The notes under the pieces are model-generated. The model was not told the origin of the DNA. It saw nothing but the letters and a program-made list of their open reading frames with translations, and made no database searches. A stretch of 64,000 nucleotides of DNA from positions 186,001 to 250,000 of the forward strand of contig CALUYO010000001.1 of assembly GCA_944325005.1 (NCBI GenBank), written 5' to 3'. Positions 1 to 64,000 of the stretch are shown here, piece by piece (position 1 is the first letter of the stretch; each line of letters begins with the position of its first letter). The translations under genes were made by a program, and so were the position numbers. This stretch comes from Candidatus Gastranaerophilales bacterium (lineage in GTDB: Bacteria; Cyanobacteriota; Vampirovibrionia; Gastranaerophilales; Gastranaerophilaceae).

Positions 1-1256
1 ATGGATTAGGAAGTACCAATCATATTAGCCAGTGGAATCCTATGTTAATCGGTTTTAATTTAGGCGGTAATATGATGACTGATCCTGCTTTAACAGCTCA
101 AGGTAATCAGGCTGCATATGACTGGGGATTATCCATCGGGCTTAGATCAAGATTAACCTCTTTATTGTCTACTCTTTCAGGTTATGAATCTCAGATTTCT
201 AATATTTTGCAATCAGATAAACTTGATGCATCTCAAAAAGAAAGATTACAAGCAGTTCTTGATGAGATAAAAGCTATGAAAGAACGTATAAACGAAGCAG
301 CTAAAAATCAACTTTCAATGGAAAGTGTTGAAGCTCTGCAAAAAGAAGTTTTAGAATTAACAAAAAATGCATCTGAAGTAGCAGAAGAAATTATAAACGA
401 AATAAAAGAAACTCAGGAAACGGAAGAGGCTGAAAATGACGATGATGAAAATGATGTCTCTGAAAACGACGATGATACTTCTTCAACTTCTGCATCAATT
501 CCTACTGCAGTTCAAAATGAACAGGCTGAAAATGAAGCGGTAGATATCTGTAAAAATATATATGACGGAGCAATTGGGCCAGGTACAGATTATTCAAAAA
601 TTAAAGAAGGAATAAATGCTATAACAAAAGATAATGTTACTGCTGTATTAAATATGTGGCAGGATCAATACCAGCCCCACACTGGCGACGATAATATGAT
701 TGAAACCTTGTTTGATGAAGAAATGTTCTGGAATAATAGCACAAATACAGGTTTGATTACTACTATTGTTCAGAAACTTGAAGAACGTGCTAAAGAATTA
801 GGTGTAAGAAACCAGCTTGCAGGCCAATTTGTTGTTGCATATGATGAATTAAACGATACTTTTGTTAATGAAGCTAAGGTAAAAGAAGCTGTTATGACTG
901 TTCTTGAAGCCGTAACTGAAGCTGAAGCTAAGGCAGATAAAAAATCCGTAAAAACTGAAAAAGCTGACGCTGCAAGAGAAAAAGCCGAGGCAAGAAAAGC
1001 TGAAGCTGATAAGAGACAAGCTGAAAAAGCTAAACAAAAAATTTCTCAATTCAGAGATGATATGAGAGAAATTTTAGGTGATGACAAGGCCGAAGTGTCT
1101 GATAAAGTTAAATATGAAAATAATAAGTTTGTCATAAGAATTGAAGGAAAAAATTATTATGGTAAAGATTATCTTGAACTGGCAAAAGTAATTGAAAAAG
1201 CAGGCTATGAACCGGCTAAATACTTAAAGAAACAGAATGCAGCCGCAGTTGCCTGA
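1..1256 (+). CDS. Coiled-coil protein with annexin-like segment, 5' end cut by window
   Basis: No family is recognised for the whole protein. The frame is open to the left window edge, so the true start probably lies upstream; the first internal ATG is at 42 and has no convincing ribosome binding site. Counting from that ATG, residues 30-135 are predicted coiled coil, followed by an acidic Asp/Glu/Asn linker (about 125-145). A helical segment with a G-P-G-T-D-Y signature follows (about 165-255), then a Lys/Glu/Ala-rich coiled coil (285-345) and a small C-terminal domain with a YYGKDYLELAKVIEKAGY stretch. The GxGTD pattern resembles an annexin repeat and recurs in the amidase at 54267. A strong terminator follows. 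It could be an exported or cytoskeletal structural protein; its function is not inferable. Confidence 0.75.
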   Translation, partial: GLGSTNHISQWNPMLIGFNLGGNMMTDPALTAQGNQAAYDWGLSIGLRSRLTSLLSTLSGYESQISNILQSDKLDASQKERLQAVLDEIKAMKERINEAAKNQLSMESVEALQKEVLELTKNASEVAEEIINEIKETQETEEAENDDDENDVSENDDDTSSTSASIPTAVQNEQAENEAVDICKNIYDGAIGPGTDYSKIKEGINAITKDNVTAVLNMWQDQYQPHTGDDNMIETLFDEEMFWNNSTNTGLITTIVQKLEERAKELGVRNQLAGQFVVAYDELNDTFVNEAKVKEAVMTVLEAVTEAEAKADKKSVKTEKADAAREKAEARKAEADKRQAEKAKQKISQFRDDMREILGDDKAEVSDKVKYENNKFVIRIEGKNYYGKDYLELAKVIEKAGYEPAKYLKKQNAAAVA

Positions 1257-1340
1257 GAAAAAATTTAATATTAATGATTCCTCATATTTGGTAGAAAGAA
1301 AAATTGTAGAAGAAAGTTAGCAGGTAAAGTGTGAAATTTG

Positions 1341-1367
1341 GTCCCCTCAAATGGGGACTTTTTTTTA
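1341..1367 (+). terminator. Rho-independent terminator
   Basis: A GTCCCC / GGGGAC stem (1341-1346 and 1353-1358) around a six-base loop is followed by an eight-base T run. It ends the coiled-coil gene. The T run touches the 3' end of the opposite-strand XRE gene, and the hairpin has no T run in the other direction. Confidence 0.9.
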
Positions 1368-1682
1368 TTTTAATACCGAACGTATTAATCGGTAAATAAG
1401 TTTTAGTTGTTCGTCCGAAGCTATATTTAAAAGATTATTTATATCATCCGTAATTTCTTGTTTGGATTTTTGGTGTTCAAAATCAAACAAGTCTTTGATT
1501 TCTACCTCAAATATTTCTGCAAGTTTTTCAAGGTTAGGCATAGTTGTAAAATATGAGCCTGTTTCAATGTTTCCAATTTGTTTCTGATAAAGTCCTAATA
1601 TTTCGGACAATTGTTCCTGAGTAAGTTTTTTTGATTTTCTCAGTTCTTTAATTCTTCGTCCAAACAGTTTTAATTTTTCCAT
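1365..1682 (-). CDS. XRE-family helix-turn-helix transcriptional regulator
   Basis: A 105-residue DNA-binding protein. Residues 6-62 form a Cro/C1-type HTH (GRRIKELRKSKKLTQEQLSE, then a recognition helix with QKQIGNIETG). The C-terminal 35 residues are a short helical tail ending in LKLIYRLIRSVLK. It is paralogous to the regulator at 47025, which has the same size, the same IETG motif and a matching tail (KLVIVYNVIKSLLKE). The start ATG is preceded by GAGGTCATT. It is divergent from the prepilin gene at 1840, and an inverted repeat lies in the shared upstream region, so the prepilin promoter is a plausible target. That link is inference. Confidence 0.9.
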   Translation of the reverse strand: MEKLKLFGRRIKELRKSKKLTQEQLSEILGLYQKQIGNIETGSYFTTMPNLEKLAEIFEVEIKDLFDFEHQKSKQEITDDINNLLNIASDEQLKLIYRLIRSVLK

Positions 1683-1750
1683 AATGACCTCATAAAGTTA
1701 ATTTTACAAGTTATAGAAAAATATATTACCCAATTAAACTATATTTTTTA

Positions 1751-1780
1751 TTGACAACGGATAATTTAATATGATATTAT
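1751..1780 (+). promoter_or_regulatory. Sigma70-type promoter of the prepilin gene
   Basis: TTGACA (1751-1756), an 18-base spacer and TATTAT (1775-1780) place the transcription start near 1787, about 50 bases before the ATG at 1840. Confidence 0.7.
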
Positions 1781-1786
1781 CTTGTG

Positions 1787-1818
1787 TAATTAGGAATAAT
1801 ATTGATAATACCTAATTA
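1787..1818. promoter_or_regulatory. Inverted repeat, candidate operator
   Basis: A perfect 8-base inverted repeat, TAATTAGG (1787-1794) and CCTAATTA (1811-1818), with a 16-base spacer. It starts at the predicted transcription start of the prepilin gene and lies between that gene and the divergent XRE regulator. The arms are about two helical turns apart, which suits a dimeric HTH protein. It could also form a weak 5' UTR hairpin. Confidence 0.5.
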
Positions 1819-1839
1819 AATTAGAGAAAGGATGCCTTT

Positions 1840-2520
1840 ATGTTAATACATAAACGTTTAGCTTTTACACTGGCAGAAGTTTTAATTACACTTGGCGTGA
1901 TAGGAATTGTTGCGGCTTTGACTATACCTGTGTTGATTGCTAATCATAGAAAGCAGGTTGTAATAACCAGAATGAGAAAGTTTTATACAACTATTAATCA
2001 AGCAATAAAATTATCTGAGGCAGATAATGGTGAACCTGTTTATTGGGAGCCGCCGAAACAGCTCGATGCAAATTCTCTTGAGAATTTTTGGAATAAATAC
2101 ATGCTGAAATATTTTACGAGCAAAGATATAATAAAAGCTTCTGATGGAATATTAATTTTGCTGGCGGACGGTTCAGCGTTTGGAGTTTATAATCCTGCCT
2201 CTGTAGTCGAGGGAATTGACTGGATGCATATAGTATATTGTGTTGATTATAAATCATGTAAAAAACATTTAGAAAATAACGGTAATAAAATTTATAATTA
2301 CCCGTTGGATGGCAAAAATACTTTTTTATTCATTGCACGTAATGTATCTGTAGAAACTTATTATAGTGTTAACAATAGTGGGGATATAAAAAGTCGTGAT
2401 ATTTTGCTGAATGAGACCCAAAATAATTATGGCTGTGCAAAAAGTTACAAAGCATATTGCGCAGCATTAATTGAATATGACGGCTGGACAATACAAAAAG
2501 ACTATCCTGTTCGTTTTTAG
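1840..2520 (+). CDS. Prepilin-like protein with type IV N-terminal methylation site
   Basis: A 226-residue pseudopilin-like protein. A short basic leader (MLIHKRLA) precedes FTLAEVLITLGVIGIVAALT, the prepilin peptidase site and hydrophobic helix, with Glu at the +5-type position. A globular Cys-containing domain follows. The C-terminus (CAALIEYDGW, then DYPVRF) matches the tails of the two other prepilins at 39152 and 62952, so all three belong to one family. Unlike those genes it has no poly-G tract. The start has an AGAAAGGA ribosome binding site (1823-1831). It is presumably processed by a PilD-type peptidase at the inner membrane; whether it is a major pilin or a minor pseudopilin cannot be told. 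It overlaps ispD convergently by 4 bases. Confidence 0.9.
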   Translation: MLIHKRLAFTLAEVLITLGVIGIVAALTIPVLIANHRKQVVITRMRKFYTTINQAIKLSEADNGEPVYWEPPKQLDANSLENFWNKYMLKYFTSKDIIKASDGILILLADGSAFGVYNPASVVEGIDWMHIVYCVDYKSCKKHLENNGNKIYNYPLDGKNTFLFIARNVSVETYYSVNNSGDIKSRDILLNETQNNYGCAKSYKAYCAALIEYDGWTIQKDYPVRF

Positions 2521-3173
2521 TGTTCAAGGTAAATTTTTGCAATATCTATATCGTTCTGGGTTGTAATTTTAATATTTTTGTAGCTTCCGTTGACTATATA
2601 AACAGTTTGTCCTAGTTCTTCAAGCATCCCGGCATCATCGGTGAAATTTTGTCCGTATAGTTTTTGGTGTGCTTCTTTTATTAAATTGTATTCAAATGCC
2701 TGAGGTGTTTGTGTATTGTACAATTTGGCGCGGTCAACTGTTCTTATTATTTTACCGTCTATGATTTCTTTTATTGTATCAATTGTTTTAGTTGCAACAG
2801 TCAGGGCTTTTTTTATTTTAACCTCTTCTATTGTTAAATTTATCATATCAGTTGAAATCATTGGTCTAGCAGCGTCATGTATAAGAACATAATCGCATTC
2901 TCCCGCGTTTAGTCCATTAAAAACGGATTGCTGTCGTGTTGACCCGCCTTCAATAATTCGGACTTTTGGACTGTTTTTAAAAATTTCTTTTAATTCATCA
3001 ATAATTGCTATATTTGCACAGATTATAATTTCATTTGCATTTGATTTTTCAAATGCTTCAACCGTATATTTTATAACTTCTTTACCATTAATTTTTTCTA
3101 AGAGTTTGTTTTTGTTTCCAAAACGCGATGAGGTTCCGCCTGCGGGAATAATTGCGTTTACTTTGAAATTCAT
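2517..3173 (-). CDS. ispD: 2-C-methyl-D-erythritol 4-phosphate cytidylyltransferase
   Basis: Third step of the MEP isoprenoid pathway: MEP + CTP gives CDP-ME + pyrophosphate, in the cytosol. The length (218 aa) is typical. The nucleotide-binding loop IIPAGGTSSRFG is at residues 8-19 (conserved Gly and Arg17), K23 fits the catalytic Lys, HDAARP is at 99-104 (metal/substrate) and TQTPQAF at 154-160. The last gene of a minus-strand operon, it starts 5 bases after the end of thiL. No ispF is fused or adjacent. Identification is secure. Confidence 0.96.
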   Translation of the reverse strand: MNFKVNAIIPAGGTSSRFGNKNKLLEKINGKEVIKYTVEAFEKSNANEIIICANIAIIDELKEIFKNSPKVRIIEGGSTRQQSVFNGLNAGECDYVLIHDAARPMISTDMINLTIEEVKIKKALTVATKTIDTIKEIIDGKIIRTVDRAKLYNTQTPQAFEYNLIKEAHQKLYGQNFTDDAGMLEELGQTVYIVNGSYKNIKITTQNDIDIAKIYLEH

Positions 3174-3178
3174 TTCTC

Positions 3179-4066
3179 TTACTCCTTAAAATGATTATAC
3201 AATTTTTTGTCTATATCTTTGTAAAACTTCCCATCAATAACAAGGCCGGGAGTGTCATTTTTTACCTCTCCTATTATCGTATAATCTTTCAGGTTTTTCA
3301 ATAGTGTCTCAGGCACTGCTGCAACAAGCTGATAATCCTCTCCTCCGTATAAAACAGTTTCAATATCAACAAGAGGGTCATGAGGAATTTTGGAAGTATC
3401 AACAGTTGCTGTAACACAGCTTGCCAGTGCAATCTGGATAAGAGCATCCGCAAGCCCGTCTGATGTGTCCATCATTGCATATTCTTCAGTTGCATTTTTG
3501 GCTATCTGTCTTGAAAATTCTCGTTGAGCTTCGGGCATGAGATGAGCTTTTATAAAACGTTCCGGTGCGATTTTGCTGTTTAAGAGCATATTTAATCCGT
3601 ATGCACTGTTTCCATGTTCACCGGAAACTATTATTTTATAACCTGCTTTTGCACTTGATCGTGATGAAATTTTTCGCCCTTTTGTAGAACCGATTGCAGC
3701 TGCTGAAATATATATTTTGTCACTTCCTGTTAGATCCCCTCCCACAATTTTTACATCCCCGGCTGCCATTTTTGCTCCCTCATAAAAATTTTTTACAAAG
3801 ATTTCATCAATATATTTGGGCAAAGAAAGAGATATTGTTAAATATTTCGGTTCAGCCCCTGATGCGCAAATATCACTGATATTAACCATAACAGATTTGT
3901 AACCCAATTGAAACGGAGTTATGAAATCCGTTTTAAAATGCACATCTTCAACGAGGCTGTCCTGACTAACTACAATTCCCAAATCAGGCAAATTAGCACA
4001 ATCATCTCCGATATATTCGGAATTTAGGACTGATTTAATTATTTGTATTAAGTCTTTTTCTTTCAT
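3179..4066 (-). CDS. thiL: Thiamine-monophosphate kinase
   Basis: Phosphorylates thiamine monophosphate to thiamine diphosphate with ATP, the last step of cofactor synthesis. At 295 residues it has the AIR-synthase/ThiL fold signature: GDDCA (20-24), SQDSLVEDVHF (34-44, the metal/substrate loop), GYKSVMVNISDICASGAEP, GGDLTGSDKI and the C-terminal MDTSDGLADALIQIA and GGEDYQL motifs, all present. The start codon overlaps the stop of the upstream signalling gene by one base (TAATG), which implies translational coupling. Confidence 0.96.
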   Translation of the reverse strand: MKEKDLIQIIKSVLNSEYIGDDCANLPDLGIVVSQDSLVEDVHFKTDFITPFQLGYKSVMVNISDICASGAEPKYLTISLSLPKYIDEIFVKNFYEGAKMAAGDVKIVGGDLTGSDKIYISAAAIGSTKGRKISSRSSAKAGYKIIVSGEHGNSAYGLNMLLNSKIAPERFIKAHLMPEAQREFSRQIAKNATEEYAMMDTSDGLADALIQIALASCVTATVDTSKIPHDPLVDIETVLYGGEDYQLVAAVPETLLKNLKDYTIIGEVKNDTPGLVIDGKFYKDIDKKLYNHFKE

Positions 4067-5961
4067 TATATGTCGTGGTCAATTAGTGAAATAAATTCCT
4101 GTACCAGAGCTGAATTCCATTTTTTACCGGCATCTTGTTTTATAATTTCTATTGCCTGTTTAGGAGTAACTTCTGCTCTGTAAGTTCTTGGTTCAGTGAG
4201 TGCAAAATAGGCATCCACTATCAATATAATCTGAGAAGTCATAGGAATTTCTTCCCGCGCAATTTTTGCCGGATACCCTGTACCGTCCCAATTTTCATGG
4301 TGGTGTTCAATTATCGGGATAATATCCTGGATATAGCTTATCGGCTGTAAGATTTCTCTTGCCGCAATAATCGGGTGTTCTTTTATATGATTTCTTTCTT
4401 CTTCTGTCAGTGGAGATGTTTTTTGAAGAAGTTCTGAAGGAAGCATAAGGTTTCCGATGTCATATAAAAGCATAGCTACCCTGAGTTTATCAATATCATC
4501 TTTGGACAGATCAAAGCGTTTTGCAAGACTTACTGCCAGTAAAACTTTAGATTTCATTATACCGTTATGGTGAAGCGGATTATAAACCTGAGTCAGCATG
4601 TCGGCAACACTGTATAACATTTCTTTCGGGATTTCATCTTTTGGATTTTGAAGTTTATTTTTGATTTTGTTGGAAATATCTTCATCAAGCGGGATATTAT
4701 GTTTTGAGAGAATATCCATAAATGTATTAATTGCAACTTCCTGCCAGCTTGTTTCCGTAATTGGTTTCGCCAGAGTAACCTGATTTCTCCCGTTTCTTTT
4801 AGATTGATACATTGCCTGATCTGTTAATTCAAGAATATCTTCAATATTATCTGAATGCTCAAGAAATGTGGCAACTCCTATACTTGCGGTAATATGACCG
4901 ATTGTATCAAGTTTTTTATCTTCTAATGCTTTTCGTATTCTTTCTGCTGCTGCCATTGCCCCGTTAGAGTCAACACCCGGGAGTATTACATTAAATTCTT
5001 CTCCGCCCATTCGCGCTGCCGTATCAATTGAACGGGCATTTTTTTTCAAAACATCTGCTACTGTTTTTATAGCAAGGTCGCCATATGCATGACCGTATTT
5101 GTCGTTAATTTGTTTTAAATGATCAAGATCCAGCCCTATAATACTAAAAGCTTGTTTTTGACGGAGTGCACGTGTTACTTCTTTTTTCAAATATTCTTCA
5201 AAATATCGTCTGTTATAAAGTCCTGTAAGTCCGTCCGTAACAGCCTGAGCCTTGACTTCTTCAAACAAACCTGCAATTGTTATTGCCATTTCAATCTGCT
5301 GGGCAAATATTGTCAGAAAATCTGTTTCTCCGGATGTAAGCTCTTTTCTTGATGAAAAAACATTAAACCATCCGTAGTGCAGATTTCTTGTATATAAAGG
5401 GACAGTAATAATAGCTTTACTCGGGCTTCCTTCAACTACCTCTTCTATAATTTCATCTTGAATATCGGGTGCAACAGATTTAAGTGTTCCTCCGATATCA
5501 GGCGTGAGCATAATTTTTTTTTCATGTGCAGCTTTTGCATAAATGCTGTTATCATCATATACAAGTCTTCTTGCCTGTATCGGTCCTTTTATAAGTTTGT
5601 CCACTCTTTTTATGGATATATCATTAGATTGTGCCAGAACAGTTAAATAAATTCCGTTTTCATCTTCGCATTTTTTTATAATATTGCAATGAAGATATCC
5701 GAGTTCTCCTTGAATACTGTTAACAATAGTTTCCAAAACGCTTTGTAAAGGGCGTGATGCGTTCATCATATCCCAGATATGCTGAAGTGTCAGCATTCTT
5801 TTGTTTGCAATATTGAGTTCTCGCGTGCGCTCTTCTATTTCTTTTTCAAGCTGAAGATTTCGTTCATATATTTCCAGATAGTCCTGTTTTCCGTTATAAA
5901 CGGCACTTTCTACTTCCGAGACTTTTCTGTATATATCTTTTAAATTATCGAAAAAACTCAT
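4066..5961 (-). CDS. GAF-GGDEF diguanylate cyclase with degenerate HD-GYP-like domain
   Basis: A cytosolic c-di-GMP signalling protein of about 631 aa. Numbering is from an alternative GTG start at 5976 that lies five codons upstream of the ATG used here; neither has a strong ribosome binding site. In order: a coiled coil (15-65), a GAF-like sensor domain (about 70-235) and a GGDEF domain (245-400) with intact GGEEF (324-328) and an inhibitory-site RSID placed five residues before it. A C-terminal HD domain (about 440-630) follows with EHHHENWDGTGYP. The HD signature itself reads YDIGN instead of HDIGK, so the metal-binding His is lost and phosphodiesterase activity is doubtful. It is probably a cyclase regulated by GAF and by product feedback. 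It sits inside a housekeeping operon. Confidence 0.92.
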   Translation of the reverse strand: MSFFDNLKDIYRKVSEVESAVYNGKQDYLEIYERNLQLEKEIEERTRELNIANKRMLTLQHIWDMMNASRPLQSVLETIVNSIQGELGYLHCNIIKKCEDENGIYLTVLAQSNDISIKRVDKLIKGPIQARRLVYDDNSIYAKAAHEKKIMLTPDIGGTLKSVAPDIQDEIIEEVVEGSPSKAIITVPLYTRNLHYGWFNVFSSRKELTSGETDFLTIFAQQIEMAITIAGLFEEVKAQAVTDGLTGLYNRRYFEEYLKKEVTRALRQKQAFSIIGLDLDHLKQINDKYGHAYGDLAIKTVADVLKKNARSIDTAARMGGEEFNVILPGVDSNGAMAAAERIRKALEDKKLDTIGHITASIGVATFLEHSDNIEDILELTDQAMYQSKRNGRNQVTLAKPITETSWQEVAINTFMDILSKHNIPLDEDISNKIKNKLQNPKDEIPKEMLYSVADMLTQVYNPLHHNGIMKSKVLLAVSLAKRFDLSKDDIDKLRVAMLLYDIGNLMLPSELLQKTSPLTEEERNHIKEHPIIAAREILQPISYIQDIIPIIEHHHENWDGTGYPAKIAREEIPMTSQIILIVDAYFALTEPRTYRAEVTPKQAIEIIKQDAGKKWNSALVQEFISLIDHDI

Positions 5962-5968
5962 ACACTTA

Positions 5969-7027
5969 TTATACACTATGTTTTGAGTTTTGTAATATGT
6001 TGTTTACAATATTTATAATTTTTTCCGGTTCGGGATAATTAAGACATTGTTCGGCATCTTCACCTTGAAGCGGGCATTTTCTGGTGTGGCAGGGCTGACA
6101 TTTCAAATTTCCGTTAAGAGCAAAATATTTTTTATCGTCACCGAAAGGTCCGTAAGATGTCGGCGGAGTACAGCAGAATATTGAAATTACAGCCGGAATT
6201 TCAGTTGCTCTTGCAAGGTGCGCGCTGCCTGAATCCGGAGCCATGATAAGTGCTGCACGTGAAAAAATTTCTATCAAATCTTTAATATTTGTCTGTCCTG
6301 CAAGATTAATAAAATCATCCCCGCCTATATATGAAATTAAATCCTTATCTCCTGCAGTTCCGGTAAACACAAGAGAACATTTGTCTTTTATTGCGTCAAC
6401 AACTCGTTTCCAGTTATCTTTATTCCAGTGTTTAAGTCTCCAGGTAGTTGCCGGACAAATTACAACCATAGGTTTTGATTTATCAAGGTTTTTTAAAAGA
6501 ATATTTACTTTTGCTTTTGTTTCGTCATCGGTAGGAGGGAGTGTAAATTTAACCCTATCAGTCCCTTCAAGTCCAAGATGTTTTGCGTACCACATATGCT
6601 GGAATATTGCGTGTGTAGAAAAATTCGGGTTTGGCGCGGGGTCAATGACCTCATTCCCGCCAAGGCTTGAAAATTCCCGTCCGTATTTTAAGCAAATTCT
6701 TCTTTTTGCTCCGCAAAGTTTCATCCATACCATACTTTTGAACATCATTTGAGTATCTATTGCAATGTCAAAATGTTCTTCTCTGAGACTTTTAAGTATA
6801 TTAAAAAACTCAATTACATTTTTTAGTGAATAACCTTCTCTTTTCCATTTTTGAAGAGGTATAAGAACTGCTCTTTTTACCGCAGGATTATCTTTAACTA
6901 TATCTATACCTTTTTCTGATACAAGCCAGGTAACTTCATATCCGTTTTGTTGCAAAACATTTGCAAGCGGTATGTTAAATATTACATCTCCAAGAGAGGA
7001 TAGGCGTATAAGCATTATTTTTTTCAT
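5969..7027 (-). CDS. Glycosyltransferase family 9 (lipopolysaccharide heptosyltransferase-like)
   Basis: A 352-residue GT-B fold enzyme expected to transfer ADP-heptose to the LPS core at the inner membrane face. The N-terminal MKKIMLIRLSSLGDVIFNIP is the classic RfaF/WaaC start. The C-terminal half has PATTWRLKHWNKDNW, GTAGDKD, the LAGQTNIKDLIEI loop and APDSGSAHLARA (nucleotide-sugar site). The C-terminal CQPCHTRKCP is typical of the WaaF type. It overlaps the ROK kinase start by 4 bases (ATGA). The acceptor cannot be told from sequence. Confidence 0.92.
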   Translation of the reverse strand: MKKIMLIRLSSLGDVIFNIPLANVLQQNGYEVTWLVSEKGIDIVKDNPAVKRAVLIPLQKWKREGYSLKNVIEFFNILKSLREEHFDIAIDTQMMFKSMVWMKLCGAKRRICLKYGREFSSLGGNEVIDPAPNPNFSTHAIFQHMWYAKHLGLEGTDRVKFTLPPTDDETKAKVNILLKNLDKSKPMVVICPATTWRLKHWNKDNWKRVVDAIKDKCSLVFTGTAGDKDLISYIGGDDFINLAGQTNIKDLIEIFSRAALIMAPDSGSAHLARATEIPAVISIFCCTPPTSYGPFGDDKKYFALNGNLKCQPCHTRKCPLQGEDAEQCLNYPEPEKIINIVNNILQNSKHSV

Positions 7028-7986
7028 TGTAAATTCCTATCCTCCAGAAAAGCTGCTCCTATAACTCCTGAAAAATCTCCGAGCATAGCTTTTTTAAATT
7101 GTATTTTTTCTGCGGGAACAGGTAATGATTTTGCTCTGGCTTTTTTAATTGTTTTTTTATAAAAATAATCTACAGCTTCTATTAATCCTCCTCCTAAAAT
7201 AATTAATTCGGGATTAATAAAGTTAATTATACTTGCCAAACCTCCTGACAAATATTCGGAAGCCTCTGTTACACACTGGATAACAAGTTCATCTTCCCTT
7301 TCAATTGATTTTTGAATCATACTTGATGTAATTGATTTGCCGGGTTCAAGGTACTCCAGAATACAGGAATTTCTCCCCTTTTTTAAAGCTCCTTCAATTC
7401 TTCTTTCAATTGCAGAGCGTGATGCATAAGCCTCGAGACATCCATGTGCACCGCATGCACATTGTCTGCCGTTTAAGTCAACTATTATATGTCCGATTTC
7501 TCCGGCTGTACCGGTAGCCCCGTAGATTATTTCTCCTCTTTTTACAATTGAAGAGCCTACTCCGGTACCAACAAATACGCAGACAAAATCATTACAGCCT
7601 CTGCCGGCACCAAACTTCTGTTCTCCAATCGCCGCAATTTCAACATCGTTACCTATATAGACCGGTTTCTTAAAATGTTCTGTTAAAATATTTTTAATTG
7701 GCAGATCATAACATTCTAAGTTCGGAGCAGCAATTAATATTCCGTTTTCTCTGTCAATTTGTCCGGCAGCACCAACTCCGATAGAACTAATATCTTCAAG
7801 TGCTTTCCCGCATGTTTCCAACAATTCATTAATGCCTTCCAGCATTTTTTTTATAATATTTTTAGGCCCTTTATCCTTTTTGGTCTTTTTTTTGACATGA
7901 CCGATAACCTCACCTGTCTCTCTGTTTACAAGTGCAATAAGTATTTTGGTTCCGCCAAGATCAATTCCAATCGAATATTGTTTCAT
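7024..7986 (-). CDS. ROK-family sugar kinase, probable glucokinase
   Basis: An ATP-dependent phosphorylation of glucose or a related hexose is expected. The 320 residues match ROK glucokinases in length. Visible motifs: the phosphate loop DLGGTK (9-14), catalytic-type Asp in GNDVEIAA (D114), GTGVGSS (141-146) and the ROK zinc site with H166 and CACGxxGC (C176, C178, C183). First gene of the operon that continues through the glycosyltransferase, c-di-GMP protein, thiL and ispD. Its promoter lies only 9 bases from the ATG, so the transcript should have almost no leader. N-acetylmannosamine kinase is an alternative specificity. Confidence 0.92.
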   Translation of the reverse strand: MKQYSIGIDLGGTKILIALVNRETGEVIGHVKKKTKKDKGPKNIIKKMLEGINELLETCGKALEDISSIGVGAAGQIDRENGILIAAPNLECYDLPIKNILTEHFKKPVYIGNDVEIAAIGEQKFGAGRGCNDFVCVFVGTGVGSSIVKRGEIIYGATGTAGEIGHIIVDLNGRQCACGAHGCLEAYASRSAIERRIEGALKKGRNSCILEYLEPGKSITSSMIQKSIEREDELVIQCVTEASEYLSGGLASIINFINPELIILGGGLIEAVDYFYKKTIKKARAKSLPVPAEKIQFKKAMLGDFSGVIGAAFLEDRNLQ

Positions 7987-7995
7987 ATACTTAAA

Positions 7996-8024
7996 ATTAT
8001 ATATAAAAAATATAAAATTTGCAA
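7996..8024 (-). promoter_or_regulatory. Promoter of the ROK kinase operon, near-leaderless
   Basis: On the minus strand TTGCAA (8019-8024), a 17-base spacer and TATAAT (7996-8001) are followed by 9 bases and the ATG at 7986. The mRNA would begin 0-3 bases before the start codon. Confidence 0.65.
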
Positions 8025-8071
8025 AATGTAGAATTATTTGTTAGCATATTATATATGAAGGGGGATATGTA

Positions 8072-9619
8072 ATGAAGTTTATGAGAAAGTTTTTTATAAC
8101 TCTGGCAGTAATTATGCTGACTGTCCAAACAGCATTCAGTACCGATGTTTGGGTAAACGATTTAAGAAGAATGTTTTTAAAAAATTCTGCCATTATTTAT
8201 GAAATAAATTTAAGAACATTTGGTGCCCAGGATATTAATAAAAACGGAATAATCGAATTTGATGAAGCCGAAGAAAGCGGGACTTTTTTAAATGCAATTC
8301 CAAAACTTGATGAACTTAGGCAAAAAGGTATTAATACTATTCATGTAATGCCTGTTACGCCTGTCGGCAAGACAAAAGCTCTCGGAACTGCCGGATCTTT
8401 ATATGCAGCTTCTGCATTTGACAGTCTTAATCCCCAGTTGGAAAGCAAACAAAGTGCACTTTCAATAAAAGAGCAGGCAAGAAAATTTATTACCGAAGCT
8501 CATAAACGTGATTTGCGTGTAATAATTGATTTGCCTTCATGCGGTTCGTATGATTTGTATATGCAGCATCCTGAACTTTTTGTTAAAGATAAATCCGGTC
8601 AGCCTGTAGTACCCGCAGATTGGACTGACGTCAGGTTATTGGATGCAGGAAGCGAAACTGCAGTAAATAAAGATGTTTACAATCTTTATAAAAAGTTTGT
8701 AGATATGGTTATGGATCTTGGAGCTGACGGGATAAGAGCCGATGTTGCTACTAATAAGCCGGCAAAATTCTGGAAAGATTTAATAACATATTCGAGAACT
8801 AAAGATCCTCAATTTTTATGGTTAGCTGAAGCTTCCGAAAGTTGGAAGGAGCCTGTTTCCCAATATGCTGTATTTACACCTTACGATAAATTGCTGGCAG
8901 CCGGTTTTGATGGGTATTACGGAAGCTATTTTAATCTTAAAAATTATAAATCAGGTTCGGAGTTGATAAATCAAATTCTTGCAACCAGAGCAAATCTTGC
9001 GAAATTTACAGAACCTAAAGCTGTTATAGGTAGTTTTACAACTCATGACGAAATGAGCCCGATATTGATTAACGGTAACAAGTTCAGTGAAATGATTATC
9101 TGGCTAAATGCAACACTGCCTCTGAACTCATATTTTGTAGACGGATTTGATACCGGAGATAATTATATTTATATGTGGGCTAATAAGGAAGCATTTAAAA
9201 CTTTTACGGATGATGATTATTACTTTGTTCACAGAGGTAAACTGGATATATTTAATTTTTCAAGGCAGCCTGGCGGAAAGCAGGATAAACTCCTTGAAAC
9301 ATTTATTTTTGCCAACGGTTTGAAAAGACAATTCTCTTCTATTATAAATAACGGGAAATTTGTGCCTTTAAAAACTTCCAAGCCTTCAGTATTTGCATAT
9401 GCTGTATCTCATAACGGCAAAAGTATTGTTGTTATCGGAAATCTTAATTTCAGAAATATTATAGATGTAAATGTATCTGTCCCGCATCTTACAAGCAGTA
9501 ATATAGCATTACCGATAAAAATAGACAGTATACCGCTTCTTGAAAAAGGAAGCATTAGTGTATCATTAGCTCCTGGAGAGACGCAGGTGCTTCTTATTAA
9601 TGATTTGGATATCAAGTAA
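8072..9619 (+). CDS. Secreted GH13-like alpha-amylase family protein with EF-hand loop
   Basis: A 515-residue protein with a signal peptide (1-23, cut after AFS) and a TIM-barrel alpha-amylase fold. Candidate catalytic residues: nucleophile D224 in DGIRADVA, acid/base E253 in WLAEASE, and H325-D326 in FTTHDE. Conserved region I is atypical: D153 is present (IIDLPSC) but the usual Asn-His pair is missing, so substrate or activity may differ. Residues 54-65 (DINKNGIIEFDE) are a perfect 12-residue EF-hand calcium loop inserted after the first strand. A C-terminal beta domain (about 430-515) ends the protein. An AAGGGGG ribosome binding site lies at 8058-8064. A periplasmic or surface glucan-acting role is inferred. 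Confidence 0.85.
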   Translation: MKFMRKFFITLAVIMLTVQTAFSTDVWVNDLRRMFLKNSAIIYEINLRTFGAQDINKNGIIEFDEAEESGTFLNAIPKLDELRQKGINTIHVMPVTPVGKTKALGTAGSLYAASAFDSLNPQLESKQSALSIKEQARKFITEAHKRDLRVIIDLPSCGSYDLYMQHPELFVKDKSGQPVVPADWTDVRLLDAGSETAVNKDVYNLYKKFVDMVMDLGADGIRADVATNKPAKFWKDLITYSRTKDPQFLWLAEASESWKEPVSQYAVFTPYDKLLAAGFDGYYGSYFNLKNYKSGSELINQILATRANLAKFTEPKAVIGSFTTHDEMSPILINGNKFSEMIIWLNATLPLNSYFVDGFDTGDNYIYMWANKEAFKTFTDDDYYFVHRGKLDIFNFSRQPGGKQDKLLETFIFANGLKRQFSSIINNGKFVPLKTSKPSVFAYAVSHNGKSIVVIGNLNFRNIIDVNVSVPHLTSSNIALPIKIDSIPLLEKGSISVSLAPGETQVLLINDLDIK

Positions 9620-9623
9620 TAAT

Positions 9624-9656
9624 AAAAAAGCGGTTTTATAAAAATCGCTTTTTTAT
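9624..9656. terminator. Bidirectional terminator between convergent genes
   Basis: An A-rich flank and GCGGTTTTA / TAAAAATCGC hairpin followed by TTTTTT serve the GH13-like gene (+) and, by symmetry, the large minus-strand gene ending at 9657. Confidence 0.8.
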
Positions 9657-12600
9657 TTATATGTTGTATCCTTTATTTGCAAGAGCTGCTATACGTTTCT
9701 GGTTTTTTTTCATAATTTCTTTTGTACGTTTGGTAAGTCTTCCTGCTGGCGCTTTTTTCTTCTGTTGCTGTTCCTGTTCTCCGGAATTAGAAAAGAATGA
9801 ACCTGCTGTACTAGCAACTCCAGAGACTGCATTTATAACATTAGACCATGTTTCTTTTTTGTTATTTTTACTTATCTGACTTTCGATTTGCTGTTGTTGC
9901 TGCTGTTTAATTTGTCCGCTTAATTCGTTCATTTTTACCTGAGCATCTGCACTTAATTTGTCAACACCCATACCTTTTATAGCGTCCTGAAGTGAATTTG
10001 ATGATGGCTGTAGTTTCTGATTTAAGGCTTCATTGCCGGTATTGCTTATTGTTGCTGTGTGTATGCCATTGCTCTCATCAGCGGCCTGTCCGACGGCTTC
10101 ACCTTGTATAGTTTCATTTTCACCGCTGATTGTAGTTGTGGTATATTTTTCGTCTTTCATTGATTGTTCTGTGGTTTGTTCAGAAACTTGTTTTAGTTCT
10201 TTATCTGACATGTCTGTAAGAGACTTACTTTCCGAACCATTTTCATTGACCTGTTCATTTTTGTTTTTAACGGATTCTGTTTTTTCCTGATTTTCTTTGT
10301 TTTTTTCAGATGCATTTCCGAATTTTTTGTCTGCTATCATTCCTAATGCTGCTATAGTACTTGCAGCACCGCCTATCATACCAAGAATATTGGCGGCATT
10401 ACCTTCTGCACCAAATTCTGTCATAAGCTGGCTTGCAGAAGATAGTGCACTGCCTGTAATACCTGCAATTTGCATTGTTTTTCCAAATGTAGAAGCTCCT
10501 GATTTAGCTAAATTGCTGAGAGTTGCTGCGGAACTTGTTATGGAAGATGCAACTCCTGCTACAGTTGCAATTTTACTGAATACTCCGCTGGCTTCTTTGC
10601 CTTGAACTGCTCTTACGTTATTAACCAATTCTGCAGATGATGCTACAATGTTTAGTCCGGAGCTTACTGTTCCTAATACTCCGCCTGCGGCTGCTCCCAC
10701 GCCTGTTGCAGATGTGGCAAGGCTAATTGCACATTGTCCGAGTGACATTAAGCCTGCAGTCAGGTTTCCGTTTGCAATATTAATTGTAGCTTTTGTCACA
10801 CCGCAAGACAGAACTCCGTATGTTCCGATATTTACCATTACCTGCCCTGCTGCAGCAGTAAACGGGTTCAATGATAAAATTAAGCCTGTGGATAATGTGA
10901 TTTGGAATACATTTTCTGCGATTCCGACAGCTCCGAGCTGTTTTTGAAGCTTCTTTTGTTTATCAAGCTCTTTCTTTTCGGCTTCTTTGTTCTTCTCTTC
11001 AATCAGATCTGTTTTTTTATTGAATTTTTTTTGACGGGTTTTTGTAGTTTTTTGTATCCTTACAAATTTTGTTCTGTTTCTTTCAATTTTTTTCCCGTAA
11101 GTTTGGAATGATACACCGAGTTCATTTATTCTGGCATCATTATTTGCGATTTTGTCCTCATTTGAATCTTGTTGACCGCCTGTGGCTGTCATTTGACTTG
11201 AACCTAAAATCCCCTGCTGTATTCCGTTATTTTCATCAGAAGACTGTGGTGCTGCTGTTCTTGTGAGTGACTGGGTATTTTGTTTATTTTCGTCCTCTGC
11301 AATAAGTTGTTCATTTTCAGCAACTAAAGCTTCAAATTCTGTTAAAATTTCTTCTTGTTTTTTAGCGGCATCGGTTGATTCTTTAGTCATTTTGACCAGT
11401 TCTTTTTGGTCTTTTTTCATCAATTTATCAAGCTGTTTAGTTTCTTTTTCGAGTTCTTTTGTTGTTTTGTCTGTCTCTTTTTTTAATTGTTCTGACTCTT
11501 TGCTGTCATCTTTTGCACTTGTATTAGTATCATCAACACTTTCTTGTGCATCATCCGTTGTCATTTCATCATCTTTTTTTTCTGATGAAGTACTTGTATT
11601 TGTTGTTGAGGGGATAGAATTTAAGGTCTTTTTGGTATCTTGTTCCTCATCTGTTTCTTTAGTGTTTGGTTTTTGAGATATAGTTTCTCTATAATTGTCT
11701 TTTATATTTTTAACTTCCGGTTTTGCGACAATATTTTCAGTCTTTTGTGCAGTTGTTTCAGCAGAAGTCTCTTCTGTATTTTCAGCGTTCCTGGTTGTAA
11801 TGTTTTCTGTTTCTGAAGTTTCTATAGAGGTATTCTTTGTTTCCTGAGCAGTAGTTTGTTCCGCAGAGATAGGTTCATCTGCTTCTGAGACAGGTGTTTC
11901 TGAGGTCGTTTGTTCTGCGGCTGTAGCAGTACTTTCTGTTGAGGATTGTTCTGATGGTTCTGAGGAGCTGCTTTCATTTGTATTTGTATCTTGTGAATTT
12001 TCTCCTGTAAATTCCTTAGTGACTTCTACAATTTTTTCATTAACAGTATTTAATCCGCTTAGGGCCGAATTTATGCTTGAACCTGCAGCATCTGTTGATT
12101 CTTCGGCCTGTTCAATTAAGGATTCATCATCTGATACTTTGCACGCTTTTGCGCCTATGCCAATACTTGTTGTACCTTTGACAATTGTTAATGTGCCTAA
12201 TGCTATTAATGCAATACCTTGCTGCCATGTGAATATTGATGCTAAAAGGGCCTGACCTATCTGGATTTGTTTTCCGCCCAGCAATACTTCACCTGTACCT
12301 ATTGACATTAGTCTTGTCCCTGCGCTGTTAATGAAATCCATTCGTTCATTATGTTCCGGCAGGTCCTTTTCCTGATATGTACTATTAATTTTTAAAGCAT
12401 TATTTTCAACTGGAAGAGCTTTATCTATTGCACTTTTTTCACGTGAAGTGTTTTGTTGAACTTCTTCACGTCCTCTTATAGAGTCAGATTTAATATCTTT
12501 AATATCTTCGTTATTATTTACAATAATTTCTTTTTGTTTTTTTATTTTTTCTTTAGTTTCTTCATCATAATCAGGTTCATTTTCATTATTAGATTTTCTG

Positions 12601-14126
12601 TTGTTATTTTTTATAATTTCTTTATCAATTTCTTCTGAAGATTTGCCTGTTAATTTTTTCAATTCATTTTCAGCTTCTTCATTTTCTTTTTGTTTTTGTT
12701 CAATTTCCTGCTGGCGTTTTTCTTCTTCTTCCCAAAATTTATCAACAATTTTTGTGACATTTTTATCTGCAATTGAAGCCATTTTGGTATCTTTTACACC
12801 GGTTTTAATTTGACCAAGAGCGATTTCAATTTGTTTTTGTAAATCAGCATTAATTAACTGACCTTCATCTATGAGGCGCATTACATAAGAGTCAGTAATG
12901 AATGTTTTAAGTTTTTCTTCAGAGTTTTCTTCCGTTTTTTCTCCGGAATTTTCATCTTTTGCCTCTCCGGTTGAAATAGAGCTGTCTGCTTCAGTTTCAG
13001 TTCCTTCATCCTGATTATTTTCTGGTTCGCCTTCGATTTTGCTTATTCTGTCTTCTATATCAAGAGATGAGGCGATATTATTAATTGATGTTGTTGTCTG
13101 CTCTGCATATTCTTTAGTGTCATTACCTGTTTTATTAGCCTCATTAGCCAGTGTTTTGCCTTGTGCCATTGCAATAATTGATTTCAACAGACCTATTTGT
13201 TGGGTGGTTGACTGCTTTGTTGTTTTATAATTGCTCTGGGAGGTATAATCAGCAAGAGTATCACCGATTTCTATAGTTTCCTCAGCAAGTTCTTTCCCGA
13301 TAACGGCTAAAATATTAATCTGATTTAATGAGTCTGCTATTTCTGTTTTATCAATCTCAAAACCATCGTCATTATTTTTTTTACTGCCTAAAATTTCTGA
13401 CAATTCACTATAACGGTTATTTTCGGATTCCGTTAAAGCTTCCCCGCTATTCATCTTATCCTGTAATTTGGTCCATTCTCTTACATTATCCGCATATTCG
13501 TCTAATGTATTTCTCTGTTGTTTTAATTTTTCAGTAAGAGTTCTTTCCTGCTTTTCCTGTTCGGGAATAATTTTTTCTATTTCAGCATCAATTTTATCAT
13601 TTGTTTCATTACATTTTTCAATTTTTTCTTCTGCTTTCGGGATTAATTCAAGGAACGGTTCTTTTTCAGTTGTCTCTTCTGTATTATTCTCTTCATTTTC
13701 TCCTGTTGTTTCATAGTTTGTGGCTGTCTGCTGTTGAATTGCCTGAGCAATATCAACTATTTCCTGAGGAATATTGACTCCGTTATCTACCATTTGTAAA
13801 ATTTCTTCAGCAGAATATTGAGACCATACAGGATCAAGAACAAGCCCGTTTTTCTTTGCATAAGCTTCTATATTGTATTTTGTCATTATATTAGCTTTGT
13901 TTATGTTATTTTTTTCAGAGGCGTTCTCGCCGAATGAATAACCGTTTGCGTCAATTATTTCATAACCGGTTTCATCTTTATAATATTGTTCAAATTCGGA
14001 TCTTTCATCACTGCTCATCTGGTAAAACAGATTAAGAGCCTCGGTGTAGCTGATTTCTTCACCATTGACTTCAAAGTAGTAGTCTTGATATATTTCATAT
14101 TTGTTTGGTACACCGTTTACTTGCAT
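9657..14126 (-). CDS. Giant coiled-coil protein with two hydrophobic regions
   Basis: 1489 residues, no recognised family and no signal peptide (MQVNGVPNKYEIYQDYYFEV). Layout: an N-terminal globular part (1-120), Glu/Lys coiled coils (165-300, 480-600), a first hydrophobic Gly-rich region (about 600-660), a Glu/Ser/Thr-rich low-complexity stretch (about 705-860), coiled coil (870-1060), a second long hydrophobic, Ala/Gly/Ser-rich region (about 1062-1267) with Gly-zipper-like runs, then a polar tail with poly-Gln patches. The start has AAAGGAAAAAGGA ahead of it. Hydrophobic regions flanked by coiled coils in an apparently unsecreted protein recall pore-forming translocators or toxins. This is only an analogy and no secretion apparatus is in the window. 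Confidence 0.8.
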   Translation of the reverse strand: MQVNGVPNKYEIYQDYYFEVNGEEISYTEALNLFYQMSSDERSEFEQYYKDETGYEIIDANGYSFGENASEKNNINKANIMTKYNIEAYAKKNGLVLDPVWSQYSAEEILQMVDNGVNIPQEIVDIAQAIQQQTATNYETTGENEENNTEETTEKEPFLELIPKAEEKIEKCNETNDKIDAEIEKIIPEQEKQERTLTEKLKQQRNTLDEYADNVREWTKLQDKMNSGEALTESENNRYSELSEILGSKKNNDDGFEIDKTEIADSLNQINILAVIGKELAEETIEIGDTLADYTSQSNYKTTKQSTTQQIGLLKSIIAMAQGKTLANEANKTGNDTKEYAEQTTTSINNIASSLDIEDRISKIEGEPENNQDEGTETEADSSISTGEAKDENSGEKTEENSEEKLKTFITDSYVMRLIDEGQLINADLQKQIEIALGQIKTGVKDTKMASIADKNVTKIVDKFWEEEEKRQQEIEQKQKENEEAENELKKLTGKSSEEIDKEIIKNNNRKSNNENEPDYDEETKEKIKKQKEIIVNNNEDIKDIKSDSIRGREEVQQNTSREKSAIDKALPVENNALKINSTYQEKDLPEHNERMDFINSAGTRLMSIGTGEVLLGGKQIQIGQALLASIFTWQQGIALIALGTLTIVKGTTSIGIGAKACKVSDDESLIEQAEESTDAAGSSINSALSGLNTVNEKIVEVTKEFTGENSQDTNTNESSSSEPSEQSSTESTATAAEQTTSETPVSEADEPISAEQTTAQETKNTSIETSETENITTRNAENTEETSAETTAQKTENIVAKPEVKNIKDNYRETISQKPNTKETDEEQDTKKTLNSIPSTTNTSTSSEKKDDEMTTDDAQESVDDTNTSAKDDSKESEQLKKETDKTTKELEKETKQLDKLMKKDQKELVKMTKESTDAAKKQEEILTEFEALVAENEQLIAEDENKQNTQSLTRTAAPQSSDENNGIQQGILGSSQMTATGGQQDSNEDKIANNDARINELGVSFQTYGKKIERNRTKFVRIQKTTKTRQKKFNKKTDLIEEKNKEAEKKELDKQKKLQKQLGAVGIAENVFQITLSTGLILSLNPFTAAAGQVMVNIGTYGVLSCGVTKATINIANGNLTAGLMSLGQCAISLATSATGVGAAAGGVLGTVSSGLNIVASSAELVNNVRAVQGKEASGVFSKIATVAGVASSITSSAATLSNLAKSGASTFGKTMQIAGITGSALSSASQLMTEFGAEGNAANILGMIGGAASTIAALGMIADKKFGNASEKNKENQEKTESVKNKNEQVNENGSESKSLTDMSDKELKQVSEQTTEQSMKDEKYTTTTISGENETIQGEAVGQAADESNGIHTATISNTGNEALNQKLQPSSNSLQDAIKGMGVDKLSADAQVKMNELSGQIKQQQQQQIESQISKNNKKETWSNVINAVSGVASTAGSFFSNSGEQEQQQKKKAPAGRLTKRTKEIMKKNQKRIAALANKGYNI

Positions 14127-14204
14127 AGTAATCCTTTTTCCTTTATCTGATTATCGGCATTTAATGCTTAAAACTTTAACAAATAACGGGTTCAAATCCT
14201 TTTA

Positions 14205-14245
14205 TACAAACAAAAACTCCGTATAACAAGAGTTTTACGGAGTTT
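14205..14245 (-). terminator. Terminator of trxA
   Basis: A perfect 9-base stem, AAACTCCGT / ACGGAGTTT (14214-14222, 14237-14245), with a 14-base loop and a T-rich tail on the minus strand, directly after the thioredoxin gene. Confidence 0.85.
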
Positions 14246-14270
14246 ACAATGTGTAACAAATTTTTATAAA

Positions 14271-14594
14271 TTATAAATGTTTTTCAATATTAGAAATAAT
14301 GGTTGATTTAGGCATCAAACCTACAAGTCTTTCAAGAGCTTTACCATTTTTGAAAACAAGAAGGCTCGGCAGGCCGCTTATAGAATAATCCTGCGCTGTT
14401 TTAAGATTTTCGTCAGTATTTACTTTTACAAATTTTACTTTACCGGAAAATTCCTGCGCAACTTCATCTAAAATCGGGCCTAATTTTCTGCAGGGGCCGC
14501 ACCAGGGCGCCCAGAAGTCAACTACAACCGGCTGTTCTGAATTTATAACCTCCTGTTCAAAACTCGCATCATTAATATCAACTGCGTTTGACAT
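14271..14594 (-). CDS. trxA: Thioredoxin
   Basis: A cytosolic dithiol-disulfide oxidoreductase, 107 aa, full length. The active site WCGPC (31-35) lies in FWAPWCGPCRKLGP. The cis-Pro loop SGLPSLLVF and the C-terminal helix are present. Monocistronic, with an AAGGAGATATGTA ribosome binding site and its own terminator. Secure. Confidence 0.97.
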   Translation of the reverse strand: MSNAVDINDASFEQEVINSEQPVVVDFWAPWCGPCRKLGPILDEVAQEFSGKVKFVKVNTDENLKTAQDYSISGLPSLLVFKNGKALERLVGLMPKSTIISNIEKHL

Positions 14595-14690
14595 TACATA
14601 TCTCCTTACTTTTTATTTAATAACGGATTTATTCTAACACAGAAATTTTTTTTGTGCTATTATCTTAATAGAACTCTACAGGATAAGATT

Positions 14691-15608
14691 ATGGCAAGGA
14701 AAAAGATAATAGAAATTGTTCTGGACACAGAAACTACGGGATTGGATTACACTAAAGAGAAAATTGTTGAGTTTGCCGCTGTCAGGCTTGAAAACGGTAA
14801 GATAAAAGATGAGTTTCAAACTCTTATTAATCCCGAGCAGCATATAAGAAAATCCAGTATGGCAATCCATGGTATTACAGAGGAAATGGTCGCGGATGCT
14901 CCGACTGAAATTGAGGCCATGCCCAAAATTCTTGAGTTTATAGAAGATTATCCGATAGTTGCACATAACTGTATTTTTGATTATTCTTTCTTAAATGAAG
15001 CAAGTATCAGAACTACCGGCCAGGAATTAAAAAATCCGAGAATTGATTCTCAGCAGATGTTTAAGGAAGTTTATCCTGACTTACCGTCTCACGGTCTTGA
15101 GGCTTTGACAAATAAGTTTAAAGTTGAACTCAACAATCATCACAGGGCGATGGCTGATACGATGGGACTTGCACTGGCTTATCCGAAACTTAAAAAATTG
15201 TATCTGCAAAAATATGATTGGGAAGTTAAGCAGCTTGATAATGTAGAATATTTGTTTGAAAGATTTTTGAGAATTCAGCAGACTGTAACAACTTTACAAT
15301 CAGAATTGCAGGATTTAAAATCGGTATTTAAATTATATTTTGAACAGGGTGGAGAACCGATTATTTCACAGACTGGCGAAACACTTGTATATAACTCAAA
15401 ACAGTCATTTGGATATGATCTTCATCAGATTAAAGATGTGTTGGAAGAAGTCGGTGCATTTGATAAAGCCGTTAAATTAAATACCGGATTTATTGACAGA
15501 CTTGTAGGCGGATGCCGGCTGGATGAAGAAAAAAGAGAAATTATAAAAGATGCGCGTCATGAAATTACTGAGACGCGTAATATTCAAATTATTAAAGCAG
15601 GAAAGTAG
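14691..15608 (+). CDS. DEDDh 3'-5' exonuclease (DnaQ/PolIII epsilon-like)
   Basis: An exonuclease domain (about 1-175) with all four acidic residues and the His: D12 and E14 in LDTETTG, D97 in AHNCIFDYSFL, H151 and D156 in HRAMAD. The remaining 130 residues are helical, with no recognised domain; no GIY-YIG nuclease is fused. The ATG at 14691 is chosen because AGGATAAG precedes it; the frame extends upstream to 14652 only through a TTG with no ribosome binding site. It could be the proofreading subunit or a repair/RNase T-like exonuclease. The OPA transporter starts 3 bases later, suggesting cotranscription. Confidence 0.9.
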   Translation: MARKKIIEIVLDTETTGLDYTKEKIVEFAAVRLENGKIKDEFQTLINPEQHIRKSSMAIHGITEEMVADAPTEIEAMPKILEFIEDYPIVAHNCIFDYSFLNEASIRTTGQELKNPRIDSQQMFKEVYPDLPSHGLEALTNKFKVELNNHHRAMADTMGLALAYPKLKKLYLQKYDWEVKQLDNVEYLFERFLRIQQTVTTLQSELQDLKSVFKLYFEQGGEPIISQTGETLVYNSKQSFGYDLHQIKDVLEEVGAFDKAVKLNTGFIDRLVGGCRLDEEKREIIKDARHEITETRNIQIIKAGK

Positions 15609-15611
15609 ACT

Positions 15612-16997
15612 ATGTTGAAAAAAATAGCGGAATTTTTTAAAGAGCCTCCTGTAAAAGAGACTATTCAGGATAAAGAACAAGTTAAAAGTATGTATGCTCA
15701 TTGGAGATTACGAATTTTTTATGCTTGTTTTATAGGTTATACGGTATTTTATTTGTGTAAGAAAAATATTGCGGTTGCTCTGCCGGGGTTAAGTGCTGAA
15801 TACGGATATTCGAACACTGAACTCGGTCTTTTAGGCAGTTCTTTATATTTGACTTACGGTATAGGAAAGTTTGTAAACGGTGTTTTTGCAGACGGATCGG
15901 ATGTCCGAAAATTTTTACCTACAGCCTTAATTATGACGGCAATTGCTAATATCTGTTTTGGGTTGTCTGCTGTATTTATTACTCCTGGACAGGTCTCATT
16001 TTTCGGTCTGCCTACGAATACTATTTTGCTGTGGCTGTTTGTATTTTTCTGGGGGGCAAGCGGTTGGTTCCAGTCAGCAGGCTTTCCGGCTGTTGCTAAA
16101 AGTTTAACCTACTGGTATTCAAATTCAGAAAGGGGAACTAAATGGTCTTTATGGTCATGTTCGCATCAGACAGGAACATTTTTAAGTGTTATTATTTCCG
16201 GCTTTTTGGTTGCACACTGGGGGTGGAAAATGGCTTTCTTTGTCCCCGGGACTCTTGCTGTACTTGTTGCAATATGGCTTTATAACAGGTTAAGAGACAG
16301 ACCTCAGTCTCTGGGACTTCCTGATATTGAAACTTATAATAATGAGCCTGTTGCTAAGAAAGCTGATTGTAATGAGGATAACAGAACTTATGTTGAGATA
16401 TTTAAACAGAACATTCTATATAATAAAACAATCTGGATGCTTGCAATAGCTTATATATTTGTTTATATTATAAGATTCGGTGCTGAAGATTGGATGATAA
16501 AATATTTAAGCGAAGCAAAACATAATTCTCTTGAACTCGCTGCGATGAAGTTAAGTTCGCTTCCTCTTGTAGGTATTGTCGGAACTATCTGTGCGGGTTT
16601 AATTTCTGATAAGATTTTTAAAGGACAGAGAGCTCCTGTAAATCTTATATATTTAATTGGTGTTGTGATATGTCTTGTGTTGCTGAAGTTCAATTCAATC
16701 AGTACTTTGGATTTTGTTCTTATAGGGCTTCTCGGAGCTTTTACATACGGCCCTCAGATGATGATAGGCGGTTTGTGTGCTGTTGAATCAAGCTCTAAAA
16801 AAGTTGCATCGGCGTCAACCGGTTTTACAGGTACATTCGGATATATAGGAGCCGTATTGTCCTCTACAGGTACCGGTTTTATGGTTGACAAATTCGGATG
16901 GAACGGGGCAATTGTTTTCTGGGTGTTATCCGCTTTAATATGTATAGCAATTTGTACAGTTCTAATGATTGATGAAAGAAAAAAGAAACATGGCTAG
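15612..16997 (+). CDS. MFS transporter of the organophosphate:phosphate antiporter type
   Basis: 461 residues with about 12 transmembrane helices. The N-terminal FYLCKKNIAVALPGL, the GKFVNG loop and the FFWGASGWFQSAGFPAVAKSLTYW segment are typical of the GlpT/UhpT/UhpC (OPA) family, which exchange sugar- or glycerol-phosphates for phosphate across the inner membrane. Helix pairs are split by a cytoplasmic loop (about 225-265). A substrate cannot be assigned; hexose-phosphate or glycerol-3-phosphate are the likeliest. No UhpA/B regulators are adjacent, although a histidine kinase lies convergently downstream. Confidence 0.88.
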   Translation: MLKKIAEFFKEPPVKETIQDKEQVKSMYAHWRLRIFYACFIGYTVFYLCKKNIAVALPGLSAEYGYSNTELGLLGSSLYLTYGIGKFVNGVFADGSDVRKFLPTALIMTAIANICFGLSAVFITPGQVSFFGLPTNTILLWLFVFFWGASGWFQSAGFPAVAKSLTYWYSNSERGTKWSLWSCSHQTGTFLSVIISGFLVAHWGWKMAFFVPGTLAVLVAIWLYNRLRDRPQSLGLPDIETYNNEPVAKKADCNEDNRTYVEIFKQNILYNKTIWMLAIAYIFVYIIRFGAEDWMIKYLSEAKHNSLELAAMKLSSLPLVGIVGTICAGLISDKIFKGQRAPVNLIYLIGVVICLVLLKFNSISTLDFVLIGLLGAFTYGPQMMIGGLCAVESSSKKVASASTGFTGTFGYIGAVLSSTGTGFMVDKFGWNGAIVFWVLSALICIAICTVLMIDERKKKHG

Positions 16998-17003
16998 ATA
17001 AAT

Positions 17004-17037
17004 AAAAAATCCTCTTATTAACGGGAGGATTTTTTTT
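17004..17037. terminator. Bidirectional terminator
   Basis: An AAATCCTC / GAGGATTT stem with a loop around 17015-17024 and T/A runs on both sides. It serves the transporter (+) and overlaps the last codons of the convergent kinase. Confidence 0.8.
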
Positions 17038-18178
17038 GCGGTATTGTAAAACAGAATTTGCTTCCGTAATGCAGTTTAGATTTTACATAAATTTCTCCTC
17101 CATGGGAACGCACTATTTTTCGGCAGAGTGCAAGCCCTACTCCGGAACCCTGCTGGCGTTTTAGCTGGCTTCTATTCACCTGTGTAAAGAAATTAAATAT
17201 TTTTGCCTGATCTTTTTTACTGATACCGTCGCCATGATCTTTTATTTCGAATGTAAATTCTTTTTTGTTATTTAAAAATGTTACAATAGATATTGAACTG
17301 TTTTCCTTACTGAATTTAATTGCATTAGAAATGAGGTTGTAGACAAGTTGTTTGAACCGTATTAAATCTGCTTTTATGATAACATCCGACAGTGTATAAT
17401 CAAATGAGATATTTTTTTCTTTTCTTATTTCCTCAAAGCTCCAGATTATATCATCTATCACCTGCTTTGATCTGAATTTTTCGGGTTTCAGCTCCATTGT
17501 ACCGTATTCATCTTTTGTATAATCCAGAACATTCTGGATTAATTTCAGAAGGTAGTCAGAACTTTTGGAGATATTATCCAGATATTTTTCATATTCCGTG
17601 TTCTGCAAATTTTCTGCCAGTAAATCGCAAAAGCCTGTTATTGAATTCAGCGGGGTTTTGAATTCATGCGAGACGCTTGCCAGGAACTCGACTCTTTCGC
17701 GTCCGCTTCGCTTTCTTTCTTCATATAAAGAAATAATTTCCAATCTTGAGCAAATAAATTCGATGAGAATATTGACCGTATTAATATTTTTTTTGTTGAA
17801 ATCTTTGTCTCCGCTAATCATTCCGACATATCCTAAAGAGGTATTTCTGTATATTAGCGGTTTTAAAATTATGTTGTTTTTTGAAGTAAGTGTAAGGTAT
17901 TCATTCAAATCTTCAATTTCAAAATTTTTGAAATAATCATGTGCAATTTGTCTGACATTTTTTACATCAGAGATTAACTTCCTGTTGTTAGAAAAGGCCG
18001 GCGAAGATTTTATTTTTCTCACTTCAATCAGGTTTGTATCCCAGTTGATTAAACCTGTCCAGCAAGCTAATGCGTCAGTAATATCTATAAAGCCCTGATT
18101 TATAATATCAGCAAGTTCTTTGTTTGATTTTGCTGTATTAATTTTTTTCACAAATTTGTAAATTGCGTTCTTGTTCAT
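17018..18178 (-). CDS. Orphan cytosolic sensor histidine kinase
   Basis: 386 residues without membrane segments. A GAF-like sensor region (about 10-150) is followed by a HisKA dimerisation domain with phospho-acceptor H171 in ASVSHEFKTPLNSI. The HATPase domain has N285 (NLISNAIKFS), the G1 box DHGDGIS (314-320) and the G2 box GSGVGLA (344-350). All catalytic motifs are intact. No response regulator is adjacent, so the partner is unknown. The ATG is separated from the divergent gmk ATG by only 14 bases, which contain a shared palindromic -10-like sequence. Confidence 0.92.
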   Translation of the reverse strand: MNKNAIYKFVKKINTAKSNKELADIINQGFIDITDALACWTGLINWDTNLIEVRKIKSSPAFSNNRKLISDVKNVRQIAHDYFKNFEIEDLNEYLTLTSKNNIILKPLIYRNTSLGYVGMISGDKDFNKKNINTVNILIEFICSRLEIISLYEERKRSGRERVEFLASVSHEFKTPLNSITGFCDLLAENLQNTEYEKYLDNISKSSDYLLKLIQNVLDYTKDEYGTMELKPEKFRSKQVIDDIIWSFEEIRKEKNISFDYTLSDVIIKADLIRFKQLVYNLISNAIKFSKENSSISIVTFLNNKKEFTFEIKDHGDGISKKDQAKIFNFFTQVNRSQLKRQQGSGVGLALCRKIVRSHGGEIYVKSKLHYGSKFCFTIPQKKSSR

Positions 18179-18192
18179 TGTATAATTATACT
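18179..18192. promoter_or_regulatory. Shared palindromic -10 between divergent start codons
   Basis: The 14-base gap holds TATAATTATA. Read on either strand, TATAAT lies exactly 6 bases before an ATG (gmk on +, kinase on -), so both transcripts would begin at their start codons. The -35 matches are weak on both sides. Confidence 0.55.
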
Positions 18193-18750
18193 ATGAATAA
18201 AAAATTGTTTGTAGTATCGGGCTCATCAGGTGTCGGTAAAGGCACGGTTTTAAAAGCTTTTTTATCAAAAAATCCTGATTTTATGCTGTCAATATCCTGT
18301 ACAACAAGGTCCCCGCGTGAAGGAGAAGTTGATGGTGTAAATTATTTTTTTATGACAAAAGATGATTTTAAAGATTGTATTGACAAGGATAAATTTCTGG
18401 AATGGGCTGAGTTTGCCGGAAATTTTTACGGTACAAAGAGGAAATTTATAAATAAATGTCTTGAGGAAGGAAAAGATATTATACTTGAAATTGATACACA
18501 GGGCGCACTGCAGGTTAAAACGCAAATGCCGGAAGCTGTCTTAATATTTATCTGTCCCCCGTCACTGGAGGATCTTGAAAAACGTTTACGCGGACGGCAC
18601 ACAGAAGATGAAGAAACTATTCGAAAACGTCTTAATATTGTAAAAGAAGAAATTGATCGCGCAAAAAATTTTGATTATAAAATTGTAAATGATGACTTAC
18701 AAAGGGCTGTGTCGGAGCTTGAAGAGATTATAGCCGGAGAACAAGGATAA
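18193..18750 (+). CDS. gmk: Guanylate kinase
   Basis: GMP + ATP gives GDP + ADP. 185 residues from the ATG at 18193, the family's usual length. P-loop GSSGVGKGT (10-18), SCTTRSPREGEVDGVNYFF (the GMP-binding loop), LEIDTQGALQV and the lid RLRGRHTEDEETIRKRL are present. An upstream in-frame start at 18163 would overlap the kinase coding sequence and is rejected. The stop overlaps the coaBC start (TAATG), so they are cotranscribed. Confidence 0.97.
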   Translation: MNKKLFVVSGSSGVGKGTVLKAFLSKNPDFMLSISCTTRSPREGEVDGVNYFFMTKDDFKDCIDKDKFLEWAEFAGNFYGTKRKFINKCLEEGKDIILEIDTQGALQVKTQMPEAVLIFICPPSLEDLEKRLRGRHTEDEETIRKRLNIVKEEIDRAKNFDYKIVNDDLQRAVSELEEIIAGEQG

Positions 18751-19913
18751 TGCTAAGCGGAAAAACAGTCCTTGTCGGGATTACCGGTGGTATTGCTGCA
18801 TATAAAATATGTGAGCTTATTAGAATGTATAAACGTGCAAATGCCAATGTTCTGGTTGTATGTACACCTAACGCTCTCAACTTTGTAACTAAACTTACGC
18901 TTCAAAATTTAAGTCAAAATGAAGTTGCAGTTGAAGAGTTTGAAGTAAAAGACTTCAGACCGGAACATATTTCGTATGCAGATTGTGCGGATATTATGGT
19001 TATAGCACCGGCCACAGCAAATACCATTTCAAAAATAGCTCAGGGTATTTGTGATAATCTCTTAACATCTATAGCTTGTGCATTTACAAAGCCGGTTATA
19101 ATCGCACCGGCAATGAATTGTAATATGTGGGAAAATCCGCTTGTGCAAGAAAATCTTCATAGACTGCACTATGAAATTCTGGAACCGGAAAGCGGGTATC
19201 TTGCTTGCGGATATGACGGAAAAGGTCGTCTTTGCGGCCTTGATAAGATTTTTGATAAAACAGTTGAGCTTTTAAACAATAAACCTTTAAACGGTAAAAA
19301 AGTTGTTATAACCTCAGGTGGTACGATAGAAGATATTGATCCTGTAAGATATATTTCAAATTATTCTTCAGGGAAAATGGGGCTTGCGCTTGCTGATACT
19401 GCAAAAAATCTGGGTGCGGAAGTAACTTTAATTACAACAAAAGATGTTTTAAGAAAATATAATGTTGTAAAAGTTAAGTCTGCAATAGATATGAAGTCTG
19501 CAGTTGAAAAAGAATTTGAAAGTGCGAATTGTATTATTATGGCTGCAGCTGTTGCGGACTACAGGGTAAAAGAAATTTCTCGGCAAAAGATGAAAAAAAC
19601 TGCTGATGATGAAATAGCTCTGACGCTTGTGAAAAATCCTGATATATTGAAGGAAATTTCTGCTAAAAAAACATCGCAAATTGTAGTCGGCTTTTGCGCT
19701 GAAAGTGAAAATTTAATAGAAAATGCAAAAGAAAAAATCATAAAAAAAGGCTGTGATTATTTGATTGCAAATGATATTTCCAGAAAAGATATAGGTTTTT
19801 CAAGTGACTATAATGAAGTTACCGTACTGGACAAAAACGGAAATATGAAAAAACTTGAAAAAGCCGATAAAATGACAATTGCCCGACAAATTTTTAAGGA
19901 AATTTATGGATAA
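18750..19913 (+). CDS. coaBC: Phosphopantothenoylcysteine decarboxylase / phosphopantothenate-cysteine ligase
   Basis: A bifunctional coenzyme A synthesis enzyme, 387 aa. The N-terminal FMN-dependent CoaC half (1-180) has GITGGIAAYK, PEHISYAD with the expected His, APAMNCNMWENP and ACGYDGKGRLC. The C-terminal CoaB half (about 185-387) has KKVVITSGGTIEDIDPVRY, SNYSSGKMG and the AAVADYRVK segment. Translationally coupled to gmk upstream (1-base overlap) and to the Nif3-like gene downstream (8-base overlap). Confidence 0.97.
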   Translation: MLSGKTVLVGITGGIAAYKICELIRMYKRANANVLVVCTPNALNFVTKLTLQNLSQNEVAVEEFEVKDFRPEHISYADCADIMVIAPATANTISKIAQGICDNLLTSIACAFTKPVIIAPAMNCNMWENPLVQENLHRLHYEILEPESGYLACGYDGKGRLCGLDKIFDKTVELLNNKPLNGKKVVITSGGTIEDIDPVRYISNYSSGKMGLALADTAKNLGAEVTLITTKDVLRKYNVVKVKSAIDMKSAVEKEFESANCIIMAAAVADYRVKEISRQKMKKTADDEIALTLVKNPDILKEISAKKTSQIVVGFCAESENLIENAKEKIIKKGCDYLIANDISRKDIGFSSDYNEVTVLDKNGNMKKLEKADKMTIARQIFKEIYG

Positions 19914-20595
19914 ATATAAAATTATTGAAAAAATAGAAGATTTTGCCCCGCCCGAACTTGCAGAAAGTTGGGATTGCTCAGGCTGGCTGGTTGAAACTCC
20001 GGAGCGTAGTATTAATAAAATTATGCTCGCATTGACAGTAACTGATGATGTTGTAAGGCAGACAGGGGAGAAAAAGTGTGATATGATAATCTCTCATCAT
20101 CCGTTATTTTGTGTTCCTTTGGAATATAAAGATATAAATATTTATTGTGCACATACAAATATGGATAGAGCTGAAGGCGGTACAACTGATACGCTTATAA
20201 ACTCTCTTGGATTAAAAAAATCAGGAAATACGGGAGAGTTTACGAGGTTTGTAAATTTAGATTGTGCTATTGTGCTTGAAGATTTTATAAAAATGTTGAA
20301 GAAGGTTTCGCCTAACTTGCGCTATGTAAATAATCTTAAACAGAGAGAGTTTAGAAATATTGCATTTTGTGCAGGAAGCGGCTCCGAATTTATTCGGGAA
20401 GCTTATGAAAACGGTGCAGATTGCCTTGTTACGGGAGATTTAAAATTCCATACCGCGTTAGAAAGTCCTATAGCTATTTTTGATATCGGTCATTTTGAAA
20501 GTGAAATTATGATATTGGACGTTTTCGAAAAACTTTTGTCAGTTGATATAGAAGTTGTAAAGGCTGAAGAAAAAAGTCCGTTCATTCAAAGCTGA
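19906..20595 (+). CDS. Nif3/YbgI-like dinuclear metal-centre protein
   Basis: 229 residues from the ATG at 19906, preceded by TAAGGAAATTT and overlapping the coaBC stop. Metal ligands of the NIF3 family are all visible: SHHPLF (two His), HTNMDRAEGG (His, Asp) and, near the C-terminus, GHFESE (His, Glu). The family forms hexameric toroids; it is often labelled GTP cyclohydrolase 1 type 2, but the physiological role is unsettled. The domain order is typical, with no insert domain. Confidence 0.93.
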   Translation: MDKYKIIEKIEDFAPPELAESWDCSGWLVETPERSINKIMLALTVTDDVVRQTGEKKCDMIISHHPLFCVPLEYKDINIYCAHTNMDRAEGGTTDTLINSLGLKKSGNTGEFTRFVNLDCAIVLEDFIKMLKKVSPNLRYVNNLKQREFRNIAFCAGSGSEFIREAYENGADCLVTGDLKFHTALESPIAIFDIGHFESEIMILDVFEKLLSVDIEVVKAEEKSPFIQS

Positions 20596-20598
20596 ATA

Positions 20599-20626
20599 TT
20601 GACAATAAACTTTTAGCGGTTAGAAT
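20599..20626 (+). promoter_or_regulatory. Promoter of tRNA-Gln
   Basis: TTGACA (20599-20604), a 16-base spacer and TAGAAT (20621-20626), about 20 bases before the mature tRNA. The -35 lies just after the Nif3-like stop codon. Confidence 0.75.
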
Positions 20627-20646
20627 AATAAACGTAGCTCTTATAT

Positions 20647-20721
20647 TGGGGCGTCGCCAAGTGGTAAGGCACCTGGTTTTGGTCCAGGCATTCGGAGGTT
20701 CGAATCCTTCCGCCCCAGCCA
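20647..20721 (+). tRNA. tRNA-Gln (anticodon TTG)
   Basis: A cloverleaf of 75 bases: acceptor TGGGGCG pairs CGCCCCA, the anticodon stem CCTGG/CCAGG encloses loop TTTTGGT with anticodon TTG, the T arm carries GGTTCGAATCC, the discriminator is G, and the CCA end is encoded in the DNA. It has its own promoter and a terminator. Confidence 0.98.
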
Positions 20722-20724
20722 TTA

Positions 20725-20753
20725 CAAAAAGGTATGTTTAATACCTTTTTTTG
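20725..20753 (+). terminator. Terminator after tRNA-Gln
   Basis: AAAAAGGTAT / ATACCTTTTT stem with a five-base loop and a following T run; the A-rich left arm means it can also act on the minus strand. Confidence 0.85.
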
Positions 20754-20790
20754 TTTATAAAAATTCCCGGTACTCTTTGTAAAATTTTTA

Positions 20791-21420
20791 TTATTGGAAA
20801 ATATCCGGGGCGTCTTTGGGAAGAATTTCTTTATCTCCCATAAACAACCTGTCACCTGGAGCTATTGAAATTTTTTCGAAAGTACTTCTTAAAGTCCCCA
20901 GACTGTTTACAGCTCTTTGCGGGCTTTTGTCCGATTTTCTGTATTCTGTACAGATTGTCCAGACATCATTTTTTGCATTATAATGGTAATGTGTCTGGCT
21001 ATCTTCGAATCTGTGGATGCTAAATTCTGTTAAGTATTTAACTCTTTGTGCAATCATATTTTTAAATTTATAAAATAATGGTACGGATAACGGGTTTGAC
21101 TCAAGTCTTTTGCCTCCTAAAATCAATCCTCTTTCAGGATTTTTAATAAACCGGATTAAAGAAATAACATTATCATTTGCTTTTCTCTGTGTAATTTTAT
21201 CATCCCAAAAATGGAAACCTTCACCTTCTCCTGTTGAAGATTTTGTAATACCACCGCCGGTACAGGTCCTAATATCAAGTGAATAAAATTCATCCGCTTT
21301 CAAAATATTTGGCGTATCATGAAAGTAAAGAATTTCATTTGGTGTTTGTTTTTTAGAACAAAAAGTTTTCCATGGTACAAATTGAATTTTTGATGTAAAT
21401 GATACATTATTATTTTTCAT
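20791..21420 (-). CDS. Hypothetical protein, 209 residues
   Basis: No family recognised. The ATG at 21420 is preferred to one seven codons upstream because TAGGTGT precedes it. No signal peptide or membrane helix. The N-terminus (NNNVSFTSKIQFVPWK) contains a short SFTS motif similar in style to the SFKG motifs of the protein at 49100. The middle has GGGITKSSTGEGEGFHFWDD and many aromatic residues; the C-terminus is PGDRLFMGDKEILPKD. It is bordered by the tRNA terminator and, upstream, by the divergent CHAP-like gene. Confidence 0.75.
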   Translation of the reverse strand: MKNNNVSFTSKIQFVPWKTFCSKKQTPNEILYFHDTPNILKADEFYSLDIRTCTGGGITKSSTGEGEGFHFWDDKITQRKANDNVISLIRFIKNPERGLILGGKRLESNPLSVPLFYKFKNMIAQRVKYLTEFSIHRFEDSQTHYHYNAKNDVWTICTEYRKSDKSPQRAVNSLGTLRSTFEKISIAPGDRLFMGDKEILPKDAPDIFQ

Positions 21421-21595
21421 ACACCTATAAAACAAAAACATGAAAAAAATTGCTATTTGTATTTTGTATAAACTTTGTGAATTTAAAATAAAGTTTAAAT
21501 TTTTGTAAATTTTTTAGTATAAATAAAATATTATTGAAAATTAATCATTTTAATTGTTTTTATATAAGTATAAAATTATAGAAAGAGAGAGATTT

Positions 21596-23113
21596 ATGAC
21601 ACCGAATTTACCACCTTCAATTACGATAAAAAATAATCTTGCATCAACATTAAAGGCTTATATTAAACAAAATAGCGGAAAAAATATAAGCGAAAAACAG
21701 ATTAATACGATTTTGCAAAGAGTTGCAAAGTTTGATGCTGAACGTGACAAAGGAACACGTGCGGGAGGTTCTATTTTTGAGGGTGGTTCCAAATATTTTG
21801 GAGGCGGTGTAAATGACTTTAAAGTTATGCAAGGACAAAAAATTCAGTTTAGTGCAGAGGAATATAATGCTATCTTTGAAGGTTTTATAGAACCGATAAA
21901 AACTTCGGAAAATACAAAAAAGTCCTTATCTGTGGAGAAGCTTGAGACAGAAATTCCGCCTGTTACATCTAAAGCTGAACCGAAGAAAGCAGTTACAATT
22001 GAGCAAACTGCTGTTAAATCTCCTCTTGAAATTCTGAGTGATACTCAAAAACCTCTACCAATAAATATTTTCAATGAGGCTGAAGCAGAACAGGCAACAC
22101 CGCATAGTAAGCCTGTGAAAGATAATCATGTCGCTGTTTTAAACAAACCTGCCGCTAATGATACCCCTCTTGAAAATAGTTCTGCTCCTGCTATACCTGT
22201 TGTAGAACAGGAAGTTGAGGTTATAGAACAAGCTGATATAAAACCTGAACCCAAATCAACGCCGGAAATAAAGCAACAGCCGGTAATTGTCCGGCAGGAT
22301 GAAAGTCCTGAGCTTCACTTAAAAGAAGAAAAGAATGAAGCAACTGTTTTAAGAAATAGTTATTCTTTAGGCAATATTTCAAGTCCTTTTAGTCAGGAAA
22401 CTATTGATATGTTATATAATAATACAAATGTTCATACTAATTTCCTGAAAAATGCTAATAAATTGCTGGGAACTGTTGAGTATAAAAATCAAACTGAATT
22501 AACTTCTGAAGAAAAACAGAGAACCCAATCGGCTATTATTGGAAGATACGGTACTTCTGATCATCAATGGTGTGCACATGCTGTCAGTACAATAGCGGAA
22601 CAATCAGGTATTAATATTGGAGGACATAAAGCTCAGGTGCAGCAGTTTATAAATTGGGGTAAGGCTAATGGTATTTATAATCCAATTTCAAATACTGATC
22701 CAATAACAAAATCAAATTTTGAGACTGTGCGCGAGGCCAGAGCTAATGATATTTCAAAACAAATTTCAGACATGAAAGAAGGAGACTTAATCATCTGGAA
22801 ATCTCGATACGCAGCAAAGACTAATGAAGGTTTGAATTTCTGGAATGCAAGCCATATTGGTATAATAGAATCCGCAGATCTGGAAAATGGTACTGTAACA
22901 GTGCTGGAAGGTAATGCAAATGTCCCGAGGTCAGATGATTCTTATGAACGTTATATTGTAAGAAATGCTTCTCAAAGATTAGTCGGGGATCAGGTAAACG
23001 GTGAGCCTGAAGAACTGAACAGAACTGACGGCTTAATAAGAAAAGTCTATACTATTCAAGATCTTGCAAATTTTGGCTATAGCGGATATATTAATATGCA
23101 ATCTCTTGTATAA
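21596..23113 (+). CDS. CHAP/NlpC-like putative cell-wall hydrolase
   Basis: 506 residues from the ATG at 21596 (AGAGAGAG ribosome binding site). N-terminal helical part (1-90), a long Pro/Glu/Lys-rich linker (about 105-260) and a C-terminal papain-like domain (about 310-475). There, Cys in QWCAHAVSTIAEQSG, GDLIIWKS, His in ASHIGIIES and the TVTVLEGNAN strand match the Cys-His-Asn layout of CHAP amidases/endopeptidases. No signal peptide is visible. A peptidoglycan-cleaving role is inferred from the fold motifs; another amide substrate is possible. Confidence 0.8.
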   Translation: MTPNLPPSITIKNNLASTLKAYIKQNSGKNISEKQINTILQRVAKFDAERDKGTRAGGSIFEGGSKYFGGGVNDFKVMQGQKIQFSAEEYNAIFEGFIEPIKTSENTKKSLSVEKLETEIPPVTSKAEPKKAVTIEQTAVKSPLEILSDTQKPLPINIFNEAEAEQATPHSKPVKDNHVAVLNKPAANDTPLENSSAPAIPVVEQEVEVIEQADIKPEPKSTPEIKQQPVIVRQDESPELHLKEEKNEATVLRNSYSLGNISSPFSQETIDMLYNNTNVHTNFLKNANKLLGTVEYKNQTELTSEEKQRTQSAIIGRYGTSDHQWCAHAVSTIAEQSGINIGGHKAQVQQFINWGKANGIYNPISNTDPITKSNFETVREARANDISKQISDMKEGDLIIWKSRYAAKTNEGLNFWNASHIGIIESADLENGTVTVLEGNANVPRSDDSYERYIVRNASQRLVGDQVNGEPEELNRTDGLIRKVYTIQDLANFGYSGYINMQSLV

Positions 23114-23126
23114 CAAAGTGGTGCGA

Positions 23127-24002
23127 TTAAACCATTAACGGTAATTGAACAAGCATATTTCTTAGTTTTATTGCTATTCTTGGCATTGGTTCCGCGACTG
23201 TCAGTCCGGTGATATCATATTCTTTTGATATGTCATTAATAACTCTGATAACTTCTTTAATTTTCATTCCGTTTGGAACAACTCCGACTGCCGGGATTAT
23301 CTCATCAGGCTCTAAAACATCCATGTCAAAGTGAATTACTATATGTTTTGCATCTGTTGACTTAATCCAGTTTAAAATTTTATCGCTGTTGTTTGATGTT
23401 TCTTGCGGAGTTAAATGTTTTATTCCATATTCCTGCTGACGGTATTTAATCTGCTCTCTTTCCCAATCTCTTAATCCTACAAATAGAATTTTTTCCGGAT
23501 TAATTGCTGCAGGAAGTTCTGAAATTATGTTTTTATCTCCCTTACCCATTATTGCTGCTGCTGCCATTGCATGATAACCGTTATATGTTTTATCCTCCGG
23601 CAGGGTTATATCAGGGTGGGCGTCAATCCATATCATGGCTGTATCTTTATATTTATTAGCTAAATAAGTGAAAGGTACAACACTTACCGAGCATTCTCCG
23701 CCTAAAGTCACTATTTTATTGGGGTTTGACTTATTTAGAATTTGTATAGCTGTTCTGGTTTGTTCTAAAATCTGTTTATATCCGATTATACCGTTTTCTT
23801 CTACTCGTTTTATCTCATCTGAAACGGGAATAGTTATAGTTTTATTTTTAGTTTCAGGTGCTAAAAAATTTAATAAATGCGCTCCCAGAGTGTACCCCTT
23901 TGAAGCGTCTTCTTCAGATAATTCGGGAACTAATCCCGCAATATTGCCACCCTGCCATTGCGGGTAAATCAATCTGATTATTTCCGGTTTATCAGTATTC
24001 AT
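23127..24002 (-). CDS. Arginase/agmatinase-family protein with altered metal site
   Basis: A 291-residue ureohydrolase fold. Manganese-site motifs two and three are intact, WIDAHPD and HFDMDVLEPD, but the first motif is GGECS where arginases have GGDHS. One metal-ligating His is therefore replaced by Cys. Many members of this subfamily carry Cys here and their substrate is not established, so arginase activity should not be assumed. The ATG overlaps the stop of the LysR gene (ATGA), so the two are cotranscribed and the regulator probably responds to the enzyme's substrate or product. Confidence 0.88.
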   Translation of the reverse strand: MNTDKPEIIRLIYPQWQGGNIAGLVPELSEEDASKGYTLGAHLLNFLAPETKNKTITIPVSDEIKRVEENGIIGYKQILEQTRTAIQILNKSNPNKIVTLGGECSVSVVPFTYLANKYKDTAMIWIDAHPDITLPEDKTYNGYHAMAAAAIMGKGDKNIISELPAAINPEKILFVGLRDWEREQIKYRQQEYGIKHLTPQETSNNSDKILNWIKSTDAKHIVIHFDMDVLEPDEIIPAVGVVPNGMKIKEVIRVINDISKEYDITGLTVAEPMPRIAIKLRNMLVQLPLMV

Positions 24003-24913
24003 ATTTCACCTCTTTTGTATTTATGGTTGAATTTTTCTTGCAATTTGTTTAAAAAAAGTTTTGCTGCAGGAGAAAAAACCTGTTGTTTTTTCCATACTAT
24101 ATCAAGACCGGATTCCAGTTTCGGACTTAATGGTCTAAAACAAAGACTGGATGCATTTGATGTATTGATAAGTTTATCAAGTGTAATCGCATATCCCATT
24201 CCTGCATTTACCATTATAGCTGCATTATAAATTAGATTATATGTTGATGTAATATTAAGGTTATCAAATTCTTTTCCGAACCAATCAAGAAAACCGCTGT
24301 CGGCAGAATATTTTACAGACATTTGTCGTGAGGCTATAATAGGTACGTTTACAAGATCATACAATTCAATTACATTCTTCTTTGCAAGCTGGCTGTCTTT
24401 TCTCATAACAACTCCCCACAGATCCTTTTCGGGCATTGGGATATTATCATATCTGGAAAGATCAATCGGTTGTATAAGAACGCCGAAATCCAACAGGCCT
24501 CTATCAAGCTTTTCCATCACATCTTCTGCATTGCCGCTGTATATATGAAATTTTATATTCGGGTATTCTGTCTGCAATTCTTTCATAACTTCTGCTATAT
24601 TCTTCATTGAATCTGTTTCGCCGCAGCCGATATAAATGTCTCCCCCCATAGTTTCGCTTATGGACCGAAATTCTAATTCTGTTTTTTCAACCATTGTAAC
24701 AATTTCTTCTGCGCGTTTTTTGAAAATTAACCCTTCCGGTGTAAGAGACGTTTTATATTTCCCGCGGACTAAAAGTTTTTGTCCCAGCTCTTTTTCGAGT
24801 TCCTGTAACTGTCTGGATAATGTTGGCTGCGTAAGGTGTAATGAATTTGCAGCTTTAGTAATACTGCCTTCACGTGCAACTGCAAGAAAATATTTTAAGA
24901 CTCTAATTTCCAT
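23999..24913 (-). CDS. LysR-family transcriptional regulator
   Basis: 304 residues from the ATG at 24913. The protein then begins MEIRVLKYFLAVAREGSITK, the canonical LysR start, with the winged HTH at 1-60 (AANSLHLTQPTLSRQLQELE) and an effector-binding domain (about 90-295). Five further in-frame codons upstream lie inside the promoter and are rejected. The -10 box ends 6 bases before this ATG, so the mRNA is predicted leaderless. It sits upstream of, and overlaps, the arginase-family gene. Confidence 0.94.
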   Translation of the reverse strand: MEIRVLKYFLAVAREGSITKAANSLHLTQPTLSRQLQELEKELGQKLLVRGKYKTSLTPEGLIFKKRAEEIVTMVEKTELEFRSISETMGGDIYIGCGETDSMKNIAEVMKELQTEYPNIKFHIYSGNAEDVMEKLDRGLLDFGVLIQPIDLSRYDNIPMPEKDLWGVVMRKDSQLAKKNVIELYDLVNVPIIASRQMSVKYSADSGFLDWFGKEFDNLNITSTYNLIYNAAIMVNAGMGYAITLDKLINTSNASSLCFRPLSPKLESGLDIVWKKQQVFSPAAKLFLNKLQEKFNHKYKRGEI

Positions 24914-24919
24914 AAGAGA

Positions 24920-24948
24920 ATAATACAATTTTTATTTATGCCTGTCAA
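24920..24948 (-). promoter_or_regulatory. Leaderless promoter of the LysR gene
   Basis: On the minus strand TTGACA (24943-24948), exactly 17 bases and TATTAT (24920-24925), then 6 bases and the ATG. The start point should coincide with the start codon. Confidence 0.8.
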
Positions 24949-25031
24949 GCATTTTTAATTATTGAATATAAGTATTTGCTATTTTAAAAATATCGTAAAT
25001 AATTATAATTAAAAGGAGTAAAAAATTTAAA

Positions 25032-25910
25032 ATGGAAATAATAAGAGTAGAAACAGAAAGAGGCCTTGAGCTGAAAGGTGCTATGTGGGGAACCACTTCA
25101 ATGGATAGTGTAGTGATTATGATGAGTGGTATTTGTTCAAATGTCTTTCAAAATGACTTACTTCCATTTACCGGAGAATTGTTGTGCCGGAATGGTGTTG
25201 CATTTATAGCCGGGCATGCGATGGATGCATTTTCATGTATAGCTTATTCTGATTTTTCTACAGGAAAACAAAAATATACCGGAGTTGTTTATGATGACTT
25301 TTCACTTGTTTATGAAGACGTGGAGGCCTACGTAAAATATGCTAAAAATTTAGGATTTAAAAATATAATACTCGCCGGGCATTCACTTGGTTCTAATAAA
25401 ATAATTAATTATCTTGGCAATACTTCTGATGATTTCATTGATTATTTTATTGTAAGTGCTCCTGTTGATCTTGGTTACTGGTTTAAGGTTATGCCGAATG
25501 TGGCAGAGTGTATTGAACTTGCACGTAAGTTTATGATTGAAGGAAGAGAAACAGAAATTCTTCCGTATCTTTTCGGGGGCTTCTCTCCTATGTCTGCTCA
25601 GACGGTATTAGGTTTTTATAATGCTTATAATCTCAAAAATTGTCCCGTAATCAGCGGTGATGGAGAAACAAATTCACTTGCATCAATAAAGGTTAATGGG
25701 GCATTTGTTATAGGTGAAAAAGATAGTTTGACAAATGGAGATGCTAGAGGATTTATGGAAAAAATAAATTCTTATTGCAAGAAGCCTGAGGAAAATCAAG
25801 TAATTGTTATTCCGGATGCTTCACATATTTTTTATGCTAAACATGAGGAATATGCGGAGGTTATTCTTAACTGTGTTAAACAATATCAAATGCCTCCAGT
25901 CAATGTTTGA
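25032..25910 (+). CDS. Alpha/beta hydrolase
   Basis: 292 residues, cytosolic. The nucleophile elbow is GHSLGS (about 118-123); candidate acid Asp is in IGEKDSLT and His in DASHIF near the C-terminus, completing a Ser-Asp-His triad. An oxyanion-type MMSGICSN loop follows strand 3. It resembles the DUF1749-like branch of small hydrolases. AAAGGAG at 25013-25019 supports the start. The substrate is unknown. It overlaps the convergent EamA gene by 11 bases. Confidence 0.88.
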   Translation: MEIIRVETERGLELKGAMWGTTSMDSVVIMMSGICSNVFQNDLLPFTGELLCRNGVAFIAGHAMDAFSCIAYSDFSTGKQKYTGVVYDDFSLVYEDVEAYVKYAKNLGFKNIILAGHSLGSNKIINYLGNTSDDFIDYFIVSAPVDLGYWFKVMPNVAECIELARKFMIEGRETEILPYLFGGFSPMSAQTVLGFYNAYNLKNCPVISGDGETNSLASIKVNGAFVIGEKDSLTNGDARGFMEKINSYCKKPEENQVIVIPDASHIFYAKHEEYAEVILNCVKQYQMPPVNV

Positions 25911-26796
25911 TTTCTGCATTAGCTTTTTTGCGTGTTACAATTAACAACACTCCGAGAAGGATTAATGCCACTCCCGTACAAATTCTCGGTGTAAGCTGTT
26001 CATGAAATATCAAAACACCAAAAAATATTGCGGTTAAGGGTTCCAGTGCCCCTAAAATTGCTGTAGTTGTTGATCCGACAAGTTTAATTGATACAGTTAT
26101 TGTTTCAAGTGATATAATTGTCGGGAACACTGCAAGCCCGATGGTAAATAACCATAACAGAGGTTTGTCGATAATCTGAAGCTGTGTACAGAATTTTAGA
26201 TTTACAATGTAGACCATAAGCCCGAAAAGCATTACATAAAAACTCATTTTTGCCCTGTTGAGATGCTGTATAACTTTTATATTTTTTACCCCGACGATAT
26301 AAAGTGCATACAGCAGTGCAGATAAAAATACAACTCCTGCACCGTATAAATTTAGGTTTGTTCCGGTTTTTCCTTTATAAAGAAGTATAATCCCAATTGA
26401 TGTAAGTAAAATCGATGTAATTACAGTCTTAGTTATTTTCTCCTTAAAAAACAAGGCCATAATAACAGCAACCAGAACAGGATAAATGAATAGAATTGTG
26501 CAGGCTATTCCTGCTTCAATATAATTAAAAGCATCATAAAGTGTTAATGATGACAATGAAAAAAATATTCCGAGTATAAACAGGGGAAATATTTCGTTTG
26601 CATGAATATGAAGCGATGTTTTTTTTATAAATTTGAGCCATATACCGTAAATTGCTACGGCTAAAGCGTACCTGTAAAACAGCACCGAATTAATACCAAC
26701 TCCGGCACTAAATAACGGCAGGGCAAATAAGGGGTTTGTTCCGTAACTGGCAGATGCAATGGCACCGTTCAGTATACCTTTTATACGTCTTCTCAA
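25900..26796 (-). CDS. EamA/DMT-family transporter
   Basis: 298 residues, ten predicted transmembrane helices in two EamA repeats (about 10-140 and 155-290). The SLETITVSIKLVGSTTTAILGAL-type segment of the second repeat is characteristic. The start is TTG, supported by AGAGGAG seven bases ahead and the absence of a nearby ATG. Members export amino acids or metabolites; the substrate cannot be assigned. Positive C-terminal tail. Confidence 0.9.
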   Translation of the reverse strand: MRRRIKGILNGAIASASYGTNPLFALPLFSAGVGINSVLFYRYALAVAIYGIWLKFIKKTSLHIHANEIFPLFILGIFFSLSSLTLYDAFNYIEAGIACTILFIYPVLVAVIMALFFKEKITKTVITSILLTSIGIILLYKGKTGTNLNLYGAGVVFLSALLYALYIVGVKNIKVIQHLNRAKMSFYVMLFGLMVYIVNLKFCTQLQIIDKPLLWLFTIGLAVFPTIISLETITVSIKLVGSTTTAILGALEPLTAIFFGVLIFHEQLTPRICTGVALILLGVLLIVTRKKANAEIKH

Positions 26797-26835
26797 TTTA
26801 ATCTCCTCTAATACAATAATTTATATTAAAGAGTT

Positions 26836-28347
26836 TTACAAATCAACATCTGATTCTTTTATAGGTGCGCCGATTACACGTTCAAGCTCGGCAGCATTAA
26901 TATTATAATTTAAGAGGTTTGAATAATAATCAAGCTGTGCATTAAGGTATGAATTTTCGGCATCTTTAAATTCAATAGCATCTCCGAGCCCTACCTGATA
27001 TCTCCTAAATGCCTGGTATTGCCGTTCTTTTGCCTGTTGAAGCGCAAGTTTTGAAACTTCAATGCTGTCATGAGAGTTTAAAAGGCTTATGTATGCGCTT
27101 TTAACTTCAAGGTATACATTTTGTCTTTGTTGTTCGTAATCTGCAACTGCTTTTTTGTATGAAGCTTTTGCCTGATCAACCTGTTTTTTCAATAGCATTA
27201 GGTTCAAAGCATTATAGTTTAATTGAACTCCGAACTGATAGCCGTAATCACTATCTATTTGACGTCCGCCCTGGTTAAATGATCCGAAAGCACTTAAATC
27301 CGGAGTAAAGGCGCGTTTTGCACTTCTTACATTCAATTCTGCGGCATCCATTAATTTTTTAGATGCTAAAAGTGCCGGTCTTGAGGCCTCTGCTGTTTTT
27401 AGTAAATCAGGAAAGTTAACATTATAAGCTTTTGAATTAAGTTTATCTTTCAATATAACATTTTCTAATTCAGGAATACCTACAGCATTTGCAAGTTGTG
27501 CCGCTGCAAGTTCAAGGGTATTTTTGGCTTTAATTAAATTTACTTTAGCGTTACCGAGGTTATATTCTGCGGTTGTTACATCAATTTTAGCTTTTCTGCC
27601 GATTTCATATTGTGCCCTTGCCTGTTTTAACTGAAGCTCAAAATCTTTAACCGTATCTTCATAAACTGTTTTTTGTATTTCTGCAAAAACAAGGTTGTAA
27701 TATGCAACTTTTACATTATATATAACAAGCTCAATGCTTGTTTCTGCATCATATCTTGATGATTCATAAGTTCTTTGTGCAGAATCTGCGTTTGCTTTAG
27801 TTTTTCCGAAGTCAAACAGGAGCATATTGGCAGATAAAGTCGGCATATAATACATATTGTATTTTTGCGACATCATCCTTGCATAAGAGCTTGACATTGT
27901 CATCATCATGTCATTTCTGGAGTAACTAACACCTGCACTAAGAGTCGGGAAGTAGTTAGACCATGCTTGTCCTACCATTGTTTTATATATTTCGGCGTTG
28001 CTTATAGCAGACATAATTGTGGGATGGTGCGTGATTGCAAGTTTTATGCAGTCGCTCAGTGTAACTTCGCCGTTCATATCCGTGTATTCTATCTGGCTGT
28101 TAATAACGGGGAATTTTGTTTCATACATCCCTTCTGCTTCTTTTGAGGATTCCCATTTGTGTTTGGCATTTTCCCTGTCTTTTTTTATTTCTCGTTTTAT
28201 ATTAGTTTTTTCATTATCGGGTTTTACTATTTCAACTTTCTCTTTTTCTTTTGTTTTATTTTTGCCAAACCAGCCTTTCGCCATTGTTGGTGTTGTGGAA
28301 ATAGTAAGAACAGAGCATATTAAAACTAAATTTAAAATCTTTTTCAT
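26836..28347 (-). CDS. TolC-family outer-membrane efflux protein
   Basis: 503 residues: signal peptide (about 1-23, ending TPTMAKG), a charged Lys/Glu linker (25-75), then two TolC repeats rich in long helices (QLKQARAQYEIGRKAKIDVTT and QAKERQYQAFRRYQVGLGD are equivalent segments). It should form the trimeric outer-membrane channel for the RND pump encoded immediately upstream, from whose stop codon it is separated by 6 bases. Confidence 0.95.
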   Translation of the reverse strand: MKKILNLVLICSVLTISTTPTMAKGWFGKNKTKEKEKVEIVKPDNEKTNIKREIKKDRENAKHKWESSKEAEGMYETKFPVINSQIEYTDMNGEVTLSDCIKLAITHHPTIMSAISNAEIYKTMVGQAWSNYFPTLSAGVSYSRNDMMMTMSSSYARMMSQKYNMYYMPTLSANMLLFDFGKTKANADSAQRTYESSRYDAETSIELVIYNVKVAYYNLVFAEIQKTVYEDTVKDFELQLKQARAQYEIGRKAKIDVTTAEYNLGNAKVNLIKAKNTLELAAAQLANAVGIPELENVILKDKLNSKAYNVNFPDLLKTAEASRPALLASKKLMDAAELNVRSAKRAFTPDLSAFGSFNQGGRQIDSDYGYQFGVQLNYNALNLMLLKKQVDQAKASYKKAVADYEQQRQNVYLEVKSAYISLLNSHDSIEVSKLALQQAKERQYQAFRRYQVGLGDAIEFKDAENSYLNAQLDYYSNLLNYNINAAELERVIGAPIKESDVDL

Positions 28348-28353
28348 TGTATT

Positions 28354-31300
28354 TTACATCTCCAAATCTTTTTCCGTAATTTCTTTTTTAGGGAATAAAT
28401 CAACGAATTCCTGAACTATAACATAGAATGCCGGGGTTAAGACAGCACCGAGTGTTGCTGCTGCAATCATACCGCCGAAAACCGTAGAACCTACGGATAT
28501 TCTTGAGTTTGCGCCGGCACCGCTCGCAAATATCATAGGCAGAACACCTATGATAAATGCAAGTTCAGTCATCATAATTGCTCTAAATCTTAATTTTGCG
28601 GCTTTTATAGCTGCATCTTTAACCGAAAGACCGTGCTTTTCATGTTCTTCTTTTGCGAATTCTACAATCAAAATAGATTGTTTTGCTGCAAGACCTATTA
28701 ATGTAATCATACCAACCTGTGAATAGATATCGAAGGCCTGATTAATCATCATCTGGAATATTAAGGCTCCCAGTGCTGCAATAGGAGATATTAAAAGTAC
28801 GGCTATAGGGATAGTATAACTTTCGTAAAGCGCAACCAGAAACAGATAAACAAATACCAAAGCCATACCGACAATCATTAATGTTTGTCCTGAAGCTTCG
28901 CGTTCTTGAGCAGAAGTTCCTGACCAATCAAATGTCATATCAGAAGGAAGTACCTGTTTTGCCACTTCTTCCATCGCATTCATCGCATCTCCGGAGCTTT
29001 TGCCGGCTGCCTGCTGCCCTTGAATTTGAACTGACTGGTACTGATTATATCTTGTTATAGATGCTGTACCTACTGTTTGTTTAAGTTTTACTATAGACAA
29101 TATCGGAACCATTACTCCGTTATTGTTTTTTACATAAATGCCTGATAAATCGGTTGCTTTGTTTCTGAAATTGCTTTCAGCCTGCATTTGAACTTTAAAT
29201 ACCCTGTCATATTTATTAAAGTCGTTAACGTAATATGTTCCAAGCATAGATGACAGTGTTGAGTAAAGTTCCTGCAGGTCAACATTCTGGGCAAGTGCTT
29301 TTTCATAATCAATTTCGACAATATACTGTGGCACATTTGCCTGGAATGATGTGTAAACACTTGATAAAGACGGATTCTGATTTGCTGCTGCAACAAGTTT
29401 GTTAGCCCAGCTTTCCATTTCCTGTGCGGTGTATTCTCCCTGAGAAAGCATCTGGAATTCAAAACCGCCCATCATACTCATACCGTTAATTGCCGGCGGG
29501 GAGAAGGCCTGTATTTGAGCTTCTTTAGTATTTGCAGCAACCGCTCTGACTTTGTTTAGGACTGCGACATGCGAAAGATCTGTTTCCTGTCCTTTCAGTT
29601 TTCTTGAAATCCATTTTACAGGTGTCATTTTTCTTTCACTGTAATCAAGAAGCTGTATAATTACGTTAGCCTGATTGACAGCGCTGTCGCCTCCGAATAC
29701 TGTTAATTTTTCCGGATTAATTCCTGGAATATCTCTTATTTCATCTACAAATTTTCTTGCAACGGTTTCTGTTCTTGATAATGAAGCGCCGTCAGGAAGT
29801 GTGATGCTTGCAATCAGAACGCCTTGATCCTCATCCGGAATAAAACCTGTTGAAATTGTTTTGAATGATATAAGAGTTAAAAGTACAATACTTAAATAGA
29901 AAATTGCTACCAATTTTTTGTCATAAACGAATTTTTTAACATATTCAAGGTAAAAGTCTTCTACTTTGGCAAAACCTTCATTGAATTTTACGACTAGTAC
30001 TGAAGTTCTTTTATTAATTCTTTCTTTAATATTTTCAATATGCTCAAGCCAAGGATATTTTGAAAAATCATGTTCTTTCTTTTCCTGTCCGAGGAAATGA
30101 GAGCACATTGCAGGAGAAAGCGTAAGTGCGCATATCGCAGAAATTGCAATTGATACAGCGATACAAACAGCAAACTGTTTATACATAACTCCGGTCATAC
30201 CGCCCATAAACACGATAGGCACAAATACTGCCATTAAAACCAGTGCCATTGCAACAAGTGCAAAACCTACTTCTTCCATTGTGAGTTGTGTTGCTATAAT
30301 AGCAGATTTACCTTCTTCGATGTGGCGTTTAACGTTTTCGATAACAACAATAGCATCATCTACTACTACACCTACAGCAAGCACAAGTGCAAACAGCGAT
30401 AGCAGGTTAATTGTCATTCCCATAACTTTTAACGCGAAAAATGTCCCGACTAAAGATACCGGAATTGTTGCGCACGGAACGAGTGTTGCCATACCGTCGC
30501 CTAAGAATAAGAAGATGATAATTACAACGATTAAAGCTGTCAAAAGTATTGTAAATTCAACTTCTTTCATTGACTCGTGGATGAAGTCGGCATCATCTTT
30601 TACATATAGGATTTTAATACCATTTGTCAATCTTCCGTTAATCTCATTTACTTTTGCTTTAACAGCCTTAGACAAATTGATTATGTTTGCATCCGGCAAT
30701 TGAGAAATAACCACAACTGCAGATGGTTTTCCGTTAACCAGCCCCAGATTTGAATATGATTCTGCACCCAGTTCAACACGTGCTATATCTTTTATTTTAA
30801 CATTTGAACCGTCCGAATTTGAGCGGATGATAATATTTTCAAATTGCTCGACCTCATCAAGTCTGCCGGGGGTCTTTAATGTAATCTGCAATGCCTGAGC
30901 TTCATCAGTCGGTAATGCTCCGAGCGCTCCGGTTGCAACCTGTGTATTCTGGCTTGTAATAGCACTTTTAACTTCACTTGTTGATATATTTAATCCTGCC
31001 ATTTTCTGAGGATCAAGCCAGATACGCATTGAATAGTTGCCGCCGCCGAAAACCATAACATCTGCAACACCTTCAACACGTTTCAATTCATCTTTTATAT
31101 ATATAGAACCATAGTTAGTTAAATCCAGCTGTGACCAATTCCCGGATTCAGGGTACAGGGTTAGAATAATAGCACCGGAACCTGATGTACGGCTTATCGC
31201 ATTTACACCTGTTCTCTGAACTTCTTCAGGGAGCTGTGATTGAACCCTTTGAATAAGGTTTTGAACATTCATCAGGTTGATATTTTTGTCTGTTCCAACC

Positions 31301-31605
31301 TTGAAATATATTGTTAAACTGTAACTTCCATCAGTTGATGTTGAACTCATGTATGTCATATTTTCAACACCGTTGAGTTTGTTTTCCAGAACGGTAGCAA
31401 CAGAAGATTCTATAACCTCGGCACTTGCCCCCTGATATGTGGCTGATACCCTTACCTGAGGCGGTGTTACATCAGGATAGCTTTCCTGTTTAAGGCTCAA
31501 AAGCGAAATTAAACCTAAAATAACTATACAAACAGATATGACAAGAGCAAATCTGGGTTTTTGTATAAAGAAGAATAACTTGTCTTTATCAAATATTTTT
31601 TTCAT
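28354..31605 (-). CDS. RND efflux transporter, HAE1 (AcrB-like) type
   Basis: 1083 residues, full length for a hydrophobe/amphiphile efflux pump. Twelve helices with two large periplasmic loops. Proton-relay acidic residues are visible in helix 4 ([18 protein letters not shown]) and the N-terminal motif [23 protein letters not shown] is typical. A long cytosolic insert (about 505-540) follows the first half. Middle gene of the MFP-RND-TolC operon. Likely exports toxic organic compounds such as bile acids or drugs; specificity is not readable. Confidence 0.96.
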
Positions 31606-31618
31606 TTATCTTTTCCTG

Positions 31619-32770
31619 CTATTGTGATTTTTGTTCTGACTTACCTACCGGTTTTAATTTCTGCCCTTCTGCAGAAATATTTTGAATACCTGCAACAACA
31701 ATTACATCATCATAATTAAGTCCGCTTTCTACGACCCAATTATTGTTGATTACGTCTGAAACGGTAATATTTTTTCTTACAGCTTTATTATCTTCAACAG
31801 CCCATACATAATATCCGCTCATTGCATCTCCTTTTGTACAGGATTGCGGTACCGTCATATATTTAACAAGTTTTGGTGCAGTTATTTTTACTTTCATATA
31901 ATTTCCAGGTGTAAGCCACATTTTTGTGTTATCAAATGTAGCACGCATACTAATTGAACCGGAATCTTTATCTATTTTATTGTCTACGAAATTGACAGTT
32001 CCGATTTTGTCATACCAGGTACCATCATCAAATTGTACTTCAACCTGAGCATCTTTAAAGCGGTCGCTCCCTCTGAGCAATTTTACAAAATCATCACTCT
32101 TTAGGCTAAAACTTACATAAACAGGATTTACACTTGAAATATTTACAAGTGAACCTGATGTTGCGGTTACGTAATTCCCTTCTGTTATATTAACTTTTCC
32201 TATTCTTCCGTCAATTGGTGATTTTATTGATGTATAGCCTAAATTGACCTTCGCAAGTTCAAGCTGCTGTCTTGCGGCATCGTACAATGCTTTATTCTGA
32301 TTTCTTGAAGCAAGGCTCGAATCTACATCAGAACGGCTTATTAAATCTTCTTTTACAAGTGCATTAGCTCTGTTTAATTCCTGTTGCGCGTTTTTCAAAA
32401 GAGCGCTGTACTGATTAACATTTGCCTGAGAATTATTTACCTCAATTTGATATTCTCTCGGGTCTATCTGGAAAAGAAGCTGGCCCTTTTTTACAAAGTC
32501 GCCTTCTTTAAAATATTTTTTCAGCAAAAATCCGGGAACCCTTGCAATAACATCAACGGAATACTTAGCTTCTACTCTGCCAGTTGATTCTGCAGATACA
32601 TTAATTGTCTCAATATGAGGAGTATCTACTTCTACTTCCTTCGGCATTTTCATAGCCTGTCTTTGTATTGCGGCTGTAATAAAGCCTGATGTTTTATTAT
32701 ATATAATAGGCACAATAATTACAGTTAAAATTAAGATTGCCCATTTTTTCCTAGTCATTTGATATTTCAT
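31619..32770 (-). CDS. RND efflux membrane fusion protein (AcrA-like)
   Basis: 383 residues from the ATG at 32770 (GGAG ahead; a TTG four codons upstream is rejected). An N-terminal membrane anchor (about 10-28, no lipobox), lipoyl half-motifs (IARVPGFLLKKYFKEGDFVKKGQ and TSIKSPIDGRIGKVNITEGN), a helical hairpin and beta-barrel domain. It links the RND pump and TolC across the periplasm. First gene of the three-gene operon; no regulator is adjacent. Confidence 0.95.
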   Translation of the reverse strand: MKYQMTRKKWAILILTVIIVPIIYNKTSGFITAAIQRQAMKMPKEVEVDTPHIETINVSAESTGRVEAKYSVDVIARVPGFLLKKYFKEGDFVKKGQLLFQIDPREYQIEVNNSQANVNQYSALLKNAQQELNRANALVKEDLISRSDVDSSLASRNQNKALYDAARQQLELAKVNLGYTSIKSPIDGRIGKVNITEGNYVTATSGSLVNISSVNPVYVSFSLKSDDFVKLLRGSDRFKDAQVEVQFDDGTWYDKIGTVNFVDNKIDKDSGSISMRATFDNTKMWLTPGNYMKVKITAPKLVKYMTVPQSCTKGDAMSGYYVWAVEDNKAVRKNITVSDVINNNWVVESGLNYDDVIVVAGIQNISAEGQKLKPVGKSEQKSQ

Positions 32771-32897
32771 ACTTCTCTCCAATATTTTTTACGGATTATA
32801 TTCAAATTAGTAAATCCCCATAAGTCAATGGTAAAATATTATTTTTTTTATGTCAATAAATAACAAAATTAATACTTCAAACGTAGTACCGTATAGC

Positions 32898-33872
32898 TTA
32901 AATCAGGTTATTTTCTTTTAAAATATTTTTTAATGTTTCAGCCGACTTATGTAAATTTTCTATTTCATCTTTGTTCAAAGAAATAGGAATATGGCTTTCT
33001 ACACCATTTTTCCCCACGATTGCAGGCATACTGAGTACTACATCGTTAATGCCATATTCTCCCTGCATCATTGACGATACCGGTAAAATAGATTTTTCAT
33101 CACGAACAATTGCTTCACAAATTCTTTTTACTGACATTGCAATTCCGTAATTTGTAGCTTTTTTGCGTGAAATTATTTCGTAAGCACTGTTTTTAACATC
33201 TTCTGCTATCTTTTCTGTTGCAGTTCTGTGATCATAATGCCCTCTCATTTCGCAGAAGTTGTTCAGAGGAACTCCTGAAATGTTAGCACTGCTGAATGCC
33301 GCAATTTCGCTATCGCCGTGTTCGCCAATTATAAATGCATGGACACTTCTGCTGTCAACATCAAGGTGCCTTCCTATTGCGTATTTTAATCTTGCAGTGT
33401 CAAGAACCGTACCTGAACCTATGACACGGTTTTGAGGAAGTCCGCTTAATTTGATTGCGGCATATGTCAAAATATCAACCGGATTAGAAACTATTAGTAA
33501 AATTCCTTTAAAATCCCTTTTAGAAATTTCAGGAATTATAGACTGAAATATTTTTATATTTTTTTGTACAAGATCAAGTCGTGTTTCTCCCTGCTGCTGA
33601 TTTGCTCCGGCTGTGATAATTACAATTGCGGCATCTTCAATATCGTCATAATCCCCTGCGTATATTTTCATAGGTCTTGCAAAAGGAATACCATGGCTTA
33701 TGTCCCAGGCTTCACCTTCTGCTCTTTTGTGATCGGCGTCTATCATTACTATTTCAGTAAACAACCCGCTTTCCATAAGGCTGAATGCAGAGGCAGAACC
33801 TACAAATCCGGCCCCTATCATAACAGCTTTTCTAAAATTTAAACAGTTTAGACATTTTACATCCATCCCCAT
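32898..33872 (-). CDS. ldh: L-lactate dehydrogenase
   Basis: Pyruvate + NADH gives L-lactate. 324 aa. NAD-binding GAGFVGSA (about 19-26), substrate-specificity loop GANQQQGETRLDL with Gln rather than the Arg of malate dehydrogenases, catalytic GEHGDSE with His and the active-site Asp/Arg segment. An N-terminal extension of about 14 residues (with a CLNC motif) precedes the usual start; an ATG two codons in is an alternative. GAGGAGGG precedes the ATG. It suggests fermentative metabolism. Confidence 0.92.
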   Translation of the reverse strand: MGMDVKCLNCLNFRKAVMIGAGFVGSASAFSLMESGLFTEIVMIDADHKRAEGEAWDISHGIPFARPMKIYAGDYDDIEDAAIVIITAGANQQQGETRLDLVQKNIKIFQSIIPEISKRDFKGILLIVSNPVDILTYAAIKLSGLPQNRVIGSGTVLDTARLKYAIGRHLDVDSRSVHAFIIGEHGDSEIAAFSSANISGVPLNNFCEMRGHYDHRTATEKIAEDVKNSAYEIISRKKATNYGIAMSVKRICEAIVRDEKSILPVSSMMQGEYGINDVVLSMPAIVGKNGVESHIPISLNKDEIENLHKSAETLKNILKENNLI

Positions 33873-33937
33873 AACTTACCCTCCTCTTTGCGAAATATTT
33901 TACTATAGAAGTAACATTTTTGTAAATTGGTAAAATG

Positions 33938-33966
33938 TTGATATTTCAAAGAAGAGGGGTTATAAT
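33938..33966 (+). promoter_or_regulatory. Leaderless promoter of the nucleotidyltransferase gene
   Basis: TTGATA (33938-33943), exactly 17 bases and TATAAT (33961-33966), then 6 bases and the ATG at 33973. No ribosome binding site can fit in the transcript. Confidence 0.8.
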
Positions 33967-33972
33967 ATTTCT

Positions 33973-34629
33973 ATGGAATTTAATATTGAAACTTGGCTTC
34001 AGGAATTTACAAAAAAATTATTTGACCAGTTCAGCTCACGAATAAAGTTTGTAGGGCTTCAGGGAAGTTACAAACGGGGGGAGGCTAAAGAAAACAGTGA
34101 CGTTGATATTGTTATAATACTGGACAAACTTTCTTTTGAAGATTTAATAGAATACAAAAAAATTGTTCATTCAATGGCTTTTTATGATAAAGTATGCGGA
34201 TTTATATGCGGAGAAAAAGAAATTTATAACTGGCCTAAGTTTGATCTTTTTCAGCTTGCAAATGATACCGTGTCTTTACATGGAAATTTGTATGACTTTA
34301 TTCCTATACTAAAAAGAAATGACATTTTAGATTCTATACAAATAAATGCTGCAAATCTTTATCACAGGATGTGTCATGGATATTTATTTGAAAATAGAGA
34401 TATTGATGTTTTGTATGAAGGTTATAAAAGTGCATTTTTTATACTTCAGGCGGTTTATTATTCGCGAAATACAGAGTATATCGGAACTAAAAAAGAGCTT
34501 GCTGCAAATCTTGATGGCGAGGATAAGGAGATTTTACTTGTTAATATGAACTGGGATTCTCTTGAAGTTGTTGAGAATTCTGATTTTTATTTTGAGAAGA
34601 TTATAAATTGGGCCGGAAGATATATTTAA
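33973..34629 (+). CDS. Nucleotidyltransferase-domain protein
   Basis: 218 residues. The pol-beta-type nucleotidyltransferase signature is intact: G31-S32 (LQGSYKRGEA) followed by D43 and D45 (SDVDIVII), so two metal-binding Asp are present. A helical C-terminal half (about 110-215) resembles the substrate-binding helices of aminoglycoside-type or MNT nucleotidyltransferases. No HEPN toxin gene is adjacent. Substrate unknown. It overlaps the convergent MlaA-fusion gene by 4 bases. Confidence 0.85.
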   Translation: MEFNIETWLQEFTKKLFDQFSSRIKFVGLQGSYKRGEAKENSDVDIVIILDKLSFEDLIEYKKIVHSMAFYDKVCGFICGEKEIYNWPKFDLFQLANDTVSLHGNLYDFIPILKRNDILDSIQINAANLYHRMCHGYLFENRDIDVLYEGYKSAFFILQAVYYSRNTEYIGTKKELAANLDGEDKEILLVNMNWDSLEVVENSDFYFEKIINWAGRYI

Positions 34630-36734
34630 TATTTTACATTACGGGCAGTTTTAGCTTTTGGAGATATTTCGTTTTTTAAATCTTCTATAAATTCGGGTCT
34701 GTATAAAAAGCCAAGGTGTGCTCCGTTATTTAAAAGTATGGTTTTTCCCCCGGTTAATATTTTTAGCTGTTTTAGCTGTTTATGATTAGTAAGATAGTCG
34801 TCAAGCGAGTGGTAAATTTTGTAGTTTGAACTTTTTTTAAGAAAATCTGCCAGTGACAGCAAGCTTGATGCATTTCTCAAATCCTCGATAGTTTTGTATT
34901 CATCTCCAAGTATATATTTTTCAGTGTAATTTCTGTAGTTCATATTATTAATTGTGTTATAAATATCAGTTTTTTTATTTTTAGGAGCTTTTTCAAGAGT
35001 AAATATCAAATCTGACAATTTCTGATGCATAATAAATCCTGTAATTAGTTTCCCTTCGTCCTCTGTAAATGGAAGAATTGAAATATTTATATTTTTATCA
35101 TTATCTTTCATATCGGAAAGCTGGATTACTTTTGCAGCTGTTATTGCCGCGATATTTTTTAAATTATCTGTATTTTTGTTCCATTCTTCACTATTTTTAT
35201 CAACCTGCTCCATTGCGTAAACAAGTTCTACGGGCGGGCAAATTGAAATATATTTTGTAATATTCAGGGTATTGTTTTTGAATTCTTTATCTGCAAGAAA
35301 CAGAGTTGTGAGCGCTCCGAATGAAGTTCCTATAACTGTTTTCTCGCTGAACTTACAATTATATTTTTTTTCAAGGTTGTCAATGATTTTGGATGTTACT
35401 ATTTTTAGATATTCAGCATCCTGTGAAGGAAGTCCCGGCTTGTAACTGTCAGGCATACTCTTTACAAATTCCCACTGGAAGTGGCTTCCCTGAATTATAA
35501 CAGAATAGCCTTCATCGTAAAAAATTTTTGCAAGCACAACAGAATGATGAGATGTTATTCCCTCGCCTATTGAAGGATAGATTATTGCGACCGGAGAGTT
35601 TTTGTCTTTTTGCATTATATATTTGAATTTATAATTATCTTTATCAGGCGTAATATTTACTGATGAAGTTTTAATTTGTTTACTGAAACATCTGTTCCAT
35701 ATTGAAAGTTCATTCCATATTGATTTATTAACTTCCGGCAGGTCAAAGAGGGCTGTCCTCATTGAATCTACTACCGGATTTTGCGGATTATAATCATATA
35801 AGAGCATATCGGCCATAAGTTGTGAAGCGTCCGAACTATAACTTTGTAAAATAATGTTATCAATATTTTCTCCGCTATTAACTATATCTGTTACTGTTAA
35901 CTTTTCTTCTTTTTTTTCAGTATCTTTAATTACACCTCGCATATCAAGAGGATTCTCGACAAGCTCGGGTTCTTGAGTATCTTCTACGGCTTTAAATCCA
36001 TTTTCAAGTGTTTCTTTTCTATCGAAATTATTACATTTTATGTAATTATCAATCCCGTACATTTTTTTTGCAATTTCATAAGGGTCTGCGTATGTGGATT
36101 CTATCATTTTAATTAACGGCTGCATATAAGATGTTCTGTTAACCGTCAATCCTGCTTTTACCATCGCCAGTACCGGAGTTCCGACATAAGTTGTAGGATT
36201 TAAGGACGTATCCAGAATTTTTCCCGCAATTCCTCTTGCAGTTGTGCCGTTTAGAACAGGCAGAACAATATACGAGCCGGAATTGCATTTACACTTTGTT
36301 AATGCTTGTTCCATATCTTCATTTACAGGCTCTATTTTAAGATAACGTTTTGCCGGATCAAACATTCCGCCTATACCTATCGTTGTATTTGTTAAAAATC
36401 TTAATGTTTCCGTTCCTGAGGTTTTGAAATCCTTTTGTATAAGGCTGCTGACCAGTCTTTTGGGATATTCTATGTTTCTATACGCTGTATGAATTCTTTC
36501 AATTCCGTATTCAGGCATAATAGAGCACCAGAGAATATGCACAGGTCTGATCGCGTATTTATTTAATCCGAGGTTAAAATTAAACACTTTTCTGTTCATT
36601 CTTTCATATTTATCTGGGCCCAGATAAATGTACGCGTAATCGGGATATTTGGACTGCTGCTTGATTAATTCTTCTGCCGAAACTGTATTTATCATACATA
36701 ATAAAATCACGGTAATTATAGATATTTTTCTCAT
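34626..36734 (-). CDS. MlaA (VacJ) domain fused to an alpha/beta hydrolase
   Basis: 702 residues. Signal peptide (1-20, ending NTVSA, no lipobox Cys), then an MlaA/VacJ domain (about 30-240) with ERMNRKVFNFN, ERIHTAYRNIEYPKRLVSSLIQ, RFLTNTTIGIGGMFDPA and SGSYIVLPVLNGTTARG. MlaA normally removes misplaced phospholipid from the outer membrane. A linker (250-370) leads to an alpha/beta hydrolase domain (about 375-700) with nucleophile elbow GTSFG near residue 470 and GAHLGF near 680. Ordinary MlaA is about 250 aa, so the fusion is unusual and suggests lipid hydrolysis coupled to lipid transfer. RBS AGAGGA. Confidence 0.88.
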   Translation of the reverse strand: MRKISIITVILLCMINTVSAEELIKQQSKYPDYAYIYLGPDKYERMNRKVFNFNLGLNKYAIRPVHILWCSIMPEYGIERIHTAYRNIEYPKRLVSSLIQKDFKTSGTETLRFLTNTTIGIGGMFDPAKRYLKIEPVNEDMEQALTKCKCNSGSYIVLPVLNGTTARGIAGKILDTSLNPTTYVGTPVLAMVKAGLTVNRTSYMQPLIKMIESTYADPYEIAKKMYGIDNYIKCNNFDRKETLENGFKAVEDTQEPELVENPLDMRGVIKDTEKKEEKLTVTDIVNSGENIDNIILQSYSSDASQLMADMLLYDYNPQNPVVDSMRTALFDLPEVNKSIWNELSIWNRCFSKQIKTSSVNITPDKDNYKFKYIMQKDKNSPVAIIYPSIGEGITSHHSVVLAKIFYDEGYSVIIQGSHFQWEFVKSMPDSYKPGLPSQDAEYLKIVTSKIIDNLEKKYNCKFSEKTVIGTSFGALTTLFLADKEFKNNTLNITKYISICPPVELVYAMEQVDKNSEEWNKNTDNLKNIAAITAAKVIQLSDMKDNDKNINISILPFTEDEGKLITGFIMHQKLSDLIFTLEKAPKNKKTDIYNTINNMNYRNYTEKYILGDEYKTIEDLRNASSLLSLADFLKKSSNYKIYHSLDDYLTNHKQLKQLKILTGGKTILLNNGAHLGFLYRPEFIEDLKNEISPKAKTARNVKY

Positions 36735-36865
36735 GTAAATCCTCTTTTCAATGATATTTTTTTATAATCTTTCCTGCAATTTCACTACCCGTTAAGCTAA
36801 TTATGAGAGTTAAGTTTTTTGTTTACATTTATGCAACTATAGATTATAATTTTTCAGGAGGGGAT

Positions 36866-38008
36866 ATGGAAAAAAAGATAAAAAAGTGGTTAAGCGAGGG
36901 GTTAATTGACAATCAAACTGCTTTGAAAATGCTTGCCGAAATTCAGGAAGATAGAGCAAAAACACGCAGAACCAAAATTAACATAACAGTATATACTGTT
37001 GCTGTAATACTAATAGGGGTAGGCGTTATTACATTTATTTCAGCAAATGAATGGATATTGAAGTTATTAAATACCTATGATTTTTTAAAGATACTTTTGA
37101 TGACAACTGTTACACTTGCCTCATTTTTTGGCGGGTATAAACTTGCTTACATTAATAAAAATTTCCCGAAGCTTGGAAATGCACTGATAGTTCTTTCTTC
37201 ATTGTTAATTGGCGGAACGTACGCATTGATAGGGCAGGTATATCATATTAATGCAAATACCTCTTCTATATTTTTTCTTTGGCTGTTAAGTATTCTTCCT
37301 GCGGCTTATTTATTTAAAAGTTATGCTATTAATGTTATTTCTATTATCCTGATGATTTTAGGCGTAATTTTCTTTTATTCCGAACTGGCTATTGATAATG
37401 AATTGATATGGACTGTTTTTATCCCTGTTTTATGCGGTATAACTCTTTACAGTGCAGGAAATATTCCGGTTGTTTTAAAAAAGTTTAATGACTTTTCATT
37501 ATCCTACAAAATTACGGGAGCTGTATCGATTTTTATTATTCTATTAGTATTAACTTGTTCTGTTGAGGAATCATATCATATAACCTCTCCTTATTATATA
37601 GTTCCTGTTATACTGTTAACCCTGTTTAATTTGTTTAATTATGTTTTACATAAAAAAGATTGTAATAATATTTTAAAAGCTGAAACAATTTGTCTTTTGA
37701 CAATGCTTTTTATGCTGTTAATGATGCTTTTATTGCCGTATTTATATGAACCGGTGTTTATTGTGCTTGCAAATATATTTATAATTGCAATGATTATTTT
37801 CGGTTTTAACTGCGGCTATAAATTTGAAAACGGGCGAATAATAGCCGTCACAAACTGGATGCTTACAATATATCTGGCAGTAAACTATTGCAGGTGGGGG
37901 TGGAGCTTTATGGATAAATCATTATTTTTTATTCTTGGCGGCATGTGCCTGCTTGCTCTCGGTTTGTTTCTGGAGCACAAAAGAAAAAAAAGTAACGGGA
38001 AAGGATAA
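36866..38008 (+). CDS. DUF2157-type polytopic membrane protein
   Basis: 380 residues from the ATG at 36866, chosen because AGGAGGGG lies just ahead; the frame extends upstream through sequence containing a TATAAT. The N-terminal KWLSEGLIDNQTALKMLAEI is the DUF2157 cytosolic segment, followed by 10-11 hydrophobic helices. The function of the family is unknown. It pairs, as in other genomes, with a GDYXXLXY protein encoded 7 bases downstream. Confidence 0.85.
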   Translation: MEKKIKKWLSEGLIDNQTALKMLAEIQEDRAKTRRTKINITVYTVAVILIGVGVITFISANEWILKLLNTYDFLKILLMTTVTLASFFGGYKLAYINKNFPKLGNALIVLSSLLIGGTYALIGQVYHINANTSSIFFLWLLSILPAAYLFKSYAINVISIILMILGVIFFYSELAIDNELIWTVFIPVLCGITLYSAGNIPVVLKKFNDFSLSYKITGAVSIFIILLVLTCSVEESYHITSPYYIVPVILLTLFNLFNYVLHKKDCNNILKAETICLLTMLFMLLMMLLLPYLYEPVFIVLANIFIIAMIIFGFNCGYKFENGRIIAVTNWMLTIYLAVNYCRWGWSFMDKSLFFILGGMCLLALGLFLEHKRKKSNGKG

Positions 38009-38014
38009 ATAGTA

Positions 38015-38509
38015 TTGAGAAAATCAGCACTTATAATTGTTTGTTTATGGTTATTTCTGATATGCGGATTTGTATTAACGCAGGAAATTACTTTGCGGAC
38101 GGGCAAGGAAGTTTTGTTAAAAACAGTGCCTGTTGATCCCAGAGATCTACTTAGAGGTGATTATGTTATTTTGAATTACGAAATTGCGCAACTGCCTCAT
38201 GAAAGTAGTTTTGGATATAATGAAACGGTTTATGTAATATTAGATACCGGCAGTGATAATATTGCACATGTTAAAAGTATTACTGATATAAAACCATCCG
38301 GAGAAATGTATATTAAAGGTAAAGTCGATGGCTGTAATACAACTATTCCGCTTTTTAAAAATGGTAAATGTATAAATTTCGGTATTGAAAGTTATTTTGT
38401 AAAAGAAGGAACAGGAAAAAAACTGGAAAAAGATTTGCGTAACGGAACTCTTGTCAGAGTTGTAATAGATAAAAACGGTAGAAGCAAAATTAGAGGATTT
38501 GAAAAATGA
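38015..38509 (+). CDS. GDYXXLXY-domain membrane-anchored protein
   Basis: 164 residues. One N-terminal helix (about 5-24) anchors a periplasmic domain containing the family signature RGDYVILNYEI (about 48-58). The start codon is TTG with AAAGGA upstream. It follows the DUF2157 gene and overlaps the acetyltransferase by 4 bases (ATGA), so the three form a unit. The function of the family is unknown. Confidence 0.85.
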   Translation: MRKSALIIVCLWLFLICGFVLTQEITLRTGKEVLLKTVPVDPRDLLRGDYVILNYEIAQLPHESSFGYNETVYVILDTGSDNIAHVKSITDIKPSGEMYIKGKVDGCNTTIPLFKNGKCINFGIESYFVKEGTGKKLEKDLRNGTLVRVVIDKNGRSKIRGFEK

Positions 38510-39069
38510 ATGAAAAAGAAAAAATGTTAAAAGGGTTATTATATGATGCAAACTACGATAAAGAACTTGCGGATGAAAGAATAAGATGTAAACGTTTATG
38601 TAAAGAATATAATGATTTATCACCTGATAAAGCGGATGAGAGAAAAGCTTTATTAAAGAAAATTCTCGGGAAAACGGGGAAAAATTTTTGGATAGAGCAG
38701 GACTTTTGGTGTGATTACGGCTACAATATTGAATTAGGCGAGAATTTTTATTCAAACCACAATTGCGTAATTCTGGATCCTGCTAAAGTTAAATTCGGTG
38801 ATAATGTTTTTATCGGCCCATTTTGCGGTTTTTATACAGCTGGTCATCCTGTAGATGTAAAACAGAGAAATGCCGGGCTAGAGTATGCAAAGCCCATAAC
38901 AATAGGGAATAATGTTTGGATTGGCGGGCATGTATGTGTTATGCCGGGAGTAACAATAGGTGATAATGTTGTTATAGGTGCAGGAAGCGTGGTAACAAAA
39001 GATATCCCTTCAAATGTTATTGCAGCAGGTACACCTTGCAAAGTTTTGAAAGAAGTTTCCGAGTGTTGA
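38506..39069 (+). CDS. Maltose/galactoside O-acetyltransferase-like enzyme
   Basis: 187 residues, full length for the Maa/LacA/NodL group. An N-terminal maltose-acetyltransferase domain (KMLKGLLYDANYDKELADER) is followed by a left-handed beta-helix with hexapeptide repeats (IGNNVWIGGHVCVMPGVTIG, then DNVVIGAGSVVTKDIP). The catalytic-type His is in FYTAGHPVD. It transfers acetyl from acetyl-CoA to a sugar hydroxyl; the acceptor is unknown and surface polysaccharide is possible. Confidence 0.93.
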   Translation: MNEKEKMLKGLLYDANYDKELADERIRCKRLCKEYNDLSPDKADERKALLKKILGKTGKNFWIEQDFWCDYGYNIELGENFYSNHNCVILDPAKVKFGDNVFIGPFCGFYTAGHPVDVKQRNAGLEYAKPITIGNNVWIGGHVCVMPGVTIGDNVVIGAGSVVTKDIPSNVIAAGTPCKVLKEVSEC

Positions 39070-39090
39070 GTGCTTATATAGATATTTTTA

Positions 39091-39119
39091 TTGAAAACTG
39101 ATTGAAATTCTGGTATAAT
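39091..39119 (+). promoter_or_regulatory. Strong promoter of the first poly-G prepilin gene
   Basis: TTGAAA (39091-39096), 17 bases and TATAAT (39114-39119), with an extended -10 TGG directly ahead. Transcription should start near 39126, 26 bases before the ATG. Confidence 0.8.
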
Positions 39120-39151
39120 ATAAATGTTACATATTAAGAAAAGGAGCAGTT

Positions 39152-40002
39152 ATGAAAAGTTTTCTAAAGCAAATTGATGCTGAAGTTTTGCGGACAGAGC
39201 AAAATGTATGTGTCTATGCGTGTAGTGCTCGGGGGGGGGGCAGCTAGCAGCTCCTCATAAGGGTTATACGCTTGCAGAGGTTTTGATTACTCTTGGAATT
39301 ATTGGTATTGTTGCGTCGCTTACAATGCCTGCGTTAATTGGAAATTATAGAAAAAGCCAAACGGTTACACAGTTGAAAAAGGCTTATTCAGAGTTAAATC
39401 AGTCTGTAAAAATTTCTGAAAATGAATATGGAACAATGGATACATGGGATTTTTCAAGTTTTGATAATGCTCTGGTAAGGGCCGATTATTTTTTTCAAAA
39501 CTATTTATCTCCTAATATTAAAATCTTAGAGATTTGTTTTCCTTCTTCAAGTACCTGCTGGGAAGATACATATACTTTAGACGGAACTAAGAGTTATATA
39601 AACAATGATGATAATGATGGTAAAATGTCTTTTGTTACCACATCAGGATATTCTGTTTATTTCTGGGTACATGGAACAGGTGACGGAGGATGGTTCTGGA
39701 TTGATATAAACGGAGCTAAAAAACCAAACGTAATGGGTAAAGATGTTTTTCCTTTTATAATGACATGGGGCAATGGTAAAGGAGATGACTACTGCGATAC
39801 TAAAAAACTAGGCTTATTTCCGGCTGGATTAGATTGCCAAACGTCATTATTGTCTCGTGACGATTTGATAAACGGGACAAGTGTAACTCAGGCAAAAGGG
39901 TTTAATTGTAAAAAAGGTGCAGGTGCATCCAGAGCAGGTGGATTTTGTGCTGCTTTGATTATGTTTGATGGATGGCAGATTAGTAAAGATTATCCGTGGT
40001 AA
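39152..40002 (+). CDS. Prepilin-like gene interrupted by a poly-G tract (out of frame as assembled)
   Basis: The ATG at 39152 has AAGGAG five bases ahead and a strong promoter. Translation runs MKSFLKQIDAEVLRTEQNVC and on to a run of ten G, then hits TAG at 39245. With 11 (or 8) G the frame joins QLAAPHKG-YTLAEVLITLGIIGIV, the prepilin cleavage site and helix, and continues to 40002, giving a 283-residue prepilin. An automatic call would begin at the TTG at 39283 and lose the cleavage site. The C-terminus is CAALIMFDGWQISKDYPW, as in the prepilins at 1840 and 62952. Probably phase-variable; a sequencing or assembly error in the G run is the main alternative. Confidence 0.85.
39231..39240 (+). 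repeat. Poly-G(10) tract in prepilin leader
   Basis: Ten consecutive G in an AT-rich genome, coding a Gly run just before the conserved LAAP segment and the prepilin cleavage motif. As sequenced it leaves the downstream frame off by one base. Confidence 0.95.
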
Positions 40003-40010
40003 ATAAACTT

Positions 40011-40046
40011 AAAAGGCTTTCATATTATTATATGAAAGCCTTTTCA
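40011..40046. terminator. Terminator between convergent genes
   Basis: A perfect 14-base stem, AAAAGGCTTTCATA / TATGAAAGCCTTTT, with a six-base loop. It serves the prepilin gene and, by symmetry, the convergent hypothetical gene ending at 40084. Confidence 0.85.
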
Positions 40047-40083
40047 ACTTTTTTCAGTTTTTCAGTTTTAATGAAAACTCCCT

Positions 40084-40581
40084 CTATAAGCCTAATGCAT
40101 ATTTATTGCTTACAGAAATCATATTCATTGCATTAAATATATTCTGTTGTGTACTCTGGATAGAATCTGCTCTGTCAGAAATACTTGCCAGCTGTGACTG
40201 GTAGCTTTGAGCTGCTGCAACTTTTGACTGATCTCCGGAATTCAGCATAACCTGAATTTCTGCAGAAATATTGTCAATAATATCATCAAGAGAATCGTTT
40301 GATGATACTGACACGCCGATAGTTGAAGCGAGACTCTTTGCTTCTGACAGGAGCTCCTGTTCTGATGAATTACCTCCTTGCTGTTGTTGTCCTGAATTTT
40401 GTTGATGTTGTGTTGCTTCTGCCTGCGCAATCAAACTTTGAGCCTGAGCTTCCGATGTTACCGTTGTCGGATCAATACCGAGTGCTTCCAGCTTCTGTTT
40501 AGTGGAAGAACTTAGCTCCTCATTCTTGTAGGTTGATACGGCAGCAGATTGCGCGGAACTGATCGAACTGATTGAAGTCAT
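40084..40581 (-). CDS. Hypothetical Ser/Gln-rich helical protein
   Basis: 165 residues from the ATG at 40581 (AAAGGA seven bases ahead; a GTG two codons upstream is less likely). No signal peptide, no membrane segment. N-terminus TSISSISSAQSAAVSTYKN; a Gln-rich stretch (about 60-75) contains QQQQGG; the C-terminal half is helical with periodic hydrophobics and ends AMNMISVSNKYALGL. The composition and terminal pattern recall small flagellin- or secretion-substrate-like helical proteins, but no family is recognised. Confidence 0.75.
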   Translation of the reverse strand: MTSISSISSAQSAAVSTYKNEELSSSTKQKLEALGIDPTTVTSEAQAQSLIAQAEATQHQQNSGQQQQGGNSSEQELLSEAKSLASTIGVSVSSNDSLDDIIDNISAEIQVMLNSGDQSKVAAAQSYQSQLASISDRADSIQSTQQNIFNAMNMISVSNKYALGL

Positions 40582-40794
40582 ACCCACGTCCTTTCAATTT
40601 TTGTGCTTTCTACTCCTTTTAATGTTTTTTTGACCTAAGTCAATATTTTTTCACAAATTGGTTGACGGTTTTTTTTTATTAAACTTTATATTTTTTATCT
40701 GTATTTTTACATTTCTTAAATAAAAATTATTCAGGAACCGTAAAAATTGCGAATATTTCAATGTTTATGCTATAATTTTGAAAGGAGTTATGTT

Positions 40795-41538
40795 ATGAAA
40801 AAGTTATTTATATTGGGTTCAATATTATGTTTGCTCTCATCTAATGCTATAGCTGCTTCAAAGTATATTAAGGTGGAGCCGGAATTTTTACAGCCTGCAC
40901 AAAGTACAAATTATGAAAAAGTTAACGAAACACTTGCTATTATTTTTAGTAAGATAAAACCTGTTATAAAAACGGATAAATATCCAAAATATTATCATGA
41001 TTTCACGCTTGTAAAAGATGACGGAACTCAGAATAAAGCTTATCATTATGTTAAATACAGCGGTGCCGAGCTTATTTTTAGCATTGATACAAATGAGCTT
41101 AAATATATATCTTTCAGACGTCCGGAGTTAATGAAATGCAGAATTATTTATGATTACCCGTCTGGAAACCTCCATGCTGTTCAGGTTTTTGTTTCTGATA
41201 AAGAATCTTTTATATTCAGTCCGGAAGGTAAATATGTTGATTATGAGCCTTATGTTAAGGAAGTTAAAGAAAAAGTCGTAAAAAATTGGAAAGTTCCTCC
41301 GAGAAAACAAATTGATATTCTTGCGAAAGGACAGAAGGATTTGCTTGTTCAAATGGCTTTAACCATCAATAAAGACGGTTCTGTGAAGAAATGCAGAATT
41401 CTAAAATCCTCAAAGATAAAAGCTCTTGATGACAATGCAGGAGAAGCTATAAAGGCAGCTGCTCCTTTCAAACCGTTTCCTAAAGATTTTTTTAATGAAG
41501 AAATTGTTATTATACTGAATTTCAATTTCAGCCTGTAA
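40795..41538 (+). CDS. Secreted TonB-C-terminal-like protein
   Basis: 247 residues from the ATG at 40795; AAAGGAG lies just ahead, and a TATAAT about 25 bases upstream rules out the longer frame. Signal peptide 1-20 (SNAIA). Residues 30-150 are unrecognised. Residues 160-247 resemble a TonB/TolA C-terminal domain (VKNWKVPPRKQ, ALTINKDGSVKKCRILKSS, AIKAAAPFKPFP). It lacks the TonB transmembrane anchor and Pro-rich spacer. Convergent with the TonB-C gene at 41542, three bases away, and part of the same TonB-like gene neighbourhood. Confidence 0.8.
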   Translation: MKKLFILGSILCLLSSNAIAASKYIKVEPEFLQPAQSTNYEKVNETLAIIFSKIKPVIKTDKYPKYYHDFTLVKDDGTQNKAYHYVKYSGAELIFSIDTNELKYISFRRPELMKCRIIYDYPSGNLHAVQVFVSDKESFIFSPEGKYVDYEPYVKEVKEKVVKNWKVPPRKQIDILAKGQKDLLVQMALTINKDGSVKKCRILKSSKIKALDDNAGEAIKAAAPFKPFPKDFFNEEIVIILNFNFSL

Positions 41539-41541
41539 TAA

Positions 41542-41964
41542 TTAATTAATTGTTATTTCATAATTCCCGTTGTCGATTTTGAAGTTCATACGGATTATCT
41601 CTCCATGATATTCATCAGGCGGAGGAGAAAATCGCGGTACACTCATCAACATATAATAAACCGTATCGTTTAAACCTTTATTTGAGGATTCTTTAGAGAA
41701 TTTCCTGTTAATTAATTTCCCTGTTTTATCAACGGAAAACTGGATAGAGCATTCTCCTGCCCCCTGAATACTTCCGACTGCAAATTTTGAAAATAGAGCA
41801 GCGCGAAGATTATTTTTATACCGCAGCATTTCAGGGCTGTTCGGATTATAAACAGGTGCCAGAGGTACAGACGGTTGATTTTCTTGTTTGGGCAGGTTAA
41901 CTTCTGAGGCAGAAGGCTTTGTTACCGATTTTTGAGCTTTATTCATCCCGGTTTTGCCTGGCAT
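41542..41964 (-). CDS. TonB/TolA C-terminal domain protein without its own membrane anchor
   Basis: Up to 140 residues. The domain (about 45-140) contains LRAALFSKFAVGSIQGAGEC, FSVDKTGKLINRKFSKESS and SVPRFSPPPDEYHG, the TonB_C/TolA layout. There is no signal peptide or helix, although this domain works in the periplasm. The reading frame overlaps the preceding zinc-ribbon/TM gene by 26 bases in the +1 frame, and an internal ATG at 41946 overlaps that gene's stop. Either the two are one gene split by a frameshift, or translation is coupled. Confidence 0.75.
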   Translation of the reverse strand: MPGKTGMNKAQKSVTKPSASEVNLPKQENQPSVPLAPVYNPNSPEMLRYKNNLRAALFSKFAVGSIQGAGECSIQFSVDKTGKLINRKFSKESSNKGLNDTVYYMLMSVPRFSPPPDEYHGEIIRMNFKIDNGNYEITIN

Positions 41965-42349
41965 ATTCAGCAGGCGTTAGTGTCAGCGGTTTTGTTGAAC
42001 TGACTTCCGTCTGCTGCTCAGCTGTTACAGGTTGATATAAAGGTGTATCATCCCATATCTTATCAATATTCGGTATGTTTTTTACTGTTTCTGTTTTGGG
42101 TTTCACTGTCTGCTTTTTGGCAGGAGTTTTACCTACCGGTATCATCCATACCAGAATAGATAGGATTATACATAGGGCAAAAAAGATTCTTGACACTATT
42201 TCTGACTTTTGTTCCAGAGTTATAGGCTTTTTCTCCTGTTTTTTTGCAGGCTGTTTTGTATCTTCTATATAATCGAAAGTATTGTTTCCACAGTCGCAGT
42301 ATTCAATTTTTTCGTTGTATTCAGCTTTACATTCTCTACATCTGTACAT
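41939..42349 (-). CDS. Zinc-ribbon single-pass membrane protein
   Basis: 136 residues. An N-terminal zinc ribbon (MYRCRECKAEYNEKIEYCDC; Cys 4, 7, 18 and 20) is cytosolic, a transmembrane helix spans about 52-71 (RIFFALCIILSILVWMIPVG), and a Lys/Thr/Pro-rich periplasmic tail follows. This is the architecture expected upstream of a TonB-type domain, which is exactly what the next, out-of-frame gene encodes. No function is assignable. It starts 8 bases after the 59-residue gene. Confidence 0.78.
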   Translation of the reverse strand: MYRCRECKAEYNEKIEYCDCGNNTFDYIEDTKQPAKKQEKKPITLEQKSEIVSRIFFALCIILSILVWMIPVGKTPAKKQTVKPKTETVKNIPNIDKIWDDTPLYQPVTAEQQTEVSSTKPLTLTPAEYARQNRDE

Positions 42350-42356
42350 AACAAAC

Positions 42357-42536
42357 CTATCTTATCACAAATAATCCTAATTTATAAATCCCGAAAAATA
42401 ACAGTGCAATAATAAGCATGATAATTAATATTGCGGTCTGTCTTATTATATCATAGCTTTGTTTTGCCTGCATAAATTTTATTGCAAAAGGAATTTCCAG
42501 CAATATACATAATATAGTGCAAATTATTCCGAACAC
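42357..42536 (-). CDS. Small two-helix membrane protein, 59 residues, GTG start
   Basis: A GTG codon is preceded by AAGGAG nine bases upstream. The peptide begins MFGIICTILCILLEIPFAIK and has a second hydrophobic segment (about 35-57, TAILIIMLIIALLFFGIYKL), with a polar hairpin between them. No family recognised. It lies between the 46-residue and zinc-ribbon genes with gaps of 2 and 7 bases, so it is part of the same polycistron. The tight packing and ribosome binding site are the main evidence that it is real. Confidence 0.65.
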   Translation of the reverse strand: MFGIICTILCILLEIPFAIKFMQAKQSYDIIRQTAILIIMLIIALLFFGIYKLGLFVIR

Positions 42537-42538
42537 GG

Positions 42539-42679
42539 TTATTTACTCCTTTTAAAAATAATGTTTTCCAGCTGAATGGTTTTGTGCATCTGCGGTTTGA
42601 TATTTACAATAACAGCTGTAGAAACAGCCAGAATTACCATAGTTATGATTGCAATGACTGTAATTTTCATTCCGTTCAT
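42539..42679 (-). CDS. Small single-pass membrane protein, 46 residues
   Basis: The ATG overlaps the stop of the upstream TonB-like gene (ATGA) and has AAAGGATAA ahead. The peptide starts MNGMKITVIAIITMVILAVS (one helix) and ends with a short polar tail (VNIKPQMHKTIQLENI). Its pattern echoes the N-terminus of the preceding protein (helix, then KLHPDMHQPMIIEDADFKL), suggesting a shortened paralogue of that anchor. Possibly a partner subunit in a membrane complex. Confidence 0.65.
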   Translation of the reverse strand: MNGMKITVIAIITMVILAVSTAVIVNIKPQMHKTIQLENIIFKRSK

Positions 42680-43509
42680 CAGTATGTTATCCTTTCATAA
42701 TCAGAATAATCATCAGGTGTAGAATAGTGATCTTCCACTCCAACAAGGAAGAAACCTAGTACTACTGTTGAAGTTCTTTGTGTACCTTTCGGGAAGTTCA
42801 ATATTGGTTGTTTTTGAAGTTTTAAAATTGCAGGCTTCAAGTTATTTCTGACTAAATCCATATAATAAGGATTTGAACATTCAACCTTTATATTTGATAT
42901 ATTCCCGTATTTGTCAACAACGAATGTAAAGTAGAATACTGTACCTAAAGGTGCAGAGCCGACATTAGAATCTCGCATAATCTGGTTATTAATATTACTG
43001 CGCCATTTGTTCCAGGCAATAATTTCTTCCTGTTCGGTCATATATGGATTTTTTAAATTGCTGCTCTGCTGTTTGGGCTGAGTTTGTGGTTGTGGTTGTG
43101 GCGGTAGTTGAACTTCTTTCTCGGCTTCTTTTATCAGCTGTTGGAGAAGTTCTATTTGGGATGTATCAGGGGCAGTTTGTTTAAGTGTTTTTTCCCTTTT
43201 TACCGGCTTAATTTCTTTTGTTTCAACATATCTTGTCTGCTGTTGGACAGGCTGTTCTTTTTGAATTTCTATTTCTTTTCTTATATTCTGAATATTTTGT
43301 GCAGGCTGAGCAATTTTTTTTGTTGTTTTTGGCTTTTGGGTTGAAGCAGTGACCGGTATATTTTTGGTTGCTATTGTGTCGCTTATTCTTGTAAGTTTGA
43401 AATCTGCATCCTCAATAATCATAGGCTGATGCATATCGGGATGAAGCTTTAGTGTGCATACAGTTACTACTATAAATGCAATTATTACAAAAACTTTTAA
43501 AATATCCAT
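42679..43509 (-). CDS. TonB-like membrane-anchored protein
   Basis: 276 residues: an N-terminal helix (about 5-20), a periplasmic Gln/Pro/Lys-rich spacer (about 50-150) and a TonB C-terminal-like domain (about 165-265) with TVFYFTFVVDKYGNISNIKV and KLQKQPILNFP. This is the TonB arrangement, although the canonical ExbB/ExbD partners are not in the neighbourhood and a Pro-Glu/Pro-Lys repeat is not conspicuous. It starts two bases after the FHA-like membrane gene. Confidence 0.82.
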   Translation of the reverse strand: MDILKVFVIIAFIVVTVCTLKLHPDMHQPMIIEDADFKLTRISDTIATKNIPVTASTQKPKTTKKIAQPAQNIQNIRKEIEIQKEQPVQQQTRYVETKEIKPVKREKTLKQTAPDTSQIELLQQLIKEAEKEVQLPPQPQPQTQPKQQSSNLKNPYMTEQEEIIAWNKWRSNINNQIMRDSNVGSAPLGTVFYFTFVVDKYGNISNIKVECSNPYYMDLVRNNLKPAILKLQKQPILNFPKGTQRTSTVVLGFFLVGVEDHYSTPDDYSDYERITY

Positions 43510-43511
43510 AG

Positions 43512-45128
43512 TTAATCTTTATCTACTTTAGCAAGTAATTCATCACAGGCATAAATATCAAATTTGGTCTGACTAAGCATCATTGTTTCAGCAATCAAAA
43601 GAGCTGTCGGTACAAGTGCTGCTACCAAACTCAAAAACATTCCCTGTAAGTCTCCGCCGATTTCTGTCATAAAATATGAAACGTTCATGGCAAATTCAAT
43701 AAATATAATTGCACAGGCGATTGCAAGTGAACGATTTTTTTCGGCATTCAGTCTTCTTACACCTTCGAGCCCGTATATTGTAACTCCATGGTGCTGGTAA
43801 TCTGAAAATCCATCCTGTTTTATTACCTGAGAGCCCTGAACTTTCTTTGTACATAAGAATGCGTTTACAAAGGAAAAGAAAGCAAATATAATTAAAAATG
43901 TTGCGAGAGTTAAGAATACCGGACTTATTCGCAGCCCTGAAATTCTGACCCATCCTGCGGCTTCAGGGAAGCACATTGCTAATGTGTTTGAAACACCGTA
44001 AGCAAGGAAAGGTGCTGTTAAAATTCCCACAACTGTTTCTCCTACGGATTTAAGCTGTAAATTGAACATCTTATCTTTAATATATTGGAGCTTTGAGTTG
44101 CTTAAACTGTTTATATATCTTTCAATCCATTGTCTGTAAGATTTTATAACACTTTCAAAATCTTCTCTGTATTCGTATTTATCAAGTGTCATTGTCCATT
44201 CAAAACCGTTGCATTTGAAGTAACCGCAGCTTATTGCAAGAACGGCCATTATGCCGGAGAAAAAGAATGAAATAAATATTGCAAATGTCATAAAATCATT
44301 CAAATTCATATAATAAACAAGATTCACAACATAAATTCCGAGCACGAAAATTAATGAGAATATGAGCATAAAACTCTGACCTAGTTTAGCAGATTTGGAC
44401 ATTTCTTTTTGAATATTGCTCTGGAGATACAGGTAAATTCCTTGTTTTAAAAGCAAACAAATTCCGTAAATCAAAATTGTATATATTATCCAGACTTTTA
44501 TATTTGTGGGAAGGTGAAGGAAGTTTGCCGATTCTTTAATTTCAAGTCCCATAAGATAATTTGAAACTCCGAATGCGCAGACCATTGCACTTAAAAACAT
44601 TGCAACATGCAGAAATATGCTTGTTTTCGAGTTTGTTGCAAGTTTCTGTTTCAAATCGTTTATATGAAATGCTACCTGTTTAATTATTGCAACGCGGGCA
44701 TTTTCCAGATCTTCTTTTTGTTTTTCAAGTTTAACTTTTGTAACGGCATTAACATCTTTCCCGTATAGGCCTTTAATATCTTCTTCTGTTAAATCTTCTT
44801 TACCAATTGAAGTTACTGTTTTGGTCTGTGTTGCGTGTGTTTCTTCTGCCGTAATTTTTACGCTTAAAAATTCTTCAGTACCGGCAAACATTAATTTACA
44901 GACATTGCCGACTTCAACACGTTTGACAGGCTGCCCCTTAAAAAGAACTTTATCGCTTTTAAAGGTGTTTATTATAACACATTTATTTTCATAAGGTTTA
45001 TATTCAAGCGTCAGTAAAACATCGTAGCCTGTTTTTAATATGATATCGCAATTCGGATTTGTACCGACATTTATAACATCTTTTGCAAATTTTTTTTCGC
45101 CTTGTGAAGTTGATATAATAACAGCCAT
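43512..45128 (-). CDS. FHA-like N-terminal domain with eight-helix membrane region
   Basis: 538 residues. Residues 1-95 look like a forkhead-associated beta-sandwich (INVGTNPNCDIILK where FHA domains have GR...C.I.L), but the phosphothreonine-binding Arg and SxxH are missing, so phospho-binding is doubtful. Residues 100-160 are charged and helical. Eight hydrophobic helices follow, in two groups split by a cytosolic loop (about 305-350). No transporter family is recognised. AAAGGATAAAAAGAA precedes the start. The vWA gene lies 45 bases upstream. Confidence 0.78.
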   Translation of the reverse strand: MAVIISTSQGEKKFAKDVINVGTNPNCDIILKTGYDVLLTLEYKPYENKCVIINTFKSDKVLFKGQPVKRVEVGNVCKLMFAGTEEFLSVKITAEETHATQTKTVTSIGKEDLTEEDIKGLYGKDVNAVTKVKLEKQKEDLENARVAIIKQVAFHINDLKQKLATNSKTSIFLHVAMFLSAMVCAFGVSNYLMGLEIKESANFLHLPTNIKVWIIYTILIYGICLLLKQGIYLYLQSNIQKEMSKSAKLGQSFMLIFSLIFVLGIYVVNLVYYMNLNDFMTFAIFISFFFSGIMAVLAISCGYFKCNGFEWTMTLDKYEYREDFESVIKSYRQWIERYINSLSNSKLQYIKDKMFNLQLKSVGETVVGILTAPFLAYGVSNTLAMCFPEAAGWVRISGLRISPVFLTLATFLIIFAFFSFVNAFLCTKKVQGSQVIKQDGFSDYQHHGVTIYGLEGVRRLNAEKNRSLAIACAIIFIEFAMNVSYFMTEIGGDLQGMFLSLVAALVPTALLIAETMMLSQTKFDIYACDELLAKVDKD

Positions 45129-45173
45129 TTCTTTTTATCCTTTTTGACAATTATTGCGTACTTTTATCTATTT

Positions 45174-45851
45174 TTATCTCCCCAGTGCATGGAGAAATCT
45201 TCTTATTGATTTATCAATATTTTGTTTTGGAGCAACAATTAAGTGGTTTTCCCCCAGAACAGGTGTAAGTTTTTCTTTTACAAGATCAAGTTTTGCAGGA
45301 TGTGCGTCCAGAAACATCATTGAAATATCGGGTGCATATTGTTTTACATTTTTAACATTTTTTGGCAGAGTTTCCCAGTTAATCTGTTTTTCAATTGCAC
45401 CCTCATTTTCAAGGTCGCCTATTACTACAACTGCGGGCACATAACCGTTTTTTTTCATTGTGAGTGCGTGGGAGAAAGCTTTTTTCAAACCGACGCCGTA
45501 TGCAGTTCCGTAATCTTTTTCATCGTATTTTGTGAATGCATCCATTGATTTTGTGATTGTACTTCCATTCATCGGCCCGCCTTCGTAAATCAAATACGCG
45601 TCCTCTGAAACTCTTAAAATTTTAATTTGATCTTCAGGGTCAAGCAGGTTGCATATTTGTCTTAGCGTCTTTTTCTGAGCCGGAAGATATTTTTGGTTTG
45701 ACGCGGATGAATCAATTAAAAATATGACGGCTGCAGGATGAAACTCATCCACCTTAATTTGTCTTAATCCTGCCCAGATAAATTTTAAAGCAACTGATAA
45801 TACGAGTATTAGTAAACCTAATGTAACCAATCTTTTATTTAATTTCATCAT
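45174..45851 (-). CDS. Membrane-anchored von Willebrand factor A domain protein
   Basis: 225 residues. One N-terminal helix (about 8-27) and a vWA domain with MIDAS DSSAS (47-51), a Thr in GTAYGVG and Asp in VVVIGDLENEG, so metal-dependent adhesion geometry is conserved. It is like a short BatA/BatB subunit, but no MoxR ATPase or TPR partner follows. Two start ATGs are adjacent; AGGCAGGA lies ahead. First gene of the cluster to 41542. Confidence 0.82.
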   Translation of the reverse strand: MMKLNKRLVTLGLLILVLSVALKFIWAGLRQIKVDEFHPAAVIFLIDSSASNQKYLPAQKKTLRQICNLLDPEDQIKILRVSEDAYLIYEGGPMNGSTITKSMDAFTKYDEKDYGTAYGVGLKKAFSHALTMKKNGYVPAVVVIGDLENEGAIEKQINWETLPKNVKNVKQYAPDISMMFLDAHPAKLDLVKEKLTPVLGENHLIVAPKQNIDKSIRRFLHALGR

Positions 45852-45931
45852 TCCTGCCTAATTAAAAACTTTTAGCTAAGAATAATATATCATATATTTG
45901 TTTATTCTGCAAATATACACTATAAACATTT

Positions 45932-45959
45932 AAACTCCTCAGAATTTTCTGAGGAGTTT
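45932..45959 (-). terminator. Terminator after the 46767-45967 gene
   Basis: A perfect 11-base stem, AAACTCCTCAG / CTGAGGAGTTT, with a six-base loop; T-rich on both strands. It separates the hypothetical gene from the vWA cluster. Confidence 0.85.
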
Positions 45960-45966
45960 TTAGATT

Positions 45967-46767
45967 TTAATCAAAATTTGTTTTTGTTTTATTAAATTCA
46001 TCCATCTTTATTTTTGCTTCTTTTAGAACTTTAGCATCCTCTTTTGAGAACTTGTTAGGAGTTTTTGCAATTCTTTCAGCGAAAGTCTTATCTACAACAG
46101 CATTTTTATTTAGGTGCGGTATATTAGGTTGTTTAATTGCTTTATCAAGCGGTTTTGCTGTTTCAACTTCGCCCCTGAGGACTTTTCTTGTATCAACCAT
46201 CATTCTATCCAAATTTCTTTGAAGTTTATTTGTTGCTTCGATGTACTCTTTTAATAGTTGTTGAGCATCAAGTTGTCTTGCTAATTCTACACCTTTTTGT
46301 TCGTCAAATTCTATATGATGTCTTGTTGCCTGTCCTACTGATACATCAGTTGTAACTTTCCCGCCTTTGCGTGACATACCGGCTGCAATATCTTTTCCGT
46401 CCGCTACTTTGCCGCCGTCGATAAAGCCGTTAGCTTGCAAGGTTTTACCGCCGTCTGCAGATACACGGTATTTTACGACGGCCTGTGAAGAACCGGGATT
46501 TGTTATTGATACTGCACCCTGATTGAGTACCTGTTTTCCGTCTCTTAATCTCATACCTGCGATTGCATAATTTGATTCTGCTTTGTAAGCCACATCAAGT
46601 TTTGGATCTTTAACATCTTTTAATACTTTTTGAATCAGTTTACCTGCCTCGTTATCTTGTTTCCCGAGTTCTGCTAACTGTGTACGGCCCAGAGTAATGC
46701 GGCCTGCAGTACCTTCTGTTTTAGGCAGTGCTTTTACAATTTTGCTCATAATTTTTCCGATTGACAT
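45967..46767 (-). CDS. Hypothetical protein, 266 residues
   Basis: No family recognised. AAAGGGG precedes the ATG. No signal peptide or membrane helix. Residues 20-60 are helical and polar, 65-150 look beta-rich (AESNYAIAGMRLRDGKQVLN, YRVSADGGKTLQANGFIDGG), and 160-266 are helical and Lys-rich. The middle could be a small beta sandwich. It is monocistronic and divergent from the XRE gene at 47025; regulation by that protein is possible. Confidence 0.75.
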   Translation of the reverse strand: MSIGKIMSKIVKALPKTEGTAGRITLGRTQLAELGKQDNEAGKLIQKVLKDVKDPKLDVAYKAESNYAIAGMRLRDGKQVLNQGAVSITNPGSSQAVVKYRVSADGGKTLQANGFIDGGKVADGKDIAAGMSRKGGKVTTDVSVGQATRHHIEFDEQKGVELARQLDAQQLLKEYIEATNKLQRNLDRMMVDTRKVLRGEVETAKPLDKAIKQPNIPHLNKNAVVDKTFAERIAKTPNKFSKEDAKVLKEAKIKMDEFNKTKTNFD

Positions 46768-46946
46768 AATAATTTTCCCCTTTCGTTATTATTTACTTTT
46801 TAAAAATTTTTATTAATTCTTTTAATGATTCCTCTTTTGTCTTGAAAATCGATTTTCCCTTTCTCCTTTATAAAAACTTTTGAAAATTCAAAATTGCTAA
46901 AATTTATGAAATTTAAAGTATAAATTAGTAAAATATAGAATTGATA

Positions 46947-46980
46947 GTACATTACAGATTTACAAAACTTAATGTACAAT
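46947..46980 (+). promoter_or_regulatory. XRE gene promoter straddled by an inverted repeat
   Basis: TTACAG (46952-46957), 17 bases and TACAAT (46975-46980). A perfect inverted repeat GTACATTA (46947-46954) / TAATGTAC (46970-46977) overlaps both boxes, a layout expected for autorepression by the downstream regulator. Confidence 0.55.
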
Positions 46981-47024
46981 ACTTTTAGATGCTAAATTTT
47001 GTGTTTTAAGAAGTAATAACGGTA

Positions 47025-47351
47025 ATGGGTGTAAAACAGGAATTCGGTAAAAAAATAAAAAGAATGCGTATTAATCGCGGGCTTACGCAGGAAGAACTTG
47101 CAGAAGCCGTTGATTTGTCTCAGCGTGCAATGAGCGGAATTGAAACGGGGGAAAATTTTGTATCCGCAGAAACTATTGATAAGCTTGTAAAAGCACTGGA
47201 TACTACTCTTGAAGAACTTTTTGCTACTGACCATCTAAAAATGCAGGATGAGTTGCGTCAGGAGATAGATGAAAAACTTGATTCAATTAATAATGACAGT
47301 GAAAAACTGGTAATTGTATATAATGTTATAAAAAGTTTGCTGAAAGAGTAA
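47025..47351 (+). CDS. XRE-family helix-turn-helix transcriptional regulator
   Basis: 108 residues: an HTH at about 6-62 (GKKIKRMRINRGLTQEELAE, SQRAMSGIETGEN) and a short helical tail. It is a paralogue of the regulator at 1365. The operator-like inverted repeat over its promoter suggests autoregulation, possibly also of the divergent gene at 45967. Confidence 0.9.
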   Translation: MGVKQEFGKKIKRMRINRGLTQEELAEAVDLSQRAMSGIETGENFVSAETIDKLVKALDTTLEELFATDHLKMQDELRQEIDEKLDSINNDSEKLVIVYNVIKSLLKE

Positions 47352-47355
47352 GTTT

Positions 47356-48159
47356 TTAATTATTATAAGGGGAAACTGTAAGAGGTTGTGTAAGTTTAAG
47401 TTCAATTGTTGTTCCGTCAGGAATTTGAATATCCTTTCCGCGTTGTAATGAACCTCGTATGCCTCCTCCTAATGCCCCGATACCGCCGTAAATTGCCATA
47501 TTTCTCCCCCATTCGTCACTCCCGCTGAGAGCTGTAAATGCTGCACCGATAAGCATTGTGCCAAGTGCCCCTATTACAACATCGCGTGTCATTTTTTTTG
47601 CCCGTTCACTTTTTTCTTCCATATAAATATTTTCGGTGGCAATACCAAGCATATTTCCATCAGGAGTTAATATTTTATTAAAATTTATCTCAAAAGAGCC
47701 GCTGCCGTATGCATAACCTGCATTTCTGGCGTCTGTTGCTGTACCGTAAATTAAGCTTCCTGCAGGGGCTATCAGAACTCCGTTATATACAAAATCTCTG
47801 GTAAGTTTGGCTGTAAGTCTGTCGTTTTTCTCCAAACTGCCAGAACTTATTCCTGAATCAAATGTTATAGGGAAAGTTGTACCTTCAGGCACTTTCACAA
47901 CTTGTCCAAATAATGGTCTTTGTTGCGGCTCAAAAGTATTATTTATAACTTCTTCTTCGACAAGCGGAATATAATTTGAGCGTTCATTATATTCATTGAT
48001 TTCATATGAATTTTTCTTTTTAGTAAAATCTACGGGCTGAAACATTTGAGTCTGTTTTCTGTCGAATTCTGCCTGAGCTTCATCACTAAAATCATATTCT
48101 GCCAAAACCGGCATTGTTATAAATTGAAAACATATTAAAAGAGCCAAAATCTTTTTCAT
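47356..48159 (-). CDS. Secreted protein with VirB10/TrbI-like region
   Basis: 267 residues. Signal peptide 1-20 (PVLA), a polar stretch, then a beta-rich domain (about 85-175: VPEGTTFPITFDSGISSGSL, RDFVYNGVLIAPAGSLIYGT) that resembles the TrbI/VirB10 beta-barrel. A Gly-rich hydrophobic segment (about 195-240) with GALGGGIRGSL follows. VirB10 proper has an N-terminal cytosolic tail; this protein does not, and no other type IV secretion gene is nearby. It could be an outer-membrane-associated scaffold. The promoter lies 10 bases from the ATG. Confidence 0.78.
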   Translation of the reverse strand: MKKILALLICFQFITMPVLAEYDFSDEAQAEFDRKQTQMFQPVDFTKKKNSYEINEYNERSNYIPLVEEEVINNTFEPQQRPLFGQVVKVPEGTTFPITFDSGISSGSLEKNDRLTAKLTRDFVYNGVLIAPAGSLIYGTATDARNAGYAYGSGSFEINFNKILTPDGNMLGIATENIYMEEKSERAKKMTRDVVIGALGTMLIGAAFTALSGSDEWGRNMAIYGGIGALGGGIRGSLQRGKDIQIPDGTTIELKLTQPLTVSPYNN

Positions 48160-48169
48160 AATTACTTAT

Positions 48170-48197
48170 ATTATAAATGAATATTGAATTATTACAA
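48170..48197 (-). promoter_or_regulatory. Near-leaderless promoter of the VirB10-like gene
   Basis: On the minus strand TTGTAA (48192-48197), 16 bases and TATAAT (48170-48175), then 10 bases to the ATG. It is interleaved with the plsY promoter. Confidence 0.6.
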
Positions 48198-48212
48198 TAT
48201 CCTTGTTATAAT
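48184..48212 (+). promoter_or_regulatory. Promoter of plsY
   Basis: TTGAAT (48184-48189), 17 bases and TATAAT (48207-48212). The start point near 48219 leaves a leader of about 18 bases, just enough for the AGGAGAGGA ribosome binding site. Confidence 0.7.
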
Positions 48213-48236
48213 TGTTTGCACAGGAGAGGAAATTTT

Positions 48237-48842
48237 ATGGAAAATATATTGGAATTACTGGCAGTTGTTATAAGTGCTTATATTATCGGTTCTATACCTA
48301 CAGGGTATATTATTGTAAAAGTATTTACAGGCGAAGATATAAGAACTATAGGCTCGGGCTCTACAGGTGCAACTAATGTTAAAAGAGTTATGGGTAAAAA
48401 ATGGTTTTTTATTACTCTGCTATTGGATGCTTTTAAGGGGGCTCTTCCTGTTGTACTGGCTTCTTTATTTGCGAAAACTTTTACAGGTATCGGGCTTTTG
48501 CCTGTACTGGCAGCAGTCGCAGTAATTCTAGGACACAGCAAGTCAATATTTCTTAAGTTTACAGGCGGAAAATCTGTTGCGTCCGGAGTCGGGACAATTT
48601 TGGCTCTTAACTGGCAGGTTGGGCTTATTATTGCCGCAATATGGGCTGTAATTACATTTTTTACAAGATATGTTTCAGTCGGTTCTATTATTGCGCTTGC
48701 ATTGTCGCCTTTCATAATGTGGGCTTTTAAAGCACCGATTGCATATATTTGTTATTGCGCGCTGGGTGCTGTATATATAATCTGGCTTCACCGTTCAAAT
48801 ATTCAAAGACTTATCAAAGGTGAAGAAAACAAGGTGAGATAA
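48237..48842 (+). CDS. plsY: Glycerol-3-phosphate acyltransferase
   Basis: Transfers acyl from acyl-phosphate to glycerol-3-phosphate, the first step of phospholipid synthesis, at the inner membrane. 201 residues from the ATG at 48237 (AGGAGAGGA ahead). Signature motifs: GSIPTGY, GSGSTGATNVKR and FTGGKSVASGVG, plus five hydrophobic helices. A longer frame begins inside the promoter and is rejected. Followed 3 bases later by a small membrane protein. Confidence 0.96.
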   Translation: MENILELLAVVISAYIIGSIPTGYIIVKVFTGEDIRTIGSGSTGATNVKRVMGKKWFFITLLLDAFKGALPVVLASLFAKTFTGIGLLPVLAAVAVILGHSKSIFLKFTGGKSVASGVGTILALNWQVGLIIAAIWAVITFFTRYVSVGSIIALALSPFIMWAFKAPIAYICYCALGAVYIIWLHRSNIQRLIKGEENKVR

Positions 48843-48844
48843 TT

Positions 48845-49048
48845 ATGGATTTTACGATTTTATTAATAGGTTTGGGTATAATAATTGTTCTATTTATAGT
48901 CGGTAAGATTTTTGCTATTCTGACAAAAATTTTCTTGATAATTTTGTTGGTTGCCGCATTAGCAGTCGGATTTTTTATCTGGCAGAATAGTAATAAAGAA
49001 GTTTCTGTTAATAAAACAAGTTATATTACCTGTGAATATTTTCTTTAA
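48845..49048 (+). CDS. Small membrane protein, 67 residues
   Basis: Two closely spaced hydrophobic segments (about 4-22 and 26-46) and a polar tail. No family recognised. Its start lies 3 bases after the plsY stop, so it is translated from the same mRNA. Plausible but unproven. Confidence 0.6.
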   Translation: MDFTILLIGLGIIIVLFIVGKIFAILTKIFLIILLVAALAVGFFIWQNSNKEVSVNKTSYITCEYFL

Positions 49049-49099
49049 TAAAAAATTTAAATACTTATGCTTTAGTGGAGCAAGTTTTTTATTTGCTTT

Positions 49100-51610
49100 T
49101 TATCCTTTTATCATTTTGTTGAAAACATTGCTGTTTGTAAAGTTTATTTCCTGAGCAGGAGGTTTTATTTCTTCTGCCTGAACAGTGGCACCGAATTGCT
49201 CTTTTTTATCAACTTCATAAGTTTTAATCGGACGTTTGCCTGTTAAGCGCTTCATAAAGTCATAGTACTTTCTTTCAAAACCGGTAGCATTATTTTGTTT
49301 TTCTTCAAGTGCAATTAACTGGTCACGGGAGTGTGTACCGACAGCTACTCCTACAGATTTTCTTGTCAACCATTCTCCGATAGTTGTGTTTGTAAATGTA
49401 ATCCAGCTCATCCCAAACAAAGATTGGTGATATTGTTTGCTGAATGTGCTGTTAAATAAGTCAATCAATAGTGTTTGATAGAATAATCTTGAACCTTCCT
49501 GAACAAATCTTTCTTTAAATTTGGTTTTAGCACCTTCTACATCATTACCGTTTGATTTCAGCATTACCATGTTGTAGTTATCAGTCATAAGGAACCAGAT
49601 GGTTGCTGCCAGCGCTGCTGTTTTTGCCATATTCGAAAGTTCACTGTTAGAAACATTTGACATTGTATCTACATTAAATGATTTTAGGATGCTGTCTTTA
49701 ACATAAGACTGAAATTCATTAGGTGTTAAATTTTTCTTAGCGGCTTTGTGCCCGATATTTTCAATACTTTTTGCAAGTGATGATACATTTGAAATTCTTC
49801 TTAATAGATCTTGTTCTTCAGAAGAAAGTTTTGTACTTTGAGCAACTTTACCGCTTGAAACTTTTTGAATAAATTCTTCAAGTGATTTTGCATCATTAAT
49901 ATTTTTTTCTTTTGCGTAATTTTTTACGATGGTACTGAGTGTATTTTTATCTTTAATATCTAATTTCAGGAATTTTGATTTTTTACCCATTGACTTTATA
50001 GCGTCATCTATAAATGTATACGGGAGTGTGCCGTACTTCCAGATAAATTTGAACGGAGCAAGGAAAAAGTTCACAAGAGGTTTAATTTTTTTGTCTTTAG
50101 CTCCGAGACTGATTGTTCCATCCTGATTTATGGCTGTTTTTGCTATATTTCTATATTCTTCTGCGAGATTATTAAAGCCGTTTTTATCAAGAATATCTGT
50201 TATTTCGTTAAATTTTTCCTGAGAAATTCTGTAGTCTTTTATCTGGGTTGCATCGTTATAATGCTTTTTAAAGAAGCCTGAGAAATTTTTCCAGCCAGCT
50301 TCTACTGAAGGAATTTTTCTTAACCCCTTTACTGCGAAGCCGCCGCCGATTATTAATGCTAATGCTTTTACTATTGTGTCAAATGACAGCAGCGGTTTTT
50401 GAGCTTTTTCTTTGTCGTCTTTTTTATTTTCAGATGCTTTGAACGATAAGTCGGGTTTAATTTCAGCTTCCGGTGCATGATTTTTTAGGTTTTCGGCTCT
50501 TGCTTCTTCAGGTGTTAATCTTGTAATATGTTTACCGTTGATTACACGAGAGAATGCTTCCGTTGTCAGTGTTGTTAATGCGGTCATTAACATAATACCC
50601 ATTTTGGAATTATTAATATATTTATTCAATGCGCCGAGTGTTACAAGCGTAATATATGCATTAAAGCCTATTCTTGCCATTTCCTGTTTAAACCTAACTT
50701 TTTGTTCATGTGATGCTGCATTTTTATCGTCATCCATCATTCTGGAAAGGTTGTAAGCGTCGTTTGCAAGAAATATAGCCGGCGGTAGTCCGGAAACAAG
50801 TCTGTTTAGCGATCTTTCGTGTTTAGTGTCGTAATTGCCTGTTTTAGGGTCAAACATTTTAACTGAACGCTGGAAAATTTTTGAGGCAATTTCTTCTTCG
50901 GATTTACCTTTTAAGCTATTTGCCGTTTCAAATAATCCGCGAAGAGAATTAACTTTTGCATCAACTTTAGAGCGCTGTCTTATTCCTTTAAAGAAAGGTT
51001 GTTGAAGAGTTTTATCAGCCCAGCCTTTAAAAGGTTTTATTCTTCTTAATAATGTTACTGTTCCGTTAAGAATATCTGCTGGTAAAATCTTTACAGGGTA
51101 AATTAATCCGTCCCAGATTAACTGCGGGATTGTTTTTTTGTAAAAAGTAATTTTGTCGCCATCGATATTAACCATTTTTTTAGTTAATTCGGAATCTCTT
51201 ATACTTTCAAATAATTCCTGTCCGACAGAGGAGTTTATTTCTTCTCCTTTAGGTGACTTTTTAACAATGCCCGTATACTTTTCAGAGAATTTTAAAAATT
51301 CATTGATACTGTATTCGCCAGCTTTTTTATAAGATGGCGCAAATCTTAATGCAAGTCCTGCTGCAATCAATGCTCCTACTGTATAAAGAAGCGGCTTCAT
51401 TTTGTCGTCTTTAGGAGCAGTTTTTTTATCTCCGTTAAAAGAAAGACCTTTAAAAGATAATTCATTTGAAATACTTTTTAAAGGTCTCTCGTTTATATTA
51501 TTTTTTAAAGACATGAACTCGGAAGAAAGAGGTACACGGCTTGGAGATAATTCCCCGGACGATTTCTGTCGCTGTTTTACCACATCATAGTTTAATCTTC
51601 CTACTAGCAT
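49100..51610 (-). CDS. Large hypothetical membrane-associated protein with SFKG motifs
   Basis: 836 residues from the ATG at 51610, chosen for the GGAAGGAAAAAAGAA ahead; a start at 51631 lies at the predicted transcription start (TTGTCA, 17 bases, AAGAAT on the minus strand). The N-terminal region contains ELSFKGLSFNG (about 50-60), and DLSFKAS recurs near 390. Several hydrophobic helices (about 70-90, 320-360, 410-435, 680-700) alternate with long basic helical stretches. The sequence falls into two similar halves (a helix, KKAGEYSINEFLKF... then ...KNFSGFFKKHYND), suggesting an internal duplication. No family recognised. Confidence 0.78.
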   Translation of the reverse strand: MLVGRLNYDVVKQRQKSSGELSPSRVPLSSEFMSLKNNINERPLKSISNELSFKGLSFNGDKKTAPKDDKMKPLLYTVGALIAAGLALRFAPSYKKAGEYSINEFLKFSEKYTGIVKKSPKGEEINSSVGQELFESIRDSELTKKMVNIDGDKITFYKKTIPQLIWDGLIYPVKILPADILNGTVTLLRRIKPFKGWADKTLQQPFFKGIRQRSKVDAKVNSLRGLFETANSLKGKSEEEIASKIFQRSVKMFDPKTGNYDTKHERSLNRLVSGLPPAIFLANDAYNLSRMMDDDKNAASHEQKVRFKQEMARIGFNAYITLVTLGALNKYINNSKMGIMLMTALTTLTTEAFSRVINGKHITRLTPEEARAENLKNHAPEAEIKPDLSFKASENKKDDKEKAQKPLLSFDTIVKALALIIGGGFAVKGLRKIPSVEAGWKNFSGFFKKHYNDATQIKDYRISQEKFNEITDILDKNGFNNLAEEYRNIAKTAINQDGTISLGAKDKKIKPLVNFFLAPFKFIWKYGTLPYTFIDDAIKSMGKKSKFLKLDIKDKNTLSTIVKNYAKEKNINDAKSLEEFIQKVSSGKVAQSTKLSSEEQDLLRRISNVSSLAKSIENIGHKAAKKNLTPNEFQSYVKDSILKSFNVDTMSNVSNSELSNMAKTAALAATIWFLMTDNYNMVMLKSNGNDVEGAKTKFKERFVQEGSRLFYQTLLIDLFNSTFSKQYHQSLFGMSWITFTNTTIGEWLTRKSVGVAVGTHSRDQLIALEEKQNNATGFERKYYDFMKRLTGKRPIKTYEVDKKEQFGATVQAEEIKPPAQEINFTNSNVFNKMIKG

Positions 51611-51701
51611 TTCTTTTTTCCTTCCCGTCATGTATTCTTAACTGAACAAATATTTTTGACAAGTGGGAGTATATACAAAATTTACAGTATTTAACAAATT
51701 T

Positions 51702-52502
51702 CTAAATGTTTTTTATTATTTCAAGAATTAAAGATTTGAATTTAATTTTAGCAGTGTTTGCAGCTTCAATAACTTCTTCATGTGAAAGTTTTCCGCTTGT
51801 TGCGGAGCTTGCTGCGTTTGTGATGCAGCTTATCCCGAGAACATCAAGCCCGCAGTAATTTGCAATGATTGCCTCTGGAACAGTCGACATCCCTACTGCA
51901 TCTCCGCCGAGCAGTCTTATCATTTTAATTTCTGCCGGAGTTTCGTAAGAAGGCCCTGAATTTGCCCAGTAAACTCCTTTTTGTACATCTATTCCCAGTG
52001 TTTCCGCACATTTTTCAGCAAGTTCAATAAGAGATTTTTTGTAAACTTCAGTCATATCAGGGAAACGTTCCCCAAAAGTTTCATCATTAGGTCCTATTAG
52101 AGGGTTTGAACACATATTATTTATGTGATCTGTTATAAGCATTAAATCAGCCGGTTTGAAATTTTCATTTACTGCGCCTGCAGCATTTGTGAGAATGAGA
52201 GTTTTGACGCCCAATGCTTTCATAACCTTGACAGGATAAGTTATTTCCTGCATTGAATGACCTTCATAAAAATGGTTTCTTCCCTGCATCATTAAAACCT
52301 GTTTGTTTTCGATTTCTGCAAAAACCAGTCGTCCTTTATGACCTTGAACTGTTGATTTTATAAAATCGGGAATTTCTATATAAGGAAGAGCGTAATCGCA
52401 ATACTCATCAGCAAGTTCACCAAGTCCTGAACCCAGTATTATACCAATTTCGGGCTTAAAATTATTCGTTTTTTCATTAATAAATTCTACTGTTTTTTTC
52501 AT
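51702..52502 (-). CDS. Purine nucleoside phosphorylase
   Basis: Phosphorolysis of inosine/guanosine to base and ribose-1-phosphate. 266 residues, class I trimeric type: GIILGSGLGELAD (phosphate loop), VQGHKGRLVFAE, MQGRNHFYEGHSM and LILTNAAGAVNENF with the purine-site residues VYWANSGPSYETPAEI. GAGGGG precedes the start. With upp nearby it points to nucleoside salvage. Confidence 0.95.
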   Translation of the reverse strand: MKKTVEFINEKTNNFKPEIGIILGSGLGELADEYCDYALPYIEIPDFIKSTVQGHKGRLVFAEIENKQVLMMQGRNHFYEGHSMQEITYPVKVMKALGVKTLILTNAAGAVNENFKPADLMLITDHINNMCSNPLIGPNDETFGERFPDMTEVYKKSLIELAEKCAETLGIDVQKGVYWANSGPSYETPAEIKMIRLLGGDAVGMSTVPEAIIANYCGLDVLGISCITNAASSATSGKLSHEEVIEAANTAKIKFKSLILEIIKNI

Positions 52503-52525
52503 AACCCCTCATCAATAATACACAC

Positions 52526-52562
52526 AAAAATGCACAAGATTAATCACAATCCTGTGCATTTT
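52526..52562 (-). terminator. Terminator of the omega-like gene
   Basis: A near-perfect hairpin, AAAATGCACA / TGTGCATTTT extended by GATT/AATC past one mismatch, with T runs on both strands. It separates the omega-like gene from the nucleoside phosphorylase gene. Confidence 0.8.
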
Positions 52563-52571
52563 ATCTCAAAT

Positions 52572-52814
52572 TTAACCTACTAATCTGTCATCATCAGCTT
52601 CTGCAGCTTTTACCATAATAGCATGCTCTACCGGATTTTCTTTTTTGTAAGTAGTATCAAAATTTTCTTCAAAATTGAAATCGTCATGAGCTTTCTTAGC
52701 CTGATTTTCATCTACAAGCTTTTTAGCAAGTTCAGCAATTTCATAAACCAGTTGATACCTGTTGTCTGTATTTTCATTTAAGTCCCAGGCAACTCTTATT
52801 ATTTGATCCATCAT
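52572..52814 (-). CDS. rpoZ: Probable RNA polymerase omega subunit
   Basis: 80 residues. The pattern ENTDNRYQLVYEIAELAKKLV followed by a short spacer and ENPVEHAIMVKAAEAD matches the omega arrangement (NR.xLV...A..A..L, then a helix with AL.E...), though conservation is low. It would help assemble the polymerase core. Promoter on the minus strand: TTGCCA, 17 bases, TATTAT. The alternative is an unrelated small helical protein. Confidence 0.6.
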   Translation of the reverse strand: MMDQIIRVAWDLNENTDNRYQLVYEIAELAKKLVDENQAKKAHDDFNFEENFDTTYKKENPVEHAIMVKAAEADDDRLVG

Positions 52815-52909
52815 AAGTTAAAACCTCACTTTTTGTTTAACTCAATAATATAATACAAAAACTTTTTTGGCAAGTAGCAAAAAAATGCGTATTGTTGTAT
52901 AATTATTTT

Positions 52910-53542
52910 ATGAAAATTTTTGAGGGTATGCATAAATATGTTCTTCTGGAATTCGGAATCTGGTTTCTGATATTATGTGCACTGATTGCGGTTGTAAGAA
53001 TTCATCATTATAAAAAGGAAAAGGAGCTTGTTACATACCAGATTTTTATGCCGGATGTTGACGGTCTTATTACCGGTTCTCCTGTGAAATTTATGGGAGT
53101 TCAGATTGGTTATATAGAAAAAGTTAAAATTGTTGCAGATGATGTATATTTAAAAATTGTCATAACGGATAAGGATGTTGTTATTCCTAAAGGTTCAATT
53201 GCTACTGTTGAATTTAACGGAATGGGTGGTTCAAAATCTCTTGAAGTTTATCCGCCGACAAAAGAGAGCCTTGCTGAAAATAAGCTTATTGTTGTTGAAA
53301 GTCCTAAAAGACTTCATGATTCTCTCGGGCTGCTCAACGATATGTTTGATAAAATAGGTTCCATCAGCACTAAGTTGTCATTTTTTGCTAGGGAAACAGG
53401 TGTAACTGATATGAGTAAAGGTATTCATACTGATGAAATTCAAACAAATATGACTGCTTTGGATAAATTAATTAAGGGGTTTTCTGATATAAAGAAAGAA
53501 GGAGCAAAATATGAACAAAGAGAAGATAAGAGTAATAAATAA
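52910..53542 (+). CDS. MCE/MlaD-family lipid-transport protein
   Basis: 210 residues from the ATG at 52910, which lies 6 bases after a TATAAT; the longer frame is rejected. One N-terminal helix (about 12-30), then an MCE domain (about 35-125) with FMPDVDGLITGSPVKFMGVQIG and VEFNGMGGSKSLEVYPP, and a helical tail. MlaD-type proteins carry phospholipid between membranes; the usual MlaE permease and MlaF ATPase are not adjacent. An MlaA-fusion lies at 34626. It overlaps upp by 32 bases. Confidence 0.87.
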   Translation: MKIFEGMHKYVLLEFGIWFLILCALIAVVRIHHYKKEKELVTYQIFMPDVDGLITGSPVKFMGVQIGYIEKVKIVADDVYLKIVITDKDVVIPKGSIATVEFNGMGGSKSLEVYPPTKESLAENKLIVVESPKRLHDSLGLLNDMFDKIGSISTKLSFFARETGVTDMSKGIHTDEIQTNMTALDKLIKGFSDIKKEGAKYEQREDKSNK

Positions 53543-54161
53543 TCCTGTTGTTCATTTGAATTTATGCACAATGCGTGATAAAAATACGGACAGTCAGGGG
53601 GTAAGGATTGCAACACGAAAGATTACAAGGTGTCTTTTGTATGAAGCTTCAAAAAATCTTCCTCTTGTTGATAAAGAGATTACAACTCCGCTTGCAACAT
53701 TTACAGCAAAAACAGTTGATCCTGATATAAATATCATAATTTCACCTATATTACGTGCGGGATTAATTTTTACAGATGAGGCAATTGACATTCTTCCTCA
53801 GGCCTGTATAAGACATATCGGAATGTACAGGGATGAAAAAACTTTGAAGCCGGTATGGTACTATAACAAAGTGCCTATGGAAGCTCCCAACCCTGAAAAA
53901 TTTTATATATATATCACGGATCCTATGCTGGCTACGGGAAACTCTCTGATAGAGGCTATAAAATTATACGCGGATAAAGGAATTCCAATAGATAATATCA
54001 AGGTAATCTGTATTATTGCCGCCCCGCAGGGAATTGAGAATATTCAGAGACATTATCCTGATATTGAAATTATTACTGCAGCAGTTGATGACCATTTGAA
54101 TGAAAAAGGCTACATAGTTCCGGGCATGGGTGATGCAGGCGATAGAATTTTTAATACATAA
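53511..54161 (+). CDS. upp: Uracil phosphoribosyltransferase
   Basis: Uracil + PRPP gives UMP + pyrophosphate. 216 residues, full length. PRPP loop TDPMLATGNS (136-145, with Asn where Gly is usual), SPILRAGL (78-85) and the C-terminal uracil loop YIVPGMGDAGDR are present. AGAAGGAG precedes the ATG inside the end of the MCE gene. A pyrimidine salvage enzyme. Confidence 0.96.
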   Translation: MNKEKIRVINNPVVHLNLCTMRDKNTDSQGVRIATRKITRCLLYEASKNLPLVDKEITTPLATFTAKTVDPDINIIISPILRAGLIFTDEAIDILPQACIRHIGMYRDEKTLKPVWYYNKVPMEAPNPEKFYIYITDPMLATGNSLIEAIKLYADKGIPIDNIKVICIIAAPQGIENIQRHYPDIEIITAAVDDHLNEKGYIVPGMGDAGDRIFNT

Positions 54162-54190
54162 TTTTAAATTGTAAACAAATATAAACTTGT

Positions 54191-54238
54191 ATAACGGTAA
54201 TTTCTAAAGATTATTTAGCTATTTACCGTTATTTTTTA
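54191..54238 (+). terminator. Terminator of upp
   Basis: ATAACGGTAA / TTACCGTTAT stem (10 bases) followed by TTTTTT. Confidence 0.8.
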
Positions 54239-54266
54239 TGTGTGTAAAACAGCAGGAATATAATTT

Positions 54267-56066
54267 ATGGAATTTCAAGTTAAAGGTGTAGGTGTAAATT
54301 CATTATCAGAAACCAGAGATACATCTGATATTGAAAAATTAAAAAGAGACGCGAGGGCACGTGGTGAATATATAGTAACGGTCAGCGGAGATGAGAAAGG
54401 GTTAACGGCAATAGCCCGAAGATTTAATATGTCTTTGTCTGAATTTAAAAATATGACAGGTCTTACTAAAGATACTCTGGTAAAGGAACAGGTTATAAAA
54501 AATATTCCTCATGCAAAGATTCCTGACGGCAAAGGTTTGAAATATCTGGCAGAACAAAATGGTATGACATTAGATGAACTTTTGAAATTAAACGGTCTTC
54601 CAAAAAATTACAAGCCTTCTAAAGGCGAATATTTTTATATATTTCCTTCGAAAAAAAATGTTGATGAAAAACCTGCGGTAAAAAAAGCTGCAGCAGATAA
54701 ACCAAAAATTTCCGTTCCTGAGGAAAAGCCGCCTGAAAACCGGACAGTGTCTCCGAAAGAGATTGCAAAACAGATTGAAGATGCCGTTTCTTCAAATTAT
54801 GGTGCTGTTGGCAAGGAAGATTTTACTAAAGCTTTTTTACAAATAAATGATAAAAATGTAAAACAGGTAATTAAGGCTTATGATGAACTTACTGATAATG
54901 ATGAATCTTTGATAAACGCTATATGCTCTGAAATTCGCAGTTCAAAAGATTTGAGGAAAGATGCGGTAATGAGTGTTTACGATAACTTAGCAAAACAAAC
55001 TAAAGCTTCCAACCCGCAAAAAAGACAGGAATTTAAAACAGAGCTTGAAAAACAGTTTGATAAATTTATAGGTATGGTAAGCACAAAAAAACTTGATGCA
55101 ATGATTAATGATATGATTAATTATAAGCCGGAAGCTGCTAAAAATGTTTCCGGCGGAAAATTTGCCGATGAAATTTTGAAAAGTACAAACGGCGGAAACA
55201 GTGAAGATATAACAGGAACAACTCTGACATCTGTGAAAGATAGCAGCGGTAAATATGTAACGGCAGGAATCCTAAAAAGCTGGGCAATAAGCAGCGGTAA
55301 AAGAGATAAAGGTTTTAGTAAAGTCGAAAACCCATATATAGTCCGTCCTCTGCCAAACTATAATACAGAAACAAAGCAAATAGAAGCCGTCACAGAACTT
55401 CGAGAACCTACTGCAAAAGGAGATTTGAAAGGTAAAGTTGTAATTCTAAATTCAGGTCACGGCGGTTATCAGCAAAATAACGGTTATTTTGACCCCGGTA
55501 CGGTTCTTTCCGTAAAAAATGCGGAAGGCAAAGAAATGCCAATTGAGGAATGGCGTGTGGCAGAAAGCTTTGTTAATGCATTATCTGATGAATTAAGAAG
55601 CAGAGGTGCAAATGTAGTATTTGTTTCAGGAGCCGTAAAAAATGGAGGTATGTACGCCCAACATTATCTTGAAAATTTGATTACGGGTCAAAAAGGAGCA
55701 GATGACGTTAGGGAACTGCTCGGTGATACTGATAAATCGGATATGCTGTTTCTTTCTGTACACGTAGAATCTGCTAAAGAAAGACCAAATTCCAGAATGT
55801 GTACGGTAAGATATACAAAAGATATTGACAAAAAGTTATCTGATAACATAAACAAACATCTGCAAAAAGGTTTTATGGCTTTAACTCCTGATGTTACGCA
55901 TGATAACCTTTATGTCAATAAGGCTACAAAAGGAGTTACTTCTTCACTTCTTGAAATAGGTAATATTGCAAACGGTGAGATTACAAACTCGTTATTGTCC
56001 GCTTATGATCAGAAAAAATATATGAAATGCGTAGCAGATGCTATTCAAGAAACTCTAACACAGTAA
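54267..56066 (+). CDS. LysM and annexin-like domain N-acetylmuramoyl-L-alanine amidase
   Basis: 599 residues. LysM-like repeats at about 32-75 and 88-130, a linker, a helical segment (about 165-260) with the same pattern as the annexin-like part of the first gene, and a C-terminal Amidase_3 domain (about 385-598). Zinc ligands: His in NSGHGG (about 398), Glu in EEWRVAES (about 430), His in LSVHVES (about 497); catalytic Glu in LLEIGNI. It cleaves the amide between muramic acid and the stem peptide. No signal peptide (MEFQVKGVGVNSLSETRDT). Followed by a second LysM hydrolase. Confidence 0.9.
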   Translation: MEFQVKGVGVNSLSETRDTSDIEKLKRDARARGEYIVTVSGDEKGLTAIARRFNMSLSEFKNMTGLTKDTLVKEQVIKNIPHAKIPDGKGLKYLAEQNGMTLDELLKLNGLPKNYKPSKGEYFYIFPSKKNVDEKPAVKKAAADKPKISVPEEKPPENRTVSPKEIAKQIEDAVSSNYGAVGKEDFTKAFLQINDKNVKQVIKAYDELTDNDESLINAICSEIRSSKDLRKDAVMSVYDNLAKQTKASNPQKRQEFKTELEKQFDKFIGMVSTKKLDAMINDMINYKPEAAKNVSGGKFADEILKSTNGGNSEDITGTTLTSVKDSSGKYVTAGILKSWAISSGKRDKGFSKVENPYIVRPLPNYNTETKQIEAVTELREPTAKGDLKGKVVILNSGHGGYQQNNGYFDPGTVLSVKNAEGKEMPIEEWRVAESFVNALSDELRSRGANVVFVSGAVKNGGMYAQHYLENLITGQKGADDVRELLGDTDKSDMLFLSVHVESAKERPNSRMCTVRYTKDIDKKLSDNINKHLQKGFMALTPDVTHDNLYVNKATKGVTSSLLEIGNIANGEITNSLLSAYDQKKYMKCVADAIQETLTQ

Positions 56067-56077
56067 GGTAAAAATAA

Positions 56078-57358
56078 ATGTCAGAATATGATATCTGGAA
56101 AATTTTTAGTTATTTTAGATCAACTCCTATAGATGATTTAATGCGTTCAATTTATGAATCTCCTCAAAATAAATCACATAAAGTTAAAGCAGGAGATACA
56201 TTATATTCTATTGCAAAAGCTTACGGTGTGTCTGTCGAAGAGTTAAAACGTGTAAACGGATTAAAAAGTAATACCATAAGTGCAGGTCAGAGTTTGAATA
56301 TCCCGTCTAAATCATCAGAAACGATTTTTTCTCCCAACACTGCTTCTTCTGACGGGGGAATTCAAATGTACAGGGAAATTTCCGATGAAGAAATTGCAAG
56401 AGAAAATGCCAGAAACAAATTAGTTAAAATGGTTAAAAACCCTGACTATACTATTAAAAAAGGAGATACAGCGTCATCAATTGCCGAAAAGTTTGGGGTA
56501 TCTGCAAAGGCCCTTCTTGTAATGAATTCTCTTAATGAAAAATCTTTAAAAATAGGGCAGACAATTAAAATTCCGGAGACAAGAACTGCCAAAAATGTAA
56601 AAAATATTAATGATGTTGCAGCTGCAACCGGCTTGAGTATTGAGTATCTTTGTGCTCTTGAAAAACTTGAAGAAAAACATAATAGAATATACACAGATAA
56701 AAATGGTGTCAGAACTATAGGTATAGGACATGTACTTACCGGCAGGGAATTAAATGAATATTCAGGTAAAACGCTTTCAAATACAGAAATATACACTATG
56801 CTTGCACAGGATTTGATTGACCGTGAGCAGAATATCAGGGCGCTTGTCGGCGATACAGCATATAAAAAAATGCCGCAGCAGGTTAAAGATGCTGTTATGG
56901 ATTTTGTTTTTAACCGGGGCGAAACTATGTTCGAGAAGCGGCAAGGATTAACAGATGCCCTAAAAAAAGGAGATTATAAATCCGCAATTTCAAAAATGGA
57001 TATTGATTATTCAGTAATGAAATTTGCATCTCCTGCAAAATTAAAAGAGTACCTGAATAAATTTAAAGATAAAAGAATGTTTGTTGTTGAAAAAGACGGT
57101 AAAACATTGAGAAAATATTTGAGCGGTTTGAATAAACGCAGACTGTTTGAAATTTCTCATGCTTCAGGAATTTATAACGAAAAAATTCCTCAGGAAATTC
57201 TAAATTCTGCTCAAAAAATATACAACCGCGGACTTTATTTTATGGGAATTGAAGCCCGTAACGGCAGTATTCCTCAAACTTCATATAATAATGTCAAAGC
57301 AGAATACAACACTCAGGTTAATGAGTGGTATAACGGTAAACTTAAAATAAAAAATTGA
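56078..57358 (+). CDS. LysM-repeat GH24-type lysozyme
   Basis: 426 residues. Two LysM repeats (about 36-77 and 125-168; HKVKAGDTLYSIAKAYGVS, YTIKKGDTASSIAEKFGVS), a GH24 lysozyme domain (about 180-320) with catalytic-type Glu in LCALEKLEEKHN, then YTDKNGVRTIGIGHVLTG with Asp and Thr spaced as in T4-type lysozymes, and DFVFNRG. An extra C-terminal helical region (320-426) follows. No signal peptide. Encoded 11 bases after the amidase, so the pair probably act together on peptidoglycan. It is not a phage endolysin by context. Confidence 0.9.
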   Translation: MSEYDIWKIFSYFRSTPIDDLMRSIYESPQNKSHKVKAGDTLYSIAKAYGVSVEELKRVNGLKSNTISAGQSLNIPSKSSETIFSPNTASSDGGIQMYREISDEEIARENARNKLVKMVKNPDYTIKKGDTASSIAEKFGVSAKALLVMNSLNEKSLKIGQTIKIPETRTAKNVKNINDVAAATGLSIEYLCALEKLEEKHNRIYTDKNGVRTIGIGHVLTGRELNEYSGKTLSNTEIYTMLAQDLIDREQNIRALVGDTAYKKMPQQVKDAVMDFVFNRGETMFEKRQGLTDALKKGDYKSAISKMDIDYSVMKFASPAKLKEYLNKFKDKRMFVVEKDGKTLRKYLSGLNKRRLFEISHASGIYNEKIPQEILNSAQKIYNRGLYFMGIEARNGSIPQTSYNNVKAEYNTQVNEWYNGKLKIKN

Positions 57359-57367
57359 TGAACTTAT

Positions 57368-58123
57368 TTATTGTTGGTTATTTCTTTTTACCAGTTCAAG
57401 AAGCTGCAGCATTTTTCGTTTTAATTTTAAGTTTTCGTCTTTAAGATTTGCAATTTCTTCTTCATATTTCTGATTTTCATTAGAGAAAGAAGTTTCAGGT
57501 TTCGGAACAGTATTATAATCCAGAATAAAGCGTTTTTTAGCTTCTTCTTTCAATATAATAATTGCCTTAATATCATCTTCTGTAACGAAGCCAAGCTCAA
57601 TCAGTACTTCTCCGAATTTTTTTGGATTTCCGGATTCAGCGGCATCCCTGTTTGCTAATATTGCTTTTTGCAACTGGTCAACTGAGATAGCCCCTTTCTG
57701 TTTGAAATATTCGCCGATTCTGAATTTGCCGGCAATATAACCTGCCATCGCATGAAGTTCTTTTGATTCCGGAACTTTTATAAAATTTTGTTCAAGGCAA
57801 AGCTCATAATACTTGGCAATTTCTTCCATTGACAGGAATGTATTAACAGATATTTCCAGCATACTATATTCATTTGCACAGCCCTGAAGGAAGTTGTAAA
57901 TATTATTGTCCAGCCCGCATTTTCTTTCGGTTAATTCTGTTTTACCTTTGAATGTAAGAGTTGGAACAAATGTTGAGAAAATTTCATCGGGATGCTCTCT
58001 AAGGAAATTTTCACAGGCCAGCTCCTGCATTTCTTTGCTTAATCTTATATAAATAAACTGTTTAATCCATAATGGTACATTTAAAGCTTTTTCCAAAAAC
58101 AACTCTAGAATATTTTTTTTCAA
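57368..58123 (-). CDS. MshEN-like (GspE N-terminal) domain protein with coiled coil
   Basis: 251 residues from a TTG at 58123 with GAGG five bases ahead; a TTG seven codons upstream is the alternative. N-terminal helical part (1-130), then two MshEN half-motifs (about 140-200: RIGEYFKQKGAISVDQLQKA and KFGEVLIELGFVTEDDIKAI), and a coiled coil at the C-terminus. MshEN domains in pilus ATPases bind c-di-GMP; here no ATPase is attached, so it may be a free c-di-GMP adaptor. It lies convergent to the LysM genes. Confidence 0.78.
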   Translation of the reverse strand: MKKNILELFLEKALNVPLWIKQFIYIRLSKEMQELACENFLREHPDEIFSTFVPTLTFKGKTELTERKCGLDNNIYNFLQGCANEYSMLEISVNTFLSMEEIAKYYELCLEQNFIKVPESKELHAMAGYIAGKFRIGEYFKQKGAISVDQLQKAILANRDAAESGNPKKFGEVLIELGFVTEDDIKAIIILKEEAKKRFILDYNTVPKPETSFSNENQKYEEEIANLKDENLKLKRKMLQLLELVKRNNQQ

Positions 58124-58254
58124 ATCAACCTCACATAAAAACAATCTAATTATTATTCTATTATAACATAAACAGAGAATTTATTCAAGTTCGTAAGAAA
58201 ATATAGTAGTATAAATTACCTGAAAAGATAATTTATTTGTTCTGCTTTATGCTA

Positions 58255-58283
58255 TTGATTTATGTAAAATAAAATTGTATTAT
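58255..58283 (+). promoter_or_regulatory. Promoter of the VKOR-DsbA gene
   Basis: TTGATT (58255-58260), 17 bases and TATTAT (58278-58283), 26 bases before the ATG; a TAGGAGAAG ribosome binding site follows. Confidence 0.6.
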
Positions 58284-58309
58284 GGTTTTATATAATAGGA
58301 GAAGTATGT

Positions 58310-59503
58310 ATGCAAAAAGAGACTATGAAAAAGATTGCAATTGGAATAATTGCTTTTGTCGGGATTATAACTACAATAAAACTTGCAATAATATACTATA
58401 ATGCGAATTATAATCCTTATGCGCTTGCAAGTTTTTGTTCCGTAAATGAATTTATAGACTGTGACGGAATTGCAAAAACCCCGGAATCACAGTTTTGGGG
58501 TATTCCTCTGGCTTACTGGGGAATGTTTTTATATGCATTTATATTTCTTATGCTTTTTGCGCAAAAGCTTAAGAATTTTAGACTGCTAAAGTTTTTGGAA
58601 GTGTTTAAAAATCCGCTTGATTATATTGCATCACTGGGATTATTATCATTTTTAATATCTATGACACTTTTGTGTATAAGTTTGTTTGAAATTAAGAAAC
58701 TTTGTGTTTTATGTGCATTTACTTACGTTTTGAATTTATTAATAGGCTGTATTGCCACAGATTTCAAAAACGGCGGTTTTATACATTCCGTTAAACAGAG
58801 TTTTCTTGACTTTTTGGATGCCGTTAAAATTAAAAAATATTTAATAGCATTTATTATAGTTGCATCTGCTGCCGTTGGATTTTTAATATTTACAGGCACG
58901 ACGTATAAATTTACTCCTCAGGTGAAACGTCAGCTTGAATTTAAAGAATTTACACAGAAGAAAAATAAATATGCGGTTAAGGGAAATCTGTTAGGAGATG
59001 AAGATGCTAAGGTAATTATTTATACTTATTCTGATTACCAGTGTCCTATTTGTCCTGTTCATAATGTTATGATGCATAAACTTGCAAGAGAAATGAAAGG
59101 TGTTAAAATAATCCACAGAAACCTTCCTCTGGATACAGAATGTAATCGTTATTTGCAGGCTCCTTTCCATTTTGGCTCCTGTACTGATGCAAAATATGCA
59201 ATTGCCGCAGAAAAACAAGGAAAATTCGGTGAAATGAACAACATTCTGTTTGAGAAAAAACCACAAACTGAAGAACAAATATTAGATCTTGTTAAAGATA
59301 TGGGTTTTGATCTTGAAAAACTTCAGGAAGATGCTAACAGCCCTGAAACTGCTCAGGAAATAAAAAAACAGATTGATGAAGCATATAAAAAAGGTATTCA
59401 GGGAACTCCGTCAACTCTAATTAACAATGAAGCCTATATTGGTATTAAAACATATAAAGAATATGTAGAATGGGTGGAAAAACTTGGAGCAGAAAAAAGA
59501 TAA
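58310..59503 (+). CDS. VKOR-DsbA fusion, disulfide-forming protein
   Basis: 397 residues. Five-helix VKOR domain (1-200) with loop Cys 43 and 51 and active-site C132VLC135, followed by a periplasmic thioredoxin/DsbA domain (about 215-395) with C245PIC248 and a cis-Pro loop GTPST. It makes disulfides in exported proteins and passes electrons to a quinone; the domain order (VKOR first, thioredoxin last) is that of cyanobacterial fusions. This supports a cyanobacterial-relative origin. It overlaps queH by 20 bases. Confidence 0.95.
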   Translation: MQKETMKKIAIGIIAFVGIITTIKLAIIYYNANYNPYALASFCSVNEFIDCDGIAKTPESQFWGIPLAYWGMFLYAFIFLMLFAQKLKNFRLLKFLEVFKNPLDYIASLGLLSFLISMTLLCISLFEIKKLCVLCAFTYVLNLLIGCIATDFKNGGFIHSVKQSFLDFLDAVKIKKYLIAFIIVASAAVGFLIFTGTTYKFTPQVKRQLEFKEFTQKKNKYAVKGNLLGDEDAKVIIYTYSDYQCPICPVHNVMMHKLAREMKGVKIIHRNLPLDTECNRYLQAPFHFGSCTDAKYAIAAEKQGKFGEMNNILFEKKPQTEEQILDLVKDMGFDLEKLQEDANSPETAQEIKKQIDEAYKKGIQGTPSTLINNEAYIGIKTYKEYVEWVEKLGAEKR

Positions 59504-60029
59504 AATAGTTCTTCATACCTGTTGTGCAATATGTTCCGGATATCCTATATCTTATTTACAAGATATGGGATATCAGGTTTTATCTTATTTTTATAATCCT
59601 AATATTTATCCGGAAGCAGAGTATTTAAAACGTCTTGAGGCCGAGAGAACACTTTGTTCACATCTCGGCTGTAAAATATTTGAGGCGCGGTATGAGCCTG
59701 ACGAGTATTATACGGCCGTAAAAGGTTTGGAGAATGAACCTGAAAAAGGAAAACGATGTGATAAATGTTTTGAATTACGTCTTTTGAAAACAGCTATGTT
59801 TGCAAAAGAAAACGGTATAACTAATTTTACAACTTCTATTGTAATAAGTCCTCATAAGAACTTTAACAAATTATCGGACATCGGTAAAAATATTGCAGAA
59901 CAGTATAATTTAAATTATCTGGCAATAGATTTTAAAAAGAAAGACGGTTTTCTAAAAACCAATAAAATCTCCCGAGAACTCGGCTTATACAGACAAAATT
60001 ATTGCGGATGTAAATTCGCTGTACGATAA
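59484..60029 (+). CDS. queH: Epoxyqueuosine reductase QueH
   Basis: Reduces epoxyqueuosine to queuosine in tRNA, replacing QueG. 181 residues, full length. Metal Cys: HTCCAICS (11-18), CDKCFELRLLKTA and RQNYCGCKF, all in family positions. The start is TTG inside the end of the VKOR gene with TGGAAA ahead; no ATG is available. The fit to the family N-terminus supports it. Confidence 0.95.
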   Translation: MEQKKDKIVLHTCCAICSGYPISYLQDMGYQVLSYFYNPNIYPEAEYLKRLEAERTLCSHLGCKIFEARYEPDEYYTAVKGLENEPEKGKRCDKCFELRLLKTAMFAKENGITNFTTSIVISPHKNFNKLSDIGKNIAEQYNLNYLAIDFKKKDGFLKTNKISRELGLYRQNYCGCKFAVR

Positions 60030-60134
60030 AATCATATATTTACACTATGATTATAAAAAAAAATGTTATATAATAAAATAAAAATCTTGATTTTGATAAA
60101 AAAAGTATTAAATTAGAAGAAAAAGGGTAAACAT

Positions 60135-61151
60135 ATGAATAAGAAGATTATTATGACATTATCTGTATTGCTGGTTATGAGCTCTATGGCAGTTTATTCT
60201 GCCGGTGTTGATAAACTTCAACCAATAGATTCAAACTCCCGCTCTAACAGACAGGAGCAAAGAAGTGCGCGTCAGAACAATGCAAATAATGATCAGAGTC
60301 AGAGCACTTCTAACACTTCGTCACTTCAACTGGATAAAAATACTGTTTATTATCCTAATGCAAATATAAACAGTGCGGTTGCAAAATATAAAGCCGGTAA
60401 TTACTCAGGATGTCTGCAGGAACTTTTTTCATTAACTAAAAAAGACCCGTCAAATGCACTTGCTTATTATTATATGGCTATGGCTTATACTCATGTGGAT
60501 ATGTCAAATGAAGCAATTGAAGCTTATGAAAAAGTTATTGCTCTGAACCCGAATGAATATCTTGTTGAGTATGCTACAAAAGGTCGTGATTGCTTGACAG
60601 ACGGCCCTGCCTGTCAGCCTGAAGAAGAAGCTCCTGTTGAAGAAATGGATGAGCTGGATAAGTTTATTAATGCTCCTTATGGTAATGGATTTTCTCCGGA
60701 GTTAAACCAGCAGATGAAGCAAAAACAACTGGTTAACATTAAAGAAACTATAAATAAAAAAGATGAACTTGAACAGAAAGATATTCAAAAAATAAAGGAT
60801 TTCGATAAAAAAAATAACAAGTCTTCGGCTGATGAGAATGATAAAATTGCTCAGGTAAGTGATGAAGAAGTTTTACAAGCAATTAAAACTTTAAGAGATG
60901 CTGGCCTGACATTGTCTGTACAGGCAGAAAATCCTTATACTCAGATGATGCAGTATCAGGATCCGAAAATGGCTGAAATGAGTATGCTTCTCGGAAACGG
61001 CAGTAATAATAATTCAATGATGAATATGCTTCCTATGCTTATGAGCCAGACACAAAAAGGAGAAAACATAGACCCGCGTTTGATGCAGGCTATGATGATG
61101 AACTCAATGATGGCGGATTTTACTTTCACTAATGATAATGATAAATACTAA
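60135..61151 (+). CDS. Secreted TPR protein with Met/Asn-rich tail
   Basis: 338 residues. Signal peptide (1-22), a Gln/Asn/Ser linker (30-60), two TPR repeats (about 75-145, NALAYYYMAMAYTHVDMSNE), a charged central helix and a C-terminal stretch rich in Met and Asn (about 275-335, with MMNMLPMLMSQ). The tail is unusual in composition. Function unknown; TPR domains suggest assembly or scaffold work in the periplasm. AAGGG precedes the start. Followed closely by another helical-repeat protein. Confidence 0.8.
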   Translation: MNKKIIMTLSVLLVMSSMAVYSAGVDKLQPIDSNSRSNRQEQRSARQNNANNDQSQSTSNTSSLQLDKNTVYYPNANINSAVAKYKAGNYSGCLQELFSLTKKDPSNALAYYYMAMAYTHVDMSNEAIEAYEKVIALNPNEYLVEYATKGRDCLTDGPACQPEEEAPVEEMDELDKFINAPYGNGFSPELNQQMKQKQLVNIKETINKKDELEQKDIQKIKDFDKKNNKSSADENDKIAQVSDEEVLQAIKTLRDAGLTLSVQAENPYTQMMQYQDPKMAEMSMLLGNGSNNNSMMNMLPMLMSQTQKGENIDPRLMQAMMMNSMMADFTFTNDNDKY

Positions 61152-61154
61152 TAT

Positions 61155-61757
61155 ATGATTTTAGATTATAAAAAAGCTAAAGAAAAATTGTTGACAGAAT
61201 TAGATACAAACTGTCAGCAATTTTTTGTAAAAAACGGTTATATTTTGGAAAATGCCTATTTTGAGCTTTTGTCTGATAATATTGGGAAAGCAAAGAATCT
61301 TTTTGATGCGATAAAAGAAAATGATATTCGGGCTCACTGGGCCTCTTTTATGATTTCGATGATTGAAGGCAATATCAGAGAATATCCGTCATATTTTGAG
61401 TTAAGGAACTTTTTGGAAATAGATTTGAATATACTTATAAATTATTTTAAAGGCGATTATGTTGAAAAAATAATAAGATACTCAGACTTTATGTTTACAA
61501 TAAATCCGGAGGTTCATAAATTTATAGGTCGTGTATTTTATAATAAAGGTTACAATGAACAGGGAATGTATTTTCTGGAAAGGGCCAAGAGTTACTTTTA
61601 TCATGATCCTGAATTACATTATCTTCTGGCTTATATTTATTATAAAGATAATAACTTTGAAAATACTGAAAAAGCATTAAATGATTGTTTGCGTATACTG
61701 CCCGAATATTACCCTGCCGTTAATTTACTAAAAAAAGTTAAGAAGCAAACCAAATAA
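61155..61757 (+). CDS. TPR-like helical repeat protein
   Basis: 200 residues of helices. The C-terminal 70 residues (KFIGRVFYNKGYNEQGMYFL and LHYLLAYIYYKDNNFENTEK) are two TPR-like units. No signal peptide or helix anchor. It begins 4 bases after the previous gene's stop, so it is cotranscribed. A cytosolic partner or unrelated helper is possible. Confidence 0.75.
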   Translation: MILDYKKAKEKLLTELDTNCQQFFVKNGYILENAYFELLSDNIGKAKNLFDAIKENDIRAHWASFMISMIEGNIREYPSYFELRNFLEIDLNILINYFKGDYVEKIIRYSDFMFTINPEVHKFIGRVFYNKGYNEQGMYFLERAKSYFYHDPELHYLLAYIYYKDNNFENTEKALNDCLRILPEYYPAVNLLKKVKKQTK

Positions 61758-61827
61758 TTTGTTAATAAAAATTGTTCATGATACACTTATTTTTGCTGAA
61801 TTTATTTAAAACAGGAGAAAAATAAAA

Positions 61828-62877
61828 ATGATTATAATAATGGAGCGTAACGCTACAAAAGTTCAAGTACAAAGAGTTATTGATTTTCTTAAAGATAACG
61901 GATTTGATATAAGATTTAATCAGGGACAGGTTCATACGGTTATAGATGCAATTGGTGATAAAACTACCGTAACCCCCGGACGTGTTGCTGCTTTTGAAGG
62001 TGTTAAAGAGGTTAAAATAATAAGAGAACCTTTCAGACTCGCTTCACGTGATAGAAAACAGGAAGACACTGTAATAGAATTTGCCAACGGAGTTAAAATA
62101 GGCGGAAATAACAAACCTGTTTCTATGGTTGGACCCTGCTCAGTAGAAGAAGATTATGACGGACTTATAAAAGTTGCGCTGGCCGCAAAAGAAATGGGAT
62201 GCGAATTCCTACGTGGCGGAGCTTTTAAGCCGCGAACTTCTCCTTATGATTTTCAAGGGTACGGTGAAAAAGCATTAAAGTATTTGAAAAGAGCAAGCGA
62301 AGAAACCGGCCTGTTGACTGTTTCAGAAGTTATGGATGCAGCTGATTTAGATATGATGTGTGAATACATTGATGTGCTTCAGATAGGTGCAAGAAATGTT
62401 CAAAATTTTAAACTCCTTCATGCAGTCGGAAGATGCCGAAAACCGGTAATCTTAAAACGCGGTCTGGCAAGCACTATAAGAGAATTTTTGCTTGCTGCGG
62501 AACATATTATGTATAACGGTAACCCAAATGTAATTCTTTGTGAGCGTGGCATAAGAAGTTTTGACAGCGCATTTACGCGTAACGTTATGGATATAGCATC
62601 AATTCCTGTTATCAAAAAATATTCTCATCTTCCGATTATTGTTGACCCGAGCCACGGTACAGGCCAGAGATATTTAATTGAACCTATGGCAAAAGCAGGG
62701 CTTGTTGTTGGGGCTGACGGTATAATGATTGAGGTTCACCACGACCCTGAAAATGCTCTGTCTGATGGTAAACAGAGCTTGCCAATTCCTATGTTTAAGG
62801 AAGTTATGGGAAGAATTAATCAGTTTAATAACAGATTACATTACGAAAAAAACTGTTTGTCGGTCAATGTTGAATAG
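61828..62877 (+). CDS. aroF: 3-deoxy-7-phosphoheptulonate synthase (DAHP synthase)
   Basis: The first step of the shikimate pathway: PEP + erythrose-4-phosphate. 349 residues of the AroF/AroA(beta) type with an N-terminal ferredoxin-like regulatory domain (1-75) and a TIM barrel. Motifs: [62 protein letters not shown] precedes the start. The terminator that follows contains the next gene's promoter. Confidence 0.96.
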
Positions 62878-62884
62878 TGCAATC

Positions 62885-62913
62885 TTGAAAAAGAAAAAAC
62901 TATCTGTTATAAT
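62885..62913 (+). promoter_or_regulatory. Promoter of the second poly-G prepilin, inside a terminator
   Basis: TTGAAA (62885-62890), 17 bases and TATAAT (62908-62913). The -10 box is part of the loop-side arm of the DAHP synthase terminator hairpin. Confidence 0.65.
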
Positions 62914-62935
62914 TATTATAACAGATAGTTTTTTT
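62898..62935 (+). terminator. Strong terminator of DAHP synthase gene
   Basis: A perfect 15-base stem, AACTATCTGTTATAA / TTATAACAGATAGTT, with a three-base loop and a T run. Confidence 0.9.
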
Positions 62936-62951
62936 ATGAAAGGAGCGCTGT

Positions 62952-63691
62952 ATGAAAGATTTATTTAGGAATTCCGGGGGGGGGGCAGTTTAGCAGCTCC
63001 TAAAACAGGTTTTACACTTGCAGAGGTTCTGCTTACTCTTGGTATAATCGGAATAGTTTCCGCATTAACAATGCCGGTATTAATAGGAAATTACCAGAAG
63101 AGACAAACCGTAACGCAGTTGAAAAAAGTCTACTCTGAATTATCTCAAGCCGCTGCTATGGCTACTTTAACTTATGGAGATATGGAAAACTGGGACTATT
63201 CAATGGCAGGGCTGGATTTTTTTAACAAATATTTTACCTCCTTTATGAACATATCTCAAACTACAGTTGGAGATGTAAAAGATACAGGTATTACTTATCT
63301 TCAAGTATCAGGTAAGCCGGAAACAGGTTTAAAATTGATGAAAGATTCCGGTAATATAATAACTTTACCCTCCGGCTCACAAATTTTTGTTACTCCCGAA
63401 ATTAGCAGCACTAATATTGTCACATATAAAGCTTTTGGTGTTGATTTGAATGGCTTTAAAAAACCAAATAAATTTGGACGAGATTTATTTTTATTTTCGA
63501 TATCTAAAAAAGGAGTATTACCATATCATATGGATGATGGTGAGTCAACAGAAGTTGAGCGTGATAGAGACGAGCTTTTGAATGGACCGAGTGATCATAG
63601 TTATCAATGTAACAGAAGCGGACGCGGAATGTGGTGTGCCGCAGTAATAATGATGGATGGCTGGGAAATTAAAGATGATTATCCATGGTAA
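62952..63691 (+). CDS. Prepilin-like gene interrupted by a poly-G tract (out of frame as assembled)
   Basis: The ATG at 62952 has AAAGGAG ahead (62938-62944). Translation gives MKDLFRNS then ten G and stops at TAG (62991). With 11 (or 8) G the frame becomes Gly-run, SLAAPKTG-FTLAEVLLTLGIIGIVS, a canonical prepilin site and helix, and runs to 63691 (246 residues). The C-terminus CAAVIMMDGWEIKDDYPW matches the other two prepilins. As in the gene at 39152, the assembled length is one G short of the in-frame length. Convergent with mutL; the two stops touch. Confidence 0.85.
62976..62985 (+). repeat. Poly-G(10) tract in prepilin leader
   Basis: Ten G immediately followed by C-AG-TT-TAGCAGCTCCT, nearly the same flank as at 39231-39240. 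Confidence 0.95.
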
Positions 63692-64000
63692 TTATGCATT
63701 TCTCTGGAAAAATCCTGCAATTTCCTTATGCGGGAAAAATTTTACAATCGGACGTCCATGAGGACAGGTGTAAGGCATTTCTGTTGTTCGCCATTTTTTT
63801 ACAATTTCCTGCATCTGCCATGTTGAAAGCTTTTGTCCTGCTTTAACAGATGCTTTGCAGGCTGTTGTTATGAGAATTTTTTCTTCAAGCCGGTCAATAT
63901 TACCGTCGATATTTTCTAAAATGTCAGCAAGAATTTCTTTTGGATTTACTTTTGCTATCATCTGCGGAACTTTCCTGAATATCAGTTCATTGTCTTTCAA
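63692..64000 (-). CDS. mutL: DNA mismatch repair protein MutL, C-terminal fragment
   Basis: Only the last 102 residues are in the window; the gene runs off the right edge. The dimerisation-domain end CKASVKAGQKLSTWQMQEI and YTCPHGRPIVKFF (the conserved CPHGRP of MutL) is clear. MutL joins MutS-recognised mismatches to downstream repair. Its stop abuts the prepilin stop on the other strand. Confidence 0.93.
   Translation of the reverse strand: MKDNELIFRKVPQMIAKVNPKEILADILENIDGNIDRLEEKILITTACKASVKAGQKLSTWQMQEIVKKWRTTEMPYTCPHGRPIVKFFPHKEIAGFFQRNA

Follow-up and report, generated by a model that had tools for sequence, protein, structure and literature searches.

A likely slipped-strand switch in a prepilin leader of a Gastranaerophilales bacterium, one of about 100 poly-G loci

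Poly-G and poly-C loci of Campylobacter, Helicobacter and Neisseria carry a homopolymer of about 8–12 G or C near the 5´ end of the coding sequence, with stops in the OFF frames. They lie in surface genes, several of them for glycan enzymes, and many occur per genome. These traits of contingency loci, as compared here, are common background and are also covered in a review (PMC11868660). In Neisseria, a poly-G tract is found in the pilus-assembly and adhesin gene pilC (Jonsson 1991, cited in PMC5084427), and type IV pilus expression is switched by frameshifting at this tract. The pilC tract lies near the signal region. A different route to variation of the pilin surface through a genomic repertoire is taken by pilE/pilS antigenic variation in Neisseria and by pilin inversion in Moraxella, both of which act by recombination (PMC11868660). 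The same recent review raises the question of why pathogens alone seem to have genomes rich in phase-variable loci (PMC11868660).

The tract described here belongs to a system that operates in the manner of the homopolymer contingency systems of Campylobacter or Neisseria and, judged by those features that could be tested, is one, with reversible switching at a high rate being inferred. It shares the traits listed above with those loci, the poly-G frameshift and the tract position near the signal region with pilC, and a genomic repertoire of type IV pilin surfaces with pilE/pilS and Moraxella. It differs from the poly-G/poly-C loci in that a large prepilin family is the main target, with one common OFF-at-ten/ON-at-eleven setting, and in that the strand of the tract is fixed by the direction of replication. 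The host is an apparent gut commensal lineage in a Cyanobacteriota group, and MutS is present in the genus, so that loss of mismatch repair does not explain the inferred switching. Whereas pilC is an accessory adhesin gene in one or two copies, about 80 pilin-like subunits themselves carry the switch here and, unlike in pilE/pilS and the Moraxella inversion, each locus is a complete gene of its own with its own frame switch. No paper joining Gastranaerophilales with phase variation was found in the literature searched. The finding thus consists of about 100 poly-G loci, mainly on pilin subunits, in an apparent gut commensal among the non-photosynthetic relatives of cyanobacteria. If switching is confirmed, some 80 fibres would be switchable and each cell would carry a random selection of them, with bearing on adhesion, phage escape and interaction with the immune system.

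The prepilin genes of the window

The window is the whole stretch of DNA that was analysed, 64,000 nucleotides in length. It contains exactly two G runs longer than six, at 39231–39240 and 62976–62985, each within the leader of a prepilin gene, and a further prepilin gene without a tract. The features are as follows.

39091–39119, + strand: sigma-70-type promoter, TTGAAA-17-TATAAT, with extended -10 (TG before the -10); 11/12 matches
39141–39146, + strand: Shine-Dalgarno sequence AAGGAG, by direct reading
39152–39230, + strand: ATG (39152–39154) and 5´ part of the leader peptide, 79 bases
39231–39240, + strand: G10 tract with C on either side; OFF at 10, ON at 11 or 8
39241–39256, + strand: 3´ flank of the tract, CAGCTAGCAGCTCCTC, resembling the flank common to the tracts of the genome
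39245–39247, + strand: TAG stop, reached with 10 G
39258–39260, + strand: TAA stop, reached with 9 G
39262–40002, + strand: prepilin, with processing site G^YTLAEVLITLG (39262–39285 region) and body including the stop
40011–40044, + strand: intrinsic terminator
62940–62945, + strand: Shine-Dalgarno sequence AAGGAG of the second putatively switched prepilin
62952–62975, + strand: ATG and leader of the second putatively switched prepilin
62976–62985, + strand: second G10 tract; OFF at 10 (TAG at 62991–62993), ON at 11 or 8
63008–63691, + strand: second prepilin, G^FTLAEVLLTLG and body (DUF6613, PF20318)
1840–2520, + strand: third prepilin, without tract; plain in-frame leader MLIHKRLAFTLAEV (tract-free control)

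The first-pass annotation had described a run of ten G at 39231–39240 behind an extended -10 promoter, AAGGAG and ATG, and this was confirmed base for base. Its frame logic also held: the codons at 10 G are CGG GGG GGG GGC AGC TAG, with the stop at 39245, at 9 G the TAA at 39258 ends the frame, and with 11 or 8 G the leader is joined to the prepilin, reading ...RGGGQLAAPHKG^YTLAEVLITLG... into the ORF ending at 40002. A caveat applies to the promoter scan, in which the total number of sites in the region was no higher than in shuffled sequences. The gene at 62952–63691 has the same OFF-at-10/ON-at-11 design. No in-frame start with a Shine-Dalgarno sequence was found between tract and cleavage site in either window gene.

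The 11-G product of the 39152 gene matches Pfam N_methyl (PF07963) at 23.2 bits against a cut-off of 21.2 and has both parts of the class III N-terminal motif, G^[FY]TLxE and the hydrophobic helix following it. An AF2 model of the body encoded at 39262–40002 (pLDDT 84.7) has a helix at residues 3–49 followed by beta strands, and this predicted long N-terminal helix followed by strands is as expected of a pilin. For the globular part, no significant PDB match was obtained by either fold or sequence search.

Number, targets and frame setting of the tracts

The window belongs to a genome (G000, 2.0 Mb) with 102 G runs of 8 or more, against about 5.2 such runs, and about 0.19 runs of 10 or more, of G/C expected by chance in 2.0 Mb under a first-order Markov model. 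This fulfils the criterion of an SSR contingency locus that a homopolymer inside an ORF exceed chance length. Lengths were read from stretches around the tracts, which covered 92 of the 102 and left ten unread; 82 were of ten G, seven of 11, and one each of 8, 12 and 14. Starts and motifs were assigned by script.

Among the 111 prepilin genes of this genome (N_methyl matches), 81 carry a tract in the leader. Of the tracts, in turn, 81 out of 97 are in the leader of a prepilin gene, near the start codon. Others lie in surface-glycan genes, namely an epimerase (PF01370), a pyruvyl transferase (PF04230) and a GT-D glycosyltransferase (PF08759), so that location in genes for surface or host interaction, a second criterion of a contingency locus, is fulfilled by prepilins and glycan genes alike. 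The distance from start to tract is 21–30 bases in most loci, that at 39152, with 79 bases, being longer than usual, and the distance from tract to cleavage site is 15–126; all three phases occur. No stop within the body was recorded for any listed own-genome match. About 97% of the tracts have C on both sides, and the 3´ flank is self-similar across genes when read on either strand (z 3.9–9). The flanking C's and the 3´ flank common to both gene orientations could point to a cis requirement of unknown nature.

The frame setting is strikingly constant. Of the 73 prepilins in G000 scored at ten G, 69 are OFF and exactly one G short of the ON frame, in genes of either orientation (p ~3e-28 against an expectation of 1/3). 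Between ATG and cleavage site the frame is open in 72/78 at 11 G and stopped in 73/78 at 10 G, and a change of one unit thus shifts the gene between full-length and truncated frames, as is required of a contingency locus. The open frames at 11 G include leaders of more than 100 nt, and we conclude that selection keeps the ON frame. The same OFF-at-ten/+1 setting is found in 25/26 prepilins of two congeners (G138 and G073) and in 19/19 of another genus (g22). Where prepilins of relatives have 9 G, the ON frame is still at 8/11 in 10/12; where they have 11 G, 9/16 are ON. Since the ON frame is maintained while the modal state is OFF, ON must be reached often enough for selection to act.

Genes other than prepilins are set differently. 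Four of five with G10 are in frame at ten (the epimerase, the polysaccharide pyruvyl transferase, the GT-D glycosyltransferase and L091, of unknown family), and the fifth, L070, needs eleven; the share in frame at ten differs from that of prepilins with a Fisher p of ~5e-5. As ten is common to ON (glycan) and OFF (pilin) genes, we infer that length is set by mutation rather than by expression state, and that the reading frames are tuned to an equilibrium tract length, a tuning also indicated by the common OFF-at-mode setting.

Variation and orientation of the tracts

Related copies are not uniform in tract length, which fulfils a further criterion of a contingency locus. Most of the genus members counted have their mode at 10, with 9s and 11s also occurring, and two paralogues with 11 G (L055, ON) and 10 G (L056, OFF) have identical 30-base upstream flanks and 120-base downstream flanks that are 99% identical. 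Together these observations probably reflect real change in length; no second strain of the 39152 locus itself was compared. The first-pass annotation had named a single length of 11 G in all reads and all relatives as the outcome that would reveal an assembly error, and in the relatives this was not seen. Its proposal of a slipped-strand switch, OFF as sequenced, is supported, while variation among cells of one population is not shown in the absence of reads. What goes beyond its claims is the scale of about 100 loci, the OFF-at-ten/ON-at-eleven setting that they share, the existence of homologues without a tract, and the link between orientation and replication.

Among homologues of the 39152 gene at 53–63% identity, those of two relatives (G153 and G154) have a forward tract, that of a third (G156) has a leader rich in proline, of the reverse type, and those of three more (G168, G158 and G159) have no tract and a plain in-frame leader. 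Most members of the home genus have a high CG10C count per genome (up to 165), and a few come near to zero (0 in G164, 2 in G149). Outside the genus the count is 59 in g22, in which the 3´ flank differs, low elsewhere in the family, and 0–3 in other families of the class. In G149, about 99 prepilin matches stand beside just two CG10C tracts, each at the end of a contig; this is a prepilin expansion without switches. Genus g41 (G123 and G077) has many G10 tracts of another type, CG10A/T. These tracts (CG10[AT], not strand-blocked) were left out of the pooled counts.

The tract in the GT-D gene (L076:1502, G000:C5:42578), a G10 in frame at ten, can be followed at the corresponding site of homologues, which read GGGGGAGGGA in G155, GGGGGAGGGG in G146 and GGAGCAGA in G153. 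With interrupted versions such as GGGGGAGGGG, or none, birth or decay of a tract is caught here, and the tract arose in place from native sequence resembling GGGGGAGGGG without change in length. Origin by insertion or from a mobile element, an idea raised by the recurrence of the 3´ flank in both gene orientations, is unsupported for this gene, the homologues showing origin in place.

The orientation of the tracts follows a strand rule. Neighbouring tracts on a contig of G000 switch strand in only 2/78 pairs, whereas the prepilin genes that carry them do so in 27/63 neighbouring pairs (shuffles averaged 21.7, none falling below 11). In the few-contig assemblies of G138 and G073, all 117 exact G10 tracts lie in strand blocks; in either genome, two contigs have one change of strand each. 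Such changes coincide with a change in sign of the T/A skew (examined in G138 and G000), which served as marker of the replichores; GC skew alone was set aside, being confounded by gene direction. The T-rich, G-rich strand that carries the G run is what we take to be the leading strand, which places the run in the lagging-strand template. Prepilin genes facing the opposite way carry C10 (29/81), with the same frame offset. In five genomes from two genera, among them G022 and G058 of g22, the replichore determines the orientation; G123 and G077 of g41, in which A or T follows the tract, do not obey the rule. In a limited search of the literature, no precedent for such a rule was found. The strand being fixed relative to replication, with C10 standing in for G10 in opposite genes, the genome provides a natural experiment on the replication strand responsible for slippage. 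Since the strand of the tract is tied to replication and indifferent to the direction of transcription and translation, replication slippage is favoured over RNA slippage or ribosomal frameshifting.

Preferred reading and alternatives

We consider it likely (about 0.83) that the G10 tract is a slipped-strand phase-variation switch, one of approximately 100 loci, with the pilins OFF at the modal length. The sequence, the frames, the number of tracts, the length spectrum among species and the orientation are shown; the switch itself is inferred from sequence alone, as switching was not observed and no reads were available. In the proposed mechanism, the G run would occasionally gain or lose a base in replication. 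At ten, translation from the ATG would stop just 3´ of the tract and no prepilin would be made; at eleven or eight, the leader would be joined to the prepilin cleavage motif and the pilin would be made, the prepilin peptidase cutting off the glycine-rich leader. Through selection, the frames would have come to be OFF at the modal length in prepilins and ON at ten in several surface-glycan genes, and any one cell would make only a few pilins out of a large repertoire, in a changing selection. The run keeps to the strand with G>C and T>A, taken as the leading one, and opposite-facing genes for this reason carry C10. Switching within a population, processing by the peptidase and pilus function all remain inferences, without reads, RNA or protein data behind them. 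Against this reading stands the uniformity of the tracts at ten, which exceeds what a free random walk would suggest. We read the uniform ten as the mode or equilibrium of a length distribution; this is not proved, and whether the G000 assembly is from an isolate or a metagenome bin bears on it.

One bolder possibility is that C-G10-C, together with the oriented flank, acts as a specific cis element, the length of which is held at ten by a process coupled to replication. Such a process might require the G run to lie in the lagging-strand template, and the repertoire would then be OFF by default and opened gene by gene by +1, as phase variation that is length-regulated rather than free-running.

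Among the rival explanations, correction at the RNA level survives best, and is still unlikely. Here, a +1 slip of RNA polymerase, or a ribosomal frameshift of -1, on a fixed G10 would give some full-length prepilin. The near-uniform length, the stop soon after the tract and the identical one-base offset of nearly all genes speak for it. However, about one third of the genes have C10 rather than G10 in the mRNA with an identical offset, where G10 and C10 messages should differ under this explanation. Moreover, orientation is fixed to replication and not to transcription, 9s and 11s occur among relatives and recent paralogues, and 4/5 of the non-prepilin genes are in frame at ten.

We hold it very improbable that the tract was first a replication-oriented DNA element (a site of binding, priming or recombination), with prepilin frames evolving around C-G10-C and its 3´ flank. 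It would agree with the replichore-fixed orientation in both genera, the C on either side and the self-similar flank on both strands. Yet the concentration of 81/97 tracts in prepilin leaders near the start codon is unlike a genome-maintenance site, some members of the genus are almost without tracts (G164 and G149), the flank is different in g22, and the GT-D tract arose in place from native sequence, with no insertion.

A systematic miscount in sequencing or assembly, with a true length of 11 and all prepilins in frame, is likewise very improbable. Homopolymers are error-prone and all prepilins are off by one in the same direction, but four of the five non-prepilin G10 genes would break at eleven, lengths of 9, 11, 12 and 14 were called in the same assembly or genus, and separate genomes of two genera agree on 10. 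Decay of paralogues into frameshifted prepilin pseudogenes with a mutational hotspot, suggested by most being out of frame as sequenced, is all but excluded by bodies that are intact open frames, by an open ON frame of the leader in 72/78 and by an offset identical in >94%.

A hairpin sequestering the ribosome-binding site (AAGGAGC upstream, GCTCC downstream) was considered and set aside; it was seen by eye in some loci and is absent from those in reverse orientation. Six long-leader loci elsewhere in G000 have an in-frame start with a possible Shine-Dalgarno sequence 3´ of the tract, and may escape the OFF state. In a long-leader class made up of L066, L074, L095, L110 and similar loci, the stretch between tract and prepilin holds a promoter-like TTGCAAAAT-TATAAT together with an MKKAFTL start in frame, as if a tract-bearing leader had been added 5´ of an older start. 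The leaders of L203, L215 and L220 contain short palindromic repeat-like sequences with the frame still open, and prepilin leaders may thus be tolerant of insertions.
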